In this document: positions 1 to 64,000 of the stretch, piece after piece | Position numbering within the stretch: position 1 is the stretch's first letter | Layout: every line of letters begins with the position of its first letter | NCBI RefSeq assembly: GCF_009695545.1 | Contig: NZ_VUNS01000002.1 | Coordinates: 372,001 to 436,000 of the forward strand | Reading direction: 5' to 3' | From: Victivallis lenta | GTDB lineage: Bacteria > Verrucomicrobiota > Lentisphaeria > Victivallales > Victivallaceae | Length of the DNA: 64,000 bases | The notes under the pieces: generated by a model | Databases searched by the model: none | The model's input: only the letters and a program-made list of their open reading frames with translations | What the model was told of the DNA's origin: nothing | Made by a program: the position numbers and the translations under genes

Positions 1-598
1 AAACGCGCGCAGCAAGGATGTGGTGAAAACCGCCGTCGTGGTTCTCTTCGATCAGGTGGACAACTGTTTCTGCGAATGCGTCGACCAGCAGGCCCTGCTC
101 GGCGAAATCCACTCGCTGCGCGGCGAAAAGGAGCGGCTCGAAGCCGAAATCCGGGAGAACGAGCCGGAACTCGCTTCGACCGACGATCTCTTCAGCGAAC
201 TGCGGAGCTGGGATTATGCGTCGAGCCGGAATCCGGCATACCGCAAGCTCCGCGCCAGGCTCGAAAAACTCCAGCACACGCTGCATCAGGGCAGCCGCCT
301 CGAACGCATCCGCCGGGCCGGGGCCGCCGATCTCTGTTATCTGGCCGTTCCGACCGGACTCATCGCGCCGGATGAGATCGAAGCCGGCTGGGGAATCGTC
401 TATCTGAACGCGGACCGCAGCTTCACGCTCGTGCGCGAAGCCGAATTGCAAACCGGCGTCGAACCGTGCAATCGCCAGTTCCTCGCGCAGAACATCGCGG
501 TTGCCGCGACGACGGCGGTTCTGTTCATGGCCGGCGTGGATCGCCGCGGCAAAAGCGTCCGCTTCCGCCGTTTTCCGCGCAAGCGCCAGGTTCAGTAG
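1..598 (+). CDS. Hypothetical protein, 5'-truncated by the window edge
   Basis: The reading frame is open from base 2 to the TAG at 596-598, so the true start probably lies upstream; a GTG at 20 is the first possible internal start. About 198 residues are visible. The first third is a charged, coiled-coil-like stretch (residues such as EIHSLRGEKERLEAEIRE). The second half has a short segment (CYLAVPTGLIAPDEIEAGWG) that resembles the last strands of MmcB/VRR-type PD-(D/E)XK nuclease-like proteins, where a similar 'AVP.GLI...GWG' pattern occurs. The catalytic D and ExK residues are not visible in this fragment. The nuclease link is a weak inference from pattern memory. The gene ends 135 bases before the ClC channel gene and shares its strand. 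Confidence 0.5.
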   Translation, partial: NARSKDVVKTAVVVLFDQVDNCFCECVDQQALLGEIHSLRGEKERLEAEIRENEPELASTDDLFSELRSWDYASSRNPAYRKLRARLEKLQHTLHQGSRLERIRRAGAADLCYLAVPTGLIAPDEIEAGWGIVYLNADRSFTLVREAELQTGVEPCNRQFLAQNIAVAATTAVLFMAGVDRRGKSVRFRRFPRKRQVQ

Positions 599-650
599 CT
601 CCTTCTTCCGCCTTCCGTCCGGGAAACCGGCGCCTTTTCCCCGTCCGCCG

Positions 651-680
651 TTGGACAACTTGTCATTCCGCGGTTATATT
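651..680 (+). promoter_or_regulatory. Putative sigma70-type promoter of the ClC gene
   Basis: TTGGAC at about 652 and TATATT about 18 bases later precede the ClC gene by some 55 bases. The same arrangement (TTGGAC, 18 bases, TATGTT) is found before leuS. No fluoride-riboswitch (crcB motif) consensus could be read in the leader. Confidence 0.4.
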
Positions 681-733
681 AACGCAGAAGAGAAATTCCA
701 TCCCGCGGCACTTGAGGAGAAGAGGAGGTGTCC

Positions 734-2482
734 ATGCGCAAGGAGAGGATTGTATTCGATTACCGCCACTATTTTCTGCGGTCCGTGGTGTTCCTGTATT
801 ACCATCTCGGCGAAAACGGGTTCCTGATTCTGCTCGGCGTCGTCACCGGGCTGGTGACCGGCGTCGGCGCCGGCGCGATGAAACTCGGTGCGGCGCGGCT
901 CTCGGAATTCGCCCCGTATCTGCGGGAACACGGATGGCTGCTGCCCGCGCTGCTGCTTCCGGCGGCCGGACTCGCCGGCGCATTTCTGCTGGGGCGCCTC
1001 CTGTTGCGCCGCCGCCCGGCGACGAGCCTCTCGTGGGTCATCTACGATTTGCAGGAGAAGCAGCCCGAAATGTCGTGGCTCGAAACCTTTTCGCATATTT
1101 TCACCAGCGCCGTGACGGTCGGCCTCGGCGGCTCGGCCGGGCTCGAGACGCCGAGCGTGCTGACCGGCGCCGCCATCGGCAGCAAAACCGGCTGGCTCTG
1201 CCGGCTGTCGGTCGACAAGCGCGGAACGCTGATGGTCTGCGGCACGGCGGCGGGCATCTCAGCCGTGTTCGGCAGCCCGATCGCGGGTGCGCTCTTCGCG
1301 CTCGAGGTGGTCTTTCCGCGCCAGGCGCGGCGGCGGCTCGTGCCGATCCTGCTCTCCTCGGCCGGAGCCGCGATCATCGCGGAACTGATCTTCGGCAGCG
1401 GCAGCATGTTCAAGGTGCCGTCCGCGCCGTGGCCGTTCCATTCGCTGCCGTACTTCATTCTGCTCGGCATCCTCTGCGCCTTCGTCGGCGTCTACATCAT
1501 CCAGCTCAACTATCACTTCGGCAACCGGCTCAAAAAGGCGTTTCCGAACCGGTGGGTGCGGCTCGGCATCGGCTGCGCCGGGCTGGCCGGGCTGCTCTGG
1601 CTCTTCCCGATTCTCGCGGGAGACGGCTACAACTTCGTCCAGATGCTCTTTTCGGGAGCCGACAAGAACCATCTGCAATCCTGGAATCACGGCTGCAATC
1701 TTCTGCTGCTGAGCCTCGCCGCAGTTCTGCTCAAGGTGGTCGGCACCGTCTTCACGCTCGAGTGCGGCGGCGACGGCGGCATTTTCGCGCCGACCATGTT
1801 CACCGGCGCCTTCACGGGGTTCCTGCTCGCCCGGCTGGTCAACGACTTCACGGGCCTGGAACTCTCGGAGGCGAACTTCGTCGCGGCGGGCATGTGCGGC
1901 GTCTTCACTTCTTCGCTGCGCGCGCCGCTGACCGGAATCTTCCTCATCGTCGAAGTGACCGGCGACTTCATGCTGATGATTCCGCTCATGATCGTCTCGG
2001 GGCTCTCGTACTTCACCGCGAAATTCTTCGAGCCGTATTCGGTCTACACGAAGGTGCTCGGCGAAAAGCATCTGATCGAAGCGATTCCGCTGCAGCAGAT
2101 CAACCGGCATACGCCGGTCGGCGACGCAATCGAAACCGACTTCTCGGCGGTCGGCGCGCAAACGCCGCTCGCCGAACTCCGGGCAACCGGGGAAAGTGCG
2201 AAAATCACGTATCTGCCGGTAATCGACGCGAACCGGAAGCTGCTCGGCATCGTAATGCCGGATCGTCTCGCGGCCGCGACGGACCCGAAACTCACCGCGG
2301 CCGCCCTCATGATGGAGCCGCTGCTGACCCTGTCGCCGAAGGACGACGCAAATAAGGCGCAGATCAGCTTCGAGATTTACGGCCTCGACTACCTGCCGGT
2401 GATCGACGGCGGCAAATTCATCGGCTTCGTGCCGAAAACGCGCTTCGAACCGGCTCCGGCGGCCGGAGAGGCGACCGCATAA
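734..2482 (+). CDS. ClC-family chloride channel/antiporter with C-terminal CBS domains
   Basis: Inner-membrane anion channel or H+/Cl- antiporter of 582 aa. The N-terminal two thirds contain the multi-helix ClC core. The gating-glutamate motif reads GGSAGLETP, with Glu at about residue 138 in place of the usual GREGP, and the later filter motif reads GGDGGIFAPTMF. The last ~130 residues (after about 450) form two CBS-like units, each with a 'YLPVID' strand, that typically bind nucleotides and regulate gating. I chose ATG 734 because a strong AGGAGG lies 5-6 bases upstream; a GTG two codons earlier is embedded in that ribosome-binding site. LETP/LEAP-type filters are known from Bacteroidetes-like ClC proteins, so the variation is probably a family trait. 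Confidence 0.93.
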   Translation: MRKERIVFDYRHYFLRSVVFLYYHLGENGFLILLGVVTGLVTGVGAGAMKLGAARLSEFAPYLREHGWLLPALLLPAAGLAGAFLLGRLLLRRRPATSLSWVIYDLQEKQPEMSWLETFSHIFTSAVTVGLGGSAGLETPSVLTGAAIGSKTGWLCRLSVDKRGTLMVCGTAAGISAVFGSPIAGALFALEVVFPRQARRRLVPILLSSAGAAIIAELIFGSGSMFKVPSAPWPFHSLPYFILLGILCAFVGVYIIQLNYHFGNRLKKAFPNRWVRLGIGCAGLAGLLWLFPILAGDGYNFVQMLFSGADKNHLQSWNHGCNLLLLSLAAVLLKVVGTVFTLECGGDGGIFAPTMFTGAFTGFLLARLVNDFTGLELSEANFVAAGMCGVFTSSLRAPLTGIFLIVEVTGDFMLMIPLMIVSGLSYFTAKFFEPYSVYTKVLGEKHLIEAIPLQQINRHTPVGDAIETDFSAVGAQTPLAELRATGESAKITYLPVIDANRKLLGIVMPDRLAAATDPKLTAAALMMEPLLTLSPKDDANKAQISFEIYGLDYLPVIDGGKFIGFVPKTRFEPAPAAGEATA

Positions 2483-2518
2483 AACCCGCCCGGCGCTCAG
2501 AGGAGCACTGCCGGGTTT
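2482..2518 (+). terminator. Hairpin after the ClC gene
   Basis: AAACCCG at 2482-2488 pairs with CGGGTTT at 2512-2518, starting at the stop codon. The stem is short and there is no clear U-tract, so termination strength is doubtful. Confidence 0.35.
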
Positions 2519-2640
2519 CGCCCCGCTCCGTCCGCATTCGCGGCGGCGTGTAATCGTTCTCCGCTGCCGGCTCCGGCTGTCGCCATATCTTTTAAGGGAA
2601 GAAAATACCGCGTTATGACGGATTTCCGATATAAAAAAGC

Positions 2641-2668
2641 TTGACAGAACGGTTTTGCCATGTATATT
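2641..2668 (+). promoter_or_regulatory. Sigma70-type promoter of the MarR gene
   Basis: A perfect TTGACA (2641-2646) and TATATT (2663-2668) are separated by 16 bases. Predicted transcription starts about 45 bases before the MarR ATG. Confidence 0.65.
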
Positions 2669-2718
2669 TGCACAGAATTGCCAAATAAGAACCACCATTT
2701 ATCCAGCGGGAGGAAACG

Positions 2719-3201
2719 ATGGCTCAAACCAAGCTCGCCCTCGAACTCGAACAGATTTACCATCGCCTCTACGAGCTGCGCTGCGAAGCCATCGCCGTCT
2801 ACTGGAAAGATTACGTGGAACCGAATCCGCTTGAAAATATCACGCGCATCCAGATGCTGATGCTGCAGTATATCGCCGATGTCGCCCCGTGCCCGCTGCA
2901 GAAGATCATCACCCGGACCGGGCTCACCAAAGGCGCCGTCTCCGTCGCGACGAAGAAGCTTGCGGAGAAGGGCATCCTGACCATCACACCCGGAACCGCC
3001 GACCATCGCGAACATATCGTGGACCTCACCCCGCACACCAGGATGCACATCAGAAACATCGACGCCCTGTTCGAAAACCTGCTGAAGGAGCGAATGCCGC
3101 GCTACGAACAGCCCGAATTCGAAACCTTCATCAACAAACTCCGCCATCTGAACCGGGTTCTGAGCGGCGCAGACGCCTGCTATGAGTTCGCCGGCAGGTG
3201 A
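2719..3201 (+). CDS. MarR-family winged-helix transcriptional regulator
   Basis: A 160-aa DNA-binding protein. The central segment (about residues 60-100: PLQKIITRTGLTKGAVSVAT then KKLAEKGILTI) is a MarR-type helix-turn-helix with recognition helix, followed by the wing (TPGTADHREHIVDLT). Long helices at both ends would form the dimer interface. The length is typical for the family. A GGGAGGA ribosome-binding site lies 7 bases before the ATG. It has its own strong promoter and stands 113 bases before the ADP-ribosylglycohydrolase gene, which may be a target or simply a neighbour. The ligand is unknown. Confidence 0.85.
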   Translation: MAQTKLALELEQIYHRLYELRCEAIAVYWKDYVEPNPLENITRIQMLMLQYIADVAPCPLQKIITRTGLTKGAVSVATKKLAEKGILTITPGTADHREHIVDLTPHTRMHIRNIDALFENLLKERMPRYEQPEFETFINKLRHLNRVLSGADACYEFAGR

Positions 3202-3314
3202 TTTCAGGGGGAAATATTCGTTTTTTCCGGCTCGCCGATTTGAAAACGACGGACTGATGCAGTAAGGTAAACATGTTAGCTCCCCAATCAGTCATAAATT
3301 CAGGAAAGCACAAC

Positions 3315-4727
3315 ATGGACGAAAAAACTTACAGGAAGAAGGTGCTGGGCTGCTGGCTCGGCAAAGCGGTCGGCGGAACTCTCGGCGCTCCGATCGAAGG
3401 GTGGGACGGGCCGCATCATCTCGAGTTCTACGACCCGGTGCCGACCACCATGGTGCCGAACGACGACCTCGACCTGCAGGTCGTCTGGGCCATGACCATC
3501 GCGGCGCAGCCGAAACCGGTCGTGAACAGCCAGATCCTCGCGGAAGCGTGGCTCAAGAACGTCGGCTTCCCGTGGGACGAGTATGCCGTGGCGATCCGCA
3601 ACCTCAAGAACGGCATCCGTCCGCCCTTCTCCGGCAGCTACGACAACTGGTTCGTCGACGGAATGGGCTGCGCGATCCGTTCGGAAATCTGGGCCTGCCT
3701 CGCACCGGGAGACCCGGAACGCGCTGCGAAATTCGCCTATGAGGACGCCTGCGTCGACCACGACGGCGACGGCATGTGGGCAGAGGTTTTCCTCGCCGCA
3801 ATGGAATCGGCCGCCTTCGTCGAAAACGATGTGCGCAAGATCATCGAGATCGGCAAGGAACAGATTCCGGCCGGCCTGAAACTCCGCACCGGCATTGAAG
3901 ACGCGATCCGCTGGTTCGATGAAAAGCCCGAGTTCGACTACCTCTTCGACAAGATCATGAAGAAGTACAAAAGCGACAACTTCACCGATGTGAAGGTCAA
4001 CTTCCCGATCATGGTCGCCGGTCTGCTGCTCGGCAACGGCGATTTCAGCAAGTCGATCTGCGACGCGGTCAACTTCGGCGAAGACACTGACTGCACCGGT
4101 GCGACGGTCGGCTCGATCCTCGGCATCATGAACCCGGACGGCATCCCCGAAAAGTGGCTCGCCCCGATCGGCCGCAACATGGTCCTGAGCCCGGGCATCG
4201 TCGGCATCACGCCGCCGCCGACCATCGACGCGTTTTCGGACATGATCTGCGAGATGAGCAGGCACATCATCCTTGATCCGCAGCCGGCAAAGAGCTTCGA
4301 GCCGCGTCCGGTCCACGCCCGTGCGATCGTCCGCGCGGCCCGCAGCCAGGAAGCGCCGTCGAAAGAGGTCACCTTCCCCGGCACCTTCGCGGAGTGGCCG
4401 GAGGCGATTCCGGACAAGCACGAGCTCGTCATCGACTTCAAGTTCAAGATCGACAAGCCGGGCCGCTACGTCGTCATGTTCAACACGAAGTCGCAGGTCA
4501 TCGTCGAGGTCGACGGCCGTCTCGCATTCCGCCGCGCGGCGGGCGACATGGCCCCGTCGTTCCACCGCGCGCCGTGGAACCAGGAGGCGTTCCTGGAGTT
4601 CTCCTCCGCCGGAGAGCACACGCTGCGCGCCACCATTCAGCGGGTCGCTCCCGGCGCCCGCCCGAACTGGGTGGTCGGCGTCGCTTACGGCGACAGCCTG
4701 CAGTGGGTTCCCGACGCCATGCTCTGA
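3315..4727 (+). CDS. ADP-ribosylglycohydrolase-fold protein with C-terminal beta domain
   Basis: A 470-aa protein with no signal peptide. Residues 1-335 carry ADP-ribosylglycohydrolase (ARH/DraG) motifs: a start GCWLGKAVGGTLGAPIEG, the first metal-binding segment NDDLDLQVVW, a central acidic segment DACVDHDGDGMWAE, and the diagnostic NFGEDTDCTGATVGSILG. These residues bind two Mg2+ ions in the family, which removes ADP-ribose from proteins or hydrolyses related glycosides. Residues ~360-470 form an extra predicted beta-sandwich (FPGTFAEWPEAIP...KPGRYVVMF), unusual for plain ARH proteins and reminiscent of carbohydrate-binding modules. ATG 3315 has AGGAAA upstream; an in-frame ATG at 3273 lacks a good site. 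Substrate unknown. Confidence 0.85.
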   Translation: MDEKTYRKKVLGCWLGKAVGGTLGAPIEGWDGPHHLEFYDPVPTTMVPNDDLDLQVVWAMTIAAQPKPVVNSQILAEAWLKNVGFPWDEYAVAIRNLKNGIRPPFSGSYDNWFVDGMGCAIRSEIWACLAPGDPERAAKFAYEDACVDHDGDGMWAEVFLAAMESAAFVENDVRKIIEIGKEQIPAGLKLRTGIEDAIRWFDEKPEFDYLFDKIMKKYKSDNFTDVKVNFPIMVAGLLLGNGDFSKSICDAVNFGEDTDCTGATVGSILGIMNPDGIPEKWLAPIGRNMVLSPGIVGITPPPTIDAFSDMICEMSRHIILDPQPAKSFEPRPVHARAIVRAARSQEAPSKEVTFPGTFAEWPEAIPDKHELVIDFKFKIDKPGRYVVMFNTKSQVIVEVDGRLAFRRAAGDMAPSFHRAPWNQEAFLEFSSAGEHTLRATIQRVAPGARPNWVVGVAYGDSLQWVPDAML

Positions 4728-4742
4728 CGCCGAGTACCGAAA

Positions 4743-4778
4743 AACGGGGGGAAGAGACCGCTCTTCCTCCCGTTTTTT
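4743..4778 (+). terminator. Rho-independent terminator
   Basis: A hairpin with GAAGAG/CTCTTC at its centre (4751-4756 and 4761-4766), extended by a G-rich/C-rich base, is followed by TTTTTT at 4773-4778. It ends the ADP-ribosylglycohydrolase transcript. Confidence 0.8.
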
Positions 4779-4887
4779 CATCTCCGAAAATGTCAAAGGC
4801 GAATCCTGACTCCCCGAAAACCTACCTGTTCTACGCCGTTTCATCCGGCTCGCGTTCGACCGGGTAGACCCAGAGCCTGCCGTCGTG

Positions 4888-5502
4888 TCACTCGGCGCAG
4901 AAGATATCTTCGAGCTTTGCACGATGCTTTTTCAGCTCCTCCTCGAGCCACTCCCGGCTGCGGTCGAGCCGCTCGAGATTTTTCTCATTGACCTCTCCGC
5001 TTTCGACCAGCGCCGTAGCCGTCGCCTCGTCGCCCTTCCGGACGACGGTCATCTGGCCGTTGTACTCAAACCAGACGTTGCGGAGCTCGTCGAGGTTCCG
5101 GTAGCCGCGCTGGTGCAGCAGCATCAGGAAATCGCGCACCGAAAGGCCGGCTTTGTCGAAATTCGACGTGACGATTTTCCCGTCCTTCATGAGCCGGATC
5201 GAATCTCCGTCGATGACGGTTTTCACGGCCATGTGCTTGTTGGCGAAATAGCGCAGCAGAAGCAGCAGCCCGGCCCAGAAGCCGACCACGGCAACCAGCC
5301 CGAGCACGGTTTCCCCCTTGTTGAACAAGGTTCCGCCGATGATCGCGCCGAGTGCGACGTTGCCGACCTGGTCGATCGCCGAAACCGGGGCGAGCGCCCC
5401 CTTGCCGGACAGATGGATGTAGACCAGCATCATCAGGAAGCCGGCCAGCAGCTTGGGCAGGACATAGAGCACGATGTCCCCCAGATTCGCAAAATCGAAC
5501 AT
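4888..5502 (-). CDS. DUF421 (YetF/YcaP) family membrane protein
   Basis: A 204-aa inner-membrane protein of unknown function. Three hydrophobic segments occupy residues 5-95, then comes the conserved soluble YetF domain (MKDGKIVTSNFDKAGLSVRD, HQRGYRNLDELRNVWFEYNG). A predicted coiled coil fills the C-terminus. I chose ATG 5502 because GGAGGAGGGGG sits directly upstream; the longer frame from 5541 crosses the predicted promoter. Members of this family are linked to stress and germination in Bacillus, but the biochemical role is not established. Confidence 0.88.
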   Translation of the reverse strand: MFDFANLGDIVLYVLPKLLAGFLMMLVYIHLSGKGALAPVSAIDQVGNVALGAIIGGTLFNKGETVLGLVAVVGFWAGLLLLLRYFANKHMAVKTVIDGDSIRLMKDGKIVTSNFDKAGLSVRDFLMLLHQRGYRNLDELRNVWFEYNGQMTVVRKGDEATATALVESGEVNEKNLERLDRSREWLEEELKKHRAKLEDIFCAE

Positions 5503-5532
5503 ATTCCCCCTCCTCCGTTTACTCCTGCAGAT

Positions 5533-5560
5533 AGTATACATCGGGAAAGGCGAAATACAA
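5533..5560 (-). promoter_or_regulatory. Promoter of the DUF421 gene
   Basis: Read on the minus strand, TTGTAT (5555-5560) and TATACT (5533-5538) are 16 bases apart, about 30 bases before the chosen start. Confidence 0.5.
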
Positions 5561-5577
5561 GCCGCAAAGACCGAAAG

Positions 5578-5610
5578 AGGCCCTGCCGGCGGGATGCGCC
5601 GGCAGGGCCT
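5578..5610 (-). terminator. Terminator of the module A glycosidase
   Basis: A perfect 14-bp inverted repeat (5578-5591 and 5597-5610) with a 5-base loop lies 15 bases after the glycosidase stop. The minus strand continues with a T-rich CTCTTTCGGTCTTT. Confidence 0.65.
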
Positions 5611-5624
5611 GCATGCTTCGGGGA

Positions 5625-8600
5625 TTACTCGAAGATGACGAACGGGAATTTACCGGGATTCTTTTCGTCCCCGATGCCGGGGGCGATCTGAATCCAGCCG
5701 TCCCTGCCCTCGCCGTCGTTGTCGTTGATCAGCAGATTGAACCGGAAGCCCTGCCGGTAAAGCTCCGGCGTCAGCCCGACGGCCCGGTCCGGAATCCGGA
5801 ACTCATAGCCGGTTGTCGTGCCTTTCCTGACAATCTTCACGGTTCCGGCGGCGGCGGCCTGCGCCGAGTCATAGCCGCGCGGTGCCCGGGGAACGGTCAA
5901 CACCGCTTCGCCGGAATCGGAAAGTGACAGACAAAACTCCCAGAACCCGGCCTGACCCGGCAGCGCGAATGCGAACTGGACCGAATCGCCGTTCCAGGCC
6001 TCTTCCGCCGGACAGGGCTGAATGTGCCGGTCGTCGGTCACGTCCGCCTTCAGCACAAACGCGCCGTCACGGTTTTCCAGCCGGATTTTGCCGCTCAGAT
6101 CTTCCGGGCCGGACCAGGCCCGGTGCAGAAGCGCCGGGTCCGCTCCGGTCAGCGAATGAACCTGGCTGCGGCTGTCGAGCACAAAGTCCGGGGCGCCCTT
6201 CTTTGCCGAAACCGGCACGGCGACCTGAATCGGAATCTCCACCGTCCCCTTCCACGGCGTGCCCGAAAGCGCGTAGGAGAGTTTCAGCCTCCGGTCTCCG
6301 GCCTGCGGCCGGTCGCCGCGCCGGGCGGTCAGCCGGAACCCGGCCTCCGTCTCGCCGCGCGCATTGACGCTCACCTGCTTCCCGGCACGATCGACCGTAA
6401 AGCCTTCCGGCAGACTCTCCGCCTTCAGCGAGAAGGTGCGTTTGGAATTCAGCGGATTCCGCAGGCGGACCCGGACCGGGAACGGTTTCCCCGGCACCGC
6501 GAAGCCGTCGGCTTTCACAGCGAGGAGCTCCTGACCGACTTCCGCCCGGGTCGCGCCCGGCAGGAACAGCGTGACGGGAGCCTGCCCGAATTCAAAGAGA
6601 ACCATGCCGTCCGTGACCGGGAGCGCGCTCCGGTTCCCCATCGCGTCGATGACGAAAGCCGAGTCGGCGGCGCCCGTCACCGGCAGCGTCCGGGTCGCAC
6701 CGGACTCGTTCCAGGCCGGAATCAGGATTCCGCCCGGAACGGCGAATTCAAACGCCCAGCTGCCGTTCCCGATCTCGAGCTGGCGGCGGAACTGCGCCTC
6801 GCGGAACAATCCGGCCAGCATGTTGTAGACGGAATAAACCGGCTTCGGATAAAACTCGTTATCCAGCATCCCGTAATTGTGCTCCGCGTTTTTCGGGTCG
6901 AAACCGTCGTTGCGCAGATCGTACCAGGTGTAGCCGATCGCTCCCCGGCTCCAGGCGAACAGCAGCTTCTTGAACAGCGTATACGCCTGCTTCCGCTCCG
7001 TACCGCCGAGGGAATGAATGGCCGTCTCGTTCGCGTACCACGGCACGGTGATGCCGGCCCCGGCCCGCATCGGCAGGAATTTCTCATCGAGCAGCCGGAC
7101 ATAAGCCGGGAAGCTGCCGTGCTCATGATAGGCGTGGATATCATAAAACCCTTTCGCCTTCACCAGATTATCCCGCTGAAAATCCGGAGACTTCAGCCCC
7201 TGGTGCGGAGTCAGCGTGGCGTAGCCGCCGGTGAGCAGCTTCAACTCCGGGGAGACCTTCCGCGCCTCTTCGAAAGCGATCTTCTGAAGCTCGACGTACT
7301 CATCCAGGCTCATCCGGTTGAAACCGACCAGATCGGGTTCGTTCCAGACCTCCCAGAAACGGATTTTATCCCTGTAGCGTGCAAAGACGGTCGCCGCATA
7401 GTTGCGCCAGGCGGCGGAATCGGGCTTGCAGCGCGACCACTCCAGCCAGTTCTGCGCATTCTGCAGCTTCTCCGGCGCGGCCCAGCGGGCGGTGAACGCA
7501 AGCATCGCCTGCAGTTCGATTCCAACCTTGCCGTAGGCTTCGACAAGCGCATCCATCGGCGCGAAATTCCAGCGGTCTGCGGCCGGCTGAAGCGTGTACC
7601 ACTCGACGGAGTCGCGGATCACCTTCGCGCCGCAAAGTGCGGCGGCAAGCACCTCCTTCTCCTGCTCGCCGGGGCTCCACCACTGCGTATGCGTGCAGAT
7701 GCTGAACAGGAAACCGGGAGCGCGCCCTTCCGTCGGCCCGGCCGGTTCCAGGAGGGCGAACGAACGGCTCTTCTCCGCAGCCTGCCCCGGCGAACCGGCC
7801 TCACGGACCGTCGCGGTAACCTGCCAGTGGCCGAGCCGGTCCGGCCGGCGCCGCGGCTTGACGGTAAACGTGCGGCCCGGAGCGAGCGAAGCGGAAACCT
7901 CCTCGACAAACCGCGTCCCGTCGAAATGTTCATAAGCGAGCGTGACGGTGAAATCACCCGCTTTTTCGGAACGGTTCGTGAACTGCAGCGCCAGAGCGTC
8001 TTCGTTCCCTTTGCGAAGCACCCGCACCGGCGTATCGGTCACAATCCCGAAATCCAGCGCTTCAACCAGCGGCTGCACGGTGCGGAGCGAGGCGCTTTTC
8101 AGCCGGAGCGCACCGGGCCCGGACGCGGCGTTCCGGAAAAACAGCGTATCCATCCTGACCGGCAGAACCGCTTCGGCGAGCGTCTCGCCCAGATCGAGCA
8201 CCAGCGGGGAGCCGTCCCGGTCCAACCGCGCCTCCGGAGAGACGAACTGCGTATTCTTCGCATCGCGGAGGACGGCGAAAGCCGTGATCTCCCCGCCGAG
8301 GTGTTCGGCATCGAAAATCAGGGAGACAGGCCGCCCCGGCAGATAGACAATCTCGTTCCGGCGCTCACCGAGGACAAGTTCGTTGCGGATGCCGTCGAGC
8401 AAAAGCCCGTTTTCCTCCAGAGTAATGGTACCGCTTCCGCCCCGGTGCCGGAAAAGTTCGTCCCGGTTGAGGCGATACAGCGGATAAACCGCCTTGTCGC
8501 CCGGCAGCTCCAGCACAGGCGGCGCTTCCACATCGACATCAAGTCCGAGGAGCGTCAGGTCGGAAGCAGGCGCACCGCCGGCGAAATCGAAGGCAAAGCC

Positions 8601-9056
8601 CAGAATGCGGCCCGGCATATCGAAGACGCGGTTGGCGTCTCCTCCCCAGGAGAGCTGGAACTCGTCCGGCTTCACCTCCCAGACCACCTCGAACTCGCCG
8701 CCTTCGGAGAGGTCGGCTTTGCTCATATACTGAAACACCTCATCATTGCGGTCAATCAGCCGCAACGACATGCTCCGAACCGGGGAACCGGCCGGGACAC
8801 GGACTTTCGCAGCCGCACGCGCCGAACGGAAGCTCCCGAGCAGCAGCGGGCGCGGCAGCACGACTTCGGCATAACCCGGCTTCGCGGGATTGAACGGGAA
8901 CCTGATTTCTCCGTTCTGCGCGGAACAGGCCACTTTTTCGCTGCCGCCCGGTTTCGGAATGATCAAAGTTCCGCCGTCGACGGGAACAGGCGCGGCCGGA
9001 AGAACGCAGCTTGCGCAGACCGCGACGAAAAGGGACAACTCCTTCAAACAATACAT
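5625..9056 (-). CDS. Large secreted clan-A-like glycoside hydrolase with CBM9-like C-terminus (module A)
   Basis: A 1143-aa exported enzyme. A Sec signal peptide covers residues 1-22. Beta-sandwich regions precede a TIM barrel at roughly 450-770. WEVWNEPD contains the predicted acid/base Glu (about 573) and WYANETAIHS the predicted nucleophile Glu (about 677), a spacing usual for GH clan A families such as GH39 or GH5. Two Ig-like stretches follow. The last ~190 residues look like a CBM9/DOMON-type sugar-binding module (ADVTDDRHIQP, WNGDSVQFAF, NDNDGEG). ATG 9056 has GAGGT upstream and starts the signal peptide; an earlier in-frame start adds an unlikely extension. Its layout matches the glycosidase at 14051. 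The exact family and polysaccharide are not determined. Confidence 0.82.
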   Translation of the reverse strand: MYCLKELSLFVAVCASCVLPAAPVPVDGGTLIIPKPGGSEKVACSAQNGEIRFPFNPAKPGYAEVVLPRPLLLGSFRSARAAAKVRVPAGSPVRSMSLRLIDRNDEVFQYMSKADLSEGGEFEVVWEVKPDEFQLSWGGDANRVFDMPGRILGFAFDFAGGAPASDLTLLGLDVDVEAPPVLELPGDKAVYPLYRLNRDELFRHRGGSGTITLEENGLLLDGIRNELVLGERRNEIVYLPGRPVSLIFDAEHLGGEITAFAVLRDAKNTQFVSPEARLDRDGSPLVLDLGETLAEAVLPVRMDTLFFRNAASGPGALRLKSASLRTVQPLVEALDFGIVTDTPVRVLRKGNEDALALQFTNRSEKAGDFTVTLAYEHFDGTRFVEEVSASLAPGRTFTVKPRRRPDRLGHWQVTATVREAGSPGQAAEKSRSFALLEPAGPTEGRAPGFLFSICTHTQWWSPGEQEKEVLAAALCGAKVIRDSVEWYTLQPAADRWNFAPMDALVEAYGKVGIELQAMLAFTARWAAPEKLQNAQNWLEWSRCKPDSAAWRNYAATVFARYRDKIRFWEVWNEPDLVGFNRMSLDEYVELQKIAFEEARKVSPELKLLTGGYATLTPHQGLKSPDFQRDNLVKAKGFYDIHAYHEHGSFPAYVRLLDEKFLPMRAGAGITVPWYANETAIHSLGGTERKQAYTLFKKLLFAWSRGAIGYTWYDLRNDGFDPKNAEHNYGMLDNEFYPKPVYSVYNMLAGLFREAQFRRQLEIGNGSWAFEFAVPGGILIPAWNESGATRTLPVTGAADSAFVIDAMGNRSALPVTDGMVLFEFGQAPVTLFLPGATRAEVGQELLAVKADGFAVPGKPFPVRVRLRNPLNSKRTFSLKAESLPEGFTVDRAGKQVSVNARGETEAGFRLTARRGDRPQAGDRRLKLSYALSGTPWKGTVEIPIQVAVPVSAKKGAPDFVLDSRSQVHSLTGADPALLHRAWSGPEDLSGKIRLENRDGAFVLKADVTDDRHIQPCPAEEAWNGDSVQFAFALPGQAGFWEFCLSLSDSGEAVLTVPRAPRGYDSAQAAAAGTVKIVRKGTTTGYEFRIPDRAVGLTPELYRQGFRFNLLINDNDGEGRDGWIQIAPGIGDEKNPGKFPFVIFE

Positions 9057-9097
9057 GGTTACCTCAAAAGAAACCTCAGAACTTATCAACGGATAAA

Positions 9098-9111
9098 CCG
9101 GAATATTCCGG
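9098..9111. repeat. 14-bp perfect palindrome upstream of the module A glycosidase
   Basis: CCGGAATATTCCGG lies about 40 bases before the glycosidase start. It could be an operator or part of a leader hairpin. No second copy was seen nearby. Confidence 0.35.
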
Positions 9112-9249
9112 CTTGCAGCGTAAATTCATCCGTTCGTCCGTAAAAATCATCAATAGCTCCATGATCGCCGATTTTTTCAAACTTCACGGCTGAAATTTCG
9201 ATGCTGCGCCACAACATTCCTGATTCGTCGGCAAGCTCCTGATTTTACT

Positions 9250-9282
9250 GCAGATGCCGCCGGAACATCCGGCGGCATCTGC
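9250..9282 (-). terminator. Strong hairpin between pseudopilin and glycosidase of module A
   Basis: A perfect 15-bp stem (9250-9264 and 9268-9282) with a 3-base loop follows the pseudopilin stop. The minus strand lacks a clear U-tract, so it may attenuate transcription or protect the upstream mRNA rather than stop it fully. This would make pseudopilin and enzyme levels differ. Confidence 0.55.
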
Positions 9283-9323
9283 AATCATCCTGTAAAAACA
9301 TTCCGGCGGAATCCCGGAAAAAC

Positions 9324-10067
9324 TTACCACAGCCCCCAATGCGCGATGGAGCCGAACAACGGGTCCATATTGCCGGGAGCGAAATAAGAGACATCGATCC
9401 TCTTGACGTGCATGCCGAAGAAGAGCGCATTCCTGGAACCGTCCCCATGACCGTACTCAGCTTTGAACCCCCAGTACGGAACGGACTGGCCGCCGCTATA
9501 CTGATTGGCATCATGATCCGGGTCCGTGTGCGGAACGATGCGATCCGCCAGCAGCACGAATCCGGTGCTGTAGGTCTTGATATTGGACTGATACGGCTTG
9601 ACCCGGTCCAGCCGGAATGCCTGATTGGCGGCAAGCGTCCTGCCGGAACCATCATACGCATAAGGGACTTTCCCATCGCTCTGGCTGCCGGCGTTGAAAG
9701 CGTAGCTGACTCGGGTCTTCTTGCTGCCGACCAGGTCATATTTATCGGTGGGACAGGTCAGGTACTTCGCAACGAGATTCCAGCGGTTGGAGTGCGCGCC
9801 ATCTCCGCCGAGGGCGGACACGACGAATTCATCCCAGGAATCCGGAGTGCTTTGTGCGGCATCGGTCGCACCCTTGCGCGGCGGAAACCATTCGCCGTTG
9901 CAGTAAAAAGTAATTCCGGTGCCGATCTGTTTGAGATTGTTGACGCAACCGGTCGACTGCGCCCTGCTCCTCGCCTTGCTGAGCGCGGGCAGCAGCATCG
10001 AGGCGAGAATCGCGATGATTGCGATAACCACCAGGAGCTCAATCAGGGTAAACGACTTGCTTCTCAT
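9324..10067 (-). CDS. Pseudopilin-like protein (prepilin-type N-terminal domain), module A
   Basis: A 247-aa protein. The N-terminus [24 protein letters not shown] is a type IV prepilin/type II pseudopilin helix with the conserved Glu at mature position +5, but Ser instead of Gly at -1. A globular domain with several aromatic and Gly-rich turns follows. The C-terminal H-x9-DG signature of this family is degenerate here ([13 protein letters not shown]). It starts four bases after the stop of the regulator at 10072, so the two are co-transcribed. The role is inferred: a surface or periplasmic filament/tether linked to polysaccharide use. Confidence 0.85.
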
Positions 10068-10071
10068 TTTA

Positions 10072-11145
10072 TCATATCCTTTCGTTGGGTGTGAGTTTTC
10101 TTACGGAATCCCGTTCGACGAGCTTCATCGGAACCTCGGTCTGGAAACAGGCGGCCTGCCGGTCCAGAATCGAGGCAAGCCCGGAGAACACCGCCTCGAC
10201 CTCCGCGCCGAGATCGACGCAGACAGCGGTCAGGGCCGGGTGATAAAATTTGCCGATCAGTTCGGTCGAATGCGCGATGATGCTGATGTCGCGCGGCAGC
10301 TCGTAGCCGAATTCGCGCAGCGCGGTCATGATTCCGGGAACGGCCTCCCCGGTCACTGCATAGACCGCCGTGAAATCGGCGATGCCGCCGTGCTCCTTCA
10401 GATACTGCTTCATGCCGAGATATGCCTTGTATTGTGCATATTCGCCGCTGACGGTCATGCAGTCGATCTTGACCAGCCGGATGCCGAGCAGTTCCGCGGA
10501 GCAGGCGAAGGATGAAATCCGTTTCTCAGGCAGCAGCGTATGCGGTTCGCTCTGCACAACCGCGATTTTCCGGTGGCCGCACCGGTAGAAATGATGGCAT
10601 GCGAGAGTCGCTCCGTTGGCATCGGCGGAGCGGACGCTGCTGATCTCAAAGCTGCCGGTATCGGCATTCAGCAGAACCACCGGAATGGAGAGAGAGGCGA
10701 GCCACTGCATATCCGCCCTGGAAACATTCGGGCTCGGCATCCGGATGATCGCGGCGTCGTAGCCGTCAACCGAAAGAGAGGAAACCTTTCCGTCCTCCGG
10801 CGCCAGCATCACGCTGCACAGTTTCCAGCCTTCGTGCGTTTCCGCGTAGGAGCCGGCCATGCGGTTCCATTCGAGCGTCATCTCGCTCGGCCAGTCCGGC
10901 ACGGCGAAAAGGACCTTGTGCGCGTTCGGGCGACGGGTCACGCGACTGAAGATTCCGACCTGCGGAATCCGGTCGATCAACCGGTTCGCCTCGAGCCGGT
11001 CGAGCACCTCATCCAGCACGCCGCGGTGGCATTTGAACTTATCCATCAGCTTCCGGGTCGAAAAAAACTTCGTCCCGGACGGGAAATTGTCAAGCTCCCG
11101 ATCCAGCGTCTGATACAACTTCTCTATTTGCGGTTCAAGTTTCAT
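10072..11145 (-). CDS. GntR-like winged-helix regulator with LacI-type sugar-sensor domain (module A)
   Basis: A 357-aa one-component regulator. Residues ~5-70 form a GntR-like winged helix ([31 protein letters not shown]). Residues ~75-345 match the periplasmic-binding-protein-like sensor of LacI/GalR proteins ([52 protein letters not shown]). Such hybrids normally bind a sugar and release DNA. It is the first gene of the module A operon, directly followed by the pseudopilin. A palindrome overlaps its promoter, suggesting autoregulation. The inducer is unknown. Confidence 0.85.
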
Positions 11146-11175
11146 TCGTCAGCTTTCCCGATTGCATTTCACAGA

Positions 11176-11205
11176 TATTATACCAGAAATGCGCAGTTTT
11201 CGCAA
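11176..11205 (-). promoter_or_regulatory. Promoter of the module A regulator
   Basis: On the minus strand TTGCGA (11200-11205) and a perfect TATAAT (11176-11181) are separated by 18 bases. Confidence 0.6.
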
Positions 11206-11214
11206 CAACTGCGC
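11191..11214. promoter_or_regulatory. Operator-like palindrome at the module A promoter
   Basis: GCGCAGTT (11191-11198) and AACTGCGC (11207-11214) form a perfect 8-bp inverted repeat around an 8-base spacer, covering the -35 region. A further half-site CTGCGCA follows near 11238. This is the position expected for an autorepressor operator. Confidence 0.55.
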
Positions 11215-11277
11215 GTAATTTTCATTTAAAATATTTCTGCGCAAAAAACGACGGAAGAGCGGCGAAAAACGGGGAGA

Positions 11278-11332
11278 GAAAGAAAAGCCGGACATGGAAT
11301 CCGGCGGACGTTGATCCGCTCCGGATTCCATG
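11278..11332 (-). terminator. Terminator of the MscS gene
   Basis: A long stem (11293-11308 with 11315-11332, one bulge) is followed on the minus strand by CCGGCTTTTCTTTC. It sits between the MscS stop and the next promoter. Confidence 0.7.
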
Positions 11333-11370
11333 CGCGCGGAGAAATTGCAGGAGTGCTCCCCGCAGGCCGG

Positions 11371-12732
11371 TCAGCCCTGCTTCGCGGCTCCGGCCGCCCC
11401 GGACGGTGCCGGCGGCGGAAGCAGCTGAATCGAACCGGTCAGGTTGCTGGTCACCGTGGTGAAGGCGAGCGAGAGCCCGGCTTCGGTGAACTTGCGGACG
11501 ATCGCAAGGTTCACCTCGGTGCGCAGCTGCTCCTCCACCACGTAGCTCGTGGTCTTGAGCCACATGATGATCCGGATATTCAGGGCGGAGCTGCCGAGCG
11601 CCTCGAAAAAAATCCGCGGCTTGTATGCGGGCGCATCCTGTCCCTTGAAGTTGTCGGCGATGCCGTGCAGCAGCTGCATCGCCTGCTCCATCTGGTCGGC
11701 GGTGGTGCCGTAAACGAGCCCGAGCACGAACGAATAGCGGATCACGCCGCAGTTGCTGATGTTTTCGACCGGAACCTCGGCGATCCGGCTGTTCGGAATG
11801 CTGAACAGACTCTCGTTCGCAGTCAGAATCCGTGTGCTGCGCATGCCGACCGTCTGCACGATGCCGTCGACTTCACCGATCTGGACCCGGTCGCCGATCC
11901 GGAACGGCCGGTCGAGAATGATGACCAGCGTACCGAAAAAGTTCGACAGCGTCTCACGCGAAGCGAACGCCACCGCCAATCCGGCCACCCCCGCGCCGGC
12001 CAGCAGCGTCGTGATGTTCAGCTGAAAGATGCTCTGGCCGATGAAGAACACGGTCACCACTGCAAGCGTGATCTTCAGCAGCTTCCGGGTGATGTCGATC
12101 ATCAATGCGTCGAGATTGTTGTCCGGCCGCTTTGCGAAGGCGCGCATTTTGAGGTCGAAGAGCGTGATGAGCTGAAATCCGGCCCAGGCCGCCAGCAGCG
12201 TCAGCCAGGTGAAGAAAAGCCGCGCATCGAGCGGATAGAGCTCCGGCAGCGAATGCAGCACCGGCAGCAGGAACAGGAAAATCACGCCCGAAACCACCAT
12301 AAGAATCAGCGGCCCCGAAAGCGCAGCGATAAACTGCCAGCGCATTTTGCGCTTCTGCGCGTCGTTGTACGAGATCAGCCGCCGGATGCCGAAGGCCAGC
12401 CCGGCGCCGATCAGGATCGAAATCCCCGACGCGATGAGGAAAGTCAGAAGCGCGTCCTTCTCCCGGTCGAGCCACCTGCGCATCTTCGCAAACCGCTCGT
12501 GCATATTCTCGGCGATCTTCTCCTCGTTCAGGACCGGCAGCGCCTCCTGGCCGGAGAGAATCCGGTCGATATCCGACACCGTCTGATCCTTTTTCTCCGG
12601 GGTCTCCGGCTTGCGGACCTCGGTTTTTCCGGACTCCGCGCCCGCATCGCCGAGCAGCTCGGCGGTTTCGACACCCGACGCAAGAAAAACGGCAAAACAA
12701 AGCAGAAATGCAGAAACAGCTCTCCGTAACAT
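11371..12732 (-). CDS. MscS-family mechanosensitive channel
   Basis: A 453-aa inner-membrane channel that would open on hypo-osmotic stress. A signal peptide (residues 1-24) leads to a short periplasmic segment, four hydrophobic helices at about 90-285, and the pore-lining helix with small residues (TTLLAGAGVAGLAVAFASRE). The MscS beta domain follows (FRIGDRVQIGEVDGIVQTVG, LFSIPNSRIAE), then the alpha/beta cytoplasmic vestibule and a Pro/Ala-rich tail. It is larger than E. coli MscS because of the extra N-terminal part. ATG 12732 has GGAGG upstream and lies just after a strong promoter, ruling out the longer frame. Confidence 0.92.
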   Translation of the reverse strand: MLRRAVSAFLLCFAVFLASGVETAELLGDAGAESGKTEVRKPETPEKKDQTVSDIDRILSGQEALPVLNEEKIAENMHERFAKMRRWLDREKDALLTFLIASGISILIGAGLAFGIRRLISYNDAQKRKMRWQFIAALSGPLILMVVSGVIFLFLLPVLHSLPELYPLDARLFFTWLTLLAAWAGFQLITLFDLKMRAFAKRPDNNLDALMIDITRKLLKITLAVVTVFFIGQSIFQLNITTLLAGAGVAGLAVAFASRETLSNFFGTLVIILDRPFRIGDRVQIGEVDGIVQTVGMRSTRILTANESLFSIPNSRIAEVPVENISNCGVIRYSFVLGLVYGTTADQMEQAMQLLHGIADNFKGQDAPAYKPRIFFEALGSSALNIRIIMWLKTTSYVVEEQLRTEVNLAIVRKFTEAGLSLAFTTVTSNLTGSIQLLPPPAPSGAAGAAKQG

Positions 12733-12750
12733 AAAATACCTCCATTCCGT

Positions 12751-12779
12751 AACATACAGCACGGAACGGAGGTTGTCAA
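12751..12779 (-). promoter_or_regulatory. Promoter of the MscS gene
   Basis: On the minus strand a perfect TTGACA (12774-12779) and TATGTT (12751-12756) are 17 bases apart. Transcription would begin about 12 bases before the chosen ATG. Confidence 0.65.
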
Positions 12780-12926
12780 GGCCGCGCGCCTCCCGCCGGA
12801 CGCAATCCGGGAAAATCTCTCCGGACTTCTCCCCCGGTCCTGTTTCCTGCGGCGTCACGGGAGACAAGAGGCATCCGTCAAAAAGATAGGAAACAGGGGA
12901 AACACCGCATTCCGGACGCACAGGAT

Positions 12927-12955
12927 TTGCATTGCGCGAGTTCCGGCGCTATGTT
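12927..12955 (+). promoter_or_regulatory. Promoter of the sugar isomerase gene
   Basis: TTGCAT (12927-12932) and TATGTT (12950-12955), spacer 17, about 33 bases before the ATG. Confidence 0.5.
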
Positions 12956-12987
12956 GTAACGGCAACCAACAGAAGGAATCCATAACG

Positions 12988-13731
12988 ATGATACAGCTGC
13001 CGATCGCACTTCAGGCGTACTCGCTGCGCCGCATCTACGAGGACAATCCGCTTCGGGCGTTGAAGCTCATCCGGGAAGCCGGTTATGACGGAGTCGAACT
13101 CTACGGCACCCACTTCCAGACGGAACTCTATCCGGCGCTGCTGCGCGAAGCGGGGCTGGTCTGCGCCGGGTGGCACACCGGAATCGACGCGCTCGAGCAG
13201 GATTTCGACAACACGCTGCGCCGCAACCTCGCGGTCGGCAATCACAGCATCGCGGTACCGTGGTTCAACGCGGATTCCGCCGCCGGGTGGAAGGCGTTCG
13301 CTGAGCGGCTGAATGCGGCTGCTGAAAAACTGTCGCGCTACGGCATCCGCCTCGGCTACCATAACCATGCCCATGAGTTCCAGCCGGTCGATGGAGAAAC
13401 TCCGTGGAGCATCGTGGCGGAGAATACGGAGGGCCCGGTATTCCTCCAGCTTGACACCGGCAACGCGGCCGAAGGCGGCGCCGACCCGCTGGCGGAGCTT
13501 GAGAAATATCCGCACCGCGCCCGCACCGTCCACCTGAAGCCCTACTCGAAGAGCGCCGGTTTCGCGCCTGCCGTCGGCGAAGACGACCTGCCGTGGGAGG
13601 CGATGCTCGAGAGCTGCGAACAACGCGGCGCAACCGAATGGCTCATCGTCGAATATGAGGAAGAGAAGGACCCGGTGTCCGCCGTGCAGCGGTCGCTCTC
13701 CTTCCTGCGCAAACTTCGTCCGCGCGACTGA
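12988..13731 (+). CDS. Sugar phosphate isomerase/epimerase (xylose isomerase-like TIM barrel)
   Basis: A 247-aa cytoplasmic TIM-barrel protein of the AP-endonuclease-2/xylose-isomerase-like superfamily. Typical segments are LQAYSLRRIYEDNPLRALKL at the first strand, GYDGVELYG, a metal-site strand GIRLGYHNHAHEFQPVDG, LQLDTGNAAEGGADP, VHLKPYSK and the last acidic strand WLIVEYEEEKDP. Members isomerise or epimerise free or phosphorylated sugars and cyclitols, and many take part in catabolism of unusual sugars. It is monocistronic, with its own promoter and a hairpin after the stop. The exact substrate cannot be read from the sequence. Confidence 0.88.
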   Translation: MIQLPIALQAYSLRRIYEDNPLRALKLIREAGYDGVELYGTHFQTELYPALLREAGLVCAGWHTGIDALEQDFDNTLRRNLAVGNHSIAVPWFNADSAAGWKAFAERLNAAAEKLSRYGIRLGYHNHAHEFQPVDGETPWSIVAENTEGPVFLQLDTGNAAEGGADPLAELEKYPHRARTVHLKPYSKSAGFAPAVGEDDLPWEAMLESCEQRGATEWLIVEYEEEKDPVSAVQRSLSFLRKLRPRD

Positions 13732-13735
13732 TGTT

Positions 13736-13772
13736 TTCGCACTCCGCCGCGTTTGCAGCGGCGGAGTGCGAA
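13736..13772 (+). terminator. Hairpin after the sugar isomerase gene
   Basis: Perfect 15-bp arms (13736-13750 and 13758-13772) with a 7-base loop. No U-tract follows, so efficiency is uncertain. Confidence 0.5.
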
Positions 13773-13999
13773 CGGTTGCCGGACAGGACAACCGTAAATT
13801 TCAACTTTCCTTTCCCTTCCGGCTGATACGAATATCCCTCCCGAGCGCACTTTTTATTTCAGCCGCGTAAAACAGCATGATTCCGCGGACCGCGCGCTCC
13901 CATCGAATCCGACTTGCCTCGTCTCCACATTGCGGCGGCCGAGCCTCCGGATTTTTTCCCGCCGCTCAATGCATATCTTATGCACAGGAGAAAAAAACA
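13773..13999. other. Gene-free stretch between convergent genes
   Basis: Together with the flanking hairpins this makes a 319-base interval between the isomerase (plus) and the module B glycosidase (minus). I see no convincing ORF, RNA gene or repeat in it. Confidence 0.5.
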
Positions 14000-14032
14000 C
14001 CCCTTCCGCCGGACATGCCGGAGCGGAAGGGG
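13991..14032 (-). terminator. Rho-independent terminator of the module B operon
   Basis: CCCCTTCCGC (14000-14009) pairs with GCGGAAGGGG (14023-14032), with an inner CCGG/CCGG extension. The minus strand then reads GTGTTTTTTT, a clear U-tract. Confidence 0.85.
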
Positions 14033-14050
14033 CGGAGGGGATGCGGGAAG

Positions 14051-16951
14051 TTACAGCATAACGCCCCAGCCGAATTCGTCCGGATTCTTCGAGCGGCCGA
14101 TGCCGCCCATCCATTCGATCCAGCGCACGCGTCCCTGTCCGTCGTTCTCGTTGACGAGGAACGAGAAGCGGAACAGCGTACCGGGCTTGTCGCTGATTTT
14201 GAGCTTCGCGAGCGGGAGCGTGATATCATAGACCGTCACATTCCCCTGCCGCGTCACTTTCGCCGGAACGTCCCACGCGCCGCGCAGCGACGGATCGGGC
14301 GAAATCTGCGCATAGACCTCGCCCTTGCCGTTCCTGCCGGCGAGCGCCAGTTCGGTGAACGCGCCGTCGAGAGACTGGAAACCGATCTGGATGCTGTCAT
14401 CGAGCCACGTTTCCGCCGGCTTCGCATTCATGACATGGCGGTCGTCGGCAACCCGGATGTTCAGCTTCAGATCGCTGCCGACACGGGTCATCGCGAAGTC
14501 GCAGGAGAGATCCTCCGGCCCCTTCCAGCGCGGGATCGCCGGGTCGAAGCTCAGCTCATGCACCCGGTCAAGCGTATTGAGCACGATATGCGCGGCGGCT
14601 TTCGTTCCGGCCGCAACCGGATAGCCGACATTGACCGCCAGCGGCACCGTCAGCCGCAGCGTCTCTTTGCCGGCGGTCAGCACAACCGTCCGTTCGGCGG
14701 AGAAGATGCCGTTGGGCTGGTCGGCCGGAACCGCGACCGGCACCGGGATCTCACGCGATTCACCGGCCTTCACTTCGATCGGCGAAGCACCGCCGACCGT
14801 GACCGTGGCCGCGACGGAGAACGGATTCCGGACCATCAGCGGCAGATTCACCGTGCGCCCGGCACTCGTGCCGGTCACCTGCTTCTGTTCGGCGACGGCG
14901 GACGCGATCCGGAACGCTCCCTGCGGATAACTGACGTAAACCGGCCCGTCGACCGGAATCGCGGCATAACCGTGGCCGGCCTCGACCGGAAGCACGGCGC
15001 CGAACAACCCGGCCGCCTTGACCTCGCCTTCCCCCTCGAGCGGCAACACCTGGCGGGTGCCTCCGACCTTCGGCCAGATCGCAAGCACTTCCCGCTTCTC
15101 GCGGTCGTTCACGAAACGGTAGACCTCAAGCGCGCCGGTGCCGGACAGCAGTTCGCCGCGGCCGGTGTTGCCGAGCTGGCGGATCAGTTCATTGTAGGCG
15201 ATGAACGACGGCTTCGGGCGGTTGTCGCTCGTCACAAGGCCGAAAGAGTCGTCCGCCTCGAAATCCATATCCCAGTAATCCTGCAGCGTGAACCAGGCAT
15301 AGAATTCGGTATTGCGGCTCTTGGCGTAAACGATCTTCTTGACCAGCGTGACCGCGTGGCGCTTGATCGTATCGACCGTATAGCCGCTGCGGTCGCCGGT
15401 TTCGGTGTTGCAGACCGGCAGGTCGATACCGCCCTCTTCGAGCCATTTCTCGAGCAGTTCCTGCCGTTCGGAGTAATCCCTGAGGCTGCCGTGGGCATGG
15501 AAGCAGGCGACATCATAGAGTCCTTTCCCCTTCCAGTACATGTCGCGCGAGAAGTTCTTCTTCTCCTTCGGGTGGATGACCGTCACGCCGCCGGTCGCGA
15601 TCTTGAGCTTCGGCGCATTCGCCTGCTGCGAGGCGCGCACGATTTTCAGCGCATCGAGGTACTGGTCGAGGGTTCCGACCATGAAGCCGATGTCCGGCTC
15701 GTTCCAGAATTCGAGATACTGGACATTCGGATATTTCGCAAGGCAGCGGAACACTTTGTCCATGTGGCCGCGGAACGCGTCCGGCTTCGTCGGCATGCCG
15801 CGCCAGAGCGGCTTCTCCTGCGTATAATCGGGAACGCCCTCGGTGTAGGAGGCGCAGGCGATCATCCCGGCGTCGCGATTCCCCTTCAGGACCTTTTCGT
15901 AGCCCTCGAAGTTCGTGGTTTTGCCGTTGTCGAGACGGTTGCCGGTAATGCCGAGACGTTCGATGTCGAAGCCGGCCATCTTCATCCACTCATAATGCAG
16001 CTCGTTCTCCGCCTCGCCGTTCCAGATCGAGGTATCCTGGACGCCGAACCACATCGGATGGTCGTTCTTCCGGCCGTTGTTCGGATGGAACACCGCAATC
16101 CAGTCGGTGTAATCGCTCTTGATTTTCCCGGAAGTGAATTCGAGCGAGGCGTTATAGCTGCCGATTCCGAGCGGCGGCAGTGCGACGTCGAGCACCGTGC
16201 TGCCGTACGGTTTGAGCGACACCGGGAACGAGCGGTTCAGCAGCTCCTTCCCGTCCCAGTCGAACAGCCGGTAGACGACCTTGCCCTCCAGCGCCTTCGC
16301 CGAAGCGCTGCGGAAACGGTAGGACGCCTTGCCCGGCTTGCCCGGCTCGGTCGCCAGAGAGGAGACGACGGGACGGATCGAAACCGTACGGCGGCGGCTC
16401 ACATCGCCGGTCAGCGCGAAATCGTCAACCAGGACATAGTTGCTGCCGGAGACGCCCTTCGCCTCGAAATGGATCTTGTAAAGTTTGAAGGGGCCGGTGA
16501 AGCCCTCCGCCGCCTTGCCGACTTCCGCGCGACAGCGCCGCCACCCCTCGCCGGAAAACTCCGCCGGGGAGGTCATGAACCGCTTGCCCTGCGAATCCTC
16601 AAGCGTGAAGCGCAGAGAACCGGAAATCCCGCGCGGATTGATATCGAACTCGACTCCGTCGGCAAACACCTCCGGCTGACCGGCCTTGGCGCGGAGGAAA
16701 TCAACCTGCCCGGCCTTGGACGCATCCGCGAAGTGAAACAGGAGCTTCCCGGCATAACCGTCGTCGCGCGAGGCGTCCGGCGTCGCACCGAGATAGACGT
16801 CGGCGCCGAACCATTTGCCCGGCGTCGTGTTGCGGACCGGATTGCTCCGCCAGGTGCCGACATCGGAAAAATCCTCTATCAGCAGCCGTTCGGCCGCACC
16901 GAGCGTCAGACCAAGGCCGCAGAGCGCGGCCGGAATCCATGCATGCTTCAT
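14051..16951 (-). CDS. Large secreted clan-A-like glycoside hydrolase with CBM9-like C-terminus (module B)
   Basis: A 966-aa exported enzyme with a signal peptide at residues 1-19. Residues ~20-185 form a carbohydrate-binding-like beta sandwich (RLLIEDFSDVGTW, NYVLVDDFALTGD). A TIM barrel spans about 300-610: LEFWNEPD has the predicted acid/base Glu (about 418) and VCNTETGDRS the predicted nucleophile Glu (about 517). The last ~190 residues are CBM9-like (IRVADDRHVMN, WLDDSIQIGF, NENDGQG). The layout parallels the enzyme at 5625 but the sequences differ clearly. Its ATG overlaps the stop of the LamG gene (ATGA), indicating translational coupling. GH39/GH5-like is likely; substrate unknown. 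Confidence 0.83.
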   Translation of the reverse strand: MKHAWIPAALCGLGLTLGAAERLLIEDFSDVGTWRSNPVRNTTPGKWFGADVYLGATPDASRDDGYAGKLLFHFADASKAGQVDFLRAKAGQPEVFADGVEFDINPRGISGSLRFTLEDSQGKRFMTSPAEFSGEGWRRCRAEVGKAAEGFTGPFKLYKIHFEAKGVSGSNYVLVDDFALTGDVSRRRTVSIRPVVSSLATEPGKPGKASYRFRSASAKALEGKVVYRLFDWDGKELLNRSFPVSLKPYGSTVLDVALPPLGIGSYNASLEFTSGKIKSDYTDWIAVFHPNNGRKNDHPMWFGVQDTSIWNGEAENELHYEWMKMAGFDIERLGITGNRLDNGKTTNFEGYEKVLKGNRDAGMIACASYTEGVPDYTQEKPLWRGMPTKPDAFRGHMDKVFRCLAKYPNVQYLEFWNEPDIGFMVGTLDQYLDALKIVRASQQANAPKLKIATGGVTVIHPKEKKNFSRDMYWKGKGLYDVACFHAHGSLRDYSERQELLEKWLEEGGIDLPVCNTETGDRSGYTVDTIKRHAVTLVKKIVYAKSRNTEFYAWFTLQDYWDMDFEADDSFGLVTSDNRPKPSFIAYNELIRQLGNTGRGELLSGTGALEVYRFVNDREKREVLAIWPKVGGTRQVLPLEGEGEVKAAGLFGAVLPVEAGHGYAAIPVDGPVYVSYPQGAFRIASAVAEQKQVTGTSAGRTVNLPLMVRNPFSVAATVTVGGASPIEVKAGESREIPVPVAVPADQPNGIFSAERTVVLTAGKETLRLTVPLAVNVGYPVAAGTKAAAHIVLNTLDRVHELSFDPAIPRWKGPEDLSCDFAMTRVGSDLKLNIRVADDRHVMNAKPAETWLDDSIQIGFQSLDGAFTELALAGRNGKGEVYAQISPDPSLRGAWDVPAKVTRQGNVTVYDITLPLAKLKISDKPGTLFRFSFLVNENDGQGRVRWIEWMGGIGRSKNPDEFGWGVML

Positions 16952-17685
16952 TTTCCCTCCAACGGTTCAATTTCATCGATCCACTCCGCCGAGAGCGGCG
17001 TGTTGTAAACCCGGATCTCATCGATCTGCATCTGCTGCGCCGAACTCGCCTTCAGCCGGCCGATCATGAGGCTCTGGAACGCATCAAGTTTCGTCATCGG
17101 GGAGTGGCGATCCGCCGTCTTGCCGTCCACGAAGAGAGTGACCTTTTTGGTCTTGCCGTTGAAGACGATCGCCACGTTCGCATATTCCCCGACCTTGACC
17201 GGCAGGTGGCCGGAGGCCATGCCGGTTTCGAGCTTTCCCGGCCCCTTGGCGCGGGAGCCGAGCCCTTCCGAGGCGAAAAACGGCGTCAGGACCAGTTGCG
17301 CCCAGTCGCCCGGCGCGACCGCATTCACGAGCCCGAAGCTGAAGAACGGCCCGCCCGCAGGCGCATTCAGATATTTGATCCGGCACCAGATCGTGCCGCC
17401 GTCGGCCAGGACGCCGAACTTCTCCGACGCGGAATTGACCGCATCGGAAAACAGGATCACACCGCCGCCGAGCGTCACCGAACCATCCGCATTGACCTTG
17501 AACTTCGAATCGCTGCCGATCGCGCTGCGTTTCATGGTCAGGCCGCCGACGTCGTCGGTCAGCGCCTTCGCCTCGTTCGAATTGTCGTTGAAACTCCAGC
17601 GGGCCAGCAGCCCCTGGGTGAAGTCCGCCTGCGCCGAAGAGATCCCCAGCGCGAGCGCCGCCGCAATCATTCCGATTTTGTTCAT
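16948..17685 (-). CDS. Secreted LamG/concanavalin A-like domain protein (module B)
   Basis: A 245-aa exported protein. Signal peptide residues 1-20 (MNKIGMIAAALALGISSAQA) precede a single LamG-like jelly roll with its usual landmarks: GLLARWSFND near the start, TIWCRIKY, WAQLVLTPFF, ANVAIVFNGKTKKVTLFVDG and IDEIRVYNTPLSAEWI at the end. Such domains bind glycans. It lies 13 bases after the second pseudopilin and overlaps the downstream glycosidase by four bases, so it probably acts with that enzyme, for instance as a substrate-binding partner. That partnership is inference. Confidence 0.82.
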   Translation of the reverse strand: MNKIGMIAAALALGISSAQADFTQGLLARWSFNDNSNEAKALTDDVGGLTMKRSAIGSDSKFKVNADGSVTLGGGVILFSDAVNSASEKFGVLADGGTIWCRIKYLNAPAGGPFFSFGLVNAVAPGDWAQLVLTPFFASEGLGSRAKGPGKLETGMASGHLPVKVGEYANVAIVFNGKTKKVTLFVDGKTADRHSPMTKLDAFQSLMIGRLKASSAQQMQIDEIRVYNTPLSAEWIDEIEPLEGK

Positions 17686-17698
17686 ACCATCTTCCTTC

Positions 17699-18364
17699 TT
17701 ACTTGATCACCAGGAAATAATCCACACCGTTAAACGGGACGCTCGTCACGTGCATGTCGGCCGCAAGGACATTGTCCTTGCCGGAGTGTCGAATCGGGGA
17801 AACCTTTTCCGAACCGAGGGAGCCGATGTTGTACAGATAATCCGAATTCGGCACCGCCGCTTCGTCGTAACCGGCGTCGATCGCCAGCAGCGTCCGGGAC
17901 AAGCCGTATTTCCGATAGTTTCCGAAATTCTTTGTCGGAATGCTCGACAGTTTCACGCCGTCGGAACGGAACTGATCCTTGTCGAACGTGTTGGTCCGGT
18001 AAGAGACGATATTCTTCTGGTTCGACGGACAAAACATGACACTGCCCGGATTCTTCCCGTAAATGATGTTGTTGTAGTTGCCGACGCCGACCCGGCCGTT
18101 ATAGCCGATATAGTCGCGCAGCCGATACTGCCAGCAGTTTTCCGGCCACGGAGTTGAACCGGTCGCCCGGCCGACGGCGATGTAATCGTCGAAATCCCCT
18201 GCGTACTGCGACTGGGCAAGGCCGATCTGTTTGAGGTTGTTCACGCAGGACGTGCCGCGGGCGCGCTCCCGGGCCTGATTCAGCGCCGGCAGCAGCATCG
18301 AGGCCAGAATCGCGATGATCGCAATCACGACCAGGAGCTCGATCAGGGTAAAACACTTTTTCAT
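17699..18364 (-). CDS. Pseudopilin-like protein, second copy of tandem pair (module B)
   Basis: A 221-aa protein with N-terminus [23 protein letters not shown]: the pilin helix and Glu+5 are present, the residue at -1 is Cys rather than Gly. The globular part includes [20 protein letters not shown], a CPSNQ segment and a C-terminal [13 protein letters not shown], a DM variant of the H-x9-DG signature. It differs from the copy at 18379 at about 13 of 221 residues. It starts 14 bases after that copy, with GGAGA upstream. No catalytic residues are evident; a structural or adhesive role is inferred. Confidence 0.85.
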
Positions 18365-18378
18365 TTCTTGAATTCTCC

Positions 18379-19044
18379 TTAATTGATAACCAGGAAATAA
18401 TCCACACCGTTAAACGGGACGCTCGTCACGTGCATATCGGCCGCGAGGACATTATCCTTGCCGGAGTGTCGAATCGGGGAAATCTTTTCCGAACCGAGGG
18501 AGCCGATGTTGTACAGATAATCCGAATTCGGCACCGCGGCCTCGTCATAACCGGCATCGATCGCCAGCAGCGTCCGGGACAAGCCGTATTTCCGGTAATG
18601 GCCGGAGTTCTTCGTCAGAATGCTCGACAGCTTCACGCCGTCGGAACGGAACTGGTTCTTGTCGAACGTATTGGTCCGGTAAGAGACGATGTTCTTCTGA
18701 TTCGACGGACAAAACATGACGCAACCCGGATTCTTCCCGTAAATGATGTTGTTGTAGTTGCCGACCCCGACCCGGCCGTTATAGCCGATATAGCTGCGCA
18801 GCCGGTACTGCCAGCAGTTTTCCGGCCAGGGGACATCACCGGTCGCCCGGCCGACGGCGATATAGTCATCGCTGTCTCCGGCATACTGCGACTGGGCGAG
18901 GCCGATCTGTTTGAGGTTGTTCATGCAGGACGTGCCGCGAGCGCGCTCCCGGGCCTGATTCAGCGCCGGCAGCAGCATCGAGGCCAGAATCGCGATGATC
19001 GCGATCACGACCAGGAGTTCAATCAGCGTAAAATATTTTTTCAT
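18379..19044 (-). CDS. Pseudopilin-like protein, first copy of tandem pair (module B)
   Basis: A 221-aa protein with N-terminus [23 protein letters not shown], so Tyr at -1. The rest follows the sister copy, with the same [13 protein letters not shown] near the C-terminus. Its start overlaps the stop of the regulator at 19044 (TAATG), so translation is coupled to the regulator. The differences from the sister copy include V/M, F/S, P/L and N/H changes in the globular part, consistent with slightly diverged subunits. Function inferred as for the other pseudopilins here. Confidence 0.85.
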
Positions 19045-20060
19045 TATTTGCCTCCCGCAAATGTTTGGATGATCGATTCACCTTCATGAATTTCCGTATG
19101 TTTCAACCGAAATGTCAATACTTCGCTCCGGGTTGCCCCGGGGCAGTACTCGGCGATAATGTCGCGGATCGTCTCCTCGACGCCGACGTTCATGACCGTC
19201 GCCAGCGCGGGAGTCATCAGCATGGCCTTCTCCTGATCGCCGAACGCGAAAACCGAAATGTCCCTGCCCGGAACGAGTCCGTGCTCGAAACAGGCGCGGT
19301 AGAACCCGCTCGCCAGCGTCGGGTTGAAGCAGAAAACCGCCTCCCCGAACTCTTCCGCCGCGAACTTCCGGCGGCAGAAATCGGCCGCCCGCGCGTCGTC
19401 CGGCACAAACGGCTGATGCTTCATCTCATGAAAACGCCCTTCAATGCCGTGCCGCTCAAGCCAGTTGCGCCAGATCCGGTAACGGTCGCCGGCTCCGGCG
19501 CGGATGTCGGTGTCGCGCCCGAATGCGTCGATCCGGCGGTGTCCGCGCTCGACGAGAAGCTCCAGAAACCGTTCGATGTAAACCGGATCGGCGCCCAGAA
19601 GCGAGCGGATGCCGTACATGCTCATATCCCGGAACATCACGACGACCCGGTCGTTCTCCCTCGAAACCAGCTCGAGCAGCCGCGAATCCTCGCGGTCCGG
19701 CAGCGACAGGAAGATCACGTCGTACTCGTTCTCGTTGATCGCTTCGGAGATGTTCGGGTCCGTATCACTGGCATAAGCGATGAAGCGGACCTGCCCGCCG
19801 AGCGCCTCCGTGCTGTTGCGGACCGCACGGTGCCACTCGGTGAACGCCCAGAGCGGCGTGACCATGGCCACCAGCGGCCGCGCCGCCCGCGTCCGGTTCC
19901 AGCCGGCCTCCTTGAGCGTCTTGACCGCATGCCGCGCCGTCAGGTAGCTGACGCCCATATCGGCAGCCAGCTTCCGCAGCGGCGGCAGCTTCCCGGCCGG
20001 ATACTCGCCGCGGGCCAGCCGGCTCCGCAGCAGCTCGGCGATTTCAAGATATTTCGGCAT
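19044..20060 (-). CDS. GntR/LacI hybrid regulator with shortened wing (module B)
   Basis: A 338-aa one-component regulator. Residues 1-52 form a GntR-type helix-turn-helix ([31 protein letters not shown]). The beta-hairpin wing normally ending in GxGTFV is not recognisable: the frame passes straight into [16 protein letters not shown] and the LacI-like sensor (residues ~62-330: [40 protein letters not shown]). The protein probably senses a sugar released by module B enzymes. It heads the operon regulator-pseudopilin-pseudopilin-LamG-glycosidase and is divergent from the GH2 gene. Confidence 0.82.
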
Positions 20061-20074
20061 ATGCAGTCCCTTGC

Positions 20075-20118
20075 GATATATAAATCAAATCAGATATATA
20101 TCATTTTCGATATATATT
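20075..20118. promoter_or_regulatory. Three GATATATA operator-like repeats in the module B/GH2 divergent region
   Basis: GATATATAAATC (20075), the palindrome GATATATATC (20093-20102) and GATATATATT (20109) lie at 16-18 base intervals, between the regulator start and its -10 box. GntR-type regulators often bind such AT-rich palindromes, so autorepression is plausible. Confidence 0.5.
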
Positions 20119-20144
20119 ATACTCGATTCCATATTCAAAAACAA
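20116..20144 (-). promoter_or_regulatory. Promoter of the module B regulator operon
   Basis: On the minus strand TTGTTT (20139-20144) and a perfect TATAAT (20116-20121) are 17 bases apart, directly upstream of the GATATATA repeats. Confidence 0.65.
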
Positions 20145-20184
20145 GAGGACAATCAAAAAAAGATCGATTTTTCACCAAACCGGG

Positions 20185-20212
20185 TTGCACGGCCGTAAAA
20201 GCGGAGTATTTT
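20185..20212 (+). promoter_or_regulatory. Possible promoter of the GH2 gene
   Basis: TTGCAC (20185-20190) and TATTTT (20207-20212), spacer 16. Both elements are imperfect. Confidence 0.35.
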
Positions 20213-20253
20213 TCCCTGAACGGAACCATTCTTCAAGGAGAACGCGATTCATT

Positions 20254-22500
20254 ATGAGAAACCGAAGCGAATGTTTCAATGCGAACTGGAAATTCTGCGC
20301 CGGGAACGTGCCGCGGTTCGAGGAACCCGGTCTCGACGACACCGGCTGGACGGCAGTGAACCTGCCGCACGACTGGAGCATCGGCCAGCCGTTCGACCCC
20401 ACGCTGCCGCACGGCTCGCAGCACGCCTACCTGCCGAACGGAGTCGTCAACTACCGCAAGCGCTTCCGGGCCGAATGCGGAAGCGGCGAGCGGCTTTTGC
20501 TCGATTTCGACGGAGTCTACCGCTCCGCCGACCTCTTTGTGAACGGTCGGCACATCCTCAAGCACTTCAACGGCTATACCGGCTTCGAAGCCGACATCAC
20601 CGATGCACTCGTGCCGGGAGAAAACCTTGTCGCGGTACGTGCCGACAACTCGATCGAGCAGACCTCGCGCTGGTACACCGGCAGCGGCATCAACCGCAGC
20701 GTCCGCCTGCGGCGGATCGGACCGCTGCACTTTCTGCGCCACGGACTCGTCATCGACGCAAAGATCGACGGCCATGTCCGGATCGCGGCGGAGTGTTCGC
20801 TCCCCGGGAACGTGCTTTTCACGATTCACGACCCGTCCGGAAAAAGGACTGCCGCGCACCACGGCCCCGCAGCCGCCTTCACGGTCGGAAACCCGCAGCT
20901 CTGGTCTCCTGACACGCCGAATCTCTACACCTGCACAGCCCAGCTCTTCGACGAGACCGGCGCGGAGGTCGACCGGATCACTGCGAAATTCGGCTTCCGT
21001 TCGGTTGAATTCGACCCGGAGCACGGCTTCGTCCTGAACGGAAAAAAGCTCCTGCTGCGCGGCGTCAACATCCACGAGGATCTCTGCGGCATCGGGACGG
21101 CCGTCTTCCGCGACGGAGTCGCGCGGAGATACCGCATCCTGAAATCGCTCGGAGTGAACGCGGTCCGGCTCGCACACCACCCTTATGCGCCGGAATACCT
21201 CGAACTGGCCGACGAAATGGGCCTGCTGATCTTCGACGAGGCGTTCGACAAGTGGACCGGCCAGTATTACGGATACCAGGTCGCCTTCGAGGATCACTGG
21301 CGCGGCGATGTGGCCGAATTCGTGCGGCGCGACCGCAACCATCCGTCGGTCTTTCTGTGGAGCGTCGGCAACGAAGTCGTCGATCAGCAGCTCGACGGGC
21401 AGGACGGTTACGGCGTCGACCGGCTCATCGTCATGCGCGACTTCGTCCACAAGCTCGACCCGACCCGCAAGGTCACCTGCGCGCTCTATCCGTCGCGCCG
21501 CAGCGGCGTCAAGTGGGATCACCCCGATTTCCGCGAAAAAGCCGACATCCACCAGATGGCGCACCATATGGATGTGGTCGCGGCCAACTACATGGGCGAA
21601 TATTTCGCGCGCGACCACGTCAAATATCCGCAGATGACCTTCCTGGTCAGCGAGGCGACGACGAACCGCGGCGTCGGCAGCTGGTTCGATTTCGACCACG
21701 AGCTCGGCGGCGGCAGCTTCTACTGGGGCGGCTTCGACTACCTCGGCGAAGCGCGCTGGCCGCACAAAAACTGGTACAGCGGGCTCATCGACCGGGCCGG
21801 CTATCCGAAAAGCATCGCCTATCAGGCGCAGATCGCCTGGGACCCGGCGCCGCGTATCCATATCGCCGTCCACGCCGATGAAAAAGCCGAAGTGCGGAAC
21901 TGGAACGACGTGCAGCTCGAATGGGAGAACATGCGCTCCCACTGGAACTGGAAGGAAGGCGAGACCGTGCGGGTCGCGGTCTACACGAACTGCGAACGTG
22001 TCGTTCTGCTGCTGAACGGCCGGCCCGTCGGCTCGAAGGTGCGGAGCGAAAGCGACTGCTGCCGCATCCCGTTCGAGTTCGCCTATGCGCCGGGCGAGCT
22101 GACTGCCAACGGCTACAACGGCGACAAGCTTGCCGCGACCGGAACGCTGGCCACAGCCGGGAAACCGGTCGAGCTCCGGCTCCGCGCCGAGCGGACCGCC
22201 ATCGCGCCGGACGGACTCGGCCATGTCGAGATCGCCCTTTTCGACGCGGCCGGAACACGCTGCGCGGTGACTGACGCGGTCGTCCATCTGCGCGTATCGG
22301 GAGACGGAAGCCTGTTCGGCGTTTCGAACGGCGACACGACCAGTCCCCAGCCGTTCAAGAGCAATGCGGTACGCCTTTTTGAAGGACGGGCGCTGGCCGT
22401 TGTCCGGGCCGGACTCCGTCCCGGCGAATGCCGTCTGCGTGCCGTCTGTGAAATCGACGGCGCGGAACTCGCATCGGAACTCGCGTTTTCCGTGGGATAA
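20254..22500 (+). CDS. Glycoside hydrolase family 2 (beta-galactosidase-like)
   Basis: A 748-aa enzyme with no signal peptide, so probably cytoplasmic. Residues 1-170 form the GH2 sugar-binding jelly roll (WTAVNLPHDWSIGQPF, DFDGVYRSADLFVNG), ~170-270 an Ig-like domain, and ~270-560 the TIM barrel. SVGNEVVDQ carries the predicted acid/base Glu (about 374), LVSEATTNRG the nucleophile Glu (about 467). C-terminal Ig-like domains finish the protein. ATG 20254 follows AAGGAG at a rather long distance; the longer frame from 20071 reads through the operator region and is rejected. The enzyme would cleave short glycans imported after extracellular digestion. Galactosidase versus other GH2 activity cannot be settled. 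Confidence 0.9.
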   Translation: MRNRSECFNANWKFCAGNVPRFEEPGLDDTGWTAVNLPHDWSIGQPFDPTLPHGSQHAYLPNGVVNYRKRFRAECGSGERLLLDFDGVYRSADLFVNGRHILKHFNGYTGFEADITDALVPGENLVAVRADNSIEQTSRWYTGSGINRSVRLRRIGPLHFLRHGLVIDAKIDGHVRIAAECSLPGNVLFTIHDPSGKRTAAHHGPAAAFTVGNPQLWSPDTPNLYTCTAQLFDETGAEVDRITAKFGFRSVEFDPEHGFVLNGKKLLLRGVNIHEDLCGIGTAVFRDGVARRYRILKSLGVNAVRLAHHPYAPEYLELADEMGLLIFDEAFDKWTGQYYGYQVAFEDHWRGDVAEFVRRDRNHPSVFLWSVGNEVVDQQLDGQDGYGVDRLIVMRDFVHKLDPTRKVTCALYPSRRSGVKWDHPDFREKADIHQMAHHMDVVAANYMGEYFARDHVKYPQMTFLVSEATTNRGVGSWFDFDHELGGGSFYWGGFDYLGEARWPHKNWYSGLIDRAGYPKSIAYQAQIAWDPAPRIHIAVHADEKAEVRNWNDVQLEWENMRSHWNWKEGETVRVAVYTNCERVVLLLNGRPVGSKVRSESDCCRIPFEFAYAPGELTANGYNGDKLAATGTLATAGKPVELRLRAERTAIAPDGLGHVEIALFDAAGTRCAVTDAVVHLRVSGDGSLFGVSNGDTTSPQPFKSNAVRLFEGRALAVVRAGLRPGECRLRAVCEIDGAELASELAFSVG

Positions 22501-22538
22501 AAGCCGTCGGCACGCATATCGGGAATGTGTATGAAGAC

Positions 22539-22558
22539 CGCGCTCCGGAAGGAGCGCG
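22539..22558 (+). terminator. Hairpin after the GH2 gene
   Basis: CGCGCTCC (22539-22546) pairs with GGAGCGCG (22551-22558) across a GGAA loop. No U-tract follows. Confidence 0.4.
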
Positions 22559-22599
22559 CAAACCCGTCGGCGACCATACGACTTCGCATTTTTCAGAAT

Positions 22600-22735
22600 A
22601 CCGGCGGCTCCGGTCAATCAAGCGCGTGTCGAAGCTGCGTTGCGGATTTTTACGCAAGGGCTTCGCACGGGCCCGCTTGAGGCGCTGCCTCCAACTCCGC
22701 AGGCCCTGACCCCGGTCACTTCGCTCCCCTTACGG
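22600..22735 (+). repeat. 136-bp dispersed repeat, copy 1
   Basis: This segment recurs as a reverse complement at 38187-38322 with a single mismatch found by eye. It contains short inner stems, for example TTGCG/CGCAA around a T-run and GGCGCTGCC-like G/C blocks, but encodes nothing convincing. It sits between the convergent ends of the GH2 gene and the RND pump gene. It may be a REP/MITE-like element. Confidence 0.9.
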
Positions 22736-22782
22736 CCGGCGGCTCTCTTCGCCCGGTCACACTCCCCCTGCGGTTCCGCAAC

Positions 22783-25700
22783 TTACTCCTTTTCCGGCTT
22801 TTTCCTTCCGAACTCGATCAGGTGCTGGACAACCGCGTAGAACATCGGCACAAGCAGCGTTCCGCCGATCGCCGCAACGATCATTCCGCCGAAAACCGCT
22901 GTGCCGAGCGAGATCCGGCTCGCCGCTCCCGCACCGGTCGCAATCACCAGCGGCAGCACGCCGAGAATGAACGAAATCGCCGTCATCAGCACGGCGCGGA
23001 AACGCAGCTTCGCCGCTTCGACCGCCGCGTCGAAAATCGATTTCCCCTGTTCGTGACTGACCTTCGCAAACTCCACAATCAGAATCGCTGTTTTGCAGGC
23101 AAGCCCGAACAGCAGCACGAAGCCGACCTGCGTGTAGATGTTGTTTTCAACGTGCATGACCCAGAGGAACAGCAGCGAACCGAAAAATGCGATCGGCACC
23201 GACAGCAGCACCGCAATCGGAATCATCCAGCTCTCGTACTGCGCCACCAGAAACAGATACATGAAAAGCAGCGCGAGCGAGAAGATGATCATAGTCATAT
23301 TCAGCGACAAACCGCCGCCGAGCTCGACAGGCTTGTTCGCGGCTTTCTCCTGATAGGACATATCGGTCCAGTCGAACTTCATCCCGTCCGGCAGCAGCTG
23401 CCGTGCAAGCTCCTCCATCGCCGCCATCGCCTGCCCCGAGCTGTAGCCGGGCGCATTCGAACCGTTGATCGTCGCCGAGGAGTACATGTTGTAGCGGTTC
23501 AGGTACTGCGGGGAGAGCTTCTGCTCGACTTCGACGAGCGTTCCGAGCGGGACCATGTCTCCTTTGTCGTTGCGCACGAAGATATTGCGCACATCAGGAA
23601 CGCTGCGGCGCGCATCGGCCGCAGCCTGGATCTCGACCTTGTAAACCTTGCCGAACTTGTTGAAGTCGTTCACATAGGTATAGCCGGTCAGCCCCTGCAG
23701 CGCCGTATTGATGCTCGAAATCGATACTCCGAGCTTCAGCGCCTTCTCACGGTCGATATTCAGGAACACCTGCGGAACCTGCGCCCGGAAGGTCGAATAA
23801 GCGGACCCGATCGCCGGATGTTTGCGGGCCGCTTCGCAAAGCTCGTTGACCGCCGCCTCAAGCCGCTCCGGATAGGTTCCCGAAGTATCCTCGACCACGA
23901 ACGAAAACCCGCCCGTGGTGCCGATTCCCTGGATCGTCGGCATACCGAACACCTGCACGATCGCGCCGGGATCGCGGCCGAAAATCGCCATGAGCTTCCG
24001 CTGGATCGCATCCTGCGACAGCTCCGGCGACTTGCGCTCCTTCCACGGCTTCAGAGAAACGAGGATCATCGCATTGTTCGACGCCTGCGCGCTCGTGAGG
24101 ATGCTGTACCCCGAAACCCCGATCACGTCGACGACGCCGTCGACCTTGCGCGCCTCTTCGACCAGCCGGTCGGTAAACGCCTGGGTGCGGTCGAGCGACG
24201 CCGCGTCCGGCAGCTGGATATTCACGAACAGCTTGCCCTGGTCCTCGTTCGGGATGAAGCCGGTCGGCAGATTCATATAGAACCAGTAACAGCCGAAGAC
24301 GATCGCGCCGAACAGCACCAGCGCGAACAAAGCGCGCCGGACGATGACCTTCACCAGATGCACATAACCGTCGGTCACCTTCTCGAAGCCGTCGTTGAAC
24401 CAGCGGAACAGAAAGAACTTCTTCCGGTTTTTGTCGACCGGCTTCAGCAGGATCGAGCAGAGCGCCGGACTCAGGGTCAGCGCGTTGATGCTCGAAATCA
24501 ATACCGAAACCGCGATGGTGATGCCGAACTGCCGGTACATTTCACCCGTAATTCCGGGCAGGAAGCAGATCGGGATGAACATCGCCAGCAATACCGCGGT
24601 CGTCGCCACGACCGGCCCGGTCACCTCCTCCATCGATTTGACCGCGGCCTGTTTCGGATCGAGATGCTCCTCGTCCATCAGGCGGCTGACGTTCTCGATG
24701 ACCACGATCGCGTCGTCCACCACGATGCCGATCGCGAGAATCAGCCCGAAAAGCGTGATCAGGTTGATCGTGTAGCCGATCGCCAGCAGCACAGCGAACG
24801 TGCCGATCAGCGACACCGGAATCGCCAGCGTCGGCACGATCGTCGAACGCCAGTCCTGCAGAAACAGATAGGTGATCGCGATCACGAGGAATACCGCGAT
24901 CACGAGCGTCATGACCACCTCGTCGATCGACGCGGTGATGAAGGCGGTCGTGTCGAACGGAATCCCGTAATCCACCCCCTCGGGGAAGTAGGCTTTGAGC
25001 TCTTCAAGCCGCTCCGCGCACGCCTGCCTGATCTGGATGCCGTTCGCCTCGTTGAGCTGGTAGATCGCCATCAGCGCGGCCGGGCGGCCGTTGTAGCTGC
25101 CGCTCGATGCGTAGTTTTCGGCGCCGAGTTCGACCCGCGCGATGTCCTTCATCTTGACCTGGGCCCCGTCCGGCGTCGAACGCACGACGATATTTTCGAA
25201 CTGGGAAACTTCGGCCATGCGTCCCTGCGTCTGCAGCGCGTAGCGGAAGATTCCATGCCCGCCGGTCGGCGCTTCGCCGAGCGCCCCGGCCGAAACCTGG
25301 ACATTCTGCTGGTTCAGCGCGCCGGTGACCTCGTCAACGGTCATGTTCATGCTGGCCATTTTCGCCGGATCGAGCCAGATGCGCATCGAATACTTGTGTT
25401 CGCCGAGCATCTGAACTTCGCCGACGCCCGGAATGCGGGCCAGCTCGTCCTTCAGATAGATGCTCGCATAATTGCTGAGAAAGAGATCGTCGTATTTGCC
25501 GTCCGGCGAATAGACTGCGATGACCAGCAGCATGCTCGGCGACTTCTCCTTGACGATCACGCTCTGGCGGCGCACCTCTTCCGGCAGCTGCGCGGAGGCC
25601 CAGTTGACCCGGTTCTGCGTGTTGACCGTATTCGAATCCCCGTCGGTGCCGATGTCGAAGGTGACGGTGATCGTGGCCGCGCCGGTGTCGGTCGCGGTGC

Positions 25701-25941
25701 TCGACATATAGATCATCCGCTTGACGCCGTTGACCTGCGCCTCGATCGGCTGGATCACGGTCTCCTGCACGGTTTTCGCGTCCGCGCCCGGATAGGTGGC
25801 CGAAATCGACACCTGTCCCGGCGTGATGTCCGGATACTGGGTGACCGGCAGCGTGAAGAGCGCCACGATTCCGGCCAGCGTGATCACGATCGAGATCACA
25901 AATGCGAACCGCGGGCGGTCGATGAAAAATTTACTGATCAT
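22783..25941 (-). CDS. RND multidrug efflux pump, HAE1 family (AcrB/MexB-like)
   Basis: A 1052-aa inner-membrane proton-driven transporter that exports hydrophobic compounds through a tripartite complex. The expected 12-helix layout is visible: helix 1 at residues 9-29, a large periplasmic loop, the helix-4 aspartate pair in GIVVDDAIVVIENV, the porter-domain motif PTGFIPNEDQG, a second large loop, and a terminal helix bundle. It is full length for the family. Its ATG overlaps the stop of the membrane fusion gene by four bases. No outer-membrane TolC-like gene follows, so the channel must be encoded elsewhere. Confidence 0.97.
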   Translation of the reverse strand: MISKFFIDRPRFAFVISIVITLAGIVALFTLPVTQYPDITPGQVSISATYPGADAKTVQETVIQPIEAQVNGVKRMIYMSSTATDTGAATITVTFDIGTDGDSNTVNTQNRVNWASAQLPEEVRRQSVIVKEKSPSMLLVIAVYSPDGKYDDLFLSNYASIYLKDELARIPGVGEVQMLGEHKYSMRIWLDPAKMASMNMTVDEVTGALNQQNVQVSAGALGEAPTGGHGIFRYALQTQGRMAEVSQFENIVVRSTPDGAQVKMKDIARVELGAENYASSGSYNGRPAALMAIYQLNEANGIQIRQACAERLEELKAYFPEGVDYGIPFDTTAFITASIDEVVMTLVIAVFLVIAITYLFLQDWRSTIVPTLAIPVSLIGTFAVLLAIGYTINLITLFGLILAIGIVVDDAIVVIENVSRLMDEEHLDPKQAAVKSMEEVTGPVVATTAVLLAMFIPICFLPGITGEMYRQFGITIAVSVLISSINALTLSPALCSILLKPVDKNRKKFFLFRWFNDGFEKVTDGYVHLVKVIVRRALFALVLFGAIVFGCYWFYMNLPTGFIPNEDQGKLFVNIQLPDAASLDRTQAFTDRLVEEARKVDGVVDVIGVSGYSILTSAQASNNAMILVSLKPWKERKSPELSQDAIQRKLMAIFGRDPGAIVQVFGMPTIQGIGTTGGFSFVVEDTSGTYPERLEAAVNELCEAARKHPAIGSAYSTFRAQVPQVFLNIDREKALKLGVSISSINTALQGLTGYTYVNDFNKFGKVYKVEIQAAADARRSVPDVRNIFVRNDKGDMVPLGTLVEVEQKLSPQYLNRYNMYSSATINGSNAPGYSSGQAMAAMEELARQLLPDGMKFDWTDMSYQEKAANKPVELGGGLSLNMTMIIFSLALLFMYLFLVAQYESWMIPIAVLLSVPIAFFGSLLFLWVMHVENNIYTQVGFVLLFGLACKTAILIVEFAKVSHEQGKSIFDAAVEAAKLRFRAVLMTAISFILGVLPLVIATGAGAASRISLGTAVFGGMIVAAIGGTLLVPMFYAVVQHLIEFGRKKPEKE

Positions 25942-27221
25942 TTCGCGGCCCCCGGTCCGGAGGGAGTCGCGCCGGCGTCATCCTCCTCGATCGCCTCCCC
26001 GACCGGAGCGAGCGTGTTGCCGAGCGGCGACGGAACATCCTGGCTGACCGCCTTCGGCGTATCCAGCTTCAGCGCGGCTTCGGCGGTCAGCGGAATCTGC
26101 GCGGCCAGCGCCGGATCCGTCTCCGGAAGCGCCGGGCTGCCGGGACGCACTTTCTGGATCCCCTCGACGATCACCCGCTCCCCGGCTTTCAGTCCGGATT
26201 TCACGATGATGTTCCGGCTGTCGCGGTAACCGAGCTCAAGGTCGCGCCTCGCCACCCGTCCGTCCGGCTCGACGACGTAGACATAATCGCCCGCCTGGTC
26301 CGACATCAGGGCGACCAGCGGAATCAAAAGCGACTTGTGCGGATCGGCCGGCCCGATGTTGACCCGCACGAACATGCCGGCCATGAGCTGACGCTTCGGA
26401 TTCGGGAACACCGCCTGAAGCTGGAAAGTACCCGTATTCGTGTTGACCCGGTTGCTCCAGTAGGCAATCTCCCCCGGTTCGCTGTACTCGGAACCATCCT
26501 GCAGGAAGAGCCGCACGCGCACCTTCGGCGCCTCGGCGCCCTTCCGCAGCTTCAGCAGTTTGATGAGTTCGAACTCCGTGATGACGAATTCGACCCGGAC
26601 CGGGTCGACTTTCACCACAGTCGCCAGCGTGCCGGAGTTCTGGTCGACCAGATTGCCGACGCTGTAAGTGTTCAGGCCGATCTGGCCGTCGAACGGAGAG
26701 TAGATCTTCGTGTAGGAGAGATTCTGCCTGGCCAGCGCGAGGTTCGCCTCCGCGCTCTTGACCTCGGCGTCGGCCTCCTGCTTGTTCGCCGCGGCGTTGT
26801 CGAAAGCTCTTTTGCTGGTTGCATCCTGCCCGACGAGAGTCTTCTGCCGCTCATACTCGATATCCGCATTGGTCAGGTTCGCTTTCGCCTTCTCAAGGTC
26901 GGCTTCGGCCGCCTTGACCTTCGCCTCGTAGATCTGCGGCTCGATTTCGTAAAGAAGCTGTCCTTTTCTGACCGGCTTGCCCTCCTCGAACAACCGCTTG
27001 ACCAGAAATCCTTCGACCCGCGCGACGAGGTTCACCTCGTCATTCGCCTTGATCGACGCGATCGAGGAGGCCGACTCGAACATGTACCCCTCCGTCGCCG
27101 GAACCACCTTCACCGGCGGCGCGGCGGGCGCGGCGGGCGCCTCCTTTTCCCGGCAGCCGGTCAACACCATCGCGGCGGCCAGAATTCCGGCCGCGCACCG
27201 CACTCCCATTGCAGAATTCAT
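25938..27221 (-). CDS. RND periplasmic adaptor (membrane fusion) lipoprotein
   Basis: A 427-aa AcrA/MexA-type adaptor. The N-terminus (AAGILAAAMVLTGC) is a lipoprotein signal with a lipobox Cys at about 23, followed by a Pro/Ala linker. Barrel-sandwich halves flank a coiled-coil hairpin (AADLEKAKANLTNADIEYER, then KSAEANLALARQNLSYTKIY), and the motif IYSPFDGQIG is typical. The C-terminal beta barrel and membrane-proximal domain follow (RQLMAGMFVRVNIG). It bridges the RND pump and an outer-membrane channel. It lies 27 bases after folD and is co-transcribed with it. Confidence 0.95.
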   Translation of the reverse strand: MNSAMGVRCAAGILAAAMVLTGCREKEAPAAPAAPPVKVVPATEGYMFESASSIASIKANDEVNLVARVEGFLVKRLFEEGKPVRKGQLLYEIEPQIYEAKVKAAEADLEKAKANLTNADIEYERQKTLVGQDATSKRAFDNAAANKQEADAEVKSAEANLALARQNLSYTKIYSPFDGQIGLNTYSVGNLVDQNSGTLATVVKVDPVRVEFVITEFELIKLLKLRKGAEAPKVRVRLFLQDGSEYSEPGEIAYWSNRVNTNTGTFQLQAVFPNPKRQLMAGMFVRVNIGPADPHKSLLIPLVALMSDQAGDYVYVVEPDGRVARRDLELGYRDSRNIIVKSGLKAGERVIVEGIQKVRPGSPALPETDPALAAQIPLTAEAALKLDTPKAVSQDVPSPLGNTLAPVGEAIEEDDAGATPSGPGAAK

Positions 27222-27248
27222 ATTTTCTCTCCTCTCCTCGGTTGAAGT

Positions 27249-28127
27249 CTATTTTCTCCGTTCGCAGGCGGTGACCGCATTGCTCATCAGCACGGCAATG
27301 GTCATCGGGCCGACGCCGCCCGGAACCGGCGTAACGGCTCCGGCGACTTCGACCGCTTCGTCGAACTTCACGTCGCCGACCAGCTTGTCCCGGCCGCCGG
27401 CCGGATTCGGAGTCCGGTTGATGCCGACGTCGATCACGGCAGCGCCCGGCTTGATCATGTCTCCCCGGACGAACTCCGGCTTGCCGATGGCGGCGATCAG
27501 GATATCGGCGTCCCGCGTGAAACGCGCGATGTCCGGCGTGCCGGAGTGAACGACGGTCACCGTCGCATTCGCCCCTTTCGCCTTCTGCATCAGCAGCGCC
27601 GCCATCGGCTTGCCGACGATGTTCGAACGGCCGATGACGACCGCATGCTTCCCGGCCGGGTCGATCCCGGATTTCTCCAGCAGCAGCATGACGCCCCACG
27701 GCGTACAGGGCCGGAAACCGTCCTCCTTGCCGATCAGCAGCTTCCCGACATTGCGCTCGCTGAAGCAGTCGACGTCCTTGGCCGGGTCGATCGCGGCGAT
27801 GACCTTCTCCTCGTCGATCTGCGGCGGCGGCGGCGACTGAACGAGAATCCCGTCGATGCGCGGATCGCGGTTCAATTCCCCGATCAGCTCCAGAACCTGC
27901 TCCATCGTCGCATCCGCCGGCAGCACGCGCTTGTCGGAGTGAATGCCGAGCTCAGCGCATTTCTTCGCCTTCGCATTCACGTAGACCTGCGATGCCGGGT
28001 CGTCTCCGACCAGCACTACCGCCAGTCCCGGAATCCGTCCCGCCGCCCTGAGCGCTTCGACCCGGCGCCGGGTCTCCTCGTTCACCTCCGCCGCAATCGC
28101 TTTGCCGTCAATGATCTTTGCCGCCAT
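27249..28127 (-). CDS. folD: Bifunctional methylenetetrahydrofolate dehydrogenase/cyclohydrolase
   Basis: A 292-aa cytoplasmic enzyme that interconverts 5,10-methylene-, methenyl- and 10-formyl-tetrahydrofolate. The N-terminal catalytic domain has [14 protein letters not shown] with the catalytic Lys, and [14 protein letters not shown], a variant of the common QLPLP motif. [15 protein letters not shown] and [10 protein letters not shown] follow. The NADP-binding domain has [17 protein letters not shown] and the C-terminal [12 protein letters not shown]. Length is normal. It sits second in an operon after a GT-C-like membrane protein and before the efflux genes, an arrangement without obvious metabolic logic. 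Confidence 0.97.
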
Positions 28128-28160
28128 TCAAACCTCACAGTTCCAATAAAATTAAGTCCA

Positions 28161-29690
28161 CTAAAACGGGGGAATCGACACGTAAAACACCGGGTCCGCC
28201 AGCGGGAACGCTCCGACCGGACGGTAGCCCGGGAACGGTTCCGGCTTCTTCGAGAGCACGACCGGGCGGTTCTCGCGCACAAATTCCATCATAAAGGTAT
28301 TGTAATCCGGATAAACCGCGTCACCCCAGTCGACGAACATCGGATGCACCGCCGGCCGTTCCGGGAAAAAACGGCAGAACAGCGCGTGCTCGGTCATATT
28401 CAGGTAATAGCGGTTGCGGAACTGGGGAGGTACCCGGTCCAGCGCCTTGCCCGCATTACGGAAATAGTTGAGCTCCCACGGGAACATGAGCATGCCGCGC
28501 ATACCCGGAATCTCCGCCCGTTCCCGCTCGGAAATATAGATGAGCCGCATTGTGCCGCCGAACATCCGATAGCCGATCGCCAGCCCGGGGAGGAGCAGCA
28601 GAAGCACCAGCACGGCAATGCGCGCCGCCCGGCGCCGGCCGCTGCGCCAGGTGCGTTCAGCCAGAAAGGCGAGCACCCCCATCATCGGCACACTGCCCCA
28701 GTACAGGTGACGGATGCACGGCACCGGGTAGAATTGGTGCCATGAGGCCAGACCGACCAGAACCGCCGCCGCCAGCGGCAGATACAGCCTGACTTCGCGC
28801 CGCTGATACAGCATCGTGCACGCATAGAAGAACAATCCGAGCGACACCAGCGGAAAAACCAGAAATCCCTCCGGCGGAAAAAACGAAACGAGGATCGAAT
28901 CGAGCGATCCGGAGCCGCCCCGCGTCCAGCCGAACCGGCTGACGAAAACGAAACACTGCTTCAGATAGTCCGGCCACGCACCGTACACGGTCAGGTAGAC
29001 GGCGAGAAAAACCGGAACGACCAGCGCGCCGGCAGCCCAGGCTCCGCCTTTCCGCAGCAGTACGCGCGCGCTGCTGCGGCGCGTCCACCCCTCGAGCGCC
29101 AGCGTCATCACCGCCGCGATGACCATGACGAACCCGCAGGGCTGACGGCAGCCGAAGGCGAGTCCGGCCGCGACGCCGCTGCCGAACAGGAGCTTCAGGC
29201 TGCCGCTGTCGAGGTAGCGGACCATCAGCGTTCCGCCGAGCAGCATGAAATAGAGCGCATAGACCGAGGACCACGGATGCATCGGCACCAGATAGAACGG
29301 AGCCATTCCCCAGAAGAGCCCCATCATGAGCCAGCGGAACGGAGTGGAGAGGAACCGGCTCCAGAACCGGTCGAGTTCGACGGCGCAAAGGCCGTAAAAC
29401 ACCACGGTCAGCAGATTGATGACCAGCACTTCACCGCCGAAGAGCTTCACGGCCGCCGCCTGAATGAAGGACGTGAGGAAGCCGTACTGGTTGAATGAGT
29501 CGCGGAAGATCACCATCCCGTCCGCCACATCCATCGCCGGCTTCAGCATGACGCCGGCATGGTGCAGATCGACGCTCAGGAACGCGAACGGGGTAAACAG
29601 AATCAGCGTAATCAGAAACAGAAGCCACCGGTTCCGGTCGAGCCACGGGCCGGCAGCCCTCTTTCCGGTCTTTTCAGAGTCGCGTCCCAC
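28161..29690 (-). CDS. Polytopic membrane protein, GT-C glycosyltransferase-like
   Basis: About 509 aa with some 10-11 predicted membrane helices and a first periplasmic loop containing DLHHAGVMLKPAMDVADG, which recalls the Asp/His-bearing loop of GT-C enzymes (ArnT, PMT, GT39). A C-terminal soluble region of ~130 residues ends in VFYVSIPPF. Such proteins move sugars from lipid-linked donors to lipids or proteins. GTG 29690 is my preferred start: TGAGG lies 6 bases upstream and a promoter ends near 29732; a TTG at 29702 is the alternative. It heads the operon containing folD and the RND genes. Specific function unknown. Confidence 0.7.
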   Translation of the reverse strand: MGRDSEKTGKRAAGPWLDRNRWLLFLITLILFTPFAFLSVDLHHAGVMLKPAMDVADGMVIFRDSFNQYGFLTSFIQAAAVKLFGGEVLVINLLTVVFYGLCAVELDRFWSRFLSTPFRWLMMGLFWGMAPFYLVPMHPWSSVYALYFMLLGGTLMVRYLDSGSLKLLFGSGVAAGLAFGCRQPCGFVMVIAAVMTLALEGWTRRSSARVLLRKGGAWAAGALVVPVFLAVYLTVYGAWPDYLKQCFVFVSRFGWTRGGSGSLDSILVSFFPPEGFLVFPLVSLGLFFYACTMLYQRREVRLYLPLAAAVLVGLASWHQFYPVPCIRHLYWGSVPMMGVLAFLAERTWRSGRRRAARIAVLVLLLLLPGLAIGYRMFGGTMRLIYISERERAEIPGMRGMLMFPWELNYFRNAGKALDRVPPQFRNRYYLNMTEHALFCRFFPERPAVHPMFVDWGDAVYPDYNTFMMEFVRENRPVVLSKKPEPFPGYRPVGAFPLADPVFYVSIPPF

Positions 29691-29731
29691 AATGAACCTC
29701 AACAGGATGTAGTAGATTGAAAGTACGTATT

Positions 29732-29760
29732 AAGATATCATGATTTTTCGAAACTTTCAA
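29732..29760 (-). promoter_or_regulatory. Promoter of the GT-C/folD/efflux operon
   Basis: On the minus strand TTGAAA (29755-29760) and TATCTT (29732-29737) are 17 bases apart, about 40 bases before the start. Confidence 0.5.
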
Positions 29761-29768
29761 CGAAGCAT

Positions 29769-29796
29769 TTGTATTTTCGGGGAAAAAGGGTATGCT
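29769..29796 (+). promoter_or_regulatory. Possible promoter of the GH99-like gene
   Basis: TTGTAT (29769-29774) and TATGCT (29791-29796), spacer 16, some 30 bases before a GGAGGG ribosome-binding site. Confidence 0.4.
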
Positions 29797-29831
29797 ATAA
29801 CCGGAAATCAATTCCATTCCGGAGGGTTGTC

Positions 29832-31721
29832 ATGTCCATTCGCAATCTGTTTCCGCAATTCATCGCCGTCATTGCCGCACTCGCCATTCCGGCCGGCGCG
29901 GCGGAGAACGGCGGGGCCGCGCTGCGGGAGTTTCTGACCGCATTTTTTCAGCCGCCGCCGCGGATTTATGCGGAGAACCCGGATTTCGTGACGCTCCGCA
30001 CCCTGCCGGACGGCAAACCGTTCCTCTTCAAGCCGGACGCCTTCCGGCCCGACAAACGCTACCTGGTCCTCGAAATCCGCTCGGCCCGGCCCGGAACCGG
30101 ACTCATCCTCTTTCAGTCCGGCAAACGGCGTTTCCGCGTTCCCGGCGACAACGCCTGGCACGTCTGCAACATCGATCTTTACAAGGACGGCCGGGCCGCC
30201 GGACTCGGAGCTGCCGTCAACATCCGTTTCCTCGACCTGCCGGGACAGGAGTTCGGGCTGCGCCGATTCCGCCTCTCCCCCGTTCCGGAGGGCCCGGCCG
30301 ATCTTGAGATCCGCTCGGCCGGGCTGACGGAAACCTTCAACTATCCGGGGGAAGAACGGGAGTTCTTCATCCATGTCCGCAACCACGGCGGAATGGCGGC
30401 GACCGGTCTGGCGGTCGCCCGGCTCGCCTTTCCTCCCGGCGTCACCGTCCTGTCGGGCGGCGCCGGGGAAAAATTCCCGGACGTGCCGCCCTGCGGCTTT
30501 GCGACCCACACTGTGAAGGTCAAAGCCGGGCGGCCGCTCAAAGGCGTGTTCCGGCTTCAGCTCTCCGGCGCGGGGGCCCCGCGCGAAGCCTTCCGCGGTC
30601 CGGTCGAATTCGACCGGAATCCGCAGCTGCCGAAGGCCGGCTACGTTCCGGAGCCCCGGCCGGTCAACACCCGGTACGAGATCGGCGCCTTCTATTTTCC
30701 GGGATGGGAGACCGGCAAACGGTGGAACCAGATCCGGACCGCCGCGCCGGAACGCAAACCGTTGCTCGGCTACTACGACGAAACCAGCCCGGAGGTTGTC
30801 GACTGGCAGATCAAATGGCTGGTCGAGAACGGATTCAGCTTCCTCCTGGTCGACTGGTACTGGAACCGGGGCAGCCGCAGTCACGAGCACTGGGTCAGGG
30901 CGTTCGACCGGGCCCGCTACAACAAATACCTGAAATGGGCGGTCATGTGGGCGAACCATACGCCGCCCGGCTCCCACTCCGTCGAAGACCAGCGCGCCGT
31001 GACTCGTTACTGGATCGACAACTATTTCAACAAACCCTACTATTACCGCATCGACGGCAGGCCGGTCGTCGTGATCTGGCAGCCCGGCAACATGCGGCGC
31101 GATCTCGGGCCGCATGGAACGCATAAGCTGCTGCACATCTCTCAGGAGATGGCGAAGGAGGCGGGCCTGCCCGGCATCTGCTTCATCGCGATGAAATGGC
31201 CGGAAGCGGCCGTCGACGCGCAAGCCATTGAAACGCTCAAGGCGGACGGTTTTTCCATGACCAGCATCTATCACTATATGGGAACCGGCGACCGCACGCC
31301 GGCCAATCCCGCCCGCTACGACTTCAGCCTTGTCGCGGAATCGAGCCCGGAATTCTGGAACCGGAACCACAAAGCCGGCGTCCTGCCCTTCCTGCCGAAT
31401 CTTTCCACCGGATGGAACGATTTTCTCTGGCACTTCTACGGCGGCACCGCGGTCGAGAACCGGACGCCGGAGCTGTTCCGGGAGATCTGCCGCGACGCCA
31501 GGCGCTTCGCGGACCGGACCGGCATCCGGCGTCTCGTGCTCGCCCCGCTCAATGAATGGGGAGAAGGCTCCTACGCCGAACCGAATCGGGAGTACAAGTT
31601 CAAAATGTACGAAGCGGTCCGCGACGCCTTTGCGACTCCTCCTTCCGGCGGCTGGCCGCTCAACTACGGTCCCGAGGCAGTCGGTCTGGGCCCGTACCCG
31701 CTCGATCCCGCCGCTCCCTGA
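29832..31721 (+). CDS. Secreted GH99-like (WbsX-type) glycosidase-related protein
   Basis: A 629-aa exported protein with a signal peptide at residues 1-23. Residues ~25-280 are beta-rich with an Ig-like segment. The remaining part is a GH99-like/WbsX barrel: IGAFYFPGWETGKRWNQI, LLGYYDETSPEVVDWQIKW, FLLVDWYWNRGS, RPVVVIWQPG and the diagnostic APLNEWGEGSYAEP near the C-terminus (Glu at about 575 and 578). Proteins with this domain include endo-alpha-mannosidases and O-antigen enzymes. ATG 29832 has GGAGGG upstream. It lies just before the module C regulator on the same strand, so it may be part of that locus. Confidence 0.82.
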   Translation: MSIRNLFPQFIAVIAALAIPAGAAENGGAALREFLTAFFQPPPRIYAENPDFVTLRTLPDGKPFLFKPDAFRPDKRYLVLEIRSARPGTGLILFQSGKRRFRVPGDNAWHVCNIDLYKDGRAAGLGAAVNIRFLDLPGQEFGLRRFRLSPVPEGPADLEIRSAGLTETFNYPGEEREFFIHVRNHGGMAATGLAVARLAFPPGVTVLSGGAGEKFPDVPPCGFATHTVKVKAGRPLKGVFRLQLSGAGAPREAFRGPVEFDRNPQLPKAGYVPEPRPVNTRYEIGAFYFPGWETGKRWNQIRTAAPERKPLLGYYDETSPEVVDWQIKWLVENGFSFLLVDWYWNRGSRSHEHWVRAFDRARYNKYLKWAVMWANHTPPGSHSVEDQRAVTRYWIDNYFNKPYYYRIDGRPVVVIWQPGNMRRDLGPHGTHKLLHISQEMAKEAGLPGICFIAMKWPEAAVDAQAIETLKADGFSMTSIYHYMGTGDRTPANPARYDFSLVAESSPEFWNRNHKAGVLPFLPNLSTGWNDFLWHFYGGTAVENRTPELFREICRDARRFADRTGIRRLVLAPLNEWGEGSYAEPNREYKFKMYEAVRDAFATPPSGGWPLNYGPEAVGLGPYPLDPAAP

Positions 31722-31786
31722 CGGCTGCATCGCGGAGAGCGGAGGAAAACAGAACGTTTTCTCCCGTTCCGGATGTATTTCATATA

Positions 31787-31854
31787 AAAATCAGCACAAA
31801 ACAAAAAATAAATCAATAATTGTGCTGTTTTCTCTTGCTTTTTGTGTTGATTTT
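31787..31854. promoter_or_regulatory. Three TTGTGYTG-type operator-like motifs at the module C promoter
   Basis: The motif TTTGTGCTGATTTT appears inverted at about 31787-31801, directly as AATTGTGCTGTTTT near 31818, and as TTTGTGTTGATTTT at 31841-31854 inside the promoter spacer. The outer two form an inverted pair. This layout suggests regulator binding at its own promoter. Confidence 0.45.
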
Positions 31855-31863
31855 TGGTATAAT
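31835..31863 (+). promoter_or_regulatory. Promoter of the module C operon
   Basis: TTGCTT (31835-31840) and a perfect TATAAT (31858-31863), spacer 17. Transcription would start near 31870, which makes ATG 31896 the better start of the regulator. Confidence 0.7.
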
Positions 31864-31895
31864 ATAGACAAACGAACATGAGAAAGCGGAGAAAG

Positions 31896-33014
31896 ATGAA
31901 CCATTCGACCGGAAAAAACGCGCTGAAGCGGCAGAAGGCGGAAGCCTATATCCAGATGAAAATCGCGCAGTTGAACGCGGGTGAGGCTCTGCCGCCGATC
32001 CGGCAGATGATTGCGGAGAGCGGAATCGGCCGAAATGTGCTTGAAAACTGCATCGCCCGCCTTGCGGCGCTGAAAATTCTCGAAACGCGCGACCGTTCCG
32101 GCATCTACCTCTCCGACTGCAGCGGCGAGCAGGACGAACGGATCATCGACGTCATCGCCTGCTCCGAAATCGGTTATATGAGCGCCGATCCGAATACCTA
32201 TGCGCGGGAGCTGGTGAATATGCTGCTGCGGCAGTCGGCGCCGAACGGCTACGCTTCCCGGCTGCTGCGGGTCAGCTACTACGCGCCGCTGGAGGAGTAC
32301 CGCGAGCTGATCCGCAGGTACAAAATCCGCAATGCGATGCTGATCATGCCGCACTGCTGCGAGATCGGCCGCATCTTCGAAGCCGAGAACGTGAAACACA
32401 TCGTGGTGCTGCCGCGCTACTATCCGTCGCAGGGGCCAGCCGTGATCGACGCGCCCGGAATGGTCACGCGCATGATGCAGTATCTGTATGAGCACGGCCA
32501 TCGCCGGATCGGCCTGATGCATACGGTCGACCTCGGTTTTCTGTCGCTGACCGACCTGCTGCGGCGCGAGGAGTATTACCGCTTCATGAGCGAACGCAAT
32601 CTCCGGGTGCTGCCGGACTGGGTCGTGCATTATTCGACCGACGAAAAGGTGCTGTTTCCGCGGCTCGACGCGATGTTCGGTTCCTCGGAGCCGCCGACCG
32701 CCCTCGTCACCTTCGACTGGATTCTGAAATATGTCTACGACTACTGCAAACAGAAATCGATCGCGGTCGGCCGGGATTTTTCGATCATCGCGGCTTCGGG
32801 ACAGGAACCGGCGGGCTTCGTCCCGGTTCCGGCGGCGGTGATGAACTCCGTCCGGGACACGGTGGAGCTGGCCTGGAAACTGTTCCTCGAATCCGGGACA
32901 ACCGGCAACGGAAGCATCGACTATGTCGATCTGCGGACCTTCGAAGGGGAGTCGGTCGCGCGGCTCCCCGCGGGAACGGGGAAACGCGCCTCCGGCCTGC
33001 CGGCGCGGTGTTGA
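31896..33014 (+). CDS. GntR-like regulator with LacI-type sensor (module C)
   Basis: A 372-aa one-component regulator. Residues ~10-75 make a GntR-like winged helix (ALPPIRQMIAESGIGRNVLE, IARLAALKILETRDRSGIYL). The rest is a LacI/GalR-type sensor (NAMLIMPHCCEIGRIF, YLYEHGHRRIGLMHTVDLGF, AVGRDFSIIAASGQE). GGAG lies close upstream of ATG 31896; the upstream ATG 31878 would be nearly leaderless. It precedes a pseudopilin and a glycosidase-like gene, repeating the order of modules A, B and D. The inducer is unknown. Confidence 0.83.
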   Translation: MNHSTGKNALKRQKAEAYIQMKIAQLNAGEALPPIRQMIAESGIGRNVLENCIARLAALKILETRDRSGIYLSDCSGEQDERIIDVIACSEIGYMSADPNTYARELVNMLLRQSAPNGYASRLLRVSYYAPLEEYRELIRRYKIRNAMLIMPHCCEIGRIFEAENVKHIVVLPRYYPSQGPAVIDAPGMVTRMMQYLYEHGHRRIGLMHTVDLGFLSLTDLLRREEYYRFMSERNLRVLPDWVVHYSTDEKVLFPRLDAMFGSSEPPTALVTFDWILKYVYDYCKQKSIAVGRDFSIIAASGQEPAGFVPVPAAVMNSVRDTVELAWKLFLESGTTGNGSIDYVDLRTFEGESVARLPAGTGKRASGLPARC

Positions 33015-33125
33015 ACCGGGCCGGAAATGCAATTCTGAAAGGAGTCCTCATAAGACCCCGTCTGTCCGGAAATCCGGGAAACTTCACCCTTTATTAACAA
33101 TATCAACAAAGCGGAGAATGGAACC

Positions 33126-33845
33126 ATGAGAAGAACCCGTTTCACCCTGATCGAGCTTCTGGTCGTTATCGCGATCATCGCGATTCTCGCCTCGATGCTG
33201 CTGCCGGCGCTGAACAAGGCGCGCGATACGGCCAAAGCCTCCTCCTGCACCGGAAACTTCAAACAGATCGGCCTCGGCATGTGCCAGTATATCGATGACT
33301 TCAACGGCGCGTTTCCCCCGACCTTCGACGGGCAGGGCGTGAATATGGGCTGGTGGTATGCGGACGGCTGCCCGACCGACCCGGCGAAATGGGTGATCCG
33401 CAGCGACAGCTACGGCAGCTGGATTCCGCGTGTCTATCCCTATATGCGCAATGCGAAGGCATATCTGTGTCCGGTCGAGAACGGGCGCGGCTACAGCGTC
33501 GAACAGCATCTCCAGAACGACTATTCCATCTCCAAAATCTTCGGCATTCTCGAAAAGAGCGGCAAGCAGCTGAAAAATCCCTCCTCGGTATTCGTGATCA
33601 GCGAGGGATGGGAAGGGCCGAACATCTACACAGCCTATTCGATCGAGGTCCGTCACAATACTTCGGCCAACATGCTGTTCGCGGACGGACACGTCAAACT
33701 GCGCGGCCGCGGCGAAATCTATACCGACTGGGAGGCGTTTTATCCGGAGGCCGTGGACGGCGTTCACGTTTCGAACCCGTTCCCGGGAACGGCCGCCGCC
33801 TGGCAGGCGTCCAACGCCCTCCCGGTCCTGCCGGGACAGCAGTAA
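33126..33845 (+). CDS. Pseudopilin-like protein (module C)
   Basis: A 239-aa protein with N-terminus [24 protein letters not shown]: pilin helix and Glu+5 present, Arg instead of Gly at -1. The globular part contains [30 protein letters not shown] and a complete H-x9-DG signature ([13 protein letters not shown]), which typifies the prepilin-like family with that domain. GGAG precedes the ATG. It lies between the module C regulator and a secreted glycosidase-like protein, with 28 bases to the latter. A structural or tethering role at the cell surface is inferred. Confidence 0.86.
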
Positions 33846-33873
33846 AACCAAATTCAACGGAGATTGTTCCATC

Positions 33874-35892
33874 ATGAAATTCGCATCTGCACTGTGCGGC
33901 GCGGTATTGCTCGCCGCTCCGGTTCTGCCGGCCGGAACCGTTCCGGCCGGGCTCCTGAACTCGGTCACGACGCCGAAGGAGATCAATGCCGACCACTTTA
34001 TTTCGAGTGAACGGAACGGAGACGTTTTCACGCTGAAGTCGCCGTCCACGGAACTTTCCGTCGATGCCGCCGGACTCGGGATCACGGTTTCCCGCGACGG
34101 AGCGGAGTGGAGTATTCTGCCGCCCGAACCGTTCACCGTCCGGCTGCCGGATGGCACGGAAAAGACGGTTGACTGTTCCGCTGCGCGCTCCCGCCGTGCG
34201 GAGATTCAGCAGTTCGCCGGAATCCGCGGCGTCCGGATCACGCTGTCGGAATTCGTCGCGGACGCAACTCCGCTCGATCTGACCGTGCGGCTGTTCGCCG
34301 GAATCGACTGGCCGACCGGGGACGTGGTTTTCGAACTGCGTCCGGATGAAACGAAAACCGCGCTGCGCCGGGCATCGTGGCCCGGCAGCATCGACGGCGG
34401 CAAAGCCGAAGAAGCGGTGATTCCGCACAAGCAGGGATTACGGATTCCGCGCGACTGGCCGAAGGCGCTCGACGCGCCCTACGGGGATGCCGACAAATTC
34501 GCTTTCGCCTACAGCCACACGCTCTATATGCCGTGGTGGGGCTTCTCGAAAAACGGAAAATCCGCCATGATGGTGCTGGAGACCCCGAACGACGGCGGCT
34601 GTTATTTTCGCCACACGCCGGAGAGCGGCACACGCATCACCCCGAAGTGGGTCCACTCGCTCGGACGCATGAGCTACACCCGCCGCGCACGCCTGAAGCT
34701 GCTGGACGGCAACTATGTGCAGATGGCCAAGGCCTACCGCGCCGCCGCGATCGAAAACGGGACCTTCCGCTCGCTGAAGGAGAAGATCGCGCAGACTCCC
34801 TCCGTCGCGAAGCTGATCGGCTCCCCGATCGTGCACACCACCGCTCTTTTTACCGATATGAACCGCGGCACGGATTGGATGATCACCTATGCCGAACACC
34901 TGAAACGGCTGGCCCGGCTGAAATCGATGGGGCTTGAGAAACTCTATGTGCATCTCGACGGCATCGGCTACCGCGGATACGACAATCTCGAGCCGGACCA
35001 GCTGCCGGTCGGCGCCAAGCCCGGCGGCCCGGCCGGACTCAAATCGATGATCGACTACTGCCATGAACAGGGCTGGCTCTTCGCCTACCATCAGCAGTAC
35101 CGCGACATGTACCTCGATTCCCCGAGCTGCGACCGTGAACTGCTGGTCCGCCGCGAAGACGGCACGAACCACTTTGAAACGACCTGGGCCGGCGGCCGGA
35201 ACGGCGTGCTCTGCTCCTGGCTGGCGCTCGATTACGTCCGCAGGAACAATACGTTTCTCGCCGACACCGGGCTGGCTCCGGACGGCTGCTATCTCGACGT
35301 GTTCGCCATCGTGTACGGCGACGAGTGTTATCACCCCGAACACCGCATGAACCGGACCGACTGCTACGAGGCGCGCCGGAAGTGCTTCGACTACATCCGG
35401 GATAGATTCGGCATCGTAAGCTCCGAGGAGCCAGTCGACTGGGCGGTGCGCAGCTTGCATCTGGTTCACCATGCGATGTGGGGCGTGGATGGAGAGCGCA
35501 ACACGTTCGCGCAGCCGGTCCCGCTGTTCAACCTCGTCTACCACGACGCGCTGGTCACGCCGTTCGAAACCGGCCGCAAACGCGGTTCGTATTATTACGC
35601 GAAGAGCGAGATTCCGTTCCTCCATGCGCTTATTTCGGCCGGAATGCCGTACCTCGACGAGGAGGCTTCCGCCGAGGATATGGAGGCGGCGAAGATCGTC
35701 GCCGAGCTGCACGGACGGGTCGGCCTGCTGGAGATGACGAATCATGAAATGCTTTCCCCCGACGGCCGCCGCCAGCGCGCGGCCTACGGCGACGGCACGG
35801 TCGTGACCGTCGACCAGGAGACCGGCGACTGGGAGATCGCCTATCCCGACAAAACCGTCAGAGGCAATGCCGTCAATTGGAAGACGAATTGA
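33874..35892 (+). CDS. Secreted TIM-barrel glycosidase-like protein (module C)
   Basis: A 672-aa exported protein with a signal peptide at residues 1-20. Residues ~35-270 form a beta-sandwich (FTLKSPSTELSVDAAGLGIT). A barrel follows: LEKLYVHLDGIGYRGYDNLE, FAYHQQYRDMYLDSP, and GCYLDVFAIVYGDE, where Asp (about 475) is a candidate nucleophile, and IVSSEEPVDWAV with candidate Glu 518/519. This pattern recalls DUF5696 and GH101/GH31-like alpha-glycosidase barrels, but I cannot assign a family. It is followed after one base by the metallo-beta-lactamase-fold gene, so they are co-translated. Confidence 0.68.
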   Translation: MKFASALCGAVLLAAPVLPAGTVPAGLLNSVTTPKEINADHFISSERNGDVFTLKSPSTELSVDAAGLGITVSRDGAEWSILPPEPFTVRLPDGTEKTVDCSAARSRRAEIQQFAGIRGVRITLSEFVADATPLDLTVRLFAGIDWPTGDVVFELRPDETKTALRRASWPGSIDGGKAEEAVIPHKQGLRIPRDWPKALDAPYGDADKFAFAYSHTLYMPWWGFSKNGKSAMMVLETPNDGGCYFRHTPESGTRITPKWVHSLGRMSYTRRARLKLLDGNYVQMAKAYRAAAIENGTFRSLKEKIAQTPSVAKLIGSPIVHTTALFTDMNRGTDWMITYAEHLKRLARLKSMGLEKLYVHLDGIGYRGYDNLEPDQLPVGAKPGGPAGLKSMIDYCHEQGWLFAYHQQYRDMYLDSPSCDRELLVRREDGTNHFETTWAGGRNGVLCSWLALDYVRRNNTFLADTGLAPDGCYLDVFAIVYGDECYHPEHRMNRTDCYEARRKCFDYIRDRFGIVSSEEPVDWAVRSLHLVHHAMWGVDGERNTFAQPVPLFNLVYHDALVTPFETGRKRGSYYYAKSEIPFLHALISAGMPYLDEEASAEDMEAAKIVAELHGRVGLLEMTNHEMLSPDGRRQRAAYGDGTVVTVDQETGDWEIAYPDKTVRGNAVNWKTN

Positions 35893-35893
35893 G

Positions 35894-36805
35894 ATGAAGA
35901 AGTCCGCACTGTTCGTCACCGCCCTGCTGGCCGCCGGAATCGCGGCGGCGGAGACGCCGTCCGAACTGCTGGTGCTCGGCTCCGGCGGTTCGGAGGGGAT
36001 GCCGTCACCGTACTGCGTCTGCGATTTCTGCCGGAAGGCGCGGGAGGCGGGAGGGAAGAACAACCGCTTCCGCACCGCATTCCAGCTCGGGGAGCGCATC
36101 CGGATCGACTGGGGGCCGGATGCGCTCGCGCAGACCTTCCGGTTCAAGCTCGAACCGTGGAAACTCCGGCACGTGTTCATCACGCACAGTCACGAAGATC
36201 ACCTGTTCCCGATGGACTTCTGGGTCCGCGGCGTGTCGCAGCTGCCGGAAGGCGGCCGGATGAACGTCTACGGCAGCCGCGAGACGCTCGACGCGATCGG
36301 CCGCATGATCGGCGGAGACTGGGAGAAGAACCGCCTGACTCCGGTGACCGCCGAACCCGGCAAACCCATCGAGCTGCCGGAAGAGGGGCTGACGGTGACT
36401 CCGCTTGCCGCGAACCACACGTATCCGGAACAGTCGCTCATGTACGCCTTCGAGGCGCCCGGCTGGAAACTCCTGATCACCGGCGACACCGACATGTTTC
36501 CGGAATCGAGCTGGAAGTTTCTCGAGAATTTCAAACTGACCGCGATGACCGTCGATGCGACCTGGGGGATGGAAGACCGCCGCGAGAGCCATCTCGGCAT
36601 TCCGAACATCGTTGAAATCGCGGGGCGTTTGCGTGCCGTCGGCGCGGCTGACGGCCGGACCCGGATTGTGCCGGTCCACTTCGCCCACGGACGGGGGGCG
36701 CGCCTTCACGATGAGTTCGAACGGCTCCTGAAGCCGCTCGGCATGGAGCCGGCCTGGGACGGGATGCGCATTCCGCTTGCGGCCGGAGACGGCGATGGGG
36801 AGTGA
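35894..36805 (+). CDS. Exported PhnP-like metallo-beta-lactamase-fold hydrolase (module C)
   Basis: A 303-aa protein. A signal peptide (residues 1-20, MKKSALFVTALLAAGIAAAE) is unusual for this group. The metal motif HSHEDHLFPMD, the strand LLITGDTDMFPES and a later PVHFAHG give the binuclear-metal ligands. The Cys-containing segment PYCVCDFCRKARE resembles the zinc-binding insert of PhnP, a cyclic phosphodiesterase from phosphonate catabolism. The chemistry here is probably phosphodiester or lactone hydrolysis, but the substrate is unknown. ATG 35894 starts the signal peptide; an earlier frame overlaps the upstream gene. The stop overlaps the start of the MFS gene. Confidence 0.8.
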   Translation: MKKSALFVTALLAAGIAAAETPSELLVLGSGGSEGMPSPYCVCDFCRKAREAGGKNNRFRTAFQLGERIRIDWGPDALAQTFRFKLEPWKLRHVFITHSHEDHLFPMDFWVRGVSQLPEGGRMNVYGSRETLDAIGRMIGGDWEKNRLTPVTAEPGKPIELPEEGLTVTPLAANHTYPEQSLMYAFEAPGWKLLITGDTDMFPESSWKFLENFKLTAMTVDATWGMEDRRESHLGIPNIVEIAGRLRAVGAADGRTRIVPVHFAHGRGARLHDEFERLLKPLGMEPAWDGMRIPLAAGDGDGE

Positions 36806-38192
36806 GTCCGTCCTTTTCCGCAACGGCTTCCGCTACCGGCGGGCGGAAGCGTCCGGCCTCCCGTCCGCGCTTCGGGTGGAGGGACTGCAGTACACGTATC
36901 CCGGGCTGCTGCTGACGGTGCTGCTGATCGGAATCGGCGCTTTCGGTTACTTCCTCATGTCGTCCCTTGTCGGGGCGTTCCTGCCGGTCGAGCTGGAGAA
37001 GATGGGGGCATCGAACACGTTCATCGGAATTTTCATCACCTCGATTCCGTATGTGCTGAACATGATCATCACGCCGGTCGTCAGCTTTCAGAGCGACCGG
37101 CTCCGCACGCGGCTCGGGCGCCGGATGCCGTACATTCTCTGTTCCGCTCCGTTCGTCACGCTCTTCCTGATTCTGATCGGCTGGACCCCGGCGTTCTGCG
37201 CCGGGGCGGAGTGGATGCCGCAGTGGCTGCCGCGCATTCTGCTCGGTATGCTGTCGGTGGGTTACCAGATCTTTTTCCTGATCGTCGGCTCGATCATCTA
37301 CTATCTGTTCCCGGACGTGATTCCGGAGCGGTTTATCGGGCGGTTCATGGCGCTTTTCAGTTTAACCGGTTCACTGGCAGGGTTCATTTTCTCGCGCTGG
37401 CTGCTGCCGTTCGGAGAGAATCATCTCGGCTGGCTGTTCACGGCGGTTTCGCTTTTCTACCTCGCGGTCATCGTTCTCATGGGCCGGACGGTGCGCGAGG
37501 GCGCATATCCGCCGCCGGACGATGCCGGAAAGCCGTTTTCGCCGGTCGGGATGGTCAGGAGCTATTTCCGGGACTGCTACAGCATTCCGTTCTATTACAG
37601 TTTCTTCATCATGATGGCGCTGAGCGATGTTTCGACCGTCTGCCGGGCGATGTTCAACCTCCTTTACGCGAAGAACACGCTCGGGCTTTCCTACGCCGAA
37701 TTCGGCGAGATCATGGGGTGGGGCGGAGTGGTCGGCGTGCTCCTGAGCTTTCCGGTCGGCCTGCTGGTCGACAGGTTTCACGCGCTGCGGGTTTATGCGT
37801 TCGGGCTGCTGCTGGTGGTGGCAGTGAATTTGTTCAGTTTTTTTCTGGTTCACGATTACAGGAGTTTTCTGGTCTCATCGCTGCTGCTGGCGGTGGTTTA
37901 TACGATTCAGGGGGCGGCGACGCTGCCGTGCTTTGTGGCGATTCTGCCGAAGGCATATTACGGGCAGTTCAGTTCGGCGAACGCACTGCTGCGGGCGGCT
38001 TTCATGGCGATCTGCGGGGCGGGAGGCGGAGCGCTTTTCGACTGGCTGCGCAATTACCAGTATATCTACATGTGGGACTTCCTGTTTACGGCGGCGGCGC
38101 TCGGTGCGTTCGGAGTTCTTTACCGGAGCTGGCAGTTGCGCGGCGGAGCGCAGAGTTATATCGCGCCGCTGCCGCGTGACCGCAGTCCGTAA
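36795..38192 (+). CDS. MFS transporter, GPH/SLC45-like sugar transporter
   Basis: A 465-aa inner-membrane protein with about 12 helices. The loop SDRLRTRLGRRMPYI between helices 2 and 3 is a classical MFS/GPH motif, and RTRLGRR-type sequences occur in sugar:cation symporters and sucrose carriers. A central loop of ~35 residues separates the two halves. ATG 36795 has GGAG 8 bases upstream and overlaps the previous stop by 11 bases, so translation is coupled; 36777 is a longer alternative. As last gene of module C it would import the sugar released outside. Its stop codon lies within the first bases of repeat copy 2. Confidence 0.85.
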   Translation: MGSESVLFRNGFRYRRAEASGLPSALRVEGLQYTYPGLLLTVLLIGIGAFGYFLMSSLVGAFLPVELEKMGASNTFIGIFITSIPYVLNMIITPVVSFQSDRLRTRLGRRMPYILCSAPFVTLFLILIGWTPAFCAGAEWMPQWLPRILLGMLSVGYQIFFLIVGSIIYYLFPDVIPERFIGRFMALFSLTGSLAGFIFSRWLLPFGENHLGWLFTAVSLFYLAVIVLMGRTVREGAYPPPDDAGKPFSPVGMVRSYFRDCYSIPFYYSFFIMMALSDVSTVCRAMFNLLYAKNTLGLSYAEFGEIMGWGGVVGVLLSFPVGLLVDRFHALRVYAFGLLLVVAVNLFSFFLVHDYRSFLVSSLLLAVVYTIQGAATLPCFVAILPKAYYGQFSSANALLRAAFMAICGAGGGALFDWLRNYQYIYMWDFLFTAAALGAFGVLYRSWQLRGGAQSYIAPLPRDRSP

Positions 38193-38322
38193 GGGGAGCG
38201 AAGCGACCGGGGTCAGGGCCTGCGGAGTTGGAGGCAGCGCCTCAAGCGGGCCCGTGCGAAGCCCTTGCGTAAAAATCCGCAACGCAGCTTCGACACGCGC
38301 TTGATTGACCGGAGCCGCCGGT
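38187..38322 (-). repeat. 136-bp dispersed repeat, copy 2 (inverted)
   Basis: Reverse complement of 22600-22735 with one mismatch (an A/G difference near the end of the element). It begins inside the MFS gene, contributing its stop codon, and ends 134 bases before the FadR-type gene. It may act as the 3' end of the module C transcript. Confidence 0.9.
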
Positions 38323-38384
38323 TCCGCCGCCTTGACGCGCGCGCAGACGTGCCGGATTTTTCGATATTTTTTCGATTGCAATGC

Positions 38385-38413
38385 TTGATCCATCGGGAAT
38401 CATGTGTTATTCT
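38385..38413 (+). promoter_or_regulatory. Promoter of the FadR-type regulator
   Basis: TTGATC (38385-38390) and TATTCT (38408-38413), spacer 17. Confidence 0.5.
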
Positions 38414-38428
38414 ATTTGTCAAACAAAT
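38414..38428. promoter_or_regulatory. FadR-subfamily operator overlapping the transcription start
   Basis: ATTTGTCAAACAAAT is a palindrome with 6-bp arms. Its core TTGTCAAACAA fits the TNGTNNNACNA pattern known for FadR/FCD-type GntR regulators. It directly follows the -10 box, the right place for autorepression by the gene product downstream. Confidence 0.65.
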
Positions 38429-38455
38429 AAAATATTATTAATGGACAAATAAAAA

Positions 38456-39088
38456 ATGACTCTGCTGGAACAATTCGAAGCCTATCTGGTCGAGGCGGGC
38501 TTCCGCCCCGGCGACCGGCTGCCGGGAGAGCTGGAGCTTGCACAGCGTTTCGGCGTTTCGCGCGGCACCATCCGCGAAATCATCGTCCACCTGACGCTTC
38601 AGGGCGTACTCGCCCGCGCTCCCCGGCGTGGAACGGTACTGGCGGAGCCGGAGGTCGGCGCCGTCGGGCGCGATCTGGCCTTTCAGCTCCGCTGGCTCGG
38701 GTGCGGCCGCGAAGAGCTCAAAGCCGCCCGGCTCATGCTCGAAACGGCGATGATTCCGGAACTCATCCGCTGCATCACTCCCGCGCAGGCCGACCGCCTT
38801 TCCGCCCTGATCGACGAAATGGCGCAGGCGGAAGGCGATCCCGAACAGGCTGACCGCCTCGATCTGGCCTTCCATCTTGCGCTGCTCGAAGTGACCGGCA
38901 GCCGGATTCTTCAGGTCTTCTCGCAGGTGCTGACACTGCTGTTCGACCGCGAACACCGCAGACCCTATTTCTCGGCCGAAGCGGTGCGGAAAAGCGTCGA
39001 CTCCCACCGCCGGATGCTGCGTGCCGTCCTCGAACGCGACGAGAGCCTTCTCCAAAAGCTCATCGAAGAACATATCAGGCCGCTTTAA
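38456..39088 (+). CDS. FadR-subfamily (FCD domain) GntR regulator
   Basis: A 210-aa regulator. Residues ~5-68 form the GntR winged helix (PGDRLPGELELAQRFGVSRG, TIREIIVHLTLQGVLARAP, wing RRGTVLAEP). Residues ~75-205 are an all-helical FCD ligand domain with its metal-coordinating residues (ARLMLETAMIPEL, DLAFHLALLEVTGSRI, DSHRRMLRAVLERD). FCD regulators usually sense organic acids such as lactate, gluconate or uronate derivatives. It is followed after 15 bases by an aldolase gene and then a sialidase-fold gene, forming an acid-sugar catabolic operon. An operator-like palindrome is at its promoter. Confidence 0.92.
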   Translation: MTLLEQFEAYLVEAGFRPGDRLPGELELAQRFGVSRGTIREIIVHLTLQGVLARAPRRGTVLAEPEVGAVGRDLAFQLRWLGCGREELKAARLMLETAMIPELIRCITPAQADRLSALIDEMAQAEGDPEQADRLDLAFHLALLEVTGSRILQVFSQVLTLLFDREHRRPYFSAEAVRKSVDSHRRMLRAVLERDESLLQKLIEEHIRPL

Positions 39089-39103
39089 CCCCGGAAGGAA
39101 AGC

Positions 39104-39886
39104 ATGATGCAGCTCAACCACCTTGAACGCTTCCGCTCAATCACCGAATCGGGCCGGACCGCATACGGCTGCGTCCTCACCTCAACCGATGCCGGGCTCG
39201 CGGAGCTGGCCGGCGAAGCCGGTTTCGACTTCGCCTGGATCGACCTCGAACACTCGCCGCTGACCATCACCGATGCGGCGCACCTGCTGATGGCGCTGCG
39301 CGGGACCGGCTGCGCGCCGTTCATCCGCGTCGCCTGGAACGTGCCCTGCCTGCTGAAACCGGCGCTTGACCTCGCGCCCGCCGCCGTCATCATTCCGATG
39401 GTCAACACGGCAGAAGAAGCGCGCCGGGCGGCAGCGGCCTGCCGCTATCCGGCTGACGGCGGCGAACGCGGATTTGCGACACGCCGGGCAACCGGATACG
39501 GCCGGATGCCGCTCCGGGAATATCTGGAGCACTCGCATGGCGAACCGCTGGTGTTCGTCCAGATCGAACACCGCGACGCCGTCCGGAATATCGACGGAAT
39601 CCTGGCGGCTCCCGGCGTGGACGGCGTCTGCATCGGCCCCTTCGACCTCTCCGCCTCTTACGGAAAAACCGGCGATTTCCGCGATCCGGAGATCGCCGCA
39701 GCAATCGATCTCGTGCGCGAAAAGACGCTGGCGGCCGGACTTCTGCTCGGCGGCTTCTGTCCGGATCCGGAATTCTGGGGAACGCGCTTCCTGCACTGGA
39801 AGGCGCTCTCCACCGACACGGATGCACTGTTCCGCGCCTACCGTTCGATGCTGCAGAGTCAACGTTCCATACAAGAGGAAGAATGA
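39104..39886 (+). CDS. HpcH/HpaI-family class II aldolase
   Basis: A 260-aa TIM-barrel aldolase that cleaves or condenses 2-keto acids such as 2-keto-3-deoxy sugar acids using a divalent metal. Key segments: FAWIDLEHSPLTI near the first active-site Asp/His, PMVNTAEEARRAAAACRYP, FVQIEHRDAVRNIDGIL with a metal-binding Glu, and CIGPFDLSASYG with the metal-binding Asp. Length is typical. GGAAGGAAA precedes the double ATG. It lies between the FCD regulator and the sialidase-fold gene, so pyruvate release from a keto-acid sugar is a sensible role; the precise substrate is inference. Confidence 0.92.
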   Translation: MMQLNHLERFRSITESGRTAYGCVLTSTDAGLAELAGEAGFDFAWIDLEHSPLTITDAAHLLMALRGTGCAPFIRVAWNVPCLLKPALDLAPAAVIIPMVNTAEEARRAAAACRYPADGGERGFATRRATGYGRMPLREYLEHSHGEPLVFVQIEHRDAVRNIDGILAAPGVDGVCIGPFDLSASYGKTGDFRDPEIAAAIDLVREKTLAAGLLLGGFCPDPEFWGTRFLHWKALSTDTDALFRAYRSMLQSQRSIQEEE

Positions 39887-39889
39887 GTC

Positions 39890-41050
39890 ATGAACGAACA
39901 AACCCGCATCTGTCTCGAAAATGCCGACCTCGCTCTGCGTCCGCCCGAACTCATCACGCCGGTGCCGCGCGAGTATTATCCCGAAATCGACGACTACACC
40001 ATGAGCAGCGGCATCGCGCGCACGCCGGGCGGCAGATTCTATCTGTCCTGGTTCGGCAGAGATGACGGTCCCGACACGGTCATGCTGCTCGCCCGCAGCG
40101 ACGATGAGGGGAAAAGCTGGAGCGAGCCCGAATACCTGATCGACCCCGGCTTCACGCCGGACGGCCACCATCTTTCCGCCCTCGTCGGTACCGTCTGGTG
40201 CGATCCGGCCGGCCGTCTCTGGTGGTTCTTTTCGGTGAGCGTCGGTTATTACGACGGCCGCGCCGGGGTCTGGGCCGCGGTCTGCGGCAATCCGGACGAC
40301 GAACATCCGGCATGGGGGAAACCGTTCCGCCTCTGGCACGGCTGCGCGCTCAACAAGCCGACCGTGCTTTCGACCGGCGAATGGGCGCTGCCGGTCTCGC
40401 TCTGGCGGCGCGAACAAATCTGGGTGGACCGCCGCTTTCCGTGGAACGACGTCGATCCGTCGCTTTATGCGGAGCTCGACCCGCTGCGCGGCGCGAATCT
40501 GCTGGTTTCCACCGACAACGGCAGGAACTGGGAGCTCCGCGGCAGACAGCGGTCGGTCGATCCGTGCTTCGATGAGAATATCTGCCTCGAACGCCGGGAC
40601 GGCACGCTGGTCATGTATGCCCGCGACCAGCACGGCATCGTAAGCTCGCACTCCGCCGACGGCGGATGGAGCTGGACGCCGTTCCGCCGCGAATGGCGCA
40701 CCGCAAGCGCCCGCTTCTTCACGACGCGGCTGCCCTCCGGCAACTGGCTCATGGTCCGTCACGACACAGCGGGGGAACGTTCGCACCTGACCGCCTTCCT
40801 CTCCTCCGACGAAGGGAAGAGCTGGCGCGGCGGGCTTCTGCTCGACGAACGCGATGGCATTTCGTACCCGGACGGATTCGTCCATCCGGACGGCCGCATC
40901 TTCATCCAGTACGACCGGCTCCGCGCCCACGGCGAAATTCTGCTCGCCGTCTTTACCGAAGCCGATGTGGAAGCCGGGTACGACGTCTCCGGCAAAGTCG
41001 AGCGGAAACGCCCGCTCATCCAGAGCGCAACCCAGCGGAACCGGAAGTGA
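39890..41050 (+). CDS. Sialidase-fold (BNR/Asp-box) protein
   Basis: A 386-aa six-bladed propeller protein without a signal peptide. At least four Asp boxes (S/T-x-D-x-G-x-x-W) are visible: RSDDEGKSWSEP, VSTDNGRNWEL, HSADGGWSWTP and LSSDEGKSWRG. Arg residues suited to carboxylate binding occur but the canonical triad cannot be assigned by eye. Exo-alpha-sialidases cleave terminal sialic acid; intracellular family members without signal peptides may be glycosidases or lyases of other acidic sugars. It starts 3 bases after the aldolase stop, so both are co-translated. The aldolase link suggests acidic-sugar catabolism. Confidence 0.83.
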   Translation: MNEQTRICLENADLALRPPELITPVPREYYPEIDDYTMSSGIARTPGGRFYLSWFGRDDGPDTVMLLARSDDEGKSWSEPEYLIDPGFTPDGHHLSALVGTVWCDPAGRLWWFFSVSVGYYDGRAGVWAAVCGNPDDEHPAWGKPFRLWHGCALNKPTVLSTGEWALPVSLWRREQIWVDRRFPWNDVDPSLYAELDPLRGANLLVSTDNGRNWELRGRQRSVDPCFDENICLERRDGTLVMYARDQHGIVSSHSADGGWSWTPFRREWRTASARFFTTRLPSGNWLMVRHDTAGERSHLTAFLSSDEGKSWRGGLLLDERDGISYPDGFVHPDGRIFIQYDRLRAHGEILLAVFTEADVEAGYDVSGKVERKRPLIQSATQRNRK

Positions 41051-41098
41051 CGGACCGCATCGCGGAGGAACGGCGCGCCCGCCCCGCGATTACGAGAT

Positions 41099-42073
41099 TC
41101 AGAACAGCTTGACCGGCGGCGTCCAGTCTTTGTACTGAGCCGCCTGCCGTCGATTGATGTCGAGCCAGTGCCGCGGCGCCCAGAGCCACTGCTCCGGCTG
41201 CTCCATGATCAGTTTTTCGAGTGCGGTCGCGCACATCTGGCAGACCACCTGGATGTCGCGCTGTTTGTCGCCGGTCGGCTTGTAGCGGATCAGGTCGCCG
41301 AACACAAGTTCGAATTCGAAGTTGCTGCCCGGTTTGCGGCGGGTGATTTCCGGCAGAATCGGAATGCCGGTTTTCAGGTGCAGCAGCGCGGGAGTCATAT
41401 GAATCCGGGCCGGATGGCCGAAGAACTCGCAGTCGACCCCCTCGGCTCCGGCGGCATGCTGGTCGATCAGCATCGTGATGTTGCGCCCGGCGGCCGCGGC
41501 GCGCAGGATCGGGCGGATGCCCTCGTGCTTGTCGACGAGGTCGTGCAGGTCGCCGCCGCGGTGGTTCAGGATCATTTCGCCGATCAACGGATTGCCGAAC
41601 GGCCGCATGAACGACGTCATCGGCCGGTTGGCCTGTTCCGAATAGGCGGTTCCGGCGACCTCCCAGTTGCCGTAGTGGGCCGTGACGATGATGACCTGCC
41701 CGCCGACCTCCTTCCCGGGACCCGGCTCCGCATACTCGATCGCCTCGGGCGAACCGACGATGCTGATCTTGTCTCTGGAGTAAAGCTGGTTCATCTTGAC
41801 GATTTCAACCAGCAGCTTGGCGAATTCGAGGTAGGTGACTTTGGCGAATCTGCGCGCCTCCGCCTCGTTGGCGAAAAGCCCGGCATGCACGAGGTGCTGA
41901 ATGGTGCGCACCCGGTGGCGGCGGTCGGCGATGAAAAGCAGCCGGAACAGGAACGTGCAGATCGCATAGCCGACTTTCAGCGGAAGGAGGTGGAGAATTC
42001 CGTAAAGAACGCAGAACGGGTAATATTCCGCGTAAATTCTGAACTTGCTTTTTTCTTTTTTCTCTTTTGCCAT
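41099..42073 (-). CDS. Lysophospholipid/lipid A acyltransferase (LpxL/HtrB-like)
   Basis: A 324-aa inner-membrane-associated acyltransferase that would add secondary acyl chains to lipid A. An N-terminal hydrophobic segment (residues ~15-45) anchors it. The catalytic HX4E motif is in IVTAHYGNWEVAG, and further family blocks are MTSFMRPFGNPLIG, ITMLIDQHAAGAEG with the conserved DQ, and WLWAPRHWL near the C-terminus. I chose ATG 42073 (MAKEKKEK) since the longer frame begins in the divergent promoter region. Its presence supports a lipopolysaccharide outer membrane. Confidence 0.93.
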   Translation of the reverse strand: MAKEKKEKSKFRIYAEYYPFCVLYGILHLLPLKVGYAICTFLFRLLFIADRRHRVRTIQHLVHAGLFANEAEARRFAKVTYLEFAKLLVEIVKMNQLYSRDKISIVGSPEAIEYAEPGPGKEVGGQVIIVTAHYGNWEVAGTAYSEQANRPMTSFMRPFGNPLIGEMILNHRGGDLHDLVDKHEGIRPILRAAAAGRNITMLIDQHAAGAEGVDCEFFGHPARIHMTPALLHLKTGIPILPEITRRKPGSNFEFELVFGDLIRYKPTGDKQRDIQVVCQMCATALEKLIMEQPEQWLWAPRHWLDINRRQAAQYKDWTPPVKLF

Positions 42074-42093
42074 AGGTTTCAATAGCCGTGTTG

Positions 42094-42122
42094 TTGACGA
42101 ACCGGTACATGTCACGTATATT
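42094..42122 (+). promoter_or_regulatory. Promoter of the TSCPD gene
   Basis: TTGACG (42094-42099) and TATATT (42117-42122), spacer 17. The leader to the next gene would be about 125 bases; no known riboswitch pattern was recognised there. Confidence 0.55.
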
Positions 42123-42255
42123 ATGGTAATATACATCGATTTTCCGAATCATCCAGCATTTTTCTGCGAATAAGCCGGAAAACCGGTTAAAAAATCGTTT
42201 CGAATCAGAAACGCAGGATCATTTATCGGGTAACAGTGAAAAGCGGAAAGTTAAA

Positions 42256-42522
42256 ATGACCTATCAGTTCCAGACCAGCGATCTTGTTTGCAGCCGCATG
42301 ATTGAAATCGAGCTCGACGACCGCGGCGAACGCGTGAAACGCGTTCAGTTCGTCGGCGGCTGCCCCGGCAATCTGGCCGGAATCGGCCGGCTCGCCGCCG
42401 GGATGACGCCGGAAGAGCTCATCGACCGGCTGCAGGGCATCCGCTGCGGCGGCAAGCCGACCTCGTGTCCGGACCAGCTGGCGACGGCGCTCCGGGAGAT
42501 CGCGGCGAAGAAGAACGCCTGA
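42256..42522 (+). CDS. TSCPD domain protein (TIGR03905-like)
   Basis: An 88-aa single-domain protein. Cysteines occur in VCSRMIEIELDDRG, GGCPGNLAGIGRL and GKPTSCPDQLA, the last giving the TSCPD motif name. Such domains are found alone and at the C-terminus of class II ribonucleotide reductases and may bind metal. The free-standing version has no established function. GGAAAG lies upstream of the ATG, and a strong terminator follows the gene. Confidence 0.88.
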   Translation: MTYQFQTSDLVCSRMIEIELDDRGERVKRVQFVGGCPGNLAGIGRLAAGMTPEELIDRLQGIRCGGKPTSCPDQLATALREIAAKKNA

Positions 42523-42557
42523 TGCGGCCGGCGGGGCGGCTTTTCCGGGCGCGCTGC

Positions 42558-42597
42558 GGGAACGGAGAAGGGCGTCTCTTCTCCGTTCCCGGATTTT
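42558..42597 (+). terminator. Rho-independent terminator of the TSCPD gene
   Basis: A perfect 13-bp stem (42558-42570 and 42578-42590), loop GGCGTCT, then GGATTTTT. Confidence 0.85.
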
Positions 42598-42608
42598 TCG
42601 GGGGAAAG

Positions 42609-42638
42609 TTGGACAACGGCCCGAAATGCGTGTATGTT
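42609..42638 (+). promoter_or_regulatory. Promoter of leuS
   Basis: TTGGAC (42609-42614) and TATGTT (42633-42638), spacer 18, closely matching the promoter of the ClC gene. Confidence 0.45.
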
Positions 42639-42686
42639 AATTGCAAATTGTCTGTTTGAAACATCGATTACGGCAAAGGGATGAAA

Positions 42687-45242
<2,556 letters not shown>

Positions 45243-45255
45243 TCCCCGGCGGAAG

Positions 45256-45292
45256 CGCGGGAGCGGGGGAAGGCGGCCTCCCCTCCCCCCGC
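45256..45292. terminator. Hairpin between convergent leuS and LacI genes
   Basis: A G-rich block (45257-45270) can pair with the C-rich block ending at 45292. It has no U-tract on either strand, so it is only a possible bidirectional terminator. Confidence 0.4.
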
Positions 45293-45306
45293 GGACCGGC
45301 GGAAAC

Positions 45307-46296
45307 TCACCGCGATACCGTCCTGACCGAACCGGCCCTGACCAGGCGGACGGCGACGTTGGTGTGGATGGGGGAGCGGGTCTGGAGAACCGGGCGGGTC
45401 GTGACGTAATATTCGACCCAGTCGAGAATATCCTGCGGAACGAATTCGATCCGGTCGAACGGATGGAATTTCGCATCGCCGCCGAAAAGGTCCTCCGGAC
45501 GGTCGTAGCTCATGATGCTGAGCTCCCCGAATCGCTCCGGCTCGGGCCGGACCACATCGTCCCAGAAGCTCTGCGCATAGCCGCCGGCGACGAAAAAGAT
45601 CACGGTCGGCATGACGTCGACGGCGTCGAGATAACTCCGGCACGCCGCGGCAGTCGAAGAGCCGGACTCCTCCGCAATCACATCAATCCGGCAGGCGGGG
45701 TCGAGCAGCTTCAGCTCGGCGTAGAAGCTCTTATACCGTTCCAGGCGGGTCGGCTGTTCCTCGGCCAGATGAACCGCGACGTGCCGATGGCCGGCGGCGT
45801 GCAGATGGCGGGCGGCGAGTTCGCCGCCGCGCGTATTGTCCGCCGTGACGGTCACATCGGCCGAACTGCGCGTCGTGACCGTGACCGTATAGATGTTCGG
45901 GTTGACTTCGCGGGTTTTCCGGATGATTTCGTCGTCCGGAATCGAAAAGAAGACCGCCACGTCGCTTTCGGCCGCGGCGTTGAAAAACGGTTCCGGATTC
46001 CGCCGGTGGTCGGTGCAGACGCACGAGCAATTTTTACCGGACAGGCTGTGCAGGAGCCGCAGCCCGAGCCCCTCGAGGTAGTAGTGCTGCGTAAAATCGA
46101 GCACGGCCTGCCGGCGGCGGGTCGGCCGGTGCGCGTAATAGCCGCACCGGTTCAACTCCTCGAGCACACGGCGACAGGTGGCCGGCTTTACGGTCGGCAC
46201 ATTGTTGAGAACGCGGTAAAGCGTCATGATGCTGATATCGAGCCTGCGGGCGACCGCACGCAGGCTCACGTCGTTCGGATTCGGTTCTTTTTTCAT
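45307..46296 (-). CDS. LacI-family transcriptional regulator
   Basis: A 329-aa regulator. The N-terminal LacI helix-turn-helix reads VSLRAVARRLDISIMTLYRV followed by LNNVPTVKPATCRRVLEELN, and the sensor has VAVFFSIPDDEII, NTRGGELAARHLHAAGHRHV, and YDRPEDLFGG. It is not next to a sugar gene: leuS lies downstream in the opposite direction and a nucleotidyltransferase-like gene upstream. Target genes are therefore probably elsewhere. A strong promoter with a perfect -10 precedes it. Confidence 0.9.
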   Translation of the reverse strand: MKKEPNPNDVSLRAVARRLDISIMTLYRVLNNVPTVKPATCRRVLEELNRCGYYAHRPTRRRQAVLDFTQHYYLEGLGLRLLHSLSGKNCSCVCTDHRRNPEPFFNAAAESDVAVFFSIPDDEIIRKTREVNPNIYTVTVTTRSSADVTVTADNTRGGELAARHLHAAGHRHVAVHLAEEQPTRLERYKSFYAELKLLDPACRIDVIAEESGSSTAAACRSYLDAVDVMPTVIFFVAGGYAQSFWDDVVRPEPERFGELSIMSYDRPEDLFGGDAKFHPFDRIEFVPQDILDWVEYYVTTRPVLQTRSPIHTNVAVRLVRAGSVRTVSR

Positions 46297-46321
46297 TTTT
46301 CCGCCCGTTGCTGTTTCCTAA

Positions 46322-46350
46322 ATTATAGCCGGGCCGGCAGCGGAAGTCAA
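46322..46350 (-). promoter_or_regulatory. Promoter of the LacI gene at 45307
   Basis: On the minus strand TTGACT (46345-46350) and a perfect TATAAT (46322-46327), spacer 17. The palindrome TTCCCGGAAGCGGGAA lies at 46351-46366, just upstream. Confidence 0.7.
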
Positions 46351-46365
46351 TTCCCGGAAGCGGGA

Positions 46366-46385
46366 AAAAATGTGACGGCCGTCAC
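46366..46385 (-). terminator. Terminator overlapping the stop of the nucleotidyltransferase-like gene
   Basis: GTGACGGCCGTCAC (46372-46385) is a perfect 14-bp palindrome, followed on the minus strand by ATTTTTT. It contains the stop codon of the gene it ends. Confidence 0.65.
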
Positions 46386-46987
46386 TTTCCCGGCATCCAC
46401 TCGAGCAGGGAGCCGGTATTGCGGCGGCGGTATTCTTCGAAGGAACCGTAATCGCGGACGCCGCCGTCGAGCACAGCCCGGCAGTATTCGATTCCGGGAA
46501 TGGAGACCGTTTCCGGCGTTTCGAATTTCAGCCGCAGGACGGCGAGGCGGGTCTCCGGCGTCAGCAGCTCCCCGATCCGGTCCGCAACCCGCTCGAAATG
46601 GCCGTCGAAATGCGACCCCTTTTCGATGTGAATCATGTCGAACTGCCAGAGTTCTCCGTCGTCGCTGCGCAGCCAGGCGTGAAATTCGAGACACCGTTCT
46701 TCGGTGTCCATCAGATCCCCATACCGGAATTTCGCAAGGCGGCCGCTCCCGGCGAGGCGGGCCATCACGCCGATTCCGTCCAGCGGCGACGGATGCGGCG
46801 TATAGACGTGGAAATCGACATCGCGGTGCGTCATCAGGAGTCCGGTCCGCAGCGAACCGACCAGGTTGACCTCGGCCCCGGCCTCCCGCCAGAGTTCGAC
46901 AATCCGGGTTGCCGCGACGAGTCTGCGCGCTTTCTGCTGATTTTCCTCCGCGAGAGCGAGAAGCTCCGTATCGCTGTATTGTTTCAT
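46382..46987 (-). CDS. Nucleotidyltransferase-fold protein
   Basis: A 201-aa protein. VNLVGSLRTGLLMTHRDVDFHVYT (about residues 28-51) has the GSxxxG plus DxD pattern of pol-beta-type nucleotidyltransferases, and the acidic strand DDGELWQFDMIHIEKG may supply the third carboxylate. ATG 46987 has an AAGGAT site; the longer frame overlaps the upstream gene. Related small proteins include aminoglycoside-modifying and toxin-antitoxin nucleotidyltransferases, but the specific activity is unknown. It lies 23 bases after the large exported protein gene and may be co-transcribed. Confidence 0.65.
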   Translation of the reverse strand: MKQYSDTELLALAEENQQKARRLVAATRIVELWREAGAEVNLVGSLRTGLLMTHRDVDFHVYTPHPSPLDGIGVMARLAGSGRLAKFRYGDLMDTEERCLEFHAWLRSDDGELWQFDMIHIEKGSHFDGHFERVADRIGELLTPETRLAVLRLKFETPETVSIPGIEYCRAVLDGGVRDYGSFEEYRRRNTGSLLEWMPGK

Positions 46988-47010
46988 GGCGATGATCCTT
47001 GAATCGTATT

Positions 47011-49551
47011 TTACGGTTGTTCCGCACCCGTTCGGAAGGCGCGGGGAGAGCGGTGTTCCTTGCGCGGCCTGTTGCTCTCGGCCGGGTCGAGCAGCCGCAG
47101 CTTCTTTTCGCATTGCGGGCAGACCACGAAATCGAGCTCGCGGAGGTTGCCGCAGCCGAGCGAAGTCATGATGCACGGCACGTTTGAGCAGTAGCTTTCC
47201 GGCGCGCAGAAGATGAAGATCAGCCGTGCGGCGATATGGGCGATATCCGCATCAAAACCGACGCTTCCCCGCGACCGCGAAAAGACGCCGCAGTCGCCGG
47301 CTTCACGGCTGCAGCCGTAATAGACGTAACGCAGCGACGGCGACTTGCCGGAGTAAATCGAGTCGGTCAGCAGGTAAAGCACAAGCACAGCGTCCTCCGG
47401 GTAATCGCCCGCCGCGTTCCGGACCGCTCCGGGAATCCGGTCGCAGTCGAACTGATGGCGGCCGTGATCGTAGGACTCCTCGAGCGGCAGCGGCAGCGCG
47501 GGCCGGACGACGCAGTCGATTCCGAGCTTCTTCCGGATCAGTCCGGCGGCGCTGTCGAGCGTCTCTGCCGGAATCTCGCCCAGCGGCTGCAGATAGATTT
47601 TCCGCCCCGGAAAAACAGCGAGGAACTGCCGGACGGGAGCCATTTTCACCCCGGTCTCCTCCTGCCGCACCCGGCCGGGCAGGGACTTGCGCAGAATCGC
47701 CACCGTCCGCTCCAGCAGCTTCCGGTCATTTTCATACAGCCGGTTGTAAAGCGCGCCTCCGCTCCGGCTCCGTTTCCTCTCTTCCTCCCTGAGCTTTTCG
47801 AGAATCCGCAGCGCCTCGGCTTTCCGGCCGGTTTCGCGGTACAGCAGCGCCCGGTGCAGCCGGATTGCCGGCGTTCTGTCGAGATGAACCCGCTCTCCCG
47901 GCTTCGCCTGCGCCGCAATCCGGTCGAGCCAGTCGAGCGCGGATTGCGGAGAAGCGAACTTCCTTTCAAGCGTGAGAAACATCAGCAGCGCATGATAGTT
48001 CCGGAGCGCGCGGAAATTCTTCGCTTGCCGCGCCGTCTCCCAGGCAAGCCGTTCCTCGCCGGCGATGCCGTAGGCGAGAACCGCGCTGGTCTCGTCGCCG
48101 AGCGCCAGATAGAGCCCGGCCCCTTTCACCGGATCGCCCAGAAGGACGGCCAGCTTCGCGCGATGGCGCGGAATCGTTTTGTTCGAAGGATCGAGCTTCT
48201 CCCAGGCGGCGAGACGCTCAGGGGCCTCGGCCGCATGCATGGCGCAGAACGAAAACAGAAAACGCAGCCGCGCGATTCGTTTTGCATACAGCTCCGGCTT
48301 CCGCAGAGAATCCAGGGCGAAGGAGGAAAAATAATAGAGCGCCTCCTCCTGCTGGTCGTTGATCAGATCAGGATGGACGATATAGGAACACTCCCGCCAC
48401 CGGCACCGGTCGGCCCGGCAGTGGCCGGCGAGAAGACGATCATACAGCAGCTCCAGCAGGGTGAGAACCGCCGCATCGTCCTCATGTTTCAGCAGATAAT
48501 AGCTCTCGGCCTGCATGATGATCTGGGCCGTCAGCCCGGTGTTGTAGCGGATGAAAGAGGATTCGGCCCTGATCGTCTCGAGCAGACGGTCCGCTTCACG
48601 CCCGGCCGTACACGGCGTATCCGCGACCGGGACGGCGGCGGATTCCCCGGCCGCAAGCAGAGACAGGGCGAGCTCTCCGCAGCTTTTTTCGAGAAATTCC
48701 GGTTTGACCACCTCCGTGGCTGCGGCGGAGACGATGCCGCTGCCGCAGTCGACCAGCAGGAGATCGATCCGCCTGGCGCCGTCCGGAGCGGCGGTGACGA
48801 CTCCGGTCACAATGCGGTCCGCGCCGAGCAGCCGGCCGATTCCGGCCGCTCCGCCGGAGTCGAGGGCGCCGAGAGAAAGAAGTTTCTGCTCCCTGAGAAG
48901 CCTGAGGATGATGCCGCGTTCGACAAGGGCCTTCAGCCGGCCGTCGGCCAGGAGGGCGCATTCGACCATGCCCGAAAGCGAAGTGTCGGACGGGTTGTCG
49001 ATCTCCGTGACCGCGGTCATAATCGGAATCGGCAGCACGGCCCAGACTTCGCCGCTGCGGTCGCGCGCGGCGCCGTCGGCTTCGGGACGCGGCGCCAGCT
49101 TCAGAAGTTCGCCGATCCGTTCGGCGAGGACGGCGGGTTCGTCGAAATTCCCGGCCGTTTCGACGATGACTTCTCGATGCACTTCGCCGGTGCGTAAGTT
49201 TTCGACCACGAGCTCGGTATTGCCCTCCTGAACGTCGGAAGAGAGCCTCTTCCCGGAAACATTCGCCCCGCCGATCCGCCACTCCGGCTCCGGCATGGCA
49301 TTGAGCCGGGCATGCATGCCCGGCAGCGTCCGTTCGACGCCGAGGGCGATGCCGACGTTCCGCCCGAGGAGCACGCAGTCATAACGCCGCTGCAGCTCGG
49401 CGGAAAGCCGGCTCTGCAGCGACAGCGAACAGTGAGTGAACCAGTAGCCGAGCTGATCCATGAACGGCTCGACGACGATGACCGGCGGTGCGGCGACAGC
49501 CCGGAACACCGGAAAAAACACGAGAAACAAAAGAACGGCAAATCGTTTCAA
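47011..49551 (-). CDS. Exported FlgO/CsgG-like protein fused to a degenerate archaemetzincin domain
   Basis: About 846 aa. From TTG 49551 (GGGGAAG upstream) the protein begins with a signal peptide (LKRFAVLLFLVFFPVFRAVA). Residues ~20-310 contain segments like FlgO/CsgG-type proteins (RLKALVERGIILRLLREQKL, GIGRLLGADRIVTGVV). A helical repeat-like middle (~330-640) follows. The last ~200 residues match archaemetzincin (M54) in IYLQPLGEIPAETLDSAAGL, ALPLPLEESYDHGRHQFDCD and LVLYLLTDSIYSGK. C788-X4-C793-X-M795 and C811-X2-C814 fit the structural zinc site, but the HExxH stretch is replaced by LIFIF. It is probably a non-catalytic relative. Start choice is uncertain (TTG at 49572 possible). Confidence 0.7.
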   Translation of the reverse strand: MKRFAVLLFLVFFPVFRAVAAPPVIVVEPFMDQLGYWFTHCSLSLQSRLSAELQRRYDCVLLGRNVGIALGVERTLPGMHARLNAMPEPEWRIGGANVSGKRLSSDVQEGNTELVVENLRTGEVHREVIVETAGNFDEPAVLAERIGELLKLAPRPEADGAARDRSGEVWAVLPIPIMTAVTEIDNPSDTSLSGMVECALLADGRLKALVERGIILRLLREQKLLSLGALDSGGAAGIGRLLGADRIVTGVVTAAPDGARRIDLLLVDCGSGIVSAAATEVVKPEFLEKSCGELALSLLAAGESAAVPVADTPCTAGREADRLLETIRAESSFIRYNTGLTAQIIMQAESYYLLKHEDDAAVLTLLELLYDRLLAGHCRADRCRWRECSYIVHPDLINDQQEEALYYFSSFALDSLRKPELYAKRIARLRFLFSFCAMHAAEAPERLAAWEKLDPSNKTIPRHRAKLAVLLGDPVKGAGLYLALGDETSAVLAYGIAGEERLAWETARQAKNFRALRNYHALLMFLTLERKFASPQSALDWLDRIAAQAKPGERVHLDRTPAIRLHRALLYRETGRKAEALRILEKLREEERKRSRSGGALYNRLYENDRKLLERTVAILRKSLPGRVRQEETGVKMAPVRQFLAVFPGRKIYLQPLGEIPAETLDSAAGLIRKKLGIDCVVRPALPLPLEESYDHGRHQFDCDRIPGAVRNAAGDYPEDAVLVLYLLTDSIYSGKSPSLRYVYYGCSREAGDCGVFSRSRGSVGFDADIAHIAARLIFIFCAPESYCSNVPCIMTSLGCGNLRELDFVVCPQCEKKLRLLDPAESNRPRKEHRSPRAFRTGAEQP

Positions 49552-49661
49552 AACAGGCTTCCCCGGTTTCAATTCAACTCCGGTGCGATGGAGTATAACA
49601 ATAGCCGCCGCGAAACGGTAAATCAAGCCGGAAAGAAAAAAATGATGCGATTTTCAAATGT

Positions 49662-50432
49662 TTATTCCTGTTTCATCATCTCCTGTTTCAGCCGCCGGTA
49701 ACGTTCCGGCAGCCAGACCGGCTCGCCGGGGACGGGGACAGGAAGGGGACGGAGCCGGAAATCGAACGGGGCGATCAGAATGCGGACCCGCCCGGTTCCG
49801 CAGGACGCCGCCAGCGTGAAAATTTCCTCGATATCGGGGTCGGCGACCGCAATGCAGCCGATGGAGCCGCCGAAACCGTGAAGCATGATGGCCGAACCGA
49901 GACAGCCGGAAGCGCGTCCGTCCCGCCCGGCCGCCTCGATATCCTCCCGGCTCGGATAAGCGATTTTCAGCGCCGCGTGAAACCGGCTGTTCGGATGGAG
50001 CGATTCGATTTCGTAAATCCCCTCCGGCACCTGTCCGTCCCCCTCCTTCAATTTCGGTCCGGCCACACCGCTTGCCGCCCGAATCGGATAGACTTTAATC
50101 AGGCGCCACGATCGGTCAGGGAGAAATTTCCCCTGCAATTCAAGCAGCCTCTCCTCTTTGAGGGCGATGAGACGCAAAGCATCCGGTGTCCGATTGCCGG
50201 GAAGCTGCAGCCGTTCGAGAGCGGCCGGCCCGAATTCCCCGATCCGGTCGGCAACGGAAAACTGAAACAGGCGGCCGATGCTGAAATTCCAGATGCGCCG
50301 CCGGCATGACTTCGGGCCGAAAAGGACGATTGCCATGATGAGAAAAAACAGAGCATAGCAGAAAAACCGGAAATATCGCATCCGACTTTTCCGGCGGTCT
50401 CCCGGATCGTATTTCCTGTGAATCGCGGTCAT
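49662..50432 (-). CDS. L,D-transpeptidase (YkuD/YafK-like)
   Basis: A 256-aa membrane-anchored enzyme acting on peptidoglycan. A single N-terminal anchor lies at residues ~18-40 (RYFRFFCYALFFLIMAIVLF). The catalytic domain starts with LIKVYPIRAASGV and KLKEGDGQVPEGIYEIESLH, and ends in IMLHGFGGSIGCIAV, the HG-x-S-x-GC signature with catalytic Cys and His. YafK-type enzymes cross-link peptidoglycan or attach/detach lipoproteins. ATG 50432 lies about 15 bases after the predicted transcription start; ATG 50381 is an alternative. It is divergent from the pentapeptide gene. Confidence 0.88.
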   Translation of the reverse strand: MTAIHRKYDPGDRRKSRMRYFRFFCYALFFLIMAIVLFGPKSCRRRIWNFSIGRLFQFSVADRIGEFGPAALERLQLPGNRTPDALRLIALKEERLLELQGKFLPDRSWRLIKVYPIRAASGVAGPKLKEGDGQVPEGIYEIESLHPNSRFHAALKIAYPSREDIEAAGRDGRASGCLGSAIMLHGFGGSIGCIAVADPDIEEIFTLAASCGTGRVRILIAPFDFRLRPLPVPVPGEPVWLPERYRRLKQEMMKQE

Positions 50433-50447
50433 ATTTCCCACCGTCTT

Positions 50448-50476
50448 ATTCTACCATTCCGGAAGACGGAATGCAA
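50448..50476 (-). promoter_or_regulatory. Promoter of the L,D-transpeptidase gene
   Basis: On the minus strand TTGCAT (50471-50476) and TAGAAT (50448-50453), spacer 17. Confidence 0.5.
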
Positions 50477-50577
50477 GAAAAATCCGGCGGGTTCGGTTGA
50501 TTTCTCCGAATTCCGTGATAGAGTGTCACGAAACAGGAAAAAGCGATGATTCATTTAACTTCTCCGGAAAGTATGCG

Positions 50578-51237
50578 ATGAGGATGAACGACAAGTTCGA
50601 TGTGGAACAGTTCCGGCGGGGACTGCGGCCGGTACGGAATCTGGCGGCGGAAGCAGCGAAGGCGCAAAGCGAAGGAGACGAGCTCTGCTGCCTGCGGGTG
50701 TCGGGCTCGTATGCCGAAGCCGATTTCTCCGGGCTCGATTTCGACCGGGTGCTGTTCGAAAACTGCCGGTTCACGAAATGTTCGTTCAATGGCTGCTCTT
50801 TCCATACGGCGGCATTCGCGGATTCCGACATCAGCAACTGCGACTTCGGGGAAGCGCGGTTCATCGGCTGCATATTTCACGGCGCCAAAGGAGTGGGAAC
50901 GGCATTTACCGGCAGCCGTTTCGAAAAAACACGGTTCGACAGCTGCGGCATGTCTTATGCGAATTTCGGCCGCTGCCGGATGGTGAAATGCCGTCTGGAC
51001 GCCTCCGACTTCTCCGATGCGTCATTTTCGGAGACGGAGTTCCGGGAGCCGGCGCTCCGCGAATCGGTCTTTGTCCGCACCGATTTTTTCCGGACGCCGC
51101 TGCGGGGAATCGACTTCACGACCTGCCGTCTCGAAGGGCTGACCCTGTCGGAGACCGCCTCCGAATTGCGCGGCGCGGTCGTCGGCGCGGGACAGGCCAT
51201 CGAGCTGGCGAAGATGTTCGGCCTCATCGTCCGCTAG
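50578..51237 (+). CDS. Pentapeptide-repeat protein
   Basis: A 219-aa cytoplasmic protein. From about residue 45 onwards nearly every fifth position is F or L in A(D/N)LXX-like repeats: ADFSGLDFDRVLFENCRFTK, CSFNGCSFHTAAFADSDISN, CDFGEARFIGCIF. These build a right-handed beta-helix. A linker near 120-130 suggests two helix segments. Roles range from DNA mimicry protecting gyrase (Qnr-like) to unknown scaffold functions; nothing here decides. ATG 50578 has CGGAAAG upstream; earlier frames lack a good site. It has many Cys, typical of this repeat class. Confidence 0.86.
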   Translation: MRMNDKFDVEQFRRGLRPVRNLAAEAAKAQSEGDELCCLRVSGSYAEADFSGLDFDRVLFENCRFTKCSFNGCSFHTAAFADSDISNCDFGEARFIGCIFHGAKGVGTAFTGSRFEKTRFDSCGMSYANFGRCRMVKCRLDASDFSDASFSETEFREPALRESVFVRTDFFRTPLRGIDFTTCRLEGLTLSETASELRGAVVGAGQAIELAKMFGLIVR

Positions 51238-51560
51238 CCCGGCATAAGACCGGTCAGTTCCGTTGCGGCCGGCACCGCCGGAAACTTGACAAACCTTTCG
51301 GACCTGCTATATTATTTCTTAGATGGGACGGGCGGCATTGCCGCTTTGTTGCATAGAGGAAAGCCGTTATGGAGAAGAGGAGGTGAAAAGCGATCAATAA
51401 ATCAGTTTCCGGCACGTTTCGCTCCAGATGTTTTTCAGACAGATAAATGAAAAACTTAAAGGAAGAGCGTGCGGCGGCGGGAGCCCGGAATACGGAATTC
51501 CCCGTCCCCGTTCCCGCCCGAAGTCGTATTGCAAATGAGGAAAAAAGAAGAGGTGGAGTT
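51238..51560 (+). other. Promoter and long leader of the META-lipoprotein operon
   Basis: TTGACA (51286-51291) and TATATT (51308-51313), spacer 16, are a strong promoter, yet the first lipoprotein begins only at 51561. The ~240-base leader holds a small hairpin near 51332-51343 and a five-codon ORF (ATG 51369, MEKRR, stop 51386) with a good ribosome-binding site. Its own codons contain AGGAGGTGA, an almost ideal Shine-Dalgarno sequence without a following start. No known riboswitch was recognised. Confidence 0.5.
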
Positions 51561-52001
51561 ATGAAATTCATGAAATCTGGCATTTTGAGTGCGGCAGTCG
51601 GAATTCTCATCCTGGCCGGAGGCTGCGCTTCCGACGCGGCGCTGAAGGAGACGGTCTGGACGCCGGTCAAGCTTGAAAACCAGGGCACGGTCGGCCTGGT
51701 TCAGGATCAGCCGGTCTGGTTCTCGGTCGGCAGCGACAACAAGGTCACCGGCAACGGCGGCGTCAACACGATCATCGGAACCGCCGCAGTCGCCGAAGAC
51801 GGCAAGCTTGTCTTCGAGCCGCTGGCCACAACCCGGAAAGCCGGTCCGAATCTCGCCTACGAGGCGATTTTCCTGAACGCGCTGAATGCGACGCGCACGT
51901 ATCAGATCAAGGAAGAGACGCTTCAGGTCTTCGACAAAGGCGGCAATCTGCTGGCGACCTTCACCGTCGGGCCGGAGTCTCTGACCAAAGAGAAGGAATA
52001 A
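51561..52001 (+). CDS. META-domain-like lipoprotein 1
   Basis: A 146-aa lipoprotein. The signal (KSGILSAAVGILILAGGC) ends in a lipobox with Cys at about 23. The mature part resembles a META/HslJ-type small beta-barrel: ALKETVWTPVKLENQG, GNGGVNTIIGTA, and LQVFDKGGNLLATF. Such domains appear in secreted or outer-membrane stress-related proteins with unknown biochemistry. AGAGGTGGAG precedes ATG 51561. It is a paralogue of the gene 180 bases downstream, with a GC-rich hairpin between them. Confidence 0.82.
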   Translation: MKFMKSGILSAAVGILILAGGCASDAALKETVWTPVKLENQGTVGLVQDQPVWFSVGSDNKVTGNGGVNTIIGTAAVAEDGKLVFEPLATTRKAGPNLAYEAIFLNALNATRTYQIKEETLQVFDKGGNLLATFTVGPESLTKEKE

Positions 52002-52012
52002 CAGCCGCTTCT

Positions 52013-52048
52013 CCGCCCGGCCGCCGGTATCGGACGCCGGCCGGGCGG
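52013..52048 (+). terminator. Hairpin between the two META-lipoprotein genes
   Basis: CCGCCCGGCCG (52013-52023) pairs perfectly with CGGCCGGGCGG (52038-52048). Without a U-tract it may be an attenuator or mRNA stabiliser. Confidence 0.5.
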
Positions 52049-52182
52049 AAAGCTCCGGTCATGCAGACCGGGTACAATTCGTCAATTCAAACCGGCCGGG
52101 CGGTTCCGGCGGCGGCGTGAATGGAAAATCCCCGCCCCGCAGGCCTCCCGGCCGTGGTAACACAGCAGTGAAAGGACTGAAA

Positions 52183-52620
52183 ATGAAGTTCAAAAAAACC
52201 GGCGGCTTTCTGGCCGCCCTCGGCGCGGCAATCCTGATCGGCGGCTGCGCCACGGCACCGCTCAAGAACACGGTATGGGTTCCGGAAAAGCTCGACAACC
52301 AGGGCGACGTGAAACTCATCGAACCGACTCCGGTCTGGTTCGAGATCTACGAAACCGGCAAGGTGTTCGGCCACGGCGGCGTGAACCGCTTCTCGTCGCA
52401 GGCGACCATCGACCCGGAAAAGGGGGAACTCTCGTTCGCTCCCGGAGCCGCCACGCTGATGGCGGGCCCGAATCTCGGCTATGAGTCGAAATTCCTCGAA
52501 ACGATGAATGCGGTCCGCCGTTATTCCATCAGCGGGGACACCCTGACCGTCTATGACGCCAACGGCAAGGAGCTCGCAACCTTCAAGGCCGGTTCGGCCG
52601 AATTGAAAACTGCGAAATGA
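52183..52620 (+). CDS. META-domain-like lipoprotein 2
   Basis: A 145-aa lipoprotein with signal KKTGGFLAALGAAILIGGC and lipobox Cys at about 22. The mature domain parallels the previous gene: PLKNTVWVPEKLDNQGDVKL, FGHGGVNRFSS, AGPNLGYESKFLETMNAV, LTVYDANGKELATF. The gene pair probably arose by duplication. AAAGGAC lies upstream of ATG 52183. Its stop overlaps the start of the Xer recombinase (ATGA), so the recombinase is translated by coupling from this gene. Confidence 0.82.
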   Translation: MKFKKTGGFLAALGAAILIGGCATAPLKNTVWVPEKLDNQGDVKLIEPTPVWFEIYETGKVFGHGGVNRFSSQATIDPEKGELSFAPGAATLMAGPNLGYESKFLETMNAVRRYSISGDTLTVYDANGKELATFKAGSAELKTAK

Positions 52621-53582
52621 AAATCGGCTCCCTCCTGAACGGTTTTATCCGGCATCTGCGCGGCGAACGCAACGCAAGCGAACATACGATCGAAGCTTAC
52701 GTGCACGACATCATCGAGTTCGCCAGGCTGGTACGGGATTCGGACGAACGTTTCAACAACTGGAAAAGCGTCGATTTCGACCAGGCGCGCACATTTCAGA
52801 TGAAACTTTTCGAGGCGGGAGACTGCAAACGATCGCAGCGGCGGAAACTCTCCGCGCTGCGGTCGTTTTTCCGCTACCTTCAAAAGACGGGCCAGCTCGA
52901 TTCGAATCCGTTCAGCCGGATGCCGCCGCTCAAGGTGGAGCGTCCGCTGCCGAAGGTGATGAACCTCAGCCAGATCGATCAGCTCCTGGCCGCGATTCCG
53001 GCTTACTGGAAGAAGGCGGTCGAGACCGGAGTGGCCAAAACCGCCGAGGGAGCCGAATTCGCTTCGGCGCGCGACGTTGCGCTGGTCGAAGTCATCTACT
53101 CCGGCGGACTCCGGATCAGCGAGGCGGTCGGGCTCAACCGCAGCGATCTCGATCAGCTTTCCGGCGTCGCCAAAGTGCGCGGCAAAGGGAAGAAAGAGCG
53201 TTTCGCCATGATCGGCCGCTGGGCGAACAAAGCCCTGACCGAATACTTCCGGCTCTGCCGCGAACGCGGCTGGGGGCAGAAGCAGGAGAGTCCGATCTTC
53301 CTGAACCGTTTCGGAGAACGGCTGACCGCCCGCTCGTTCCAGCGGAACCTGAAGAGCTACCTCATCGAAGGCGGCCTGCCCCCCGACTTCACGCCGCACA
53401 AGCTGCGCCATTCGTTCGCGACCCATCTGCTTGACAACGGCGCCGACCTGCGCAGCGTGCAGGAACTGCTGGGCCACCAGAATCTCAGCACGACCCAGAT
53501 CTACACCCACGTCAGCGCCGAGCGCATGAAAAACGTCTACAACAAAGCCCATCCCCGCGCTAAAATCCGCAAGCGGAGCTGA
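52617..53582 (+). CDS. xerC: Tyrosine recombinase XerC/XerD-type
   Basis: A 321-aa site-specific recombinase that resolves chromosome dimers at dif sites with FtsK. The N-terminal SAM-like core-binding domain spans residues 1-100. The catalytic residues are visible: Arg in YSGGLRISEAVGL (about 166), Lys in KVRGKGKKERF, HxxR in HKLRHSFATH, His in LLGHQNLS and Tyr in IYTHVS (about 296). HKLRHSFATH and VQELLGH look more XerC- than XerD-like, but the choice is tentative. A ~12-residue insertion follows the start of the catalytic domain (ETGVAKTAEGAEFASA). A terminator follows. Confidence 0.92.
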   Translation: MKIGSLLNGFIRHLRGERNASEHTIEAYVHDIIEFARLVRDSDERFNNWKSVDFDQARTFQMKLFEAGDCKRSQRRKLSALRSFFRYLQKTGQLDSNPFSRMPPLKVERPLPKVMNLSQIDQLLAAIPAYWKKAVETGVAKTAEGAEFASARDVALVEVIYSGGLRISEAVGLNRSDLDQLSGVAKVRGKGKKERFAMIGRWANKALTEYFRLCRERGWGQKQESPIFLNRFGERLTARSFQRNLKSYLIEGGLPPDFTPHKLRHSFATHLLDNGADLRSVQELLGHQNLSTTQIYTHVSAERMKNVYNKAHPRAKIRKRS

Positions 53583-53605
53583 CTGCGCCCGGCCGTAAAT
53601 AAAGA

Positions 53606-53624
53606 GAGGGGGCCGCGCCCCCTC
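53606..53624 (+). terminator. Hairpin after xerC
   Basis: GAGGGGGC (53606-53613) pairs with GCCCCCTC (53617-53624). No U-tract. Confidence 0.45.
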
Positions 53625-53835
53625 CCATGCGTCAGACAGAAAAGACGCAGCGTGCAGCTTTCCCGAAGTGAGGTCCACGGGGGGCTCCGCCTCCGGCGCG
53701 AGCGGATTGCTTCGCGGCCGGACGTCTCCGACCAGAAGCCTCTTATGAAGAGGCATAATCATCCGTATCAGCTTTTTGAATTCACGCCTATGGACGCACG
53801 CCCCGTTTTTCCCGGGGCGTGCCGCCGGACGCAGG
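53625..53835. other. Gene-free interval between convergent xerC and ArcD-like genes
   Basis: It holds two further hairpins: GCCTCTT/AAGAGGC (53738-53744 and 53748-53754) and GCACGCCCCG/CGGGGCGTGC (53796-53805 and 53813-53822). The last may terminate the ArcD-like gene on the minus strand. No RNA gene was recognised. Confidence 0.45.
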
Positions 53836-55386
53836 TCACTTCATGTCGTCCACCGCGGCTTTGACCTCGGTTTCGGACCAGTGAGCCCATTTGTGGAACG
53901 TGCGGTCAACCGCCGGAGACTTCACGGCAATCACGATGATCGAAATCACGGCGACCACGGTGATGACGATCGCCCCGATCGCCTCGTTCCGCGTGAAGAT
54001 GCGGCGGTCGGTCGCCGTCCTGTCGTCCGCGAGCGCGTTCCGGCGCGCCCAGACGTAGAACGGAATGCCGATCAGCAGGAAGATGAAGGCGAACATCAGG
54101 TACATGAGTCCGGCCGAGTAGATCATCCAGAGCGCGAAGAGCGAGCCGGCCACGCCGCAGAGAAACGCATAGCGGTAGCTGACCGGCATCTTCTCGGGAT
54201 ACTGCTTCTTCGCACAGATTTTCCAGAGATAGAGCGTGCAGGCCAGATACGGCGGCAGGATCATGACCGAGGTGATGGTCAGCATCGTGTTCCAGGCATT
54301 GCTCGCGAAGTAGACGACGATCATCGTGAGCTGCATGACGGCGCTCGTGACGAAGAGCGATACGCTCGGCGTCCCCTTGGCGTTCTCCTTCTTGAAGATG
54401 CGCGGGAAGGTTCCGTCCATGGCCGCCGCATACGGAATCTGGGCGATCATGATCGTGAAGGCGAGCCAGCTGGTCAGCAGCGCGACGATCACGCCGAGAT
54501 TCATGAGAATGCCGCCCCAGGAGCCGTGCACCACGTCCTGCAGCAGAGGCGCGGTCGAAGGATTCGCCAGTCCGGCGAGTTCGGGCTGGTACATCCGGCC
54601 GAACGGCAGGATCGACAGCAGGGCGTAGATGCCGAGACAGACCAGAAAACCGAGAACGGTCGCCTTGCCGACTGCGCTCTGGCTTTTGGCGCGTCCCGAA
54701 ACCACGACGGCTCCCTCGATGCCGATGAAGGCCCACAGCGTGACCGGCATGGTGGATTTGATCTGATCGAACAGCGAGCCGAGCGGCTTGATGCCGTGTT
54801 CCGGGATGGTCTGGTTGCCGAGCACGTCTGTCGAGAAGAAGACCCAGCGGAACGCGAAAAGCAGGACGATGATGAAAACCGCGATCGGCACGAGTTTGCA
54901 GATCGTTCCGACCGTGTTGATGAAGGCCGCCTGCTTCATGCCGGCCAGAACCGCGAAGTTCATGCCCCAGATCACGATCGAACCGCCGACGATCGACCAG
55001 AGGTTGTTGCCTCCGGTGAAGGTTCCCGGGAAAAAGAAATTGAACGCATCCATCAGCAGCACGGCGAAACCGACGTTGCCGAAGATGTTGCAGAGCCAGT
55101 AGGCCCACGCCATCTGAAACCCGGCAAAGCGGCCGAAGCCGAGCCGGGCGTAGGCGTAAATGCCGGTGGTCGCATCCGGACGCGCATCCGCAAGCGTCCG
55201 GAACGTATTGGCGATGAAGAACATTCCGATTCCGGTGATCACCCAGGCGATGACCACCGCCGCGAGCGCTGCGCTCTGGGCCATGTTCTGCGGCAGGCTG
55301 AAGATGCCGCCGCCGATCATGGCCGAAACCACGAGTGCCGCCAGCGAAATCACGCCGAGCTTTTTGTTGTCGTTTGAATCTGCCAT
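53836..55386 (-). CDS. APC-family amino acid antiporter (ArcD/basic amino acid type)
   Basis: A 516-aa inner-membrane protein with about 13 helices. The first-helix motif SAMIGGGIFSLPQNMAQSAA and TTGIYAYARLGFGRFAGFQM, AYWLCNIFGNVGFAVLLMD are characteristic of the basic amino acid/polyamine antiporter subgroup (arginine:ornithine exchangers). WAFIGIEGAVVVSGRAKSQS on helix 6 is also typical. No arginine deiminase genes are adjacent, so the exchanged pair is not certain (lysine/cadaverine or glutamate-type are possible). AAGGAGGAG precedes the ATG. It lies downstream of two secretin-like genes on the same strand. Confidence 0.9.
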   Translation of the reverse strand: MADSNDNKKLGVISLAALVVSAMIGGGIFSLPQNMAQSAALAAVVIAWVITGIGMFFIANTFRTLADARPDATTGIYAYARLGFGRFAGFQMAWAYWLCNIFGNVGFAVLLMDAFNFFFPGTFTGGNNLWSIVGGSIVIWGMNFAVLAGMKQAAFINTVGTICKLVPIAVFIIVLLFAFRWVFFSTDVLGNQTIPEHGIKPLGSLFDQIKSTMPVTLWAFIGIEGAVVVSGRAKSQSAVGKATVLGFLVCLGIYALLSILPFGRMYQPELAGLANPSTAPLLQDVVHGSWGGILMNLGVIVALLTSWLAFTIMIAQIPYAAAMDGTFPRIFKKENAKGTPSVSLFVTSAVMQLTMIVVYFASNAWNTMLTITSVMILPPYLACTLYLWKICAKKQYPEKMPVSYRYAFLCGVAGSLFALWMIYSAGLMYLMFAFIFLLIGIPFYVWARRNALADDRTATDRRIFTRNEAIGAIVITVVAVISIIVIAVKSPAVDRTFHKWAHWSETEVKAAVDDMK

Positions 55387-55520
55387 TTTTTACTCCTCCT
55401 TGTTTTAGGTAAAGCCCATTTCTCCAGAAGGCTTTGTCCCGTTTTATCCCTGCTTCGGCGGAAAACATGTCGGCCGGCCGCCGTTTTCCGGCGGCTTCGC
55501 CGTGTTTTCGCACGCCTCCG

Positions 55521-57191
55521 TCACGGTGTGGTCTGCGATTTGCTCTTGGCCGGCTGCTGCGGCTTGTCCATCGGGGCGGCCCATTCACATTCCCCGAGCA
55601 CGACGAGCTCGGAGTGCTTGATCGAAGTCGATTTGGTCGAAAACAAATAGCCGATCCACGGAATCGATTTCAGGATCGGAATGCCGGATTCGGATTTGAC
55701 TTCCTCCTGCTTCCTGAGTCCGCCGATGACAAAACTGTCCCTGCCGTACGGCAGACTCACATCCTGCGAGACCACACTGTTGCTCGAAATGCGGGGTGTG
55801 CCGTTCGATTCGAAACCGATCAGGCTCGAATTCGTGAGCGAAATCGTGAAGCGGGTCTCGGCCAGGTTGACCGATGCGTTCTCGACTTTCATCGTAAAAC
55901 CGAATCCGGTGAATTTTTCGACCTCCTGCCGGTTGCCCTTGCCGACCGGAAGGTCATTGTCCGCGATCTCGCGGCCGATCAGCTTCGAAAGAAGCTCGTA
56001 GGGGCCGACTCCCATATCCGGAAAGGCCGTCGCATCGCCGGCCGGCTTCGAAGTATCGACGTAGAAGATCTGCGTCTTGCGGTCAAGCAGCGCCGGAGTG
56101 TTGTTGCGGATGCAGAGCTCTCCGGTATAAGTCACCTTCGCATGGCCCTTGCTGGTCAGGAAATCAAGATAACGCGAATTCCATTTCGGGTTGAAGTTGT
56201 AGAAGCTCGTGCGCTCGGAGCCGGTCTGCCCCATGGCGCCGCCGTAGGTCGCCGCCCAGTTGTCGCGGTAACGGCCGCCGACGCTGAAAAAATCCGCGCC
56301 CTGATTGTTTTTCCAGGCCTGGAAATCGAGGCCGATCTTGTCGTCGTTTTCATGGTAGAGCTCGTAAACGGTGATCTTGAGCCGGACCTCCGGAATCGGC
56401 ACGTCGTACTCGGCCAGCATTTTTTCGATGTTCGGCTGCGAATAGTTCGTCACATCGAAAACGAGCCAGTTCAGATCCGGATCGTAGGCGACGAGATCCT
56501 GCCCCTGCCAGATTTCGGTTACGTCAGTCACGTTCATGCCGACGTTCTCGATCATCGGCATGAGGTTCCGCGCGGGGACGAATTTCGGAATATAGAAGAA
56601 AGTCTGCGTTCCGAGATTCTCCCCCATGGTCGGCTTGTCGAGGAACTCGACGAGGGAGTCGAACCCCATGCCGTTTTCATGGTTCTTGAACCGGTACTCT
56701 TCGGCGCTGATGATCAGCAGCCCGGTGCCGTCCGCGTATTTCAGGCATTCGACGGCCGTGTTGCTGCCGAGCTGCAGCGGCGGATTGTAGCCGGGCTGAG
56801 CGGTTGCCGGCGTCGTAAGCTCGGCCGAACTCGTCGTGGCCGCATACGGCAGCGCGGTCGTGTTCATCGGGAAAATCTGCTGCAGGCTCGTATTGCCGAC
56901 CCGCTTCGACTGAACCATCTGGCGGAGGTAGTCACGGATTTCATAGGCGTCGACGTGTTTCAGCAGATACGCCTTGGTCACGACGCGCGGATCGTTGTTG
57001 TCGCGGACGAAATGGACGACTTTCGCCTCGTCTTTGACCGGAACCTGAAGATGGACTTCAACCCGGGTGTTCCCGTAAGCGTCGGTATTGCCGAAATTCG
57101 AGTCGCGCGGCGGCGCCGGGGTTTCCGCGGCCCGAAGGACCGGAAGTGCGAATCCGAGAGCGGAAAGGATAACAATGTATTTCATATTCAT
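55521..57191 (-). CDS. Secretin-like outer-membrane protein, paralogue 1
   Basis: A 556-aa exported protein with signal peptide (MNMKYIVILSALGFALPVLR). N-like domains cover ~45-260 (KAYLLKHVDAYEIRDYLRQM, FFYIPKFVPARNLMPMI). The C-terminal secretin signature is visible: FVIGGLRKQEEVKSESGIPI followed by LKSIPWIGYLFSTKSTS. Secretins form outer-membrane channels for type II secretion and type IV pili. ATG 57191 has GAGGTG upstream. It starts 10 bases after the second secretin-like gene. No pilot protein, ATPase or platform gene is nearby, so the machinery it serves is unknown; the pseudopilins in this window are candidates. Confidence 0.82.
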   Translation of the reverse strand: MNMKYIVILSALGFALPVLRAAETPAPPRDSNFGNTDAYGNTRVEVHLQVPVKDEAKVVHFVRDNNDPRVVTKAYLLKHVDAYEIRDYLRQMVQSKRVGNTSLQQIFPMNTTALPYAATTSSAELTTPATAQPGYNPPLQLGSNTAVECLKYADGTGLLIISAEEYRFKNHENGMGFDSLVEFLDKPTMGENLGTQTFFYIPKFVPARNLMPMIENVGMNVTDVTEIWQGQDLVAYDPDLNWLVFDVTNYSQPNIEKMLAEYDVPIPEVRLKITVYELYHENDDKIGLDFQAWKNNQGADFFSVGGRYRDNWAATYGGAMGQTGSERTSFYNFNPKWNSRYLDFLTSKGHAKVTYTGELCIRNNTPALLDRKTQIFYVDTSKPAGDATAFPDMGVGPYELLSKLIGREIADNDLPVGKGNRQEVEKFTGFGFTMKVENASVNLAETRFTISLTNSSLIGFESNGTPRISSNSVVSQDVSLPYGRDSFVIGGLRKQEEVKSESGIPILKSIPWIGYLFSTKSTSIKHSELVVLGECEWAAPMDKPQQPAKSKSQTTP

Positions 57192-57201
57192 GATGGCCAC
57201 C

Positions 57202-58614
57202 TCACTTCAGCCTCTGCAGCACGCCGCTCTTTTCCCGGTTCGGGCTGGTGTTCAGAATTTCAGCCGTCACGGTCAGATAGACATGGGTTTTCTCCACACT
57301 CGTGGTCGTCGTTCCGAAAAAGTACTTGAGGACCGGAATCTCCGACAGGAACGGGACGCCGATGGTCTGCTCGACCTCCTCCTCCTTGTCCCACGAGGCG
57401 AGGATTTTCTCCTGATAGAGATCGATCGTGCTGTTGCCCTGAAGCTGAGTGGTCTCGACGAGCTCGGTACCGTAATTGTTGCGCTCGACCACATTCGCGG
57501 CCTGCACATCATATCCGAAGAAGAGCGTGCCGGGGACGCCGTCGTACTGGCCGGGCCGATATGACGGAATCGAAAAATCAATCTCCTCCCCGCTGTGCAG
57601 GCAGGCGATCGGCTTGATGATTTTCATGTAAATCTGGTTGAGCCCGTCCTGCGCGACCGAACTCGCTCCGACGCTGGTCTGGTCGTTGTTGGTTTTGACG
57701 ATGTTCTGCAGCTGCGGATTGAACATGATCTCATAGCTCTGCGTGTCGGAATTCGACACGGTCAGGTTCGAGGTGTTCTGCAAAGTCGCCTTGCCGTTCT
57801 GCTGAAGGACCCGGATGAAGCTCGCATCGAACTGCGGCGCGAAAAAGAATCCGCCGAGCGGCCCGGAGGCGGCCTGAATCGCCGCAGTTCCGCCCGAAGT
57901 GATGCCGAACGCGTCGAATCCGGCCTGGAAGATGTTCAGCCCCGGACCGTTCTTCCAGGCGAGATATTCGATGCCGATGTCGCGCAGCGAGCTTTCGCGG
58001 ACTTCATAAACGTTGAAGGTCAGATTGATCTGCGGCGGCGGACGGTCGAGAAAATCGAGGAACTGATAGATGAACTCCGAATTCGACGCATTGTCCTTCC
58101 AGTAAATCTGGTTTGAATTCTGATCCCAGCCGTAAACGGAGCCGTAGGGGCCTTCGTTGATGACCGCGTTCACGATCACGTTGACGAGCGTCTGGCCGGA
58201 ACGGAACTTCGGCCGGTAGACCGCGCGGGTGATGCCGGTTCCCCGGATGACGTCGCCCGGCGTCCTGCCGTCGACCTTCACATCCCGGTCGGCAATGGCG
58301 ACGAAGGCATCGACGTACGGCATCATGCCGACCGGACAGGTGACGGTCAGAAACTGTTCGTTCTGCGGACCGAATTCGATGCAGCTGACCGATGAATTCA
58401 TGTTGTACCGCTTGATCATGCTCGCGACCCAGGGCATGAGATCATTGGCCTGGGTGTATTTGAGCGTATAGATCTTCGACACCATGTAGTCCTGGGCGTC
58501 GTCCTGGACGAAACGCAGCTTCTGGACTCCGGGCTCGTCGGCGCCGCACAGCGCGCCGGCGGACAGAAACAGTGCCGGCACGGTCAGCGCGAATCGGATG
58601 GATGCTTTCCACAT
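57202..58614 (-). CDS. Secretin-like outer-membrane protein, paralogue 2
   Basis: A 470-aa exported protein with signal peptide residues 1-24 (MWKASIRFALTVPALFLSAG). N-like segments include SKIYTLKYTQANDLMPWVAS and GTGITRAVYRPKFRSGQTLV. The C-terminal part ends in TIGVPFLSEIPVLKYFFGTT, a secretin-type GVPxLxxIPxxxxxFG block, with TTSVEKTHVYLTVTAEIL as the last strand. It is a distant paralogue of the next gene: both share a RESSLRDIGIEYLAWKNG / HENDDKIGLDFQAWKNN segment. AGGAAG lies upstream of the ATG. Its promoter seems to be at 58812-58842, giving a leader near 190 bases. Confidence 0.8.
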   Translation of the reverse strand: MWKASIRFALTVPALFLSAGALCGADEPGVQKLRFVQDDAQDYMVSKIYTLKYTQANDLMPWVASMIKRYNMNSSVSCIEFGPQNEQFLTVTCPVGMMPYVDAFVAIADRDVKVDGRTPGDVIRGTGITRAVYRPKFRSGQTLVNVIVNAVINEGPYGSVYGWDQNSNQIYWKDNASNSEFIYQFLDFLDRPPPQINLTFNVYEVRESSLRDIGIEYLAWKNGPGLNIFQAGFDAFGITSGGTAAIQAASGPLGGFFFAPQFDASFIRVLQQNGKATLQNTSNLTVSNSDTQSYEIMFNPQLQNIVKTNNDQTSVGASSVAQDGLNQIYMKIIKPIACLHSGEEIDFSIPSYRPGQYDGVPGTLFFGYDVQAANVVERNNYGTELVETTQLQGNSTIDLYQEKILASWDKEEEVEQTIGVPFLSEIPVLKYFFGTTTTSVEKTHVYLTVTAEILNTSPNREKSGVLQRLK

Positions 58615-58811
58615 TTTCGCTTCCTCTTCTTTTTTTGATATGGAGGGCTTCGAAGTATTACTCCACTAACAACTTCGGGTCCATTCAAATGCGACGGCAC
58701 AAATCCTGTCGGGGGGAAGAGGGCGGACAGACGGAACGCTCTCCTCCGGACGCGGATCGAAAGAACCATTACTCCCTCAATTCTTTCCATGCCGCTTTGT
58801 CGCTCCATCAT

Positions 58812-58842
58812 TAAATAGAGAGCCTGTTTCGCGTTTTGTCAA
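58812..58842 (-). promoter_or_regulatory. Possible promoter of the secretin gene pair
   Basis: On the minus strand a perfect TTGACA (58837-58842) and TATTTA (58812-58817) are 19 bases apart, a wider spacing than usual. Confidence 0.4.
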
Positions 58843-59133
58843 ATGAAATCCGCGAAAAAACAGAGAAAAGGCATATATTTTCATGTTTGCCGAGGAGAGC
58901 CCCCCGGGCGGCAAAGTAGAATTCGTCGATACGCCAGACGGTTGTGCAGGGCGGTAATATTTCGGATTGCTTATATGATAAAATTCCCGCCACGCTCCGC
59001 CGCCGGGCCGCAACGATGGAAACAGGCGGGACCGCAATCGATTTCCGCAACCCGTCGCACGTCCCGGGAGCCGCATTTCCGGCAAATCGCAATTCCGGAA
59101 AGCGGCCGGCCGGGTTCATTTCGCGCCGAAATA

Positions 59134-59149
59134 ATTCAAGTACTTGAAT
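59134..59149. promoter_or_regulatory. Distal operator-like palindrome of module D
   Basis: ATTCAAGTACTTGAAT is a perfect 16-bp palindrome. Its 12-bp core TCAAGTACTTGA recurs 122 bases downstream over the -35 box, a layout typical of LacI-family proteins that loop DNA between two sites. Confidence 0.7.
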
Positions 59150-59257
59150 GACAATTGAAAATACGTTTCTCAAAATTGTATGCCTTCAAGATTTTTTATT
59201 GAATACCAGACGCTTATGAATTCATCCGAACAAAAAAGAAATTGGAAGAAAAAAATT

Positions 59258-59269
59258 TCAAGTACTTGA
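59258..59269. promoter_or_regulatory. Proximal operator-like palindrome of module D
   Basis: TCAAGTACTTGA overlaps the first four bases of the -35 hexamer TTGACA, so a bound repressor would block the promoter directly. Confidence 0.7.
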
Positions 59270-59294
59270 CAAAACGATTTGTTTTTGGTATAAT
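59266..59294 (+). promoter_or_regulatory. Consensus sigma70 promoter of module D
   Basis: TTGACA (59266-59271), 17-base spacer, TATAAT (59289-59294): both hexamers are perfect. Transcription should begin near 59301. Confidence 0.85.
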
Positions 59295-59328
59295 TATAGC
59301 AACGATGACAGAAACGGAAGGCTTTTCA

Positions 59329-60333
59329 ATGATCTCAATGAAGGAAATCGGCAAAATCTGCGGCGTCACCGAATCGACGGTGTCGAAGGCGCTGCGCGGT
59401 CATGCCGGCATCAAGCAGGCCACCCGGGAACGTGTCGCCGAGGTCGCCCGCAAATACGGTTACCAGCCGAACGCGATGGTCGAATGCATGCAGACCGGCA
59501 AAAGCCGCAGCATCGGCATCGCCTGCAATAATTTCCAGTGCATGTTCACCGGCGCGGTCATGGACGGAATCCATAAGACGCTTCACGATTACGGCTATGA
59601 TTCCTATGTGATCTGCTGGGACCGGCTGGTGAAGGACGACATCGACCTCCTGAGCCGCTTCGTCCGCCGCCGCGTCGACGGGCTGCTGCTCCTGCCGATG
59701 GAGTGTCCGCCCTCGCCGTCGCACATCGCGCAGCTGCATTCGTTCCACAATCCGGTCGTCCTGATCGACCAGGTCTGGAGAGGGTCGGATTTCGACTATG
59801 TCGGCAGCGACAACCGCGGAGGCGCGGCCGCCCTCGTCGAACGGCTGATTGCGGCCGGGCGGCGCAGAATCGGCTCGGTCATCTTCACGGAGGTCAGCTC
59901 CGGCGAAGAGCGGCGCACCGGTTTTCTTGATGCGATGTTCCGGCACAACATGCCGGTGGATGCGCGTTTTCTCTGCAAAGTCACCGATTCCAAAAGCAGT
60001 TACGAGGAGATCCGCAAGCTGCTGTCGGCGGAAGAGCGCCCCGACGCGCTCGTCTGCTTCAACGACTATCTCGCCAACGATGCACTCAACGCCGCCTTCG
60101 ATCTCGGCATCCGGGTTCCCGAAGAGCTGGCGATTACGGGGTTCGGCAATCTGCCGATTTGTGAAAAGCTGCGGCCGGCGCTGACCACCGTCGACCAGCA
60201 CGCGGGCCTGATCGGGCAGACCGCCGCCCGGCTGCTCATGGAGCGGATCACCGGCAACGAAACCGGGCCGTGCCGCGAGCTGCTGGTGCCGGCGAACCCG
60301 GTCTATCGCCAATCCTGCGGATGTGCACTCTGA
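59329..60333 (+). CDS. LacI-family transcriptional regulator (module D)
   Basis: A 334-aa regulator. The N-terminal LacI helix-turn-helix is clear: MKEIGKICGVTESTVSKALR, GHAGIKQATRERVAEVARKY, GYQPN. The sensor has SIGIACNNFQCMFTGAVMDG, VDGLLLLPME, DNRGGAAALVERLIAAGRRR and RVPEELAITGFGN, standard LacI/GalR blocks, ending in a Cys-rich tail (SCGCAL). ATG 59329 follows GGAAGG by 7 bases; the upstream ATG 59305 would be almost leaderless. It is followed by two pseudopilins and a large glycosidase. Two palindromes at its promoter suggest autoregulation. Confidence 0.92.
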   Translation: MISMKEIGKICGVTESTVSKALRGHAGIKQATRERVAEVARKYGYQPNAMVECMQTGKSRSIGIACNNFQCMFTGAVMDGIHKTLHDYGYDSYVICWDRLVKDDIDLLSRFVRRRVDGLLLLPMECPPSPSHIAQLHSFHNPVVLIDQVWRGSDFDYVGSDNRGGAAALVERLIAAGRRRIGSVIFTEVSSGEERRTGFLDAMFRHNMPVDARFLCKVTDSKSSYEEIRKLLSAEERPDALVCFNDYLANDALNAAFDLGIRVPEELAITGFGNLPICEKLRPALTTVDQHAGLIGQTAARLLMERITGNETGPCRELLVPANPVYRQSCGCAL

Positions 60334-60362
60334 CCAGTCAATTCATAATAAGGAGAAGGACG

Positions 60363-60446
60363 ATGAAAAAGAACAGCTGCGGGTTTCAGGTCGGGAGAGA
60401 GAGCGGAGTCGGTTCGTATAATGTACAATATGTCAAGTTGTTTTGA
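60363..60446 (+). CDS. Possible 27-aa small protein
   Basis: ATG 60363 follows a very good AAGGAGAAGG site 29 bases after the LacI stop and encodes MKKNSCGFQVGRESGVGSYN plus seven residues. The ribosome-binding site argues for translation, but the peptide has no recognisable features. It may be a leader peptide or the remnant of a displaced pseudopilin start. Confidence 0.35.
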   Translation: MKKNSCGFQVGRESGVGSYNVQYVKLF

Positions 60447-60529
60447 GGCTCAGTAACCATAAATTTCAAATTACGGGAGAACGGTACCATGAGAAACATG
60501 CAGAAGTCGTCTAACATACTGTACATTAT
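60417..60529. repeat. 15-bp inverted repeat pair flanking the pseudopilin start region
   Basis: ATAATGTACAATATG (60418-60432) and CATACTGTACATTAT (60515-60529) are reverse complements with one mismatch. The left arm contains a perfect TATAAT (60417-60422) and the right arm overlaps an alternative start, ATG 60528. They could be operators, or ends of a small insertion. Confidence 0.5.
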
Positions 60530-61235
60530 GAGTCTGCGCAAATCCACGCGGTTCACGCTGATCGAACTCCTGGTGGTGATTGCGATCATCGCGATCCTCG
60601 CTTCGATGCTCCTGCCGGCGCTGAACCAGGCCCGCGGGCGGGCCAAATCCTCTCAGTGCCTCAGCAACCTGAAGCAGGTCGCCACCGCCTGCGTCATGTA
60701 TGCGCAGGACTACAACGGAATGCTTACCCGTCCTCATTTGAGAGGCACCTATTATTGGTCGAACCTCATGGTCGACGGCAAATATCTGCCGGAGAGCGAC
60801 GTCGTTCTCTGCCCCGAACAGAAGATCAAGCGTCCGTACAAAAATAACTCCGACGCCCTCTACACCTACGGGCTGAACCGCGACGTCGAGCGGGACGGTT
60901 CGGCTTCCGGAAGAGCGACGGCCAGCGGCTTCTACCGTAACGTCCTCAAGGGGCGCCGCCAGGCCGCTTCGATCACCTGGCTGGTCGGCGACAGCCTCCG
61001 CGCCAAGAACGAAACCTCCGTCGCCCTCGGCCAGACCTGCGCGAACCTGAGCTGGAACTCCGGCGGCGAAGGGCGGGCCGCGCTGCGGCACAGCCGGCGC
61101 GCCAACTTCGGCTTCGTCGACGGCAGCGCCCGTTCCCTCGGGGCCGGGGATATGCACAAGGTCCACCCGCAGTTCGAAGCGTGGTACCTGGACGACATGA
61201 TCGCCGTCATGCAGCTGCCGCCTTACAGCCTCTGA
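60489..61235 (+). CDS. Pseudopilin-like protein 1 (module D)
   Basis: A 248-aa protein. After a longer leader ([21 protein letters not shown]) comes [19 protein letters not shown] with Glu+5, with Arg at -1 instead of Gly. Globular features include [30 protein letters not shown] and a full H-x9-DG signature ([13 protein letters not shown]). GGAGAAC lies upstream of ATG 60489; ATG 60528 would give a leader of normal length but has no ribosome-binding site. It sits between the LacI regulator and a second pseudopilin. Role inferred as for the other five. Confidence 0.85.
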
Positions 61236-61444
61236 CACCATGTAAATCCTGAATGTTCGGAGTCTCGGGCGGAGCTGCACGGCTGCAGGCCCGCCCGGAA
61301 GACCGGAACGGAACGAACAAGGAGAGTTTGCAACGTACTGAAATCTCGGAACAGGGCGTCGCGGGCCGGCGGGCCGCGGCGCCGGCAATTCATTGTGCGA
61401 CGATCCCAACGGTTTCCCGGGTGTTCATAAACGGAAGGAACGAG

Positions 61445-62131
61445 ATGATGCGCAAGAGATCGGAGAACTTTACCCTGATTGAACTTCTGGTTGTCATCGC
61501 GATCATCGCGATTCTCGCTTCGATGCTGTTGCCCGCCCTGACGAAAGCGCGTGAAAATGCCAAGGCGACCAATTGCCTGAGCAATCTCAAGCAGATCGGA
61601 CTGTCCCTGACCCAGTACGCCGGAGACTATCACGGCATGATTCCGGCAGGCATGGGGAAAAAAGACGGTGCGGTCTATTACTGGAGCAATGCTCTCTGCG
61701 ACGGCCGTTACGTGCCGGAAAGCAATGTGTTTTACTGCCCTTCGTTCCCGCAGAACAAAAAGTTTTCCAACGATTACTCCGCGATTCACACCTATGGAAT
61801 CAACCGCGACATGGAGCAGCAGACCCGTGACGAAAGCATCATCATTTACAATAACCTTTACAAGATCAGAAAAAACAAAAGCGCCTCCAACACCTGGCTG
61901 GCCGGGGACAGTATCGGCAAGGGCTGGTGGGCTCCCGAGCTGCTCCCGACCCCGATGATCAGCTGGAACAACGGGACCAACCACAACGCGACGCTGCGTC
62001 ACAACCGCCGGTGCAGCATGGTATTTTCCGACGGCAGCACGCGCAAGGTGGATGAGGGCTCTTTTCTGACGATTTATCCCCGCATCCAGGAATATTTCAT
62101 TCTTGATTCAATAAAGACCAACAACCTGTAA
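61445..62131 (+). CDS. Pseudopilin-like protein 2 (module D)
   Basis: A 228-aa protein with N-terminus [27 protein letters not shown], Asn at -1 and Glu+5 present. It contains [20 protein letters not shown], a CPSFPQNKK segment and a full H-x9-DG signature ([13 protein letters not shown]). GGAAGGAACGAG lies directly before ATG 61445; the longer frame from 61253 includes an implausible Ala/Arg-rich extension. It shares the YYWSN...DG(K/R)Y(V/L)PES segment with the previous pseudopilin, showing they are paralogues. It lies 13 bases before the glycosidase start. Confidence 0.87.
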
Positions 62132-62144
62132 ACAAGGAGACTCC

Positions 62145-64000
62145 ATGCCTCAGACCCGTTTTATCACACCCATTCTCTTCGCGCTGGCGGCGACAGCCGC
62201 AGCCGCCGAGGTTGCCTTTCAGAACGGTTCCTTCGAACAGGGGACCGGCGGTTACTGGATCAACCGCCCGGCCGCCGTCCGCGTCGATTCGACCGACTCG
62301 ACCGACGGCATGCAGTGCATTGCGATCACGCCGCCGGAGACCGGAACCACCAGCGTCGTGCAAGGAGTGAAACTTGTTCCGGATACGGTTTACGTGGTCT
62401 CGTTCGATGCACGGGCCGGCGTTCCGGCGAACGGGCCGCAGCTGACCATGGCCGCCATGCTGCAGGGCGACAAGCCGATCGCCTTTTTCGAGGGCTCCGC
62501 CGAGCAGAAGAAAGCGCTCGCCACACCGGCGGCAGTCACCGACAAATGGCAGACCTTCACGCAAAAAATCGGACCGGTCCCCGCCACAGTGCAGGGCAAA
62601 ACGGTCAAAAAGCTCATGCTCTACTGGAATGTGAAACCGGGCGAACCCGGTTCCCGCCTCTTCCTCGACAACATCAGAATCACGGCCGAAGCCGCCGCTC
62701 CGCAGAGCACCCCGCAGAGCGTGCCGGAAAAGGGTGGCGCGAAACCGGCGGCCCAAGGCTCCGGGCTGCTGAAAAACGGCTCTTTCGAACAGGGGACCGG
62801 CGGATACTGGATCAACCGCGCCGCCGCGGTCAAAATCGAAAAGGAGGATGCCAGCGACGGCAGACAGAGTCTCCGCATCGACCCGCCGGCCGGAGCGACG
62901 GTCAACGTGACGCAGGGGACGAAATACCAGCCCGGTCAGGTCTACGTGATCTCGTTCGACGCGCGTTCGACCGTGCCGGAGGGCGGCCCGCTGCTCACGG
63001 TGAGCGCGATGATGCAGGGCGACAAACCGATCGCCTTCTTCCCCGGCGTCGGCGCGCAGAAAGCCGCACTCAAAACGCCGGTCGCACTGACCGACAAATG
63101 GCAGAATTTCACGCTGAAGATCGGCCCGTTCCCGCCGGAGGCGATGGGGCGCGCGGTCAAAAACATCCTGTTCTACTGGAATGTGAAGCAGGGAGACACG
63201 CCCGCGCAGCTGCTGCTCGACAACCTGCGGCTCACGACCGAACCGGCCGCCGCCGGAGACGAAACCGGCGGCGCGGAGGCCCCCGCGGGGGCGATCCGCT
63301 TCGAACTGCCGGACCCGGTGCGCATTTATGAATCCGTCCCGGCATTTACGGTCCGTGCGGAGGTCGGCAAAGGACAGCTCCGGGTGACCGGGACCGACGC
63401 CTTCGGCCGCCGGCTGTTCGCCACGGAGGGGAAGCCCGGCGAACCGAAGCTCGCCGTCACGCTCCCCGGCCCCGACTACTACGCCCTCCGCGCCGAGGTC
63501 GTCGAGAACGGCAAAACCGTAAAATCGGCGGAGACCTCGCTGATGGTGACGACGCCGCTGCCGGGAGACTACTATTCGACGCCGCACCCCGCCTTCGGCG
63601 TCTGGGGCGGGTTGACTCCGGAGCTTCGCCGGATTGCCGGGGCCAAATGGGACCGGCAACTTTTTTTTACCTTCTTCCAGAAACCGGACGCCGCAGCGGA
63701 ACCTCCCGGCGCGGATAAACTCGCCGCCCGCGAGCCGGTCAAAATCATCCGCTGCATGAACGTCATGCACCCGTTCAAGAAGATGGTGCCGTACACCGCG
63801 GCGGAACTCGAAGAGCAGCGGGCGAAACTCACGAAGGAGATCGTCTCGCGCCGCGGCCTGGTCGATGTATGGGAGACCCAGAACGAACCGATGGTCGGCG
63901 AAAACTTCCACGGCACCATGAAGGACGTCATGGACATCATCCGCATGGAGAGCGAGGTCGTCCGCAAACACGATCCGGGCCGTCCCGTCGCCGGAATCTG
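62145..64000 (+). CDS. Secreted glycosidase with two tandem carbohydrate-binding domains (module D, 3'-truncated by window)
   Basis: The frame is open from ATG 62145 (AAGGAG upstream) to the window end, giving over 618 residues. A signal peptide covers residues 1-21. Two homologous carbohydrate-binding-like sandwiches follow, ~24-180 and ~206-365, both starting NGSFEQGTGGYWINR and sharing MQGDKPIAFF, separated by a Pro/Gln linker. Then come an Ig-like segment and the beginning of a TIM barrel (HPAFGVWGGLTPELRR); VDVWETQNEPMVGE has the predicted acid/base Glu (about 581). The CBMs look like the CBM4/9/22 type. It is the enzyme of module D. Family and substrate remain open. Confidence 0.85.
   Translation, partial: MPQTRFITPILFALAATAAAAEVAFQNGSFEQGTGGYWINRPAAVRVDSTDSTDGMQCIAITPPETGTTSVVQGVKLVPDTVYVVSFDARAGVPANGPQLTMAAMLQGDKPIAFFEGSAEQKKALATPAAVTDKWQTFTQKIGPVPATVQGKTVKKLMLYWNVKPGEPGSRLFLDNIRITAEAAAPQSTPQSVPEKGGAKPAAQGSGLLKNGSFEQGTGGYWINRAAAVKIEKEDASDGRQSLRIDPPAGATVNVTQGTKYQPGQVYVISFDARSTVPEGGPLLTVSAMMQGDKPIAFFPGVGAQKAALKTPVALTDKWQNFTLKIGPFPPEAMGRAVKNILFYWNVKQGDTPAQLLLDNLRLTTEPAAAGDETGGAEAPAGAIRFELPDPVRIYESVPAFTVRAEVGKGQLRVTGTDAFGRRLFATEGKPGEPKLAVTLPGPDYYALRAEVVENGKTVKSAETSLMVTTPLPGDYYSTPHPAFGVWGGLTPELRRIAGAKWDRQLFFTFFQKPDAAAEPPGADKLAAREPVKIIRCMNVMHPFKKMVPYTAAELEEQRAKLTKEIVSRRGLVDVWETQNEPMVGENFHGTMKDVMDIIRMESEVVRKHDPGRPVAGI

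Follow-up and report, generated by a model that had tools for sequence, protein, structure and literature searches.

An archaemetzincin-derived domain lacking its catalytic site, fused to LpoB/CsgG-like and TPR regions in Victivallis lenta and its relatives

Archaemetzincins (MEROPS M54, PF07998, NF033823) are an ancient and widely shared protease family whose function is poorly known, represented structurally by AfAmzA (4axq/3zvs) and MkAmzA (2x7m). In the archaeal AfAmzA, zinc is held by a site of four cysteines (Cys4) that has been assigned a structural role; the Cys4 mutant precipitated (PMC3427221). Catalytically dead archaemetzincin-like domains are already known as a kind from CarG of Myxococcus xanthus, an inactive, zinc-bound homologue that is the obligate partner of the translationally coupled protein CarD (PMC3427221, PMC8156234); all four cysteines of CarG are needed (PMC3427221), and the protein, with its zinc-bound His/Cys segment, works only in complex with CarD (PMC8156234).

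Here, we describe a gene in a 64,000-nucleotide stretch of V. lenta DNA (the window) whose product ends in a domain collinear with archaemetzincins. This domain shares with them an N-terminal IYxQPLG core, the Ser of the third strand and the zinc-finger-like cluster C-x4-C-x-M-x15/16-C-x2-C; unlike them, it has no HExxHxxGxxH motif, falls below the family cut-offs, is predicted to be exported and lies behind LpoB/CsgG-type and TPR regions. Compared by published description, the likeness to CarG would consist in the non-catalytic use of an archaemetzincin-like zinc domain and in a co-encoded partner, although CarG keeps HQxxHxxExxH and two zincs and is a transcription factor, whereas the fusion family has lost all catalytic ligands and appears to be exported; no CarD-like partner was seen among the neighbouring genes examined. 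By this analogy, CarG is the best precedent for a non-cutting archaemetzincin module. The closest motif-intact relatives in the phylum are exported M54 proteins of Verrucomicrobiota (300-340 aa, HExxHxxGxxHC), which have an intact catalytic motif and are unfused. We found no paper on dead M54 domains in Verrucomicrobiota in the open-access literature, and as far as that literature shows, the combination of complete ligand loss, predicted export and LpoB/CsgG plus TPR fusion with a linked partner is new.

Domain order and relation to archaemetzincins

The gene (Table 1) is real: five related genomes have orthologs over its full length, which measure 810-817 aa and are about 31% identical. A start at 49626 was disfavoured, given that the 49551 start yields an N-terminal signal peptide as in the orthologs; the corresponding stretch, MKRFAVLLFLVFFPVFRAVAA, is signal-peptide-like, and inspection by eye revealed no clear lipobox at the signal-peptide ends of the window protein and its orthologs.

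Table 1. Features of the fusion gene and its upstream neighbour, in positions of the window
Feature	Residues	Coordinates	Strand	Basis or remark
Whole gene: predicted exported LpoB/CsgG-like x2 + TPR + pseudo-archaemetzincin protein, 846 aa; TTG start at 49551, stop at 47011	1-846	47011..49551	-	Orthologs 31% identical over full length
Signal-peptide-like N-terminus, TTG start	1-21	49489..49551	-	Sequence; hydrophobic N-terminus kept in orthologs
N1, first LpoB/CsgG-type alpha/beta domain, divergent	22-158	49078..49488	-	hhalign against N2; TolB and PelC fold matches of the whole model
N2, second LpoB/CsgG-type domain	165-305	48637..49059	-	Pfam CsgG match; hhalign to the partner's LpoB-like domain
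TPR-like alpha solenoid	310-625	47677..48624	-	Weak Pfam TPR; all-helical model and TPR fold matches; clear TPRs in relatives
Pseudo-archaemetzincin (M54) domain	649-818	47098..47607	-	Profile, NCBIfam and predicted-fold matches
Erased catalytic site LIFIFCAPESY, at the HExxHxxGxxH position of active M54	777-787	47191..47223	-	Sequence, family alignment
Cys788, predicted structural zinc ligand 1	788	47188..47190	-	Invariant in 13/13 members
Cys793, predicted structural zinc ligand 2, followed by I-M (Met-turn position)	793	47173..47175	-	Invariant
Cys811, predicted structural zinc ligand 3	811	47119..47121	-	Invariant
Cys814, predicted structural zinc ligand 4	814	47110..47112	-	Invariant
YkuD (L,D-transpeptidase) gene, upstream, about 110 bp away		49662..50441	-	Not conserved beside orthologs

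An earlier note on this DNA had described the N-terminal part as a FlgO/CsgG-like exported region. The assignment to the CsgG-type fold group stands, but the region is better described as a tandem of LpoB/CsgG/PelC-type domains, and the TPR solenoid had been missed. The Pfam CsgG model gives 18.4 bits for the window protein, just under its cut-off of 20.8, and 21.1 bits, over the cut-off, for an ortholog; one fusion protein has LpoB as its top-scoring Pfam family, and the G408 fusion protein reaches 25.6 bits with this model (cut-off 22.3). N1 aligns with N2 (hhalign 75%, P 2.4e-5), and N2 aligns more strongly with the LpoB-like domain of the partner gene product described below (96.9%, P 1.6e-10). 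On these profile comparisons, N1 and N2 are tandem copies of one LpoB/CsgG/PelC-type domain. A fold search with the full-length model returned matches to TPR proteins, TolB and PelC, all at E of 0.001 or more; those to TolB and PelC (E about 0.004-0.02) suggest that the modelled N1 and N2 belong to this fold group too. The TPR assignment, weak by Pfam in the window protein, exceeds the cut-off in a relative. The LpoB/CsgG/PelC/TolB N-terminal domain superfamily, which includes FlgO, thus resembles N1, N2 and the partner in fold and weakly in sequence; compared with it, the fusion protein has no lipobox that we could see, has the domain in duplicate, and joins it to TPR and pseudo-M54 regions.

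For the C-terminal domain, a plain Pfam scan detected no Peptidase_M54 match at E<=1 in the window protein or in 12 family members, so the search that the earlier note had proposed as a check was negative, and a single-sequence test alone would have wrongly rejected homology to M54. Profiles tell otherwise: the similarity to M54 blocks claimed in that note was recovered at hhalign 97-99%, against less than 1% for shuffled alignments. Specifically, the family alignment of the C-terminal domain matched 16 HExxH-bearing M54 proteins from the phylum collinearly over 169 columns (97.2%, P 2.8e-11). The window sequence alone gave 97.2%, the set without the window 95.7% and a single divergent ortholog 56%, whereas the controls (20 column shuffles, the reversed alignment and other domains of the protein) gave at most 0.4%; with 13 fusion members, the value was 98.8% (P 4e-17). 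A profile of 12 family members, all without the catalytic motif, searched against all PDB sequences found 4axq (1.4e-9), 3zvs (2.4e-9), 2x7m (4.1e-5) and 3lmc (0.044), all of them archaemetzincin entries, and then noise; the same profile picked out an HExxH-bearing M54 protein in genome G428 at 6e-9. The NCBIfam archaemetzincin model NF033823 matched one paralog end to end (E 4.3e-11), at 43 bits against a cut-off of 145, and did not match the window protein.

The structure of the domain was predicted from family members only, with no M54 sequences included. The model is of low confidence (pLDDT 56, pTM 0.63), with the zinc-cluster region among its weakest parts, and in a Foldseek search of the PDB it had only four matches with E<0.001, all of them archaemetzincins; the prediction thus matches an archaemetzincin fold and not an unrelated zinc ribbon. 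Below the archaemetzincins ranked many other metzincins, including chains of ADAM22. Pseudo-metalloproteases of the ADAM22 type have a metzincin fold without catalysis and are used for ligand binding; they are eukaryotic adamalysins with no Cys4 zinc finger, and their resemblance to the present domain would be a functional analogy only. The C-terminal domain is homologous to M54 archaemetzincins, a relation visible by profiles or, for one paralog, by NF033823.

The catalytic position and the Cys4 cluster

In the window protein, the region reads LIFIFCAPESY-C788-SNVP-C793-I-M-x15-C811-PQ-C814, and the segment aligned to HExxHxxGxxH contains no His, which bears out the proposal that LIFIFCAPES occupies the catalytic position of a dead enzyme. 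We aligned the 13 fusion members with 22 HExxH-bearing M54 proteins: all 22 of the latter have the full set of three His and one Glu, whereas none of the 13 fusion members has His at any of the three ligand positions, and the HExxHxxGxxH zinc site is absent throughout the family. A domain without the catalytic motif is classed in M54 by fold and homology, not as a peptidase.

The structural zinc pattern C-X4-C-X-M-X15-C-X2-C is present in the window exactly as had been described. Its four Cys occur in all 13 members, the M54 pattern being C-x4-C-x-M-x(15-17)-C-x2-C, and account for four of the seven invariant columns in the 12-member alignment, the others being Y, P and P. Judged from these alignments, catalytic loss with retention of Cys4 is a property of the family and not a quirk of the window's genome. 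We infer that the family Cys4 cluster binds zinc, although it could instead form disulfides in an oxidising periplasm.

An alternative that we regard as unlikely would have the C-terminal domain sense redox state or metal, its periplasmic Cys4 toggling between zinc-bound and disulfide states and signalling via the TPR/LpoB-like part. The cysteine cluster is indeed the most constrained feature of the domain, and an oxidation switch for the archaemetzincin Cys4 has been raised as speculation (PMC3427221), but the same study judged the AfAmzA site structural from its precipitating mutant, and ordinary exported M54 proteins have the same cluster, so a switch is not required to explain it.

Distribution, partner gene and neighbourhood

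The earlier note had suggested surveying the fusion across related genomes. The survey was positive within the same order only, where 10 of 137 genomes, across three families, carry the fusion; the proteins are longer outside the window's family. In G277, three tandem pseudo-M54 paralogs (L082:4640-14874) lie beside an LpoB/CsgG-like partner, one with a C-terminal PA14 domain, one with an N-terminal CBM9 and one with a C-terminal CBM9, additions that suggest that these paralogs act on polysaccharide or at the cell surface. The G277 locus also contains a divergent gene that by eye resembles an alpha-2-macroglobulin family protein.

The partner gene encodes a second, predicted exported LpoB/CsgG-like protein of about 320-340 aa (Pfam LpoB 3.6e-10, its best Pfam match; NCBIfam LpoB 9.4e-8). 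It adjoins the fusion or sits one gene off in nine of the ten fusion genomes; within the window's family, the two are separated by a 300-aa TPR gene, and at one locus (L083 of G408), the partner and fusion reading frames share 4 bases. Partner relatives at E<1e-90 were found in exactly the nine other fusion genomes, and G356 adds one partial match (E 4.8e-44), which runs up to the edge of a contig. The partner was not found in the window's genome (99.9% complete), the sole fusion carrier without it. Because the partner is absent there and the fusion follows a YkuD gene instead, the window copy is probably a relocated or stripped-down version. Whatever its role, this copy must act by itself or together with another component.

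The YkuD gene was also considered as a conserved partner and rejected, as it is not next to the orthologs. Further along the window, at 51447-52001 and 52117-52620 (+), there is a tandem pair of small lipoprotein-like genes that clearly resemble each other (CASDAALKETVWTPVKLENQG / CATAPLKNTVWVPEKLDNQG) and by eye are probably META/HslJ-like duplicates.

In a further reading, to which we assign a rather low probability, the protein is a cell-wall regulator: its LpoB-like domains would regulate peptidoglycan synthesis, and the pseudo-protease would bind peptidoglycan peptides. The LpoB matches of the partner and of one fusion protein, together with the YkuD gene directly upstream in the window, are consistent with such a role, but YkuD does not accompany the orthologs, and the LpoB/CsgG/PelC/TolB-N fold, for which CsgG, PelC and TolB were also matched, serves many envelope processes.

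Selection, origin and proposed function

The former catalytic segment varies in length and sequence among the 13 members, so that the exact alignment there is uncertain and no replacement site is conserved. Glu stands at the catalytic-Glu column in only 2 of 13 members, without ligands. Only four members, the window among them, retain the Met of the Met-turn, and these form part of the window's subgroup. That the domain is still a hydrolase, with non-canonical residues replacing HExxH, is therefore very unlikely: some conserved non-Cys positions persist (Y, Q, P, S), but no conserved His, Glu or Asp takes the place of the ligands, the segment itself varies, and the Met-turn Met is gone outside one subgroup.

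Among the orthologs at L047-L049, the pseudo-M54 region has a dN/dS of 0.07-0.08, similar to that of the other domains. These values are rough, since dS approaches saturation in the wider pairs, and the near-identical pair L047/L051 has diverged too little to be informative. Between the window protein and the L047 ortholog, identity is 32% in the pseudo-M54 domain, 37-38% in N1/N2 and 24% in the TPR region. With a dN/dS of about 0.08, the pseudo-M54 domain shows purifying selection. Were it instead a functionless remnant in decay that travels with the rest of the gene, the loss of all catalytic residues and the divergent sequence would fit, but this is the least probable of the readings considered, given a dN/dS equal to that of the other domains, an ortholog identity near that of the N-terminal domains and a Cys4 cluster invariant across deep divergence.

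In a maximum-likelihood tree, whose root is arbitrary and whose branches are long, the 13 fusions form one clade (support 98/92), group with the exported 300-340 aa HExxH-bearing M54 proteins (95/80) and are separate from 14 other dead M54 domains. The earlier note had considered fusion to a signal peptide and an envelope domain unexpected for an archaemetzincin; export in itself is not unusual in the phylum, where HExxH-bearing M54 proteins are often 300-340 aa long with signal-peptide-like N-termini. From the tree, at least two losses of catalysis among the M54 proteins of the phylum are likely, although not proven. Fusions with an intact HExxH, as intermediates, were not found among 137 genomes of the order, 198 of the class and 388 of the phylum, and the M54 frames with extra regions (L103, L107, L121 and L122) are dead as well.

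More widely, M54 domains without HExxH occur in 14 of the 34 Verrucomicrobiota genomes with an M54 match, the window's genome excluded (G123, G178, G184, G190, G211, G224, G259, G290, G294, G327, G365, G371, G397 and G407). Among the HExxH-less loci (L103, L105, L109, L112-L122, and L107 in G221), most keep Cys4; some encode small proteins (about 200-230 aa), apparently exported, in which GxxxGxxxC replaces the catalytic helix, others are fused to TPR-like regions, and L105 lacks the Cys too. In the window's own genome, the M54-profile search gave a sole match, below the cut-off, to a distinct HExxHxxGxxH metzincin-like protein (L025:4181-9952, -); this 1923-aa open reading frame has an N-terminal HEAGHLLGESH motif followed by long GGG-rich repeats and is probably a surface protein.

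We favour, with reasonable though not strong confidence, the view that the gene encodes an exported modular protein whose M54-derived C-terminal domain has been kept as a folded, Cys4-zinc-stabilised, non-cutting module for binding or assembly, in line with the zinc-dependent binding or assembly module that the earlier note had suggested. Sequence supports this view through the homology to M54, the absence of HExxHxxGxxH from 13/13 members, the retention of Cys4, the domain order, purifying selection and the partner in 9/10 genomes. On this view, every catalytic zinc ligand was lost in the ancestor of the fusion family and the protein is exported to the periplasm or the cell surface, where the Cys4 cluster would bind zinc and hold the C-terminal domain folded. 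The tandem LpoB/CsgG domains and the TPR solenoid would dock the pseudo-protease on envelope components as well as on the co-encoded partner, and the cleft or surface of the pseudo-protease might hold a protein or peptide ligand uncleaved, as CarG holds CarD. A broader proposal, which we put forward only tentatively and consider somewhat doubtful, is that in Verrucomicrobiota exported archaemetzincins have repeatedly become pseudo-proteases, in at least two lineages including the fusion, and that these now make up a broad class whose members keep only the Cys4 knuckle and the fold and serve as binding or assembly modules of an undescribed envelope complex around the co-encoded LpoB/CsgG-like protein.

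Because 14 of 34 genomes have HExxH-less domains, an M54 annotation in Verrucomicrobiota cannot be taken to mean 'protease'. An invariant zinc cluster without a catalytic site is a natural experiment that parts the two halves of the fold, and the fusion lineage allows a clear-cut test of how the scaffold functions once catalysis is gone. In this lineage, a protease seems to have been taken over during evolution for a role that involves no cutting and is probably one of binding.

Follow-up and report, generated by a model that had tools for sequence, protein, structure and literature searches.

The lacI-family gene in the window (the whole stretch of 64,000 nucleotides of Victivallis lenta DNA analysed here) probably encodes a local autorepressor, which acts at an operator on its own promoter with the help of an auxiliary operator upstream, most likely through a loop; the downstream genes would be repressed along with it and induced by a sugar. 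The protein is predicted to bind palindromes directly upstream of its own gene. Because of the position of the promoter operator, repressor bound there would cover the -35 hexamer and stop its own transcription, and the same repression would extend to the pseudopilin and GH39-like hydrolase genes that follow. The palindrome 122 bp upstream would raise occupancy of the promoter operator, the two bound dimers most likely being joined by a DNA loop as in lac, and an inducer, probably a sugar freed by the hydrolase, would relieve repression. The features of the locus are listed below.

59134..59149, no strand assigned: distal (auxiliary) operator ATTCAAGTACTTGAAT, a perfect 16-bp palindrome scoring 23.3 bits with the ortholog matrix
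59255..59272, no strand assigned: promoter (main) operator ATTTCAAGTACTTGACAA, at the same place in 16 of 17 ortholog loci
59266..59271, plus strand: -35 hexamer TTGACA, overlapped by the promoter operator
59289..59294, plus strand: -10 hexamer TATAAT, 17 bp from the -35 hexamer
59316..59321, plus strand: likely ribosome-binding site GGAAGG, by direct sequence reading
59329..60333, plus strand: lacI-family repressor, 334 aa (PF00356, PF13377; closest solved relatives PurR and CcpA)
60489..61235 (start may be 60528), plus strand: pseudopilin-like gene (PF07963, TIGR02532, partial GspG, ortholog synteny)
61253..62131 (likely start near 61445), plus strand: second pseudopilin-like gene (PF07596, PF07963)
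62145..64000, continuing to 65921 past the window, plus strand: exported GH39-like hydrolase, 1258 aa (CBM_4_9, CBM9)

The core of the promoter operator, TCAAGTACTTGA, is read directly at 59258-59269, and the centres of the distal and promoter palindromes are 122 bp apart. The initial annotation had described the palindrome pair, its spacing, the overlap with the -35 hexamer and the consensus promoter, and every one of these details is correct on re-reading the letters. The window holds five matches to the core at up to two mismatches (0.59 expected), and two of them are exact. In the whole genome of 5,545,070 bases these two are the only exact copies, and the reversed control has none. The genome search that had been proposed as a way to define a regulon thus finds no third exact site and hence no wider regulon; the 'regulon' is a single locus, and the LacI-family regulator looks strictly local. 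A regulon drawn from near-matches was rejected, as TCAAGTRCTTGA with at most one mismatch gives 26 matches on both strands versus 39 for the reversed control.

Searches for orthologs in the order (137 genomes) and in 387 genomes sampled evenly across the phylum yielded 17 ortholog loci in 17 genomes, including its own, and one close paralog in G001. Orthologs of the same genus include that of Victivallis vadensis DSM 14823 (L053), which is 77% identical. An operator lies over the -35 hexamer in 16 of the 17 loci, at protein identities of 47-100%. The core of this promoter operator is exact in 15 orthologs and has one mismatch in G031. Its TTGA is the start of the -35 hexamer in 16 of 16 cases, and a -10 hexamer follows at 16-17 bp in all 16, with the sequence TATAAT in 14. 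The core was also searched across 34 genomes, 17 with and 17 without an ortholog. Exact copies are present in 15 of the 17 ortholog genomes, every copy at the ortholog gene; G031 and G303 have none, and G031 carries a pair with one mismatch each. Among the ortholog-free genomes, G021 has one exact copy, G056 has two and the others have none. The G021 copy and one of the two G056 copies lie inside long open frames (430 and 207 codons), and no LacI domain is found within the fetched stretches near the G021 copy and one G056 copy. As had been proposed, the sites thus look like operators of the neighbouring LacI gene: one sits over the -35 hexamer in nearly every locus, and every exact copy in the ortholog genomes lies at that gene. 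The paralog L045 (G001:C120:3905-4894, 53% identity) has the same recognition helix, yet its own start carries no operator; it may therefore act at the operator of the other gene, and the missing site is a point against the autorepressor reading.

The repressor most plausibly starts at ATG 59329, which is preceded by GGAAGG. Matches to PF00356 (E 4e-12, 46.2 bits, cut-off 27) and PF13377 (E 1.4e-33, 116.7 bits, cut-off 26.5) predict an N-terminal LacI helix-turn-helix and a periplasmic-binding-protein-like sensor, the domain pair of the LacI/GalR family. The centre of the operator is TA in all 16 ortholog promoter operators. Membership stands despite this, since a CG centre is usual and not obligatory: in the available part of PMC4052901 (Ravcheev et al. 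2014), a survey of LacI-family regulators, 1173 of 1303 have a CG centre and 49 of 1303 another one. The Leu that is usual at the hinge-helix lever position in LacI/GalR proteins is absent here; the residue is Met, and it is Met, Ile or Val across all 17 orthologs. Of 369 aligned LacI-domain sequences, 166 have a Leu lever residue and 55 a Met. By families, counted by eye, Leu levers go with 15 CG and two other centres and non-Leu levers with five CG and four other centres (Fisher p 0.14), a tendency of non-Leu levers toward non-CG centres that is not significant and suggestive only. The nearest solved structures are those of PurR (1vpw/2pua, E about 7e-36), with 1vpw the best PDB match. The protein shares the fold and length of E. 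coli PurR; the alignment covers residues 4-314 and has no gaps in the hinge-helix region. The position of PurR Leu54 is Met here, and also in the 1vpw chain; the PurR L54M variant is reportedly the subject of a published paper. Unlike PurR, this repressor has a TA-centred operator and a local regulon of a single locus. It aligns to LacI residues 5-312 of 360, after which about 23 residues remain versus 48 in LacI, and in this alignment the C-terminal tetramerization region of LacI is missing.

The second site recurs among the orthologs and its place changes. An operator matrix was made from the 16 promoter operators (L045 was excluded, and G303 had no site to contribute) and was used to scan the 17 loci, 242,861 bases in all. 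It finds 31 places of at least 17 bits, all at lacI, and no other place exceeds 12.2 bits; shuffled DNA is expected to give 0.0004 hits of at least 17 bits per 1150-bp lacI unit. Beyond the 16 promoter sites there are 15 auxiliary sites at this threshold. At least one is present in 13 of the 16 orthologs that bear a promoter site, and G106, G011 and G051 have the promoter operator alone. The auxiliary sites are of three kinds by location: 56 to 124 bp upstream, at lacI codons 170-173 and at codons 308-313.

Upstream (n=7), centre distance to the promoter operator: G000 (own genome) 122 bp, G002 122 bp, G007 124 bp, G001 56 bp, G031 90 bp, G134 91 bp, G136 91 bp
Intragenic at about +514 (n=4), exact cores: G046, G134, G135, G136
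Intragenic at about +930 (n=4): G053, G058, G119, G120

An intragenic operator is therefore found within the repressor's own coding sequence in 8 of 16 orthologs, at about 570-590 or 995 bp from the promoter site. In G134 and G136 the promoter site stands between two further copies, one 91 bp upstream and one 589 bp away inside the gene. The codons at the internal sites are preserved, where the background identity within those genera is 87/247 and 98/266 of amino-acid-conserved degenerate codons. Of the six-codon windows only the +930 site is unchanged in all four of its genomes; of the five-codon windows three are unchanged in their four, the +514 site among them. With four related genomes per genus, this preservation is supportive but not conclusive.

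With a period of 11.15 bp, itself fitted to the data, the upstream spacings of 56, 90, 91, 122 and 124 bp fall into a single phase (R 0.89, p 0.04; n=5 distinct values, of which 122 and 124 are not independent). In the available part of the study of LacR loops in vivo, the fitted helical repeat is 11.08-11.60 bp per turn (PMC1762422). The recurrence of the auxiliary site at changing places, the shared phase and the match with the LacR repeat make looping its likeliest use. The looping layout that the initial annotation had read from the window is thus upheld in part. Two or more candidate operators at one promoter, the arrangement known from lac, are present, a second operator occurs in 13 of 16 orthologs and the upstream phase is shared; the tetramerization tail is missing, phasing among paralogs is borderline and 3 of 16 orthologs are single-site.

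Paired palindromes are also frequent at other LacI-family genes. The own genome has 85 LacI-domain genes, and a matching pair lies upstream of 17 of them versus a mean of 0.5 in 20 shuffling rounds. At a stricter score in four genomes, pairs occur in 27 of 252 upstream regions, while 1.3 are expected when different regions are paired. From this excess, paired private operators look like a habit of the lineage, in agreement with the available portion of Ravcheev et al. (PMC4052901), where about 20% of LacI-family-regulated operons are preceded by multiple sites and the spacings peak at 13, 22 and 32 bp. Many LacI paralogs of the own genome bear their own, differing paired palindromes; for example, ATGTACCGGTACAT stands twice at L120 and ATTTTGCGCAAAAT twice at L146, in both cases as exact copies spaced 81 bp. 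Upstream regions were covered for 85/85 genes in G000, 71/72 in G007, 58/58 in G026, 38/58 in G119, 33/56 in G002 and 48/63 in G003. For the 19 pair spacings of the own genome the phase signal is promising (R 0.59, pmax 0.005); it is weak for 23 spacings from the remaining three of the four genomes (R 0.28, p 0.18) and marginal in a second set, G002 and G003, where R is 0.38 with p 0.055 at 11.2 bp and a best period of 10.70 (n=21). The thresholds and the jitter null were the analyst's choice, and several were tried. After clustering of related DNA-binding domains, p at 11.2 bp is 0.04-0.18 depending on the threshold and 0.06-0.28 for a fitted period, in a set where two clusters come from one locus (L405). 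A control with non-palindromic repeats has weak periodicity unmasked (R 0.19, p 0.015); with operators masked, R is 0.13 with p 0.14 at 11.2 bp and pmax 0.04 for a fitted period. Some A/T-rich pairs in the phasing set are probably chance. Genome-wide phasing of operator pairs near 11 bp is borderline after clustering.

Two operators could also act with no loop, each dimer bound independently, the promoter site repressing and the other serving as a reservoir or an intragenic roadblock. The repressor without a tetramerization tail fits this well, and the spacings of the internal sites, about 570-590 and 995 bp, are equally compatible with a roadblock and with a loop. There is a precedent in E. 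coli LacI, which acts as a roadblock on its own gene at O3 according to the available text of PMC3711431. However, the second site recurs at changing places, mostly at 124 bp or less upstream, where a roadblock could not affect lacI, and the upstream spacings share a single phase; we consider independent dimers unlikely, though still a serious reading.

The distal palindrome might instead serve a tandem or divergent promoter of its own and not the lacI promoter. Its TTGA could begin a -35 hexamer, and in G031 a TATCAT (5/6) follows 18 bp on. In the other six of the seven upstream copies, however, the best -10 on the plus strand matches at only 2-4 of 6 positions, the opposite strand offers candidates of only 2-4/6 in all seven, and no divergent gene is nearby, the next minus-strand gene starting at 58614. 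A second promoter at the distal operator is unsupported by the -10 search in 6 of 7 upstream cases, and such a role is very improbable. It is just as hard to believe, and if anything slightly harder, that a factor other than the adjacent LacI protein binds the palindromes. The genome has its many other LacI-domain genes, and binding by the neighbouring protein is deduced from sequence. Against another factor, the site accompanies the ortholog in three families of the order, it is confined to this locus, and it is lost in G303, the most divergent ortholog (43% identity), where the recognition helix is changed and the promoter operator is absent. The autorepressor assisted by an auxiliary site, most likely by looping, is the reading we prefer.

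The order lacI - pseudopilin - hydrolase is conserved, and a hydrolase homolog is present in all 17 loci, although in some of them the simple ORF caller broke the hydrolase up or placed an antisense frame over a section of it or over its neighbours. Gene order and strand suggest that the three are co-transcribed. The hydrolase of the own genome has a signal-like N-terminus, two CBM_4_9 stretches and CBM9 domains. Its middle part matches the GH39 structure 5jvk with E 1.5e-8 (four-row profile), and 5jvk is also the best fold match (E 3.9e-20, TM about 0.53) of an AlphaFold model of modest confidence (pLDDT 62.7). The whole protein has no match in the PDB by phmmer and none in NCBIfam; weak Pfam hits (DUF5722 in 4/4, GH39 in 1/4, GH5 in 1/4) are below curated cut-offs or near chance. 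Breakdown of a polysaccharide with induction by the product would be the natural reading of the operon's function. Between lacI and the first pseudopilin gene there is a 16-nt inverted repeat (60418-60433 and 60514-60529), with arms 15/16 complementary, 80 nt apart and each containing TGTACA; it could form a long stem or be a pair of operators for a different regulator. Upstream of the pseudopilin operon, adjacent secretin-domain genes (PF00263) lie on the minus strand at 55521-57200 and 57202-58614. The neighbouring ORFs 51447-52001 and 52117-52620 encode similar small proteins with lipoprotein-like starts, as read by eye from the translations.

The predicted layout is like that of E. coli lac (O1, O2, O3), with a main operator at the promoter and auxiliary operators upstream, intragenic or both. 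The arrangement in G134 and G136, 91 bp upstream and 589 bp internal, resembles lac O3 and O2; the lac O3 spacing is about 92 bp in the available part of PMC1762422. Unlike in lac, the operators here would control the repressor's own operon and the internal site is in the repressor gene, not in lacZ; unlike LacI, the repressor is without the tetramerization region and its operator is TA-centred. The local LacI-family regulators of Ravcheev et al. 2014, in what is available of PMC4052901, are similar in being local and autoregulated with an even palindrome. Sites in coding regions are below 1% in that part of the survey, unlike the intragenic site in half of the orthologs here, and the TA centre also differs from that set.

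Among the papers listed in searches on Victivallis regulators and hydrolases and on intragenic auxiliary operators, we found none describing this regulator. Local autorepressors of the LacI family that use an auxiliary operator are a known type, of which this one is a new member; the shifting place of the auxiliary site is the most interesting feature of this repressor family. What is known of auxiliary operators comes largely from a few E. coli systems. Here, within one repressor family, the auxiliary site varies between upstream and intragenic places and the promoter site is fixed, and these natural variants can be used to test whether a second operator, and helical phase, are needed. The clean pair of operator and protein with a non-CG centre is useful for how the hinge helix selects the central step. 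With evenly divided confidence, we suggest that selection may retain the second operator as a function and leave its location free, which would make the family a natural test case for loop-assisted repression when the repressor is tail-less, reads a TA centre and has a Met, Ile or Val lever.
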